A stretch of 37,981 nt of DNA from Ectocarpus siliculosus (Eukaryota > Sar > Phaeophyceae > Ectocarpales > Ectocarpaceae). A program made the position numbers and the translations under genes. The stretch lies in the NCBI GenBank assembly GCA_000310025.1, contig FN649736.1, positions 3,619,476 to 3,657,456 of the forward strand. Direction: 5' to 3'. Under the pieces are notes generated by a model, which worked only from the letters and a program-made list of their open reading frames with translations, was not told the origin of the DNA and made no database searches. Below are positions 1 to 37,981 of this stretch, in pieces; within the stretch, counting starts at the first letter, position 1; every line of letters begins with the position of its first letter.

Positions 1-1646
1 CTTTGGGGGGGGGGGGGTTTGGACCCCGGGGTGTTTTAACCACGGGGCTTTTTTTGTGGGGTTTCCCCCTTCCTTTCGGAGCCCTCCCCGACAAAATGGG
101 TTGGGGGGGGGGGGGGGGGGGTTCCTCGTGGCAGTACGTGGGCAAACACAGCCCTGTTGTGACGATATAGAATTGAACCAGGCGTGGGGCGGCCAACTGT
201 GCTTATTTACATGGATAGGGATATCGACCGGTACGGGAGCTAGTATTGTCTTATGGCTTGCAGAGCAACAGAAGGACACGACTTATCGCGAGGCTGGTAT
301 GTACAATGATGAACCAGTTTTTCAGTGCTTCTCGGCTGCTACGGCAGAAATGTTCCGGCTTGGGTTTGCAGTTTGCTGCCTGTGATGTTCGTAGGTCAAT
401 ATTGAATTGATAATCAACGTTTCGGCGCTCGAAGTGTGACGAAGTCAATGGTTATTGGGTGAAGTATCGTTCGCCGCTATATCGATGGGGCGAATGTCAA
501 GCGCCAACAGTAAAAGTATTTGTCGTGTAAAAAATGTGTAAAGAAAGGTGTTAAGACTGGCGCCTATCTTGATGGAACAACACACAACACACATGTTGTG
601 CTTTCAAGGTTCGTGGGTACAGCCTACCCTGTGTTTTGCATGTGTGTGCAAAGCATGAACGCCCAAAGTTTGCTGTGCGCTGGTGCCGTTCGTGGCGATG
701 AATATGGCAACATTGAACGAGCATGCACATTTCATGCCTCGTCAGTGCATGCGCAAGCACTCCCAACCCTACGGCTTTTTGTGCAAGAGCTCGCGCGGGT
801 TGCCGCGCTTTTGCTTGTTGTAATTTTGTTGTTCTTCAGAAAAAAAAAAAAAGAACGCTGCAGCACATGCTGCAGCCTCCGCGCAGTAGCGGCTAACATC
901 CGTCTGGCTCGTACGCCTGTCGTGGTTACAGGCCAACTACCCAAACGAGGGTCCACGCATCCCGAATGAGGTAGATTATACCGTGAGCAACACAAGATAA
1001 AGCCCCACCCCACCAGACATCGCTGACGTCATGTCGGGCTAAGACAACCCCCAAAGGAGCCGATCGCTCCCGCTCGCACGAGCTCCCAAACAAAGCCCAA
1101 CACAGTGAATCACAAACAACCAAGACATGGAAATCGTGCTCCGGTCTTTGTACCCTACCACAGACCGGGGTGTAGTCACCAGGGACTGTTGCAACCTTCA
1201 CAAATTGCCGACGGTATACCACCCATGCGGAGGGAGGGAAGACAACCAAGCGAGGGCCGGCGTGTTCCAACACATCACACGGGCTACAAGTAGGCAAATT
1301 TCCCGTGAACATCCTGTTCTCCAATCCAAGCACCAATCAAGACGGGGCATTCCAAGCACAAATCAAGACAGGGCGGTATTTCTCGGCACCCCCTAACCCT
1401 ACGTAGGTCTATTATGTAGGGCAACCCCACAGGAACACGGCACTCCCCTAGAGACCGTTGTTGAGGCGATCGAAACAAAAAGCCAAATTGAAAGCATGAC
1501 CAACGAAAACATCCGGCTTTGACCCTGACACAACAGCTTTGCGCCTTCAGCCACGACAACGTCGAACACACCACAGCTACATAGCACTGTTTCGCAACAC
1601 GCCAACATGTCAAAGTAGTAAGTCTTGCGAAGGACGGCTGGCGCCT
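1..1646. other. Scaffold edge and gene-free sequence
   Basis: The first 120 bases hold long G runs (positions 5-17 and about 103-121) typical of a low-quality contig end. The rest has no frame that chains into a convincing exon. An A run lies at about 840-852. A 24-base imperfect tandem pair lies at about 1326-1373. Short open frames here have poor composition and no supporting splice sites. Confidence 0.5.
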
Positions 1647-3255
1647 TTAGCACGAGAGCCCCTCAACCACGGAGGCTTCCAATTCCTCGTTTCCAGGCCA
1701 TAACGCACGGCAAGCGTGCGTGAAACGCTCCGCCCTCTTGAGCTGCACTCCCCTCCCTCGAGTGTTCATGGCCGTCGCCCCGTCGAAGCAAGCCTGTGGC
1801 ATTTCATGCGTTGACCGGAACACACACATCAGTCACCGGAGCCTTACTTACATACACATTCATATGGACGGAGAAGGCGAGGAGTGTGCCCATCAGCCAT
1901 GCTGCAGTGGGCATATTGGCGTTTCAAGGCGGCGTGCCACTTCCAACTCAACTTCCTAGCGTCGTGACGGGTGCATTCGCGATATTCGCCGACACCCGCA
2001 CAGACAGCCATTTTCGAAGAGTACGGCACAGATAAGGGAGGAGGCCAACAACATAAAAACACACAGAACATCGTACAGCAAGCAGTACATAACACCGCCT
2101 ACGACACATCGCCCAGCAGGCGCTTACTCTAACAGCGACTCGCGGGCAGCAGCGGGAAGGAAGGAGTTTTTTATCTACCTAGTCTACATGCATACACGTG
2201 ACTATAGTCTACTTGCTGACTTGTTTGTTGCACGGCTTAATAGATAGGTGGCATTATTTCACTAAAATGTCAGTGTATATATAACCTGCAGCACAGCAGG
2301 GGCTGCTGAAAGGTATCTATTAACACATGCATACCTACCAAGGTCAGGCCAGCAAAGCTTTCCTTTTCTCTCTTCGCTTCTCGTACTTGCTCCTCATACT
2401 TGTACAACAACAACAACGACGACGACAACGACACACAACAACACCACACCACACCCGCCCCTCCCTCCCCCCCTCCTCATACGCAAGCACTCACTTGGTT
2501 GCGGTATTTGCTCCCCGCGGTTGAGCCCGATCGTGCTTGCACGTCCTGGGTCTTCACGGCAGCTGTGATGTGGGCGTGGTACACGCCGCACAGACCCGGG
2601 TGCTCGGCAGCAGCTACCTTGGCAGCTGCAGGGGCCATGCTGGGCAAGGGCTCGGGCTCGGTCTAGCGATGGCAATACTCCCCTCCCACGGCGGCGGCAA
2701 TTTCGAAGGCGAAAGCACGCGCCAGATTGTCGTTTGTGCCATCTTCCGATGATGGGTTGTCGGCGATCGAAGACACCAGCTGATCGTGGCAGGCCGTTGC
2801 GTTGCCGGCCTTGTACGCCGCGACGTCTGGTGCTGGCAATTCCATAGCTTGCTCCATAGCTTGGGGCGGTGTAACGTGCTACTGCTGCTGTAGCTCGTGT
2901 GCTTTGTGTTTACAGGAGCTCTAGAGAGTTGGCAGGGCTCACATTGGGTGGGGACAGAGAAATACAGAAGTACAAGTACTAGCTATGGGTCTTCGCTGGT
3001 TATTTTGCCCCCCTTCTGACTGATCATTGACAACATATTGGAAATAGAGTTGTTGAGGCACCTTGACGACTGATCATTGCAAAGTCTACAAGGCTAACCT
3101 GCCCTACCCGCCGCACCGCGACCACGCACCAACCCTTCTATGACCCTATCTTCGGCCAGCACCCTTTCGCGGGCTATGCCCTCATGGCCTACAGGTGGAG
3201 ATAGCTGTTGCGTGTGGAGAAGTACAGCGGGCTGTTTTGCTGCACTTCTCGCTCT
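1647..3255 (-). pseudogene. Tentative multi-exon gene or pseudogene, unknown product
   Basis: I do not recognise the product. Reading the minus strand, an exon of uncertain 5' end (near 3255) runs to 3108 and ends at a GTAGGG donor; it includes the motif GHEGIARERVLAEDRVIEGL. A second exon, 2859 to 2495, fits in phase after an AG acceptor, and a last exon, 1793 to 1647, ends in TAA and includes RAERFTHACRALWPGNEELE. The middle exon is open for 121 codons except for one TAG at 2663-2665. An ATG eight codons after that stop (2636-2638) could start a separate short gene. The donor at 2494 (GTGAGT) and the acceptor before 1793 are both phase 0. The stop could mean a pseudogene, a sequencing error, or two adjacent genes. 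The plus strand is also open over part of 3080-3170, so strand assignment there is not secure. Confidence 0.3.
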
Positions 3256-3515
3256 CGCCGCACTCTCTTCGCCCCGTTTTTTTTATTTTGGTTCCAATAA
3301 TAAGAAAAAAGCATCGAAACGGAATATGCGTCTTGGGGACCACCCTTTCAGCCGGCGAGTAGCCTAGACGCAAAGGGGTTAAAAGAGATACATGTGCATT
3401 TCTCCCAAACATTCCCCAAAAAACACCTAAAAAAACACCCAATCGTATCATACAGTCACGAACTGGCTCTCTCTGGGATCAGCGTAGTAAGCTATCCTGG
3501 TTCATGCAACTATTA

Positions 3516-3765
3516 GAGTATTTGTCTAAGAGACAAATATTTGCACACGATTCTGAACGAGCATTTGTCTGGAGACAAATAATTTGCACACGATTGATTC
3601 TGAACGAGTATTTATCCGGAAACAAATAGTTGCACACATTCTGCCGAGAGTATTCGGCTGGGAACAAGTGCAAGAACAATTAGATATGAAACCTCATCCA
3701 GAGGGTGTTTGGCTGGAAACAAAACAAATACAAGAATAATTACATATGAGGCATCCAAAGTATTA
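3516..3765. repeat. Hairpin minisatellite, cluster 1
   Basis: About five imperfect units of 40-55 bases. The core of each unit is an inverted repeat, best seen at 3519-3539, where TATTTGTCT and AGACAAATA are separated by three bases. The core is followed by a spacer like TTGCACACGATTCTGAAC. The last two units (from about 3648) are strongly decayed. The same unit forms a second cluster at 4597-4890 in the same orientation. Confidence 0.75.
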
Positions 3766-4596
3766 GGGATGCATAGCGCCTCTTCTTACTTCTTCTCCGA
3801 TATTATGCGTCATGCGCATACGTAGCAGAGCACGGGCGTCGAAAGTCCCAGTCTAGAGGGAAGTGTTTGCGTGTGGTGATTGGACACACATACATACGGT
3901 ACAGCATTGTTCGGGTGACGCACGGGACAGATACATAGGTGATTCTGGCGCTGGCGCAAATAATTGATAGTTCTCCGCAGCAACCTGACGGTACGGGTTG
4001 GGCAAATTGCTCCGGTGTGCTTTCTTGTTCGGGAGTAGGTAGGGGAGATCGCTCTTGTCGCGTTCATTTACCTTTTGTCTAAAGTCAGAGATCGAGAGTT
4101 ACTACCTGTTTTTTCTGTTTAGACATATGAAGGGGGGGGCATCACGTGGTTGTTTTCACGCACGTGCACCCACTCCTCACTCCTCCGTCAATCAAGCAAA
4201 CTTCTAGGAAAATACCATATGGTTTCAGTTTATTTATCGATTTGCACTGAGTCTCTATCGAGCTCACATGCTACACGTGCTCTTTTTTATTTTTCTTAAT
4301 ATGACACCACGAAACCATCTCCATCATAGAAAAGAGTCTGAGACAGATTAGCAATGGATTCATAGCGTCAGAAAAGTACCTGTATGTCTACGATTTCCCA
4401 GACAGCATATAGGGACATCTCCCCTGCGGGTAACAGGCTCAACAAGACAGTTTGGTAGTTGTCTTGTGTGTCTCATATATGTTGAATTCTGAACTCAACC
4501 AGCCACCCAGGTTTCATACTTTTGACCAAGCACTTAAGGAATAATAAAAACCCACACAGAAAGACTACCCATTCGAGATATACCCACAGTCGAACC
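3766..4596. other. Gene-free spacer between the two minisatellite clusters
   Basis: No convincing coding frame is present. The segment is AT-rich in places (for example about 4210-4330) and has a short G run near 4133. Because it is flanked by direct copies of the same repeat family it could be the interior of a decayed element. No terminal inverted repeats, target-site duplication or transposase-like frame was seen. Confidence 0.4.
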
Positions 4597-4890
4597 AAGT
4601 ATTTGTTTGGAAACAAATACAACGGTAGTTTACACACGATTTTGACCCTGTATTTGTCTAGAAGCAAATATATGCGCACGATCTTGACCCAGTACTGTCT
4701 GGAGACAAAATACTTGCGCACGATCTGACCCAGTATTTGTCTAGAGACAAATATTTGCGCACGATTCTGATCCAAGTATTTGTCTAAGAGACAAAATATT
4801 TGCACACGACTCTGAACGAGTGATGGTCTGGAAACAAATATTTGCACACGATTCTGAACAAGTATTGGTCAAACCAAACAAATGGCGAAT
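4597..4890. repeat. Hairpin minisatellite, cluster 2
   Basis: About seven units of 41-45 bases, for example starting near 4597, 4648, 4690, 4731, 4774, 4818 and 4860. Units follow the pattern GTATTTGTCTAGAGACAAAT, then a spacer similar to TTGCGCACGATTCTGACC. The paired arms TATTTGTCT/AGACAAATA are kept in the central units while loops and spacers vary. Short open frames across this cluster on both strands are products of the repeat and are not genes. Confidence 0.8.
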
Positions 4891-5823
4891 GGAGTATTTG
4901 TACAGGGTGACTATTTATTGCCATCCTAGCGAAGTCTTTGCTGTTGTAGCAGGTAGATACCCCATGCAGAGCACGTCATATTTTACACCCTCGGTATACA
5001 AGTGTGCGTAGACGAGAAACTAATAGGTGCCAGACCTCGCCCCAATGACAGCTCCCCCTTCCTTTTTTTATTTTGGCACTTTTTACCTAGCCCCAGGGGA
5101 AAAAATATGGAACACGCTCTGAAACGGCCGGCGGCTTGTTAGTGCGCTTTGCGGCTTTCCGTGCGCACCTAGAACGCGTTCAACACCGGTATCTGTGCGT
5201 GCGAGAGAAGTGTGAGGGAGGAAAGAACCACTCAAAACCGTGGCGTCATTCCCAGGCCCGCCGCTCCGCTCGTTGTGACCGTTGCACCGGTTACATTATA
5301 TACAAATACGGCTCTGCGGTTCTTATCTTGGTACACGGCGTTTGACTGCTTACGCACACACACAACCTTTCAACCGGCACAGCAGTCTGGCTGGCTATAA
5401 AGAAACAAATGCCGCCCGGCCGCGGGTAGTATTATCTACTTATTTTCGTTTGAGTCTTGCCGTCTCTAAGATTTCTATAGAAGCCCGGAGTAGTGGGTTC
5501 GCTACGTTCACTATCGACGGCTATACCTCTATGAATGCATCTGGCCGGGCCGGGGCAAGCCGGCAGGTGTGGGTCAAGGTGCGAACCGAAACCGACCTCA
5601 CAGCACACAGGGCCATTTTTGGTCGTCCGACATACATAAAGCAAGTATACGCACGAAGCTGCAGGTGCTGGAGCACGCGGGTTGCACACTGGGATGACGA
5701 TTCGTACGGCAGCGCAGCGTACACATTCTGCAGCAGCAGACAGCTCCCAGCTGCTCGCCGCACTTATATCTCCCATCACACAAAACCAACGACTCTCCGC
5801 TCTTGTATGCATACATACACAGC
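4891..5823. other. Intergenic sequence, no supported gene
   Basis: Long open frames cross this stretch on both strands, but their composition is unremarkable, they overlap each other, and none has a recognisable motif or a clean exon boundary. Nothing else was identified. Confidence 0.35.
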
Positions 5824-5931
5824 TCACATTGTTGCGTTGGGATATCCGTTTATTGCATCAGCCAGCTGCGAAGACGTGTCCTGGCCGCGCTGCATGTCTA
5901 GGGTGCAGTTGTCTACCATCAGGAAGAGTTG
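5824..5931 (-). CDS. Possible terminal exon, unknown product
   Basis: Weak candidate. On the minus strand, an AG at the acceptor position is followed by 35 codons and TGA, with a protein-like reading that includes LFLMVDNCTLDMQRGQDTSS. No upstream exon with matching phase was secured. It may be chance. The overlapping plus-strand frame has no better claim. Confidence 0.2.
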   Translation of the reverse strand, partial: QLFLMVDNCTLDMQRGQDTSSQLADAINGYPNATM

Positions 5932-7472
5932 CTCTTTTCGTTACGGGCACGCGGGGGGCGAAGGGGGCGGCAGCAGCGGCATCGGCAGCAGGGCATTGAA
6001 CGGGGGTAGCCCACGACACAGCGGCGGCAGCACGAACAGCTGCAACAAGGCGTTTCCCCTTGCTTGAGGTGGAGAAAGAAACGGAGAGAAAGAAGGGTGT
6101 GCGACGAAGACGACTCGAAAAAGATGAACTTTTTACTGCTGCAACTTTTATAGCAGTCTCACCAAGTTTCTTCAGCTCCGTGTTCGTGAGCTTGCTCGCT
6201 GGATGGCTGCGCCGAAACATGGTGACGGAAGCTGCGGTTCAAGGCCGGATGCCTCCTTGTCCTTCCCGTAGATTGGTTGTGCCGCAAGGGGAGAGAGACG
6301 CACACGAAAGAAAGAAAGAGCGAGACGGCACGGCAGGTCAAAGGCGGCACCAAGAGACCAAGAGACTGTGTGGGCCGCAGTTTCACCCCCACCCCCCTCC
6401 CCCACACTCATCCCCCCATCCGCCCCCAAATTGTGGAGCATCCATCGAGCCCCCCTCGTCTGTGTCTGTCGCCGTTTCGCAGTGTGTGGGCCTGGTCCAC
6501 CTTTGCACGCGCTTGGCACGGGGAGCTGCGGGTAATGGTAAGAGAGAGGAAGGAGTTGCTTGCGGGAGTTGCTTTACACTGAAGTTGGTGGCGGCGGTGG
6601 TGTTCATCCCGTCCTCTTTTCCGTCACAAAATTCACAGCAGTCAAATGTTGTACCGGAGTACCTGATTTCGGGTGTATCATACACCGCGCACACACGCGG
6701 CCGGTTAGCGCGGTCTATAACACACCGGGCTTTTGCTGTGCATACGCCAAACGCAGACATAAGGTGTTAAGAATGACTCCAGAATAGATGGGAACACAAG
6801 CACGATGTTCGCGTGCTTCTTTACTACTCTTAACGCACGCAGCGCGCCGTCGAAGTGCATGTATTTGTGCAGGCGGCGATCCCAAGGATATGACGGGGTA
6901 ATAATGCCGCAAACAACTTCAGTACATGTAGTGTGGACGTGCCTACAGCAGCGTATTTTTGTGAAGTGCTTAGAGGGCATTATAGGTTCATTTCGCTGTC
7001 ACGGGTGTTAAAGATCCGTGTCTCCACGCATCTTCAGAGCGTGCCAGGCGCCACTCCCGGTTGCTAACTACTGCTGTCTGTATTACTATTTTGCCACCGA
7101 CATACATGTTTGAAAAATGTTCGGTCGGTCGGCGCCTGCTTGTGTCTGTGCTTGGGCCCCGCTTGGCCATTTACTTCGGCGGGCATAACAAATAAGGCCG
7201 ACCTTGCTGTTTGTGGTTCGGTGAACTCGCGTAACGCATACGGGATATTAAATTAACATGTCTACATACTCTGATACCGATAGATGGGGATGGCAATGGG
7301 AAAAAGTGTAACTTTTCATTTCAATTCCCTCCTCTGCTTCCCCCGCATAATTGCTGTCCGTTCTTCTCCTTCTGCGACTCGACTGCTTGACTACTGGTAA
7401 CTCATTTCTCTCTCCTCCCCACACACGGTATCGATCTACTGCTGCTTACTTTGATGTTCGCTCTAAATAAAC
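5932..7472. other. Intergenic sequence, no supported gene
   Basis: Pyrimidine-rich and CCCACCC-type tracts occur near 6385-6430. Open frames of 60-240 codons occur on both strands but overlap one another and have low-complexity or random composition. A minus-strand frame at about 6715-6980 reads somewhat protein-like but was not assigned. Confidence 0.35.
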
Positions 7473-7566
7473 GCACAGACAACGACATTCCGATTGTGGA
7501 ACTTCTAAATCACAGACAGGAACAGCATTAGCTAAGGCTTTATTTTCAGCAGTGGTAGAGCCATGG

Positions 7567-8451
7567 ATGCCATCTAATACGTCGAAGGTTACGTGCCTTG
7601 TTGGCCAGTTCCCTTTCGTGCCTTTTAGGCGAGCAATTCCCGAGCTCGTCAAGCAGTTCTTGACCGACTTGGGAGAGGTGTGACTGTACCACGAGAGAGA
7701 GAACTCCATAGTGGGCTTCACCTTCTTCACAGGACCCTCCATCCGGCGTCGGGATGATGAGTGTGTACAAGTACATCTTTGTAAGATTCATAAATCGCCG
7801 GCCTTTCGACGAGGACCCCTTCGGCATTGCTGATTTGCGCGTGTGGTTGTATGTCGGAGGATACCACACCTGGTGTCTACCCACACCCGCGCTTATTCTC
7901 TTTGGGACCAGCAGTGTGAGGCTGACGTTGCACAATCGGCAAGCCGCGGGAGACCTGCATGCCCAACATGGAGTAGGAGGCCAATCTTGAGAGACACTGA
8001 ACCACCAGTCAGTGTAGCGCATACTCTAGGTGTAGAAAGGTGCACGGGGACGAAAATGATCAGAAAAACTTTCGGTGTCGGCTGTCTCGCCTGCTGGTTG
8101 TGCCCGCTGCATGTGACCCCCGTCGTCACCCTCCTTGCAGCCGCAAAGAGAGGAGGATGCCGGCCCTGGCGTGGACCAACTACGGCAAGAGGTAGCAGCT
8201 CTCAGGAGGGACGTCGATACCATCCGCTCGACCATGCAAGATATGCACAGAGAGGTACAATTCACAAAGTTCGAATTTGAGTCGTTCATCATCTTGCAGC
8301 GCGATACGTATGTAGAAAGGACGACAACGGTATTCGCACGCGTCATGTACCACTGGGCATTTCCGCTGGCATGGCGGCCGTCAAATCCACGGTGATCGCT
8401 GCAAAGGCCAGTGAGAAAGGTGCTGCCAAAACATCAGCGAGTGTTTACTGA
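7567..8451 (+). CDS. Small coiled-coil protein, unknown function
   Basis: I do not recognise the family. Four exons chain in phase 0 throughout: 7567-7677, 7733-7780, 8141-8254 and 8320-8451 (TGA at 8449-8451), giving about 134 residues from the ATG at 7567. Exon 1 includes FRRAIPELVKQFLTDLGE. Exon 3 is a heptad-like coiled coil including VDQLRQEVAALRRDVDTIRS. The last exon is Ala/Lys-rich. Donors are GTGTGA, GTAAGA and GTACAA. The frame of exon 1 stays open upstream to about 7473 without an ATG, so an upstream exon is possible (a CAG acceptor lies just before 7550). Introns of 55 and 65 bases are short for this window. The minus strand is also open over exon 1, so strand choice rests mainly on the consistent exon chain. 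An alternative is that exon 2 reads on past the donor at 7781 to about 7916. Confidence 0.42.
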
Positions 8452-9187
8452 TTTTTGTGTGATGTGCTTAACAATGCGACCGTGTTTTAAACGTCCAGGT
8501 TGCGGACAACACCCCCATGTGCTGAACTATCCATTTCCGTGCTCCCATCGGCAAGAATAGCGACCATGATCCTACAGTACAGCTATAATTTTGTGTGCCG
8601 GAGCACACAAGCTCGAATATGCACATATGTCGCCCTACCTACGGAGTCGTGGCTGGCGGGGTACAGATATTTTGCGCAGTATTTCGGCCCCCACCGGCGA
8701 ATACTGGATGTTGATTGCGCGGTACGACAACCACCGTATTGCGGTTTTGCATGTCACGTGCGATCAGAACAACGTGTTGTCTTCGTTTGCTGTTGTTGTC
8801 GCACGCGAACGAAAGCCGTCCCATGGACTCAGCTCAAGACCCAGCATCACAAAAAGGCGATGTATTCCCTCTAAGAATAGTTCACCAATCGCACCGTGGT
8901 AGATAGTTGTACACCAACCCAGAGTTTGGTACTACCCAACCGGAGGGCAAGGAATGAATCAAACAACACTGGACGAAGACCAATGCGCCCCGGCATCCTC
9001 TTCTTGAACTTTTGATGACACTGGTAGATGCTGCCTAGGCCGGACATCACAGCAGACGTCCGATGGGAGGTGGTGCTTGAGAGAGTGTGCGTGTTGCGTC
9101 GCATGGGCACGTTTTTTTTTACATCTCTGAGGGGGTCTCAGCTCCCGTTGGTTCCTATCCATTTGTAAGTATCCTTCCGTACTGCAG
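8452..9187. other. Spacer, possibly holding a 5' exon of the next gene
   Basis: No exon could be assigned with confidence. A candidate short exon at 9132-9164 ends in a strong GTAAGT donor and would join in phase to the exon beginning at 9188. An ATG at 9103 reads into the same donor but in a phase that does not fit. Other open frames near 8500-8900 overlap on both strands. Confidence 0.3.
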
Positions 9188-11797
9188 CCCAGACTCCACG
9201 GACCACGGTTTCCCCCATCAACGACATTGTCGCTATTTTCCGCACCCACGAGCTTGATGCGCAGTTGTACCTTCCCCCGTTCTACCACACAGCGGTACCA
9301 CTATACCCAACTTTAATAGCGCTTCATGTTGAAGATTCCCCCCCACGCAACGCGATAAACCAGCCCATCCGCCACCCCTACGCTTTTCCTGTCATTCTTG
9401 CCGGGGCATGGTCACGCTGGACAGGTAGGATCGGCAGTCCTCCTGCTCAGTCGTTTTGTCGGTCTCCAATGGAACACCGACGAGGTTGTTGGCCTGGTGG
9501 AAGATAAAACCGCGTTGGCAAGCGAGGCTGTGGAACGACTCGCCGACAACGTCGGCACCCTTCAGCAGCGGTTGGCAATAGCGGAGGAAACCAACCTTGG
9601 GGGTACGAGGAGAGAGGCAGCAACCAGCATTGACGAGGCGCCTGTACCAGACGCTGCTTCAACGATGGTTGAGCAGGAATCTTGTTTCACGGAGGTCGGC
9701 GCGGGCTGCAACAGTAGCACCCCACGACGTGCCGCGGATGAAAGCACGCCGTCGATATCATCGCCGCCATCGTCGTCGTCGTCGTTGCCATCGTTGCCTC
9801 GAGATATTGACATGGGGGGTAGCACGCGCGGTCGGGTTGTGTCAGCCCCAGGCCGCCGTGAGGATGCTGAGGATGCTGAAAGCGCTGCGGGCAGCGGCGA
9901 CGAGGGGAAGCGAACAGATGGACAGCTTCTTCTGGACGCGGCTGGTGAGGGACACGGTGCGTCGTTGTCGTTGTCCCGGGCAAAGCACGTAGATGAGAGT
10001 GGGCAACAGCCATCCGCCAGCAAACTCCCGCCGCTGAGAAGGTCACGGGCTAGTTCAGTTGCCATCGACGATGGCGATGGTACTGGCATGGCAACAGCAG
10101 AACTACTACCGAAGGAAAGACAAGGGGGTCTGAGTAGGGACGAGGAGCTTGCTGCTGCTCCCGGTAATACCATTTGCAGTCGGGAGGAGATTGAGTCAGA
10201 AGATGCAAACACCAATGACAAGGGGGTGGCAAACCCACCCGTCGGCGCCGTAGAAGACCGAGCAGAAACAACAGCATCCGCTCGACAGAGTACAACCTCT
10301 GATCTGCAAAGGCTGGCAGCTGCTGCTGAAGCTGCTGATGGTGCTGCCGTTGCGACGAACGAGGAGAATGGTTCAGCGGGTCAGATGGCCGAGGATGAGC
10401 TGATGCGCGGCGGTAGAAGAGCGCAAAACGACGAGGTCAACGAGGTTGTGGAAAGGAATATTCACCCAGCTGGCGCCGTGAAGTCTAGTCAACGAACACC
10501 AGTACAACCAGCTCATGTACGCACCAGCTCCGAAATAGCAGTTGGGATAACCGGAGATGCTGTTTCTAATACGTCAAGGAAAGGGACTCTAGTGCCGATT
10601 CGGGACAGCAGTGGGGACGAGAAAGAGGAAGGGCAGGGAAGCGGTGAGGATAATAATGAGACGCCGACAGCGTCCAAGCGAGGAGGTGCACAGACAAACA
10701 TTGCCACACCATCTGCACCCCTTGGAACGCGCAAAAGGAGCTCTTCTTCGGGAAGGTTACTCGATCCTTGGGTGTCGACAGGGGAGACTTCAGCTTTGAT
10801 CGGGGAAAATGGGGAAACAACAAGAGAGATCAAAGGCAAGGACGAAGAGCAAGGTAGAATGGGAGAACACGACGGGGAACAACGTCAATCCAACCTCGCC
10901 GCCGGCGCAAATGGCAACGCAGAGACAACAGCTCCCATTAAAATTCAAGGTGGCTCTACTCTTCTTCCAAAAGAGTTCCGAGGACTAGCAGGTGAAACCA
11001 CTGGCGGGACCACACCAGGTGGCCGATCTAGTTCTCTAGACCCGGTACAACCTCGACCAACACAAGCTAGTGCATCTATCAAGCCGGGCTCTGTGGAAAC
11101 TCGGTCGATGAGCGCTGTTGGAGCGGACAATGCAAAGGACGCTTCAGAGACCGGAGACAAGTCTAACATAACTCACAACAGTGCGCCGCAAGCGGGGACA
11201 AGTAGTGTTCTCTCGAAGGAGGCGTGTCAAAGCCAGAGTATTCAATCCAACGAGGATGGGGGCAAGGAGCGATCGACACCACAAGTGACAGAGAGGGTAG
11301 CGGTGGCGACTGTGGAAGGGCTTAACAACAACAACAGTAGTGGGGGCGAGAGGGACGACAGCAGTCAGACATCGAGTGGTAGTAGCTTCACTAGTACGAC
11401 TAGTGACTCTCGGCGATCTTCTTTTTCCGGACAACAGAGCACGACAACGTCCACTGCCACTAGTTCTTCTAGCCGGACAAAGGCGAGCCGTGTACGAGTA
11501 GATAGCAGGGCAGCTAGTGGTGGCAGCAGCGACAGCGGGAGGAGGAGGGGGAGGCGGCGGTCAAGTTCAGCGTCCAGAAGGGACCACATCGAAGAAGTCG
11601 CTGTTACGGGAGGTGGCGGCAATCTTGGGTCGACAGAGGTTGACAGTGGGCTGTCCAGTTTTGCCCTTGACCGACCAAGAGAAGTATCTGATAAGGGAGG
11701 GGAAGCAGCAGACGGTGATACAGTTAGTGGTGGTGGTGGTGAAGGTGAAGAGGCAGTGATGACCCCTCGTTCGAAGACGGGTCATCGACAACAGTGA
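9188..11797 (+). CDS. Long disordered Ser/Thr/Glu-rich protein, N-terminus unresolved
   Basis: The main body is one open frame from about 9506 to the TGA at 11795-11797 (about 763 codons). It starts with a short coiled-coil-like segment (LASEAVERLADNVGTLQQRL), continues as very hydrophilic Ser/Thr/Glu/Gly/Ala-rich sequence with polyserine runs, and ends in an Arg/Ser-rich stretch (about 11,490-11,585, RRRGRRRSSSASRRD) and an acidic Gly-rich tail. No folded domain, membrane segment or catalytic motif was recognised. An upstream exon starting at 9188 after a CTGCAG acceptor is clearly protein-like (NDIVAIFRTHELDAQLYLPP) but is in another frame. One phase-compatible junction is an intron 9425-9503 (GTAGGA to AAG); an indel or a different junction is also possible. 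The true start codon was not found. The RS-like tail suggests a nuclear or RNA-linked role, which is inference only. Confidence 0.55.
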
Positions 11798-13847
11798 CAG
11801 GCCACTCAATCGGGCGAGGCACAGTCCTCGGCTGTGATGAAAACACCACATACATCTGGAGAAAACCCGGCTGCCGGCGCGGATTATGTTCGAAGATAGC
11901 CCAGACTTCCTGCATTCTCGAAGCTTTTGTCGTGCTTAGTTCGGAGGATTGGGGTCCTTACCCGGAAGCAAAACGCTGACTCCAAGTGTTGCCGCGGCTC
12001 CTCTGCTTAGGTCGGAACTCAACATTGATTGACTGGGGATGCTTCCCGTGTTGTGTTTGAATGTTGGACGCCCTTCATGTGGCACCGTCTACTGTATGTA
12101 GCTCGAGGTACCCCTCAGCCCACAATGGATGTTTCATGACGCGAGACAAAGAGTTGACAGCCATTTGCACTACAAACTGAAGATTCACACGGAAAGAGGG
12201 GCAGCTAGCTGTTGTTATCGCTGGCTGGTGTGCTGAAGAGCTGGTGAATAAGCCTAGGCTATTTGGTTGGGCTAAAAGAAATGCTGAACGAGTTCCGAGA
12301 GCAATCATTCCAATCCTTCCACTGGAGCAATCATTCCAATCCTTCCACTAGTGCAATCAGTATAATATACGTGGTCCGCCCGATGGTAATAGTAGTCATC
12401 TATTGTAGGTTGGTACTCCCGTCGTTTTGGCAGTCTTTCGCGGTCCGGGAGGGGCATCCTCCCCGCAAACGAGGGGATGTTCATTGGGGTGGCACTCGAG
12501 GAACTGCCGTACATAGTATGCATAGACTACTCCTCTCTTTTCGAATCACAAACCTCACGCCGCCAAAAAGAGAGGAGGAGTACTACATTGTCTAGATTTG
12601 TACCGGGGGAGCAGGTACTCCGGACTGATGTACACAAAAACGAACATCTGTGAAGGTTCTACTGTACACCACACACGTACTTGATATCGATCATGGATCT
12701 ACAGCAGTACATGTGTGTGTCGGCTACCGAGAAAGGTCTCCTTTTCGTTCTATATAATTTATCTTGAGCAGACACCCTCTTTCGTTCTCTTCACAAGATC
12801 CAAGGTACCATTGGTACACGTCTATACAGCCTCGTCTCCCTTACGCTGTACGCAGTGTAGACTGGCCTACAGCACGTAGTTTACTGTACTGTCCTCTTCG
12901 ATATCTTGGATCTTCCCGAAAAAAAATATCCAGGGAGATGTAACGGTAAAAAAATCTGCGGAACCTCAGACCTGTAAATAGGTCTGCGAGACGAGACCAG
13001 ACCGACAACCACAACCAGGGAGTGCACAGGCCCGGACAACGTAAGGTGTATGGCGTTCCAGACGGGTCACGATTCCTACTGGAATGGCCCTTCAAGCCCT
13101 GTTTGTCGGCGAACGCTGCAGCATACAGACCAGGTGCATTTATAGCGAAAGAGGCGTAGGTGTGCGGCTACATGTGTGAATGTACTGACTGTAGATTCAG
13201 ATTCACACCGTCATTCGACCGCACACAGCAAGGGTAGCCTGAGTACGAAGCGAACCGCCGAGATTAGAATACGTGTAGTCTGCGAAACAATCCTGCCTCT
13301 AGCCTGTGATGTTTCGTCGGACTGTCCAACAAGTTTCCCACGCCCGCACACACTAAAAAAAAAAAAACGACTTCCCAAAGGCACTGAGCACACCTCGGAG
13401 GTGGAAAGGACATGCACTCGAGAGGTTCTCGTGTTGGCGTATTCTCCTGCATTCGACTGTCCAATTGAGTCTGATACGAAGTAGTTCGAATGTAGAAGCG
13501 AAATACTTATGTTTTTGAAGCCAGAAAAAAAGTTGCGTTTACGCGCCTGTGTCATCAAACCCGCGAGTCGGCTTATATTACGACGCTGTACACCGCCGTA
13601 CACACCACTTGGAACTACAATAGGTTCTAGGTTTAGCGCGTGATTTGGTGCCGAGAGCGATGCCGTATTCTCCTCCTTCTCGACGGAATAGGGGACAGCT
13701 TAGCACATCGCGATCGTCCAAGGTGGTAAGTGAGAGCGCTGCCCTTTTCCGCTTCGAGATGGTCTTCGTTGCTTGTATGTACAACAGCTAGCTGTGTTGA
13801 TCGACAAGAGACTACGTTGTGACAACTTGCTGTTGATTGTTTCCTAC
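11798..13847. other. Intergenic sequence with a 26-base tandem duplication
   Basis: No supported gene. At about 12302-12353 the block AATCATTCCAATCCTTCCAC is duplicated in tandem with a period of 26 bases. A near-palindromic stretch lies near 12660-12725. A-rich runs lie at 12918-12926, 12948-12954 and 13356-13368. Open frames here are short and overlap on both strands. Confidence 0.35.
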
Positions 13848-13920
13848 ATAGGCCAGGGGTATCCATCAATTCATAGCCGTCGTTGACTGTGATTTTCCGG
13901 CGAATGGTGTGCTCCAAACC
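13848..13920 (-). CDS. Possible exon of a GTP-binding protein (DTPG motif)
   Basis: Minus-strand candidate exon between a CTCCAG acceptor and a GTAGGA donor, 73 bases. Its reading ends with KITVNDGYELMDTPGL. The hydrophobic strand followed by DTPG matches the G3 (Walker B) motif of TRAFAC-type GTPases, in particular the AIG1/GIMAP and septin-like group, where a Gly-Tyr-Glu hydrophobic strand precedes DTPGL. No P-loop (GxxxxGKS/T) was found on the minus strand up to 14.5 kb, and the following exon could not be fixed. It may be a fragment of a decayed gene. Confidence 0.3.
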
Positions 13921-14108
13921 CTGGAGTCAGGTGCACGACCGGAGACACATGCCCTCGTCTATCCACCTTGCTTGTCCGTTCATCTTGCGTTGGGCTTCAA
14001 CGACAGAACCACACTCCAAGGGAAGAAGCTAGGCCAGCAAGTAGTCCGCTACGGTCTTACGCCAAAGGGAAAAACTCACTTTGGCTTCTCAACTCGGACA
14101 CGTACAGG

Positions 14109-14288
14109 TCAGTTCGATTCTTCGATGAGCGGTTCTGGAACCTTAGCATTAACGCCTAACTCATCACTCATTGTGTAGCGCGCCAACACCCAGGAAACGC
14201 CCACTAAATTGTCGGATGTTCCCTTCCACACAAGTCCGAAAGTCTTGAAGTCTGATTTGGCTCTGAACAACGCCGTCATATCATCATC
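14109..14288 (-). CDS. Possible short minus-strand exon or small gene
   Basis: Unknown product. A protein-like frame starts after an AG acceptor near 14298 or at an internal ATG near 14279, includes SDFKTFGLVWKGTSDNLVGV, and ends at TGA (14109-14111). It lies about 250 bases upstream of the giant plus-strand gene and could be the terminal exon of an otherwise lost gene. No linked exon was secured. Confidence 0.25.
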   Translation of the reverse strand, partial: DDDMTALFRAKSDFKTFGLVWKGTSDNLVGVSWVLARYTMSDELGVNAKVPEPLIEESN

Positions 14289-14538
14289 GCCACACACCTT
14301 CTACCTCTTCATTCGCCACTGCGCAGTGCCAAAAACCGAGTAGCATTTTTGTTCCCCACCCTGGTAGCGTGAGTGAGAGGATTCGTCACAACAAGAATGC
14401 CGGGAAAACCAAGAAGCCCAAACGATAGCCTCTGAAGCCCAACACACCTTCTATGCTCGGCTGCTCAACTGAAGCTACCAACGAATATTGTTTTCGCATG
14501 ACAATTTTCCTCTTCTCAAATGAAGCAGTTCTGTGACG

Positions 14539-17500
14539 ATGAAGATGCTGATCGAGAAACAAGCGGCGGCGGCGGCTTCCCGCCTCAACAGTCCCTCGCG
14601 CCTCGAGGCCTTTGCTGCGGACTCGCCCCCGCATCGTCGCCGCCCGCGTACCCCCACAAAAGTGGGCAGCGGCGGCGGCGGCGGTGGCCGCGGCGGTCGG
14701 AGTGACAGGAGTGATGATCGGGGTAGGGCCCCGTCCCCTTCTCCCCGACATACATCTCCCGGAGGCGGGATCGCGCTCTCCGAGTTAGTTTCAGCAACAA
14801 CCCCTCCGAGAAGACGGTCTTCGGCGATAAAGTTTGATGCCAGTGGTGGGAATGAGGGTGCGGAACTCCGTCGGTCCTTGGCTCAGGAAACCTACACCAA
14901 AACGTTCACTGGGATGCAGGTACAACGTGATAGCCTAGAACACCAGTGATGCGTGCGTGATCAGGCATTCGCCGGCGTACTCGTCGCAATCCCTATCCAT
15001 GCACCAGTGGGTGCACCAACTGACATCGATGACGGGGTCAATGTGATCGAACAATTTTGCCCGGGCAATGACCACGTGCGGATATTTAGGGCTGCGTTGT
15101 TGCGTCAGGTTTGATCCCTCAGGTACGCGCAGTGAAGACCATGTAGACGTAGAGGTCCACTTTTAGACGCGGAGGCAAGTATCTCCTCTGGCCTCGCGCT
15201 GGGTGTCGATTAGCTTTCCTTGCTGTCGTCGTTGCCTCCCCTGCACGCTCCAGGCGTATGGTGAAAGCGGGATGACGGTCTTGGAGGAGCTCATCGATGC
15301 TGCGTTTCGCGCATGCGACATTGGACATGCTCAGGGACAGCAAAGAGTCACGGGCGCGGCTTTGCTAACACGATCTGGGAAGATGTGAGAATCCCGTAAC
15401 GATTCGTATAGCGACACATCGTGTACACGTGTTGGAATTTCTGCGGCGAAGACAACAACACGGGCATTTGGCCATGCTCATAGATCTTGTGGTTCGTCGT
15501 TCAAATACCTCGCGAAGTCAACAGAAAAACAAGGACGGTTGTGACCAATGTACATAAGAAGCAGCAGTGGTTCGGGGAGACAGCCCTGAACTTGTACCAT
15601 CGAAACACAACCCTTATTTTCACGCTCGCATACCCCGTCCCCCACGCCAACCTACCAGCTTCGCCGGATGCAACGTAGAGTCCTCATCGGTGGACCTCAG
15701 CGTCGGGGCAGAGCGCACAACCGTGCTCAAGGCGGTCAGCGAGGGCGAGACTCGGTTCCGATCGATGGCCATGGCGAGCGACACGGACCTGGGCTTTCCG
15801 TCCCCAGACGGGCCCGGGCGGCAGTTCCTTGCAGAGTTCGGCGAGTTCCCCGTGTACCTCGTCAACCGCGACATGCAGGTACGCTGTACTCACGGGGGAG
15901 GGGGTTAAAAACACGTGAGAAGTCCACATGATGAGAAAGAAAAGGAACCAGTGACAAGCGGAGAGCTGGTCGATAAGGGGAAAGGGGGTCGGAACGCGGG
16001 AATGAATATGCAGCCGGCAGGAAATAGTCTGAGGCGGGAAACTAGAACGTCGAAATACTTGACAAAAACTCACTATTCCTTACTAACGGAACGGACGAGC
16101 CAAAGGGATTCACTGCCGAAAAAGGCAAGTTGTCAAGCAGGAGAAATTCGGGATTCAGGAGGGTGGGTGGGCAGGGGAGAGACTTTCTACGCTGAAAACC
16201 TGCCCGCGGCGTGTTAATTTGATAGGTCTGGAACTGGCGCCGTAAGTGACCAAAAATGGTAAGAAATCACGTTTTTCTCCTTCCATCCCTGTCAACACCC
16301 CCTTTCCCCGTGACATGGGCCATGTTACATGAACCATTTGCGCTTTGCGCACGTAGGTGAAAATCGCGTCAACGGGCGAGCTTTATCCCATGATGCCTCC
16401 CGGCCCTGTCGACGGGAAAAGGAGGGGCTTGGGGCCAGGCGAGGGGCGGGACGAGGCAATCGTGGCGGCAAGTCGAGAGAGAGAAAAGCGTCCAGCGCGG
16501 GAGTGGGGCGTTCAAGAGGTCAGAACCAGTCTCGTGGGAAGGAGGAAGTAGGGTTTCAAGGGTTGTTTTGGACTGGAGGAAATCAAAGCACGCAGACCAC
16601 ATCCGCGTAGTTGTGCCGAACCCAATACGGGGTATTCCTAGTGAGAACGGAGGAAGGTGGCAGTTCGATATGCTTGTTGTTACGTCACCGCGCGCCCAGC
16701 AGTCACTACAACCGCCTTCGCATCAAGCCAGAACACGGCTCTTGTGTGTCCTGTACTTTGTAACCGATAACATCTTGACTGACCACAAGATGTTCGATGG
16801 TTCGAAGCGCAAACGGTATGTTTTTTCTCGCGTGCGGGGACAACACCATGTTGTTACGACCATTAGTTAGCACGATGCAAGGAAAAGCACAACCTAAGTC
16901 AGCAAACACCACGAGCTTTTCACCTGCGCCTTGCCATAACATGCAGGTGCTAGACTGGCTGGAAGATGAGCTGGAGCTGGGAGAGTACCGGAGGGAGTTT
17001 GCAAGGGCAAAGGTGGATGGGGCCCTTCTTCTCAACCTCGAGGTCGGTGCCTTGACAACAATTGTGTCGGAACATGTACTAGGTTACGCACTAGCTTGCT
17101 GTGCGATTGAACAGCAAAGTCACTGCTGCAGGACGTGATGGGCTGTTCGCACGGTTTCAGAGGCGGAGAGAACGTGCAATGAGGGATTCATGGCATTGCA
17201 AAAGGGCACACCAAGGGAAGATAACGTAATGTAAGCCAATCCATGATCCCCCCGGTATCACCGATCCAGCCCTGGGGATGACACCCCTCTCCGGGTTCGC
17301 CCTCGAAAGAGTGACTGTCTACGATGAAGCACCAAAAGCGACATTTTGTACACTTCACATCCCTTCCCCCGCGCTCCCAATCCTATCCATGATCGTTCCC
17401 ATTCGACGTTTGGGTCCTTGCGAGCGAAGGACAAAGACCTGCATGACATGTTAGGCATTGAACATCCGCTACATCGCAGAAGAGTGTGCCTCGGGATACA

Positions 17501-20500
17501 GAAAATCAAGGACAAGGAGGAACAGGAGGTACGCAAGCAATGGTAGCCCGCGTGTTCATGTCCTCTCTCTTGGCCGCCTTGGCATCGTTTGTCTCACACC
17601 AGCTTGTTGGCCGATCCTATCCTTGTCCTAGGGCGGAGGGCGTTTATGTTGTTGAAAGTGGCGCTCGACCACAAACAAGACGGCATGGCCACGAGACCAC
17701 CATTCGAGGGCCAACTAAAATTAAGCAAGCGTTTGTGGCGAGTATTGCAATATTCAGAGGTCGATTTCGAGCTGACCGAGTCACAAACGACAGTTCTTGA
17801 GGCCGAGAGAAGAACATTACAAATCCTATGCAGCACCAGTCTCCAGGAGAGGAGAGGGGGGCACTCAGGTTCCGTGGTTCCGCACGTACACCTCCGTCCT
17901 TGCTTGTTTCTTTTGAAATTTCACAGAGGAAGTTGAGCAATGGCTTAACAGATCGCCTTGGGTGCATGCAAGTCACTTGAAGAAGTGAGACCCCTATCCT
18001 GATTATATTTTCTTAGTGGGACTACTACGCAAAACGCATGCGATACGACAAACACGAACACCTTAACCCCCTCCCTCATCTTGCGCCATTGATTCTGGCA
18101 CGGCCTGCGCGACGACCTCGTTCGCATGATCGGTCCAGCAGATGGGCAAGAACTACGCCGACATGGACGACTACGTGAAGCGCTTAGACAGAGATCGCGT
18201 CCGCCTCGTGACCAAGCTCAAGGTAAAGGGTTCATATGTTCAGATCGTGGGACACATCGCCTTCAGAAAACAACTACGCCAGCGCCGTCGTGAAGGAGTT
18301 TTCTTCCTGGTGCCGCGTTCACGAAAGCCAACCAATACATTTCAACACGAGTTAATCAACTATAGTCGCAAGTGCCTCTTCCTACCCTCACATTCGCAAA
18401 AACAATTCGACGACACACGTACCGCCCGCTCCACCCCTTTCACTATGTTTTGGTCATATCCTAATCCCAACTGCAGGTGGTCTTCGACCGCTTCGACAAG
18501 AGCGGAGGGGGTACCATATCGACCGCCAACGCGCGCGATGCGCTGCTGTACATGGGTCGCGACGTCACCGGGGAGGCGTGCGCCTCGTGGCTGGCGGACA
18601 GGGAGAGAAATCGGGGCGATGGTGGGGGCCAGAGCGGCGACATATCATTCGTAGACTTTTCTACCGCGTGAGTGACCGAAGGGGATGATAGCGTCGCAAC
18701 ACCACCACTCGGAGGCCATGAGATGACGGGCTTGCCGCGTCAACGATGTTGACCTAAGAAGTGTTCCGCTGACGTAAAACACGTATCGATACTTGAAACG
18801 ATGGACGCAGCCGTACACTAATTGGGTCCGATCTTCCATTGCGGCATGCGAACACAACTTGTTCCAGGTACTCTGCTCTTTTCGCCGATGAGGACCCAGA
18901 TATTGACTTAGGTGAAAGACGGGGACCCAGGGGCGGTCCCAAGGAGCAGGGCGTATCGGTAACGGGGTCAGGTCATGTCCGTCTTAGGCAGAAGTCGGCC
19001 CAAGGTCGCGGCGACGGGGCACACGGGTCGTGGGCGCCAGGAAGTTCCGAGGACGAGCAAGGGTTTCGGACTGGGAGCAGAAGGCATTCACCCCATCGAA
19101 AGGTGATACAGCACGTCGAGTTTAGCAGTAGAAGCGCAAATCGCATTAGAACAGCAGTGCAGAAGGAACAGTTTAATATCCACAAGATGGCAGCAAATTT
19201 TTCTCGGTAGAACTTTTCTATTCGGTGCGGCAATGGGCCGTGATTCGCCAGTGCGTCGACGCTCAGAACGCAATCCACATTGCGTCGAGCTGACGTACGG
19301 CGAAATTTCTTTGTTCTGCGGTTTTAGAAAGAAAAAAGTGGTCAGTCAACAGAATTCCCCAACCCATTCTGCCCCTCTTGGCTAAACAAGGGCACCTGAA
19401 TCTGGAGCAGGAGCCAATCTACCGTTTAAATAACATGTTATAACTCACGATGTTGGTTTTTGTCACCCGCGAACGCCTTTCCATGTACTCTCACTAATCG
19501 CACCGAATCCTCGGCCTTCAAACCGATCGATTCGTGTCCGCCGAACCTGCTCATGAAGACCCCCCGAGGAGGCGGTGGCGAGGACGCCAGCAACGACGGA
19601 GACGATCACTACCGTGAGAATGCTCAAGCTGAGGCCTTCGAAGCCCTCCGATCGGTGAAAAAGCTGGCAGAGGTGAAGCGCGTGTTTGACCGGTTCGCCG
19701 TGGACGGCATGCTGACCGCCTACGAGGCCCTGCAGGCGCTAACAGAGGCTGGGTGCACGGCACCCAGGACGCACGCTGGACGATACCTGCGCTCTCGGCG
19801 CTTCTTCGGCTTGCGCAGAGAGGTGTGCTTCCGGGGGGGTTGACAGTCGCCTTCTCAGGAGATTTGAGGGGCGCGAGTGGTTTGGGGATGGTGGGAGCAC
19901 TTGTTGAGGGGAAGGTTGTTTTCTTTCCTTTTCATGGTTCCCTCACCTGGTTCTTCGACGACCAACAGACAGCGTCGTTTCGCAATGGAGCGATGGAAAG
20001 CGCCTCATGGATTCTCATGCCTTGAGCGGATGCTCATGCCATGCGAAGCGTCTACCAACTATTGGCCTATTTTTTTTCCGCTCGGCTAGCCTTCAACCCA
20101 TTCCCGGAACGTGGGACGTTTCACACTAGCCGAACTCCCGATTTACGCGCCTAACGACCCAGGTGACGTTCTTCGAGTTTCTGCGATCGATGGCCGCGCT
20201 CGGAGTCCACGATTCCGGGGCACACGTTGCCGGCTTTGCGCCAGCGATGATACCTCTGGGCGGCGGTGGCACTAACACCCCATTCAGAGCCCGCCATGGC
20301 AGTCGAGGACGGAGAGACGACGACGACGACGACGACGACGAGTACATGAGCGTCACTGGTAAACGTGGAGGCGGCAGAAGTGGCAGCCGCAGGCGAACAA
20401 GGCGGCGAGGACGCTCCGGAGAAGGAAGAGCCTACGGCGACGACGACGAAGACCAAGAAGGTTCCACCAGCACGAGCGCTGACGACGAAGACGACCGACA

Positions 20501-23500
20501 CCGGCGCAGCCCAGCCCCTCGGCGGGGAGTATCGCCTAGAAGGAGCGTGGGGGCGGGGGGGATCAGCCGCGGGCGAGGGCTCGGTAGCGGTAGCGGCGGC
20601 GGCTACGGCGAGACGAGACGCTCTAGGTCGGCGTCGAGAAAGCGACGTCCCAGCTATTCTCCCCGGAGATCAAGGGGCCGGTTGGCGGAGTCGGGCGGAA
20701 GTAGTTCCGATATTGAGGAGGACAACGACGGCCCTCCCTCCCGGAGAGGAAGACGAGCCATGGGGCACAAGCGCGACAAGCATGGGTCCAGTAGGTGCAA
20801 AAAATATGTTCAAGGTTTGATGCAACGTGAAAAATGGTCGGGAGTTCCCCCTGCAGACGGGTGCAGGTTGCAGGTTATCTTCGAAAGCAGAAATCAGTCA
20901 GGCTGTGAGTATTGTAGGTGAATACGTGCAGGCGTGCGGGTAGATACATCCGATGAACGGCGCGCCGTCCTTCCTACATTTCGGCCACAGAATTTCTCTA
21001 GTACGCGTTCCTGCGACCATTCTTCGTAGCGCACTTGTGATGAAGTCGCGCGCGCTTGGACCACGTTGTTGAGGCACACGGCACTGTAGCACTCAGAAGA
21101 ACAGCGCGTCCGAAGGTGGCCGGCATTTAGTCCAGACCATGCGCCTCACATCGTTTTCCAAGAGCACTTACCGTCCCCGCTAGGTCTCACCGAAAACGTG
21201 CCATAAGTGCGTCGTGTTGATCGCACCCGTGCCACCTCTGCTGCTGCTCCTGGTGGAGCAGGTCACGGTACGGGCGGGAGGGTGGAAAAAGATTGCCATC
21301 CGACGAGAGCGACACCGGTGGTGACGGTGACCGAAGTGACGGCAGCGCGTTCGGAACCAGAGGTAGAGGTCGTCGCGGCAGTGTGCCGCAGGAGGAGCGT
21401 GATGGTCGCGAGCGACAGCAAACCAGGAGCCGCGGAGGGGGTCGTGAAACCGAGGACGACGATCACGACCGCACCCGCGACCGAGATCGACACCGGGATA
21501 AGCATCGTGCCGGCGGTCGGCCTACAGACCGCGATAGACCGAGGGAGAGAGAGAGCGGGCGGGGTAGCGGCAGCGACGGGGCAAGGGCGCCAAGTTCGGC
21601 CAGGTCTCATCGCAAGGCGAGCTCGCCTAGCGGGGACGCGTCGAATGAAGGGCGAAGTGGCCAAGAAGCACGAGGCGGGCCCGCTAGCAGCTTTACCCGT
21701 GGAGATAGAGTCGAGGCGAGATATCGCGGTCGTGGTACAAAGTTCTACAAGGGCACCATCTCCAGAGTCAACAGCAACGATACCGTCGATGTAGCATACG
21801 ATGATGGAGAGAAGGAGATTAGCATTGCGACAGAGCACGTTCGATCTTTGGAGCCAGGGGCAAGTGGCGGTGGCAGTAGGACGAGAGGAAGCACCATGGC
21901 TAGGGGAGACAGAGTAGAAGTGAGGTACCGCGGGAAGGGAACCAAGTTCTACAAGGGCAAGATCTCACGCGTGAACTCCGACGGCACTATGGACATTTCG
22001 TATGATGATGGTGAGAAAGAGATTGGGATTGCAGAAGAGCATGTTCGATCTTTGGAGCCACAAGCAAACGCAGGTGGTGGCGGGGGGAGGGGCCTCACAA
22101 TGGCCAGGGGAGACAGAGTCGAGGTGAGGTACCGCGGGAAGGGGACCAAGTTCTACAAGGGCAAGATCTCACGCGTGAACTCCGACGGCACTATGGACAT
22201 TTCGTATGATGATGGTGAGAAAGAGATTGGGATTGCAGAAGAGCATGTTCGATCTTTGGAGCCACAAGCAAACGCAGGTGGTGGCGGGGGGAGGGGCCTC
22301 ACAATGGCCAGGGGAGACAGAGTCGAGGTGAGGTACCGTGGGAAGGGGACCAAGTTCTACAAGGGCAAGGTCTCGCGAGTAAACTCCGATGACACCATGG
22401 ACATAGCCTACGATGATGGTGAGAAGGAGATTGGGATTGCGGCGGAGCACGTTCGATCCTTGGAGCAGTCAACCAGTGAAGGTGGCCGTGGTGGTAGTGG
22501 TAGAGGAAGGGCCCCGACGTTGGTGGAAGGAGACAAGGTCGAGGCCAACTTCCGAGGTCGAGGGAGGTTCTATCCGGGACGAATCGGCAGGGTCAACTTG
22601 GACGGGACCTTCAATATCGACTATGACGACGGTGAGAAGGAACGCGGGGTCACAGACGATCTGATCCGGGCCAGCGATCGAGGAAGCTCTCACCGCGATG
22701 AGGGCCGAAGCGGGGGAAGCGTCAGGCTCGAGAGGGGAGACAGAGTCGAGGCGAGATACCGTGGAAGGGGGACCAAGTTCTACAAGGGTAAGATCTCGCG
22801 AGTCAATTCCGACGGCACGTTCGATATTTCCTATGGTGATGGTGAGAAGGAGATTGGGATTGCGGCGGAGCACGTTCGATCCTTGGAGTCGAAAAACAGC
22901 ACAGGCGACAATGACGTGAGAGGAAGCGGGATGGCCAGGGGAGACAGGGTGGAAGCGAGGTACCGCGGGAAGGGGACCAAGTTCTATAAGGGCAAGATCT
23001 CGCGAGTCAATTCCGACGCGACTTTCGACATAGCCTACGATGATGGTGAGAAGGAGATTGGGATTGCGGTGGAGCACGTTCGATCTTTGGACCGACCAAC
23101 CAGTGCAGGTGGGGGTGGGGAGAGGCGGGGAAGGCTCGAGAGGGGAGACAGAGTCGAGGTGAGGTACCGCGGGAAGGGGACCAAGTTCTACAAGGGCAAG
23201 ATCTCGCGAGTCAATTCCGATGACACCATGGATATAGCCTACGATGATGGTGAAAAGGAGATTGGGATTGCGGTGGAGCACGTTCGATCTTTGGACCGGC
23301 CAACCAGTGCAGGTGGCCGTGGTAGGGCGGGGAGGATGGCCAGGGGAGACAGGGTCGAGGCGAGGTACCGTGGAAGGGGTACGAAGTTCTACAAGGGCAA
23401 GATCTCGAGAGTTAACTCCGACGCGACTTTCGACATAGCCTACGATGATGGTGAGAAGGAGATTGGGATCGCGGCGGAGCATGTTCGATTTTTGGACCGG

Positions 23501-26500
23501 CCAACAAGTGCAGGTGGGGGTGGGGAGAGGCGGGGCAGGCTCGAGAGGGGAGACAGAGTCGAGGCGAGGTACCGCGGGAAGGGAACTAAGTTCTACAAGG
23601 GCAAGATCTCGCGGGTCAATTCCGATGACACCATGGATATAGCCTACGATGATGGTGAGAAAGAGGTTGGGATTGCGGTGGAGCACGTGCGGTCGTTGGA
23701 GACGCAAACCAACACAAGCGATAGTGACACGAACGGAAGCAGGATGGCCAAGGGAGACAGGGTCGAGGTGAGGTACCGTGGGAAGGGGACCAAGTTCTAC
23801 AAGGGAAAGATCTCGCGAGTCAATTCCGACGCGACTTTCGATATATCGTATGACGATGGTGAGAAGGAGATTGGGATTGCGGCGGAGCACGTGCGGTCCT
23901 TGGAGCAGTCAACCAGTGCAGGTGGCCGAGGTGGTAGTGGCAGAGGAAGNNNNNNNNNNNNNNNNNNNNNNNNNNNNNNNNNNNNNNNNNNNNNNNNNNN
24001 NNNNNNNNNNNNNNNNNNNNNNNNNNNNNNNNNNNNNNNNNNNNNNNNNGGTAGTGGTAGAGGAAGGGCCCCGACGTTGGTGGAAGGAGACAAGGTCGAG
24101 GCCAACTTCCGAGGTCGAGGGAGATTCTATCCGGGACGAATCGGCAGGGTCAACTTGGACGGGACCTTCAATATCGACTATGACGACGGTGAGAAGGAAC
24201 GCGGGGTCACAGACGATCTGATCCGGGCCAGCGATCGAGGAAGCTCTCACCGCGACGAGGGCCGAAGCGTTGGAAGCGCCAGGCTCGAGAGGGGAGACAG
24301 AGTCGAGGCGAGGTACCGCGGGCGGGGCACCAAGTTCTACAAGGGCAAGATCTCGCGGGTCAATTCCGACGGCACGTTCGATATTTCCTATGATGATGGC
24401 GAGAAGGAGATGGAAATTCCGGCGGAGCACGTGCGGTCTTTGGAGCCGCAACGAAACGCAGACGAAAATGACCTGAGAGGAAGCGGAATGGTCAGGGGAG
24501 ACAGGGTGGAGGCGAGGTACCGCGGGCGAGGAACCAAATTCTATAAGGGCAAGATCTCGCGAGTCAATTCCGACGCGACTTTCGACATAGCTTACGATGA
24601 TGGCGAGAAGGAGATTGGGATCGCGGTGGAGCACGTTCGATCTTTGGACCGGCCAGCCAGTGCAGATGGACGTGGTCCGGGGAGGAGGGCTTCGACGTTG
24701 ATGAAAGGGGACAAGGTCGAGGCCAACTTCCGAGGTCGGGGGAGATTCTATCCGGGACGAATCAGCAAGGTCAACTTGGATGGGACCTTCAATATTGACT
24801 ATGACGACGGTGAGAAGGAACGCGGGGTCACAGATGATCTGATCCGGGCCAGCGATCGAGGAAGCTCTCACCGCGACGACGGTCGAAGCGAGCAAACCAG
24901 CAGGCTCGAGAGGGGAGACAGAGTCGAGGCGAGATACCGCGGGCGGGGCACCAAGTTCTACAAGGGCAAGGTCTCGCGAGTAAACTCCGATGACACCATG
25001 GACATAGCCTACGATGATGGCGAGAAGGAGATTGGGATTGCGGCGGAGCACGTGCGGTCCTTGGAGTCGGCACCCAGCCCAAGTGGCCGTGGTGGTAGTG
25101 GTAGAGGAAGGGCTCCGACGTTGGTGGAAGGAGACAAGGTCGAGGCCAACTTCCGAGGTCGAGGGAGGTTCTATCCGGGACGAATCGGCAGGGTCAACTT
25201 GGACGGGACCTTCAATATCGACTATGACGACGGTGAGAAGGAACGCGGGGTCACAGACGATCTGATCCGGGCCAGCGATCGAGGAAGCTCTCACCGCGAT
25301 GAGGGCCGAAGCGGGGGAAGCGTCAGGCTCGAGAGGGGAGACAGAGTCGAGGCGAGATACCGTGGAAGGGGGACCAAGTTCTACAAGGGTAAGATCTCGC
25401 GAGTCAATTCCGACGGCACGTTCGATATTTCCTATGATGATGGCGAGAAGGAGACGGAAATTGCGGCGGAGCACGTGCGGTCTTTGAAGTCAGTTGAGGC
25501 CGCAACTGGTGAGAGAGGAAGCGGGATGGCCAGGGGAGACAGGGTCGAGGCGAGGTACCGCGGGAAGGGAACCAAGTATTACAAAGGCAAGATCTCGAGA
25601 GTCAATTCCGACGACACATTCGACATAGCCTATGATGATGGTGAGAAGGAGATTGGGATCGCGGTTGAGCACGTTCGATCTTTGGACCGACCAACCAGTG
25701 CAGGTGGCCCTGGTCGGGGGGAAAGGATGACCAGGGGCGATAGAGTCGAGGCGAGGTACCGTGGAAGGGGGACCAAGTTCTACAAGGGCAAGATCTCGCG
25801 GGTCAATTCCGATGACACCATGGATATAGCCTACGATGATGGTGAGAAGGAGATTGGGATTGCGGTGGAGCACGTGCGATCGTTGGAGCCGCAAACCAAC
25901 ACAAGCGATAGTGACACGAACAGAAGCAGGATGGCCAAGGGAGACAGAGTCGAGGTGAGGTATCGCGGGAAGGGGACCAAGTTCTACAAGGGCAAGATCT
26001 CGCGAGTCAATTCCGACGCGACTTTCGATATATCGTATGACGATGGTGAGAAGGAGATTGGGATTGCGGCGGAGCACGTGCGGTCCTTGGAGTCGGCACC
26101 CAGCCCAAGTGGCCGTGGTGGTAGTGGTAGAGGAAGGGCTCCGACGTTGATGGAAGGAGACAAGGTCGAGGCCAACTTCCGAGGTCGAGGGAGATTCTAT
26201 CCGGGACGAATCGGCAGGGTCAACTTGGACGGGACCTTCAATATCGACTATGACGACGGTGAGAAGGAACGCGGGGTCACAGATGATCTGATCCGGGCCA
26301 GCGATCGAGGAAGCTCTCACCGCGACGAGGGCCGAAGCGGGGGAAGCGTCAGGCTCGAGAGGGGAGACAGAGTCGAGGCGAGATACCGCGGGCGTGGCAC
26401 CAAGTTCTACAAGGGCAAGATCTCGCGGGTCAACTCCGATGACACCATGGACATAGCGTACGATGATGGTGAGCAGGAGATTGGGATTGCGGCGGAGCAC

Positions 26501-27193
26501 GTGCGGTCTTTGGAGCCACAACGAAACGCAGACGCAAGGCTCGCGTCTCGGAGCAGGAGCCCGACCACCCGTCAGGGGCGAGATGACAATGCAAGCGAGG
26601 ACTTTGCCGAGGGTGATAAAGTGGAGGGGCGTTTCCGCGGACGATCACGCTGGTTCAGGGCAACGGTGGAAAGGAAGAACAGAGATGGAACGTACTGGCT
26701 TGTTTATGCCGATGGGGACGAGGAACGAGCGGTGGAAAACAGCCTTATTAGAAGACTTCGAGGCGATGGCGGTGGTGGTGGTGGCAGTTCCGCAGTCGCA
26801 TCGCCAACAAGCCGCTTCAAAGCGATGGCTGGTCGTGTCAGCGCGAGAAACACGATAGACGATGAGCAGGTGCCGTCTCGCCGAGGTATACAAGGCAGAG
26901 AACCAAGCTCCAGCCGTCGTGATAGCGGAAGAGGATCGAGGTACGATTCTGAAAACGGTGTCGACGATGGTGACGGTCCGACGCTTCTCGAGGGTGACCT
27001 TGTAGAAGGCAACTTCCAAGGCCGGGGGCGGTTTTACTCTGGGCGAATTAGTAGAATCAATCTCGACGGCACGTTCAACATCGATTACAAAGATGGCGAG
27101 AAGGAGCGGGGGGTGAAGAGGGAAATGATTCGCTCCGTCGACAGCATTCCTGCCGGGGCACGCCGAAGTCGAAGAGGCGGTAGCTACCAGTGA
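14539..27193 (+). CDS. Giant SAM / EF-hand / Tudor-like-repeat protein (about 2,807 aa, 12 exons)
   Basis: Exons, all with GT-AG introns and matching phase: 14539-14919, 15254-15384, 15659-15878, 16357-16518, 16947-17042, 17430-17528, 18142-18222, 18477-18667, 18868-19102, 19559-19822, 20163-20794, 21262-27193. The ATG at 14539 follows an in-frame TGA at 14521; a second ATG is at 14545. Residues 1-290 are basic and Ser/Pro/Gly-rich with no known fold. Residues about 292-362 form a SAM domain (LDWLEDELELGEYRREF, then DMLGIEHPLHRRRV) split across two exons. Residues 391-460 carry an EF-hand-like unit (FDRFDKSGGGTISTANA) and residues 570-635 a second degenerate one (VFDRFAVDGMLTAYEAL, then VTFFEFL). 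Residues 640-975 are an Asp-run and Arg/Ser-rich linker. Residues about 977-2791 are 25 visible Tudor-like repeats. There is no signal peptide or membrane segment. Likely role (inference): an intracellular, possibly nuclear, multivalent scaffold binding methylated ligands. The length is a minimum because 100 N interrupt the array. SAM, EF and repeat assignments rest on motifs read by eye. The least certain boundaries are the acceptor at 19559, the donor at 16518 and the weak acceptor at 17430. Confidence 0.82.
20315..20343 (+). repeat. GAC trinucleotide tract encoding an Asp run
   Basis: A (GAC)n tract in exon 11 of the giant gene encodes eight consecutive Asp followed by Glu. It sits between the EF-hand region and the Arg/Ser-rich linker and is a likely length polymorphism. 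Confidence 0.85.
21698..27142 (+). repeat. Coding tandem array of Tudor-like repeats, two classes, period about 204 bases
   Basis: Twenty-five copies are visible. Class 1 (18 copies) follows GDRVEARYRGRGTKFYKG, then a strand like ISRVNSDGTFDISYDDGEKE, then an EHVRSLE helix. Class 2 (6 copies; positions 5, 12, 15, 17, 22 and 25) follows GDKVEANFRGRGRFYPG, INLDGTFNIDYDDGEKERGV-like strands and a DDLIRAS end. Copy 24 is divergent (GDKVEGRFRGRSRWFRATVE). Each copy keeps aromatic residues at R(Y/F)RG, (K/R)FYxG and (S/A/D)YDDGE, consistent with the five-stranded barrel and aromatic positions of Tudor/Agenet-type domains. Linkers are Gly/Ser/Arg-rich, about 14-18 residues. Copies 2 and 3 are nearly identical in DNA, and blocks around 10-13 and 20-23 share the same order of linkers and classes, so the array also has higher-order duplication. 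Confidence 0.92.
23950..24049. other. Assembly gap (100 N) inside the repeat array
   Basis: Exactly 100 N, the usual placeholder for a gap of unknown size. The left side ends in the linker GGTAGTGGCAGAGGAAG and the right side begins with nearly the same linker, GGTAGTGGTAGAGGAAGG. The reading frame happens to continue across the placeholder. The true number of repeats is therefore unknown; the gap may hide whole repeat units or be an unresolved overlap. Confidence 0.97.
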
Positions 27194-28634
27194 GGGGTTC
27201 GCGGCGGCGGCGTTGGCAGCGTTGATGAAGGAATAGGGGTTTGCCGACAATAACTTTTGAGGTGATGTGATGGCGTTACGTGGCACCTGTTCAAAGGGAC
27301 GGTGAAGATGAAAGATATGAAGTCAAGCTCGAACACTGAGAGGGAAACGTTGAGGCCGGGTCCCGTAGGGAAATCATGAACCGCCGAGGAGGGCGTCCAT
27401 CTCCACGGCACAGCACATCGAAATAAATCTCACTACGGTACTGCTGTGTTGGCGGCTGTGCCGTTGTCGTGGAATGCACCACCAGTCGTCCCATGCAACA
27501 ACCCTCGCTTGTGCCTACGTACAGAGTTCCGCATATAGGCACGACGTAACGCGACGATCGACATGTATCCGTTGTGGGTCTCGGTCCGAAAGCACAAAAC
27601 ATGGTCCTTGTTACGCAGCCCGCCGCCGCCCTTCTTCTCGATGGTGTTGGGTACCTGACTTCATTAATCCCAACTTGACTCAACAGCACCATAGAAAAAA
27701 ACAAGCATCGCCCCGTCGACAACTGCGGCGTCAAGTCAAGGTGCTAGCCCTTTCTGAGAACGACATTTGGGGGAAACGCAAGGGAAAAGAGGTATCATAG
27801 GTGTACCTTATGCCAGCTGGTATTTATCCAGAAACTCACTTGCCAACGTATCGTCTTGGAGAAGCAAATCACATGGGGTACTTCCTGGGCAACCACGGAA
27901 AACCTCAACAGTGCTAACCTTGACACAAAAGTAACCCCCAACAGTACAGCGCGCTGCGCTTTGCCCGCTCTAAACCTCCGCAACCGCAACGACCGAATCC
28001 GTCCGAGCGTTCGATGACGATAAACCAAAAAACGACGCAACCAAAGTGGGAAATTTTGCGTTGTTGCCCAGAGTAGAGCAACGAGAAAATAAATATATTG
28101 CATGTCAGAATACAGAAACACTTTCCTGAAGTCCACGGAAAACGAGAGTGTACAGGCAAATAGGTCAGAGAAGAATTCACGAAAGCTAAGACAGCGCCGC
28201 ACGCCAAAATAAGGCCCCACGTGGACAGCATTTATCGCTACATATCAATCCAATCGTAACGATTAAGCAGACCACTTCATTCCTGTCATGGCAGTTTCGT
28301 AATATCCTTCGAGCACACCCCGGAGGGCACCTACAAATAGTTTGTGAAAAAGAACGCCCGGGGCGAAAAGTAACTTCCCCGAGCCTGTTTCTCTCTCCTG
28401 ATCAGTCCACAGAAAAGTAATGTTCCGACAAACCCATATCAGGAGTGCTCGAACACTGCATTACAGCGGAAGAGGTCACCTTGACACATCCACCTCATGC
28501 CGTGTCAGATATATCTCACTTCGTGATGCCAAGCGCGTCTTCCTTGTGGTCCCAAGCAGGAATTCCCGTGGAAACGGCTGTGAATCCTTCCGCCATCAAC
28601 GTCAAGCTACCCAAGCGCCTCTCTTTTTTCATTT
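27194..28634. other. Convergent intergenic region
   Basis: Lies between the stop of the giant plus-strand gene and the stop of the minus-strand gene ending at 28635, so it should hold both 3' untranslated regions. No convincing coding frame was found; the longest minus-strand frame (27795-28220) is unstructured in composition. No clear polyadenylation signal could be assigned. Confidence 0.45.
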
Positions 28635-31261
28635 TCACGACGAAGACGCCCCTGCCTGTCCCTGCCGATCACCTCCGTCGCCATCACAAGCACCGCCACC
28701 GCCGCCACCCACCCCTTCCCGCACAAGCTCGTCTCTCAGCTTGAGCACCGTTGCAAGCCGAAACATCCCCGACTGTCCCCACCCAGCCTTCCCCCTCGCG
28801 ACCGCCGGCCGAAACGACTCGTAAAGCACCATGGCGCGTATCGACGTCTCAACGTGTCGCTGAGGTATCTCCGCCGCTGCAGCCATTGGGGATGAACAAG
28901 GAGAGGAGCGGGTAAGAAGGCGGGTATATACGCAACACGGCAGTTGGCGCTACGGTCCAGTGCCGCTTCCGCTTGCATAGACTGTAGGGTCACGACGACA
29001 ACAGTCCCGGGGGAAAAGATAGAAGCGTAGAAGGGGGGGTAAGATATACCAACGCAAAAGCAAAACAACACGTAGAGGCCGTACATCTGGGAAGACTTTT
29101 ATCGTCCGAGGATAGTCTACAACAGCAACACCCCCGCTTGTAGACCACAGCGCCGGACGGATATCACAATGACAGACGTGAGATTCTCAGAGACCAACCG
29201 GGTTGACACAAGATGCAAACTGCCGTTAAAGCTTCGTGAGCTTAGATGTGACGGTCGCTTCGTACAGACTCTACGGAGGGTGCCCACCAGAAAACAAAAT
29301 CAGGCAAAGAAGAACCTCATGGCTTACCTAGAGCCCGAAGGGACGCACGTGCGGGTCCCAGGTTGACTCCATAGGCCTTGCAAAGGAAAGTGTGCACCCT
29401 TTTCGCTGGCACAACCTTGCCTTTGCTGATCGCACGCCACCCGCCCTCCGTCCGGCGAAGCGTAAAGTCTTGTCCCTTTTTGATATTGTAAACACGAAAC
29501 ATAGAATCTCAAATGGTGAGAACCACCGACAAAACAACAGTTCATCAGTTGGGTTGGAGCTGGCTGGCGTGTCCATTGGCCTCCATGGGATAGACTGTTG
29601 TTTTGTTGCTCTAGGGAGAGATTGCCTTGAGCACCGCTTCTCTACTCAACTGTAACTATTTACAACTGGCGGAGGCATGGTGCAGCGGGTAGTAGGAGAA
29701 GCCATTGCATCATGCAGCGACGTCAGACATCATTCTTTCTATTCCAAGCCTGACGATCAACACCGTGTCACACGCTCACCATCATCTCCACAGTACGGGT
29801 TGGAAGGTCATCGGTTTCCTCCATCGCTGCTCGCTCTGCTTCTTCATCCGCCTCCAACAGGCCTAGATGCTCCCCCTTTTTCAGCGCCAACCAATCCGCG
29901 ACAGCGCGACCAAGCGTGATCGCCTCACTCCAATCGAACGATAGTCGCTGTGCCACCTCCTGTCATATCGTCACCAAAAACAATCAAACCGATGTACTGG
30001 TACCAGGTTCTTTTTTCGACCAAGTCGTGAAACTTTTTATCAGAAAATCAGAAGCGAGGGATGAGCGAATCCTTGCCAACTTTGGGGAATGAATGTGACT
30101 CCACAGCAGTAAAGCATGGAGCGTATCACATCCTCTTTTCAACGAGGTTGTCCTCTCTACTTACTCCTCCTGTTTGTCTGCGACCAAGTATCGACCTCCC
30201 CCAAACATTACTGCCCTCTGTCGCCTTGCCCAATGCGATGTGTAAAGATTGTCTGCGTACCGGCCATACTTTAGGCAGGTAAACATTCTCTTCATCGCGA
30301 CACAGCAGTATTGCAGGGACAACGACGCTTTTGAGAACGAAAGGGCCCAGCGTGAGAGCCGTTGTAGACGTTTTATAGCGCAAGTGCATGCAATAAACAT
30401 CAACTTTTATAACCAAACACAGGTTGAACAAAACGTACCGCTGCCCAGAGCACCATCACCGGGGAGCGGTTGATCTTGATCTCGACTTGGGCGAGTTGCT
30501 CATCCGAGAGCGAAGAACACGGAGGCTCAGGCGCGCGCTCAGCAGCCGCTGCAAGGGTTTTGTCCGCCCCCGACACCGATGGCCTTGCTCTCTTGCTGGT
30601 GGTACTGCCGCTTTCATTGGATGCGCTTCCACCTGCGGAGCGTTTGCCTCCTTTGCCGAATATCTTGGCGCGAATCTTTCTCCTAAAAGGATACATACGA
30701 GGTGAGGCACACATGAAATTTGACACACTTCGTTGTCGCACCGTAACCCGGGTGACCAAGAATGAAACCCATATCTCAGCGTCTCTCGGAAGACACGAAA
30801 CTGAACGCTGACTCAAGCCGTGGTTGCCCTCTAGCGTGGTATGGGCAGTAGAGCCAAGCACCGTGGTCTGAATGTACACCGATGGCGATTGGCGGGAAAA
30901 CGGGAAAACACGCAAAACTGCATGCGGCGGGATTCGACACATGAAAAACATGAACTGAAAACAGTTCATTCCGTTCATTCCGGCACCTCCACGTTTTTTA
31001 GAAAGTAAATCTCACACTTTGCAGTAGCTACGTGCACGTGCTCTTTTGGATGGGTTAATTACACATCGGCTAGCCATTCGGCAAACGAGCTTACAGCGAG
31101 GGCTTGTCCGTGACTGTGTCGGCCAACCGGTCTTCACCCAACGAGGCGATGCCATCGGAATCCCGCACTCCAGCCGCTGCCAAGGCGCTCACGAGGGGCA
31201 TGGCCTTACCCACAGGGATTTTGGCGTCCACGAGCCATCTGAGGATACCCTGTACGTCCAT
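28635..31261 (-). CDS. SAM-like plus conserved-domain protein, 326 aa, five exons
   Basis: Minus-strand exons in order: 31261-31095, 30682-30439, 29959-29780, 29475-29328, 28876-28635. All junctions are phase-matched; stop TGA at 28635-28637. The ATG at 31261 follows an in-frame TAG directly; an acceptor a few bases inside (AG at 31250-31251) would allow an upstream exon instead. Residues 1-70 look SAM-like (ILRWLVDAKIPVGKAMPLVS, then SLGEDRLADTVTDKPSLRKI). Residues 70-115 are a Lys/Ser/Ala linker. Residues about 118-290 match, from memory, a conserved uncharacterised family seen in bacteria and eukaryotes: INRSPVMVLWAAEVAQRLSF, TLGRAVADWLALKKGEHLGL, GGWRAISKGKVV, then a C-terminal YESFRPAVARGKAGWGQSG. 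I cannot give the family's name or function. The C-terminus is Gly/Asp-rich. It converges with the giant gene and diverges from the EF-hand gene at 31.9 kb. Confidence 0.75.
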
Positions 31262-31893
31262 CTACCTTCTTCGGGCATGAGTGAGAGACAGGAAAGAGTG
31301 GCGGGGGGCGGGAGGGAGAAGAACGAACAAGAGATACCAAAAAGAGTCGGTGGTGGGAAGCCAGCGGTTTGCTGGGGGCACCGTGATACGATCGGAGATC
31401 TGGGAGATTGCGCGTACAGTGGCGGGTTGATGCATCATCCGATCCGCGCTATATCTGCTCTATGCCCATGTACGAAGTATGTCAGACGCGCGACTAGACC
31501 ACCTCTACCGGCCACCGCTCCATCCTGGATGCTCCTGCGACTCAATCCCGTCCGCCTCCTCCATTGCGTTTGCATGTTCATCGGGTGTGCGGTGCTTCGC
31601 ATTCCCAACGAACCATTTTCGTGCACAGATTTCTTTTACGCCCAAGGCACAGCAGTTCTACATATCTGAGTCGTTCCTCGTCCGTTAGGACCGACGAGGA
31701 GTGAGCATGAATCCCACTCATGACGCCGGGGAGCCGCAATGTGAGAATACTGCCACCCAATGGATCATATCGCGATATGCGTGCTCACCATGCTACATGT
31801 GTAATAACGTGTAGTTTGTAGTTTGTAGTGTAGGCTAGACTTTGGGCCTGCGTTTGTTTGCATGAACCCACATGATGACCGATTGTGAATGTC
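31262..31893. promoter_or_regulatory. Divergent intergenic region (putative two-way promoter)
   Basis: Lies between the starts of the minus-strand SAM-like gene and the plus-strand EF-hand gene, so it should contain both promoters if both starts are right. No TATA box or other specific element could be supported. It also holds a weak minus-strand coding candidate at 31505-31657. Confidence 0.3.
31505..31657 (-). CDS. Possible terminal exon, unknown product
   Basis: After an AG at 31658-31659 the minus strand reads 50 codons to TAG (31505-31507), including ICARKWFVGNAKHRTPDEHA and an acidic stretch. It does not join in phase to the gene at 28635-31261, because no suitable donor precedes the stop. 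It could be the last exon of another gene or a fragment. A second minus frame here (LTDEERLRYVELL, near 31640-31700) is also protein-like, so a frameshift is possible. Confidence 0.25.
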   Translation of the reverse strand, partial: NCCALGVKEICARKWFVGNAKHRTPDEHANAMEEADGIESQEHPGWSGGR

Positions 31894-33527
31894 ATGCGCC
31901 GCTCACACACCCACCAAGTTACGAGTCATCAGACTAGGCGACTGGAGAAGCGCTTTGCATCTCTGGTCACCGAGCAGGGCGGAGACCCTCGTACAATCAC
32001 GAAAGGAGCTTTCTGTTCTCAACCGGAGGTAGGTGTGGTGGTGTGCCTATTGGGAGTCGCTGTTCGATCTTTCTCTGCTGTTACCAAAAAGATTGCCTCT
32101 ACGGGACCTATAGAGTTCCGAGCCTTGCGTTCTGCAGTTTTCCGTCCATTGATGGCGCCGCTTCAGTTTCTGACTGCGGTCTTGTGTATTTCCTAGCTGG
32201 AGCTCCGATACAGAGCCACAGGTAAGGTTCCTCTCCCCTTATGGGGTGTCCTGATGCGGTGCTTGCCATTCGTTCGTATGTTCGTGTGAACTACAGCAGT
32301 AGTCTACAGCAGTAGTGGAGTTGCGGTACGAATATACGATTAGACTTACCCGAGAATCCTATGATAGCAGAATCTCTACGTCATTCCAGAAAAATGTACA
32401 TCAGTTTTGGAAGTCGAATTGCAGGTATGGCGTGGCGACACGGGGGGCACGCCTAGAACACCGTGGAGTGGTCACATGTCATGTATTAATGCCCCGAATT
32501 GTTTCATGCACACCATGTGTGTGCCGACCTGTAGGCCTCAACATCTCTGTGTAGATTTTCTTGCTGGGTACGACCACTCGAATGGTTTCTCCCTGACACC
32601 AGGCATGCACAACCACTCACTCTGAGTGGACCACAATTATTTTTCAACCGTTCTAAGAACACCGCCTGATGCACTGAGCAGTCCCGCTGCAGTGACTCTG
32701 CCGTACAATAGAAGGTTCCCACAACTCGCGCGGTGTGGAGCAGGTATCGACAAACGTGTTCGTGGGAGCGTACATTGACAAACTCCTTCTGGCACCAGAC
32801 AAGAACCACGGAACAGCATCAGGCCATTCAATCGGTGGTGGTTCCAGCGAAGATAGTGGAGAGCACCAACGAGACAGTGGAGCAATAACGCCTGGACATA
32901 GCCGGGCCGGCCTCACCTACGAACTCTTCGTTCACACATTTTGGGTATTTTCTGCTTGGGGTTCCAGAGCGGAGAAAGAGAAAGGTGAATGATTGCGTGA
33001 AATGTGCCCGCGTTTCGGGCACATGCCTTCTTGATACGTAGGTCCTATATAGTGCCAACGTTCTGCTCTCGGCACAAGACTCTCTTGGGATACCCGCCCG
33101 CCCGTAGACAAACATAAAACGGGTTCGGCCGGAAAGACCAGGTTTGAGAGCTTGGGGATTCTACGATACTTTCCCCTTGTATACCTGCACCATAGTTTTA
33201 ACTCGTTGCGCGCACTTTCCTGTCCTCGTTTACGGATGAACGTTCCCCTATGAAAAATAAACAGTCGTCGAGACTCTCTTGGAGCCGGACGAGAACGGCT
33301 GGGTTGGCCGCCCATCAATGTTGCGGTTCGTCAGGTATATGCTACCGTCCGCGCCAGACCAAGGGTTGGAGGCCGTGGTCGACGATCTCACCCGTTGTGC
33401 GTTTCAGCAGGACAGAAAAGCGAAGGGTGGCGACATGGAAAGCGGCGGTAGCACCAGTAGCGGCGTGTTTATCGGAAAGCTCCTGAGTTCATCAGACTTT
33501 GTCGACAGGCTCACAATACGTATGTGA
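31894..33527 (+). CDS. Calcineurin B / CHP1-like EF-hand protein, 212 aa
   Basis: Three exons: 31894-32028, 32744-32984 and 33265-33527 (TGA). Junction phases agree (0, then 1/2). The layout matches the calcineurin B homologous protein / calcineurin B family: a first helix RRLEKRFASLVTEQGG, a PE-VSTN segment aligning with the CHP1 PE-LAIN segment, then ELFVHTFWVFSAW, then a third EF region LLEPDENGWVGRPSMLRF, and a last region ending DFVDRLTIRM. CHP1 is 195 residues. None of the four expected loops is canonical: the third (EPDENGWVGRPS) has Glu at position 1 and Ser at position 12, and the fourth is expanded with Gly/Ser. The ATG at 31894 is the first in frame after a stop, but the N-terminus is about 20 residues shorter than CHP1, so an upstream exon joined at the acceptor near 31930 is possible. 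A GTATGT donor near 33520 could also replace the C-terminus. Likely role (inference): calcium-independent adaptor for a phosphatase, kinase or transporter. Confidence 0.68.
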
Positions 33528-34742
33528 TTACCACACACAACAATGCACCGCTTTTACTCCTTTGTTGTTTCTCCAGAGCGATAATCATGAGAAGAGCTTT
33601 TGGTTGTCGCCCATCTCTACCAACTGCCGCGTTCTGACATCTCCCAGGGGCCATTGGAAGGGTAGCCGACACGAAGAGAATACAGGAGGATTGATGAGTA
33701 TTGACGCGCGTGCTCGTAGTGGATCCTGCTCAGAGGTTTCAACGTCAATGCCCTACCTATAGTAGGCGTTCCACATCGTATCGACCCAAGCTGTTAAGTA
33801 GTTGTCCTGGAGAGGCCTTCAGTTTCCTTGAACCTCCCCGCTGCCTCGGCCGGGACAGCCAGCAGCTTAGCTTGTCCGGCCCTGCTGCTGAATATGGCCT
33901 CCTTCTCCATCTTCTTCTCGTTCCACTTGGTTGGGCCGCACCGTGCTCTCAAGGACGTCGGTCGTGAGCACTGAGCTTCGCACAAGGACGTCGACAAAAC
34001 GATTGCGCGTCACATGTTGGCAGTGCTTTTCAGGCCGGCCCTGAGTCCGTGCGGACTGGGTACTCCTACACAACAAGCACAGACAGGCAGTCCTGCCTAC
34101 TAGGTATTCCTCCACCAACTCGGTTGACCCCATCTCAAGACGAAGTGTCCGGGAGCGATTATATCGGACGTTGTTTGTAACTAGTGGTTGGAAGTGATGC
34201 TTGCATGATGATCACCAGCTCCACCAGGCGGGGACACTGTCTCCATCTGTGGCGTTGTAGTTGCCATGTTTTTGTGTTTTTTTAGGAAGCTGTGTGTACA
34301 TCATTCCATCCCCTGAAGAATAGCTTTCCTATGTGTTTGTATCCACACTATCCCTTTGTAACGCGTACTTTCCTTGGGTGCTGATCTGTCAGAGAGCGCC
34401 CCTCTTGCCTGCTGGGTAGGATACATGTAAATAAATGCCAACCTTCGATTTCAACGTGATGCGAAGGAGGGGAGCTGAGCCCATTATACTATCCAATGAC
34501 TGGGCGTTGTTGGACGGTCACAGAGCCTCCGTACTTAACAAAAGGATGACTTGTCGGGGTTGAGCGAGGGGGAGGGGCGTCCACTCAGCTTCAGAAATTC
34601 ACAAATCAATTAATCGATTCGACGGCGGCAGGCAGAAGCGGGGTTTCATCCACAGGAAGAACCCTCCTGCCTGTAAGTAACTCTGGATCGGAGGAACATC
34701 GTCAGAGGCTGGCTGTGGCTGAATGTGCGAGTGGGCCCGCAA
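33528..34742. other. Intergenic sequence, no supported gene
   Basis: Presumed 3' flank of the EF-hand gene. Short overlapping frames occur on both strands without motifs or clean exon chains. A T-rich stretch lies at 34266-34285. Confidence 0.4.
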
Positions 34743-34955
34743 TTAAGTAACGTACACGTCGGGCCCAGGGTTACAATTTCTTATTTCTTCACCACCGTCG
34801 GGGACAGGTTGCTCTAGAGACTGCTCGTAAGTGGTACCTGGGATAGGAGCGATCGCGGTCCAGCTCTCCTGTAGATTTATCTTCATCGTATTTTCATTTG
34901 TTGTCTTGAAAATAGGAGCACAAATCAAGAAAAATACTTCTTGTGCAGGCCCGAC
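34743..34955 (-). CDS. Possible terminal exon, unknown product
   Basis: After a TACATACAG acceptor the minus strand reads 70 codons in phase 0 to TAA (34743-34745). The reading is protein-like, with ICAPIFKTTNENTMKINLQE, a Pro/Gly segment (IPGTTYEQ) and an acidic region. No upstream exon was fixed. The family is not recognised. Confidence 0.3.
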   Translation of the reverse strand, partial: VGPAQEVFFLICAPIFKTTNENTMKINLQESWTAIAPIPGTTYEQSLEQPVPDGGEEIRNCNPGPDVYVT

Positions 34956-35951
34956 CTGTATGTAGCACAGAGGTAAAGCGTGTAACTGCTACTTAATGCG
35001 GATGGAAACACCGGAGATTATGATTAAACTTGAGGGAGAAGGTCGGCTTAGCACCCCTTCCTTGTGAATTGCGATAGAGATGTAGATGTATGTGTAGACT
35101 ATGGTAGTTGAAGTGAACAACCGGCGGCGGGATATAGCAAAACCTGTATGTACCCACCTATCTGCGTGTCCCCTACGATGCAAGTTGTGCAACTTCTCTC
35201 GGCAACAGCAAGTGTGGCGCCGTGTTGGCTCTACCTACTCTTGGTCTCTTCCGCCTTTGAATCACCCCCGCCGTCATCGGGCTGTGGACGACTCCCTGCG
35301 TCCTGGGTGGTGGTTGGGTTCTTTGTTGTGACGTTCCGTAGAGAGTGAAGCGGCGCGATCGACAGAGAAGAGCCAGGGTTGTTGTTGGGGCGGCCAGGTT
35401 TCCTCTCGCGCTCTCAGGAGGGGGTTTGCTTGGAGGACCGCGCACAATACACGTCAAAGGTGAGGGAACCATGTCATGAAGTCGACCTTCTTCTCTATCG
35501 TTCGGGCAAACCGTGGGAGATCACTGGCGTGCGTCATCAGGCTGTTGTTTTGCTGGACTAGTTTGGTTATGTAGGTTCCGCCTCCTTTTCCCCCTAGATT
35601 ATCTCCGTTCGCTGCTCAAGCACGCAGCGTCCCACTACGTATTTCACACACAAAACAGCAGCGCGGTCCAGGAGACCACAACTGTCGTCACTGATGGTTG
35701 TCTCCATCAGGCGGTGGCGTGTTGGTCTGTAGCAACCAACGGCATCAGTTTGATGGTGGCAGCCCACGTTTGGGCACAAAGTCTTACCTCCGCACCGCTG
35801 TTGACTCCTTTCGGCACTGCTGCTCACAGCGCAAGTAACTCTCACGGTCGGCACACTTGACTGGCCTTCGAAACTCAGTATTGTAAATATCGTTTCATGA
35901 GCGGCGTGTCGCATGCATATAGATGCATACATCAAATTCGGAACCTTATCC
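34956..35951. other. Intergenic or intronic sequence, no supported exon
   Basis: If the candidates at 34743-34955 and 35952-36161 belong to one minus-strand gene this could be an intron, but the second ends with its own stop codon, so they more likely belong to different transcripts. Nothing else was recognised. Confidence 0.3.
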
Positions 35952-36161
35952 TTAGTAGCTCTTATCCTCGCAGTAGACGTTGACATCGGCGCCAACGAAG
36001 AAACCGTGCGCCCAAGTGCCGGGAATTGAAAACACCTGCTTATACGGGGTCTTTGTATCCAGTGGCTGTTGCATACCTGCCGACTTCCATGTAACAGCAG
36101 TTGTAGGTGTCCCTCCGTTCTTCTCCCCGACAACGCAAAACCCGCAGATACGTATGTACAT
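35952..36161 (-). CDS. Possible terminal exon or small gene, unknown product
   Basis: The minus strand reads 69 codons from an ATG at 36161 (preceded directly by TAA) to a stop at 35952. It includes TAVTWKSAGMQQPLDTKTPY and FFVGADVNVYCEDKSY. The pattern of aromatic and Gly residues resembles a beta-rich domain end, but no family is recognised. An acceptor inside (GAGAAG near 36120) could be the true exon start. Confidence 0.3.
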   Translation of the reverse strand: MYIRICGFCVVGEKNGGTPTTAVTWKSAGMQQPLDTKTPYKQVFSIPGTWAHGFFVGADVNVYCEDKSY

Positions 36162-36701
36162 TTACAAACGGCAAACGCCCGTTTGGGGCACCGGCCCTTC
36201 CGTAGAGCAGTACCAGAGCAAACTTTTTGGTAACGGACAACGGCAATGGCAGCAAGCTAGAGCCATGAATTCTCCCGAAGGCGACGGCCCGACTTTTATG
36301 GATTACTACCCTACCTGACTATTTTAGTACTTACTTGTGCTGTGTGTGCTTCGCGTCCCATTTATTCTGGCGTCATTCTGAACGGGACGATAGAGCAGTC
36401 TGCCTACATCTTTCGGCTTCTACTTGGCGTATCTGCCTGAGTCACGCAGGAGAAAGGTAGCACGGGACTGTACATTGTGTGAAGAATGCCCAAGGAGCAA
36501 AGTGTACTTTGCCCGCGCTGTGTCCCCGAGAAACACCACGCTTATTCGCAGCTACTTCTCCCACCGCTCCTACGTAACAAACGGATCACTGCTGCATACT
36601 TATCGGACAAAATGCTCGCCGGGCAGGAGCGACAACAATACGGAGGCGGGACTGAACACGTTTAGGCGTTCGAGCTTTTGCCGCGCTGGCTCGCGCTCGG
36701 T
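36162..36701. other. Upstream region of the last gene
   Basis: No supported gene. It should contain the promoter or an upstream intron of the gene starting at 36702. A TTTAG acceptor-like site at 36661-36665 would allow exon extension, but an in-frame TAG lies at 36663-36665. Confidence 0.35.
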
Positions 36702-37981
36702 ATGTCGTCATCGTCGTCCTCATCCTTCAACGACTCCTGGAGGGATGCGGTGTCCCGCTCCAAGTCGCGGAGATCGTCGTCCTCCGCAGCCTCATCAAAG
36801 TCGACCACGTCAACCGCCTCGCAGACCAAGGCTAAGATAGCCGACACCGCTGCCGCCGCCGCCACCGCCGACGCCACGGCTGCGCCGCCGTCGTACGCGA
36901 CTACGTCGGCCAAGCCCACCGTCGCCACCACGCGCCAGACCCAGCCACAAGCCAACCAGCGCTTCTCTCAGTACCTCGCCCGCTTCAACATGAGCCCGAG
37001 GCAAGCCGTCGCCGCGGCCATCTCCTCGCCACGGCGAGGCGCCAAGAGCTTGTCAAACAACGTTTTTTTTGCGATCGGCGGTAGCGGCGGCAGCAGCAGC
37101 AGCCGTGGTGGCGGTGGCGGCAGCAGCAGCGGCGGCGGCGACGGCGGCGTCAACGGAGATGACGGCAAGGCAGGAGGGACCCGGTTACCCCGGCGACAAC
37201 GGGACTGGGAACGGAAAGCGAAAGGATCATCCCCGCCGCCGCCGCCGTCCCTGCTGCCGCTCACGGGCCCGTCGGCGCTGGCGGCGACGATAAACAGCAC
37301 CCTGACCGTCACGACCGGAAGAGCGGCCGGGGAGAGGGCGGCGGGGGAGAGCATCACCACGTCGGATTCGTCGTTCACTAGCGACAGCCTTAGCGGCAGT
37401 GGCGGCGGCGGTGGCGGCGGCGATGGTGGTGGGTTTGGCGTCGCCACGGGGGACGACGGCGATGTCACTCCCCCTCCGGGCCACTCGTTGCCGTGGGAGC
37501 ACCCCCCGGCGTCGCCGCCGCCGGCGTGCATGCCGAACCTCCACCAGTCCAGCGGTAGCGAGGGCCCCAGCGGGAGCGAAGACGACGAGGGCTTCGGGAT
37601 GGGCGGCGGCAGCATCGAGTACCGGAAGTTTCTGCTGCGCAGGTCCACCTCATCGGCGGGGGCCAAGGAGACCGCCGCCCGCGTGTCGACGCCGGGCAGA
37701 AGAGGCCTGGGCACCGGCAGCGATAACGTCGAGCGCAAGAAGTTTCTGCTGCGCAGAGCGAGCTCGTCGGCTGGCGAAAACGATACTGCCGGCGGGTCGT
37801 CGTCGCCGCCCGTCGGAGGGACGGCCGCCGGCTTGCCGAGCACCTCGGCCTCCCGTCGACCCGCCAACAAGGGCAAAGGTGGGTTGAGATCAACGGGGGC
37901 AACGGCCGCGGCTGCGGCCGCGGCGGCAGCGGCGGCAGCGGCGGCAGCGGCGGCAGCGGCTGCGGCAGCACCGGAAGCTCC
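36702..37981 (+). CDS. Ser/Gly/Ala-rich low-complexity protein, 5' part only
   Basis: The frame is open from the ATG at 36702 to the window edge (426 complete codons, no stop), so the gene is truncated here. The N-terminus is a polyserine run followed by Ser/Lys/Thr and Ala/Thr-rich sequence, then a more ordered-looking segment (NQRFSQYLARFNMSPRQAVA), then Gly/Ser and Pro tracts. Two copies of a motif lie near the end: KFLLRRSTSSAG and KFLLRRASSSAG (about 37625-37665 and 37739-37775). The last bases encode an Ala run (GCGGCGGCAGCG units). RRxS is the consensus of basophilic AGC kinases. No catalytic or folded domain is visible in this part. A long antisense open frame over the same bases is a shadow caused by GC-rich composition. 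An intron inside is possible. Confidence 0.6.
   Translation, partial: MSSSSSSSFNDSWRDAVSRSKSRRSSSSAASSKSTTSTASQTKAKIADTAAAAATADATAAPPSYATTSAKPTVATTRQTQPQANQRFSQYLARFNMSPRQAVAAAISSPRRGAKSLSNNVFFAIGGSGGSSSSRGGGGGSSSGGGDGGVNGDDGKAGGTRLPRRQRDWERKAKGSSPPPPPSLLPLTGPSALAATINSTLTVTTGRAAGERAAGESITTSDSSFTSDSLSGSGGGGGGGDGGGFGVATGDDGDVTPPPGHSLPWEHPPASPPPACMPNLHQSSGSEGPSGSEDDEGFGMGGGSIEYRKFLLRRSTSSAGAKETAARVSTPGRRGLGTGSDNVERKKFLLRRASSSAGENDTAGGSSSPPVGGTAAGLPSTSASRRPANKGKGGLRSTGATAAAAAAAAAAAAAAAAAAAAAAPEA
37910..37972 (+). repeat. GCGGCA/GCGGCG microsatellite encoding polyalanine
   Basis: A run of about 63 bases made of GCG, GCA and GCC codons codes for a polyalanine tract at the end of the window. Such tracts commonly vary in length. 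Confidence 0.85.

Follow-up and report, generated by a model that had tools for sequence, protein, structure and literature searches.

The stretch of DNA analysed here, in the following called the window, comprises 37,981 nucleotides of an Ectocarpus siliculosus contig (FN649736.1, positions 3,619,476 to 3,657,456) and carries one very large gene on its forward strand. The first-pass annotation had placed a gene of 12 exons at positions 14539–27193. In this model the exon borders follow the GT–AG rule, the phases of the hand-placed splice sites agree and a single reading frame of 2807 amino acids results, but the start of the gene lies further upstream. Exons at 13660–13725, 14007–14107 and 14529–14919 match the N-terminus of P0018, a deposited gene model of 2681 amino acids from another Ectocarpus, with one substitution, which is located in the first exon. 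The first coding exon (13660–13725, +, MPYSPPSRR...) ends at the donor gtaagt, the second (14007–14107, +, NHTPREE...LLNSDTY) has GT–AG borders and is joined in phase, and the third (14529–14919, +) uses the earlier acceptor at 14529, the ATG at 14539 being an internal methionine. Judged from these matches, the full gene probably has 14 exons and encodes about 2866 amino acids, with a translation start 59 residues earlier than in the 14539 model. Over 756 N-terminal columns P0018 and the window protein are 97.9% identical. Two differences to P0018 concern splicing: at the tandem acceptor CAGCAG (18130–18145) P0018 has one additional Gln before MGKNY and two splice forms are possible, and the basic stretch closing the exon of the RS linker (20640–20794) is kept in the window model and absent from P0018, which reflects alternative splicing or a model error.

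In the family to which this protein belongs the order of the parts is a cytidine deaminase (CDA)-like domain, a SAM domain, a long helix, two EF-hand-like pairs, an RS-rich and acidic linker and the Tudor-like units. The CDA-like domain, which is absent from the first-pass annotation, comprises the residues 119–262 of the 2807-residue model and is encoded at 14893–16410 (+) by the exons 14529–14919, 15254–15384, 15659–15878 and 16357–16518. It has the CDA fold and lacks the three zinc cysteines of the CAE and PCxxC motifs, which read GAE and PDxxG in the window. In GAERT (15705–15719, +) Gly stands in place of the first zinc Cys and the catalytic Glu is present; in PDGPGRQ (15804–15824, +) the two Cys are replaced by Asp and Gly. 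As all three zinc cysteines are replaced, deaminase activity would not be expected from the sequence.

The zinc site was tabulated for the window protein together with 24 of the 27 other proteins matched in the searches (P0004, which begins after the SAM domain, and P0024 and P0025, which have a different architecture, were dropped). PDG is found in 20 of the 25 rows, the catalytic Glu in 24 and the first zinc Cys in four, while the PCxxC cysteines are gone in 23 rows and both are present only in P0014 and in P0016 from Phytophthora; since some rows are near-duplicates within one genus, these tallies count sequences and not events. Sequencing error as the cause of the zinc loss is ruled out, as close relatives agree. 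In a tree of 23 of the 25 rows (P0022 and P0023 were too short) P0014 and P0016 form one clade with support 100/100, and in the midpoint-rooted drawing this clade does not include the zinc-less P0015 and P0017, of which P0017 has a very long branch. The change from enzyme to pseudoenzyme can thus be placed on the tree, as the zinc site is retained in the Phytophthora clade and absent from the other rows; because the root is arbitrary, a single loss is at most suggested. Zinc-less relatives that are labelled "cytidine deaminase" by their source are probably misnamed. In comparison with P0003 from Scytosiphon the identity is 97% in the CDA-like domain and in the second EF-hand-like pair, 89% in the SAM domain, 81% in the short linker between the CDA-like and SAM domains, 79% in the first EF-hand-like pair, 71% in the N-terminus and 49% and 44% in the two long linkers. 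Thus, the dead domain is among the best-conserved parts of the protein, and with a conserved pseudoenzyme in its N-terminal half the gene is more interesting than it appeared in the first-pass annotation.

When the genome was searched with TIGR01354, the model of the tetrameric CDAs, the window gene was the single match, under the cut-off of the model. PF00383 matched three places, the window gene not being among them: an open reading frame with HAE..PCSKC-like motifs in a viral-looking, ORF-dense stretch and two weak matches. No canonical CDA was found elsewhere in the genome by these searches, which one split over small exons may escape. The HAE..PCSKC open reading frame is short and deaminase-like (positions 1492–1842, +, of locus L037 on C16), and the stretch around it resembles the inserted virus described for Ectocarpus chromosome 6 (PMC7784034).

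The SAM domain (residues 289–358; 16489–17513, +; exons 16357–16518, 16947–17042 and 17430–17528) was correctly recognized in the first-pass annotation: residues 293–357 match PF00536 with E=4.8e-13, above the curated cut-off, and the fold agrees. The matches of this domain comprise both polymeric and non-polymeric SAMs. In the AlphaFold models of both modelled relatives the last SAM helix continues as a helix of ~54 residues, a predicted extension by which the family differs from SAM scaffolds such as polycomb Ph/Scm, DGK-delta, Shank and SARM1. The structural models behind the folds are those of these two relatives, not of the window protein.

The long helix and the first EF-hand-like pair (residues 359–468; 17514–18910, +; exons 17430–17528, 18142–18222, 18477–18667 and 18868–19102) are followed by a second pair without loop (residues 563–636; 19649–20210, +; exons 19559–19822 and 20163–20794). 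The proposed two degenerate EF-hands are seen as two helix–loop–helix pairs in the AlphaFold model of a relative, but the sequence match is weak (PF13405, E=0.0009, under the cut-off) and a canonical loop is absent. The first pair matches calmodulin chains weakly (E 2e-5), and the only PDB match of the second pair by sequence is troponin C with E 0.68; the VIA match lists are filled by CDA and SAM rows. In a calcium-binding EF-hand the loop is 12 residues long, carries acidic ligands and has Glu as its 12th residue. In the window the loop-like stretch of the first pair, DKSGGGTISTAN, lacks the final Glu and has Asn at the 12th position, and a loop is missing from the second pair, so that the calcium binding considered earlier is not supported for this species and a calcium switch in the Ectocarpus protein was rejected. 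The second pair, although without loop, is among the best-kept parts of the family, and both pairs are positionally kept in most full-length relatives. By the canonical pattern a fitting loop is present in P0005, and P0014 has additional canonical-looking loops. Given the loop of P0005, brown algae may have lost the binding of calcium.

A low-complexity linker of RS, acidic and Gly-rich sequence (20211–21679, +) leads to the Tudor-like array. With 22 RS/SR dipeptides per 320 residues and mostly low confidence in the model of a relative, this charged linker is probably disordered. The last exon (21262–27193, +, stop codon at 27191–27193) carries 25 Tudor-like units (21695–27145, +), namely 18 of the type GDRVE..KFYKG, five of the type GDKVEANF and two others at 26612 and 26993. 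The count of at least 25 repeats in one exon of 5.9 kb, as first proposed, therefore stands, but the exon is interrupted by an assembly gap of 100 N (23950–24049, strandless), across which the reading frame is assumed. As the two flanks of the gap are alike, it may contain nothing or extra units, and 25 is the observed minimum. The linkers between the units are rich in RG/GR (54 dipeptides per 434 residues); those of P0028, which has 31 units, are by eye Ser-rich rather than RG-rich.

Pfam Tudor models match the last exon strongly (PF18359, E=1e-91, 23 stretches). The units belong to the Tudor superfamily by a profile score above the cut-off and by five strands per unit in the AlphaFold models of the relatives, and the matches listed include the SETDB1 Tudor and AGDP3. 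A profile of the units finds PHF20 (E 1e-4) and PHF20L1 as the nearest solved chains, followed by weaker matches to KDM4C, CG7008, SGF29, 53BP1 and KDM4A, and CPAP chains score in the range of PHF20. When one unit alone is the query, the best scores go to designed beta-trefoil proteins (E 0.0013–0.008), and CPAP ranks above the Tudors. Because of these scores the sequence match to Tudors in the PDB is by itself not strong; it is also partial, covering about the residues 15–39 of the unit. Four aromatic columns are present in all 25 units, the aligned PDB match covering only unit residues ~15–39. The aromatic-cage positions were assigned from what we take to be the cage of known Tudors; at the fifth position, presumably Tyr in 53BP1, the window units have Glu.

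For the alignment 24 of the 25 units were used, unit 3 being omitted as its protein sequence is identical to that of unit 2 over the unit. This identity means that some copies are recent. In plain pairwise averages without a tree and with unit 24 excluded, the type A units (n=18) have pS 0.44, pN 0.068 and pN/pS 0.154 and the type B units (n=6) pS 0.34, pN 0.063 and pN/pS 0.183. Overall the array has the look of an old set of units maintained by purifying selection. A second giant Tudor-array open reading frame of 1767 amino acids is found at about 3.539–3.544 Mb of C27 (L044, 409–5712, –). Like the window gene it contains many units of the same profile, 18 in number, and by eye neither a CDA-like nor a SAM domain is seen in the reading frame itself. 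A third stretch with about 7–8 Tudor-like units runs into a contig end on C153 (L045, 10–1561).

Three protein searches, each scoring ~8,000 candidates, gave 16, 14 and 5 matches and in total 27 different proteins besides that of the window. They come from Ectocarpus species, Scytosiphon promiscuus, the pelagophyte CCMP2097, Phytophthora pseudosyringae and further metagenomic sequences. A search for the same order in other brown algal genomes had been proposed as a check; the order is shared beyond the brown algae, by the pelagophyte, Phytophthora and further relatives. Among the named matches from the ~8,000 candidates per search none lies outside the stramenopiles; a wider spread is possible. 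With the profile of the window units 25 units are counted in the window protein, 24 in P0018, 26 in P0026, 17 in P0027, 31 in P0028, 10 in P0011, six in P0005, five in the pelagophyte protein, two in P0017 and one each in P0006, P0009, P0012, P0014 and P0016, and zero in nine other matches, several of which are fragments. By sequence comparison the window gene belongs, as an expanded representative, to a family of stramenopiles that extends beyond brown algae.

The array occupies a separate large exon, and one might suppose that two adjacent genes, one for the CDA–SAM–EF part and one for the Tudor array, were misjoined. Deposited models may indeed carry common prediction errors, as P0027 has an extra N-terminus and P0026 lacks parts of the CDA-like and SAM domains. 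Nevertheless, 15 of the 27 relatives hold the CDA-like domain, SAM and Tudor in one chain (P0026 has an incomplete SAM domain, and in P0012 this domain is not among the precomputed Pfam matches), the others being fragments or lacking one part. One of the 15 is P0005 with 1309 amino acids on a contig of 4236 bp, where introns could hardly be accommodated, and the linkage of the domains is thus independent of splice guesses. Relatives with the same order in a single chain speak against two joined genes, and a misjoining is highly improbable. The earlier proposal of one gene coding for one scaffold-like chain with many reader-type modules is upheld by the sequence, the models of two relatives, the common order and the purifying selection on the units, and we are highly confident in this anatomy of one gene with a pseudo-CDA and a reader array.

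Several known systems share single traits with this protein. The tetrameric CDAs (human 1mq0, B. subtilis 1jtk) have the three zinc cysteines that the window domain lacks, whereas the latter is fused into a chain of ~2866 residues. In the dimeric CDA of the E. coli type the C-terminal domain keeps the CDA fold without zinc and pairs with a live domain of the same chain. Its model (dCMP_cyt_deam_2, PF08211) matches the window weakly (E 0.001, under the cut-off), but a second CDA domain is not seen in the window chain. PHF20/PHF20L1, 53BP1 and KDM4, the nearest solved Tudors to a single unit, carry one or two Tudors per protein; the four aromatic columns of the window units may correspond to cage positions of these Tudors. 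Drosophila Tudor is likewise a scaffold in which numerous Tudor modules follow one another in a single chain, but the window protein has short units of the PHF20/53BP1/Agenet type and in addition the CDA-like, SAM and EF-like parts. The at least 25 units of the window protein are more than twice the 11 Tudor domains given as the highest number known in a single protein in the excerpt of a 2025 Drosophila preprint (PMC11956945). As the first-pass annotation had supposed, no described protein with this combination was found in the open-licence literature among the matches listed; a mention in an earlier deaminase-fold survey is possible. The protein family is apparently undescribed.

CDA relatives are oligomeric enzymes, and the pseudo-CDA and SAM domains might connect several chains with one another. 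The charged RS linker would serve as a flexible spacer and nuclear address, and the many Tudor barrels would bind methylated lysines by avidity, probably on histones. Our best explanation, to which we give about an even chance, is thus an undescribed stramenopile family of multivalent reader scaffolds that would cluster or compact marked chromatin; the nuclear methyl-lysine mechanism proposed from the sequence is slightly more doubtful than that. A chromatin target is plausible, and the window protein is a candidate reader for the unusual H4K20me3/H3K79me2 chromatin of Ectocarpus. A Tudor domain on an Ectocarpus Gypsy element is described in the excerpt of PMC12477816. Against the methyl-lysine scaffold stand the weak and partial Tudor matches with competing CPAP and beta-trefoil proteins, the Glu that the units have in place of the fifth cage residue of 53BP1 and SAM matches that span polymeric and non-polymeric types.

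The RG/GR-rich linkers would suit a role in methyl-arginine binding or in RNA granules equally well. The units might bind methyl-arginine, perhaps on their own linkers, in an RNP-granule scaffold that forms condensates like Drosophila Tudor, and the RS-rich spacer would fit. According to the excerpt of PMC11956945 the assembly of germ granules needs multi-Tudor proteins. We consider this role unlikely, given that the nearest solved Tudors are mostly of a different type: PHF20, PHF20L1, KDM4 and 53BP1 have Tudors of the methyl-lysine binding type, whereas the chain of CG7008 (2wac), which we take to be SND1-type, scores weaker (E 0.051) and the linkers of P0028 are not RG-rich. It is less probable still that the pseudo-CDA acts as a sensor of nucleosides or nucleotides, in which scaffold assembly would be governed by the binding, but not the deamination, of a pyrimidine nucleoside. 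The nearly invariant catalytic Glu and the lack of a further genome match in the tetrameric-CDA search speak for this, as does the GCNVE stretch, of which the brown-algal rows retain the Asn and Glu whose counterparts in human CDA presumably contact the ribose. This Asn/Glu pair is lost in several zinc-less relatives (e.g. P0006, P0008, P0013), so that such ligand binding cannot be the role of the whole family. A calcium-responsive cytoskeletal or flagellar scaffold with Tudor-like barrels for non-methylated partners would explain the positional conservation of the EF-like pairs and the canonical-type loops of P0005 and P0014, but the degenerate loops of the window argue against it, and a link to flagella is absent among the literature matches listed and in the excerpt of PMC3652789, which is a small test; we regard it as the most doubtful of these three roles.

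Two features of the window lie upstream of the gene. Two arrays of AT-richer tandem repeats with a unit of about 42–47 bp are found at 3516–4882. A Ser-rich open reading frame of 812 amino acids (9359–11797, +) is without Pfam match. Its residues 22–77 are 73% identical to residues 39–94 of P0027, in which a region like this reading frame is fused upstream of the CDA–SAM–EF–Tudor chain, and this fusion is either a merged gene model or points to an additional 5′ extension of the window gene.
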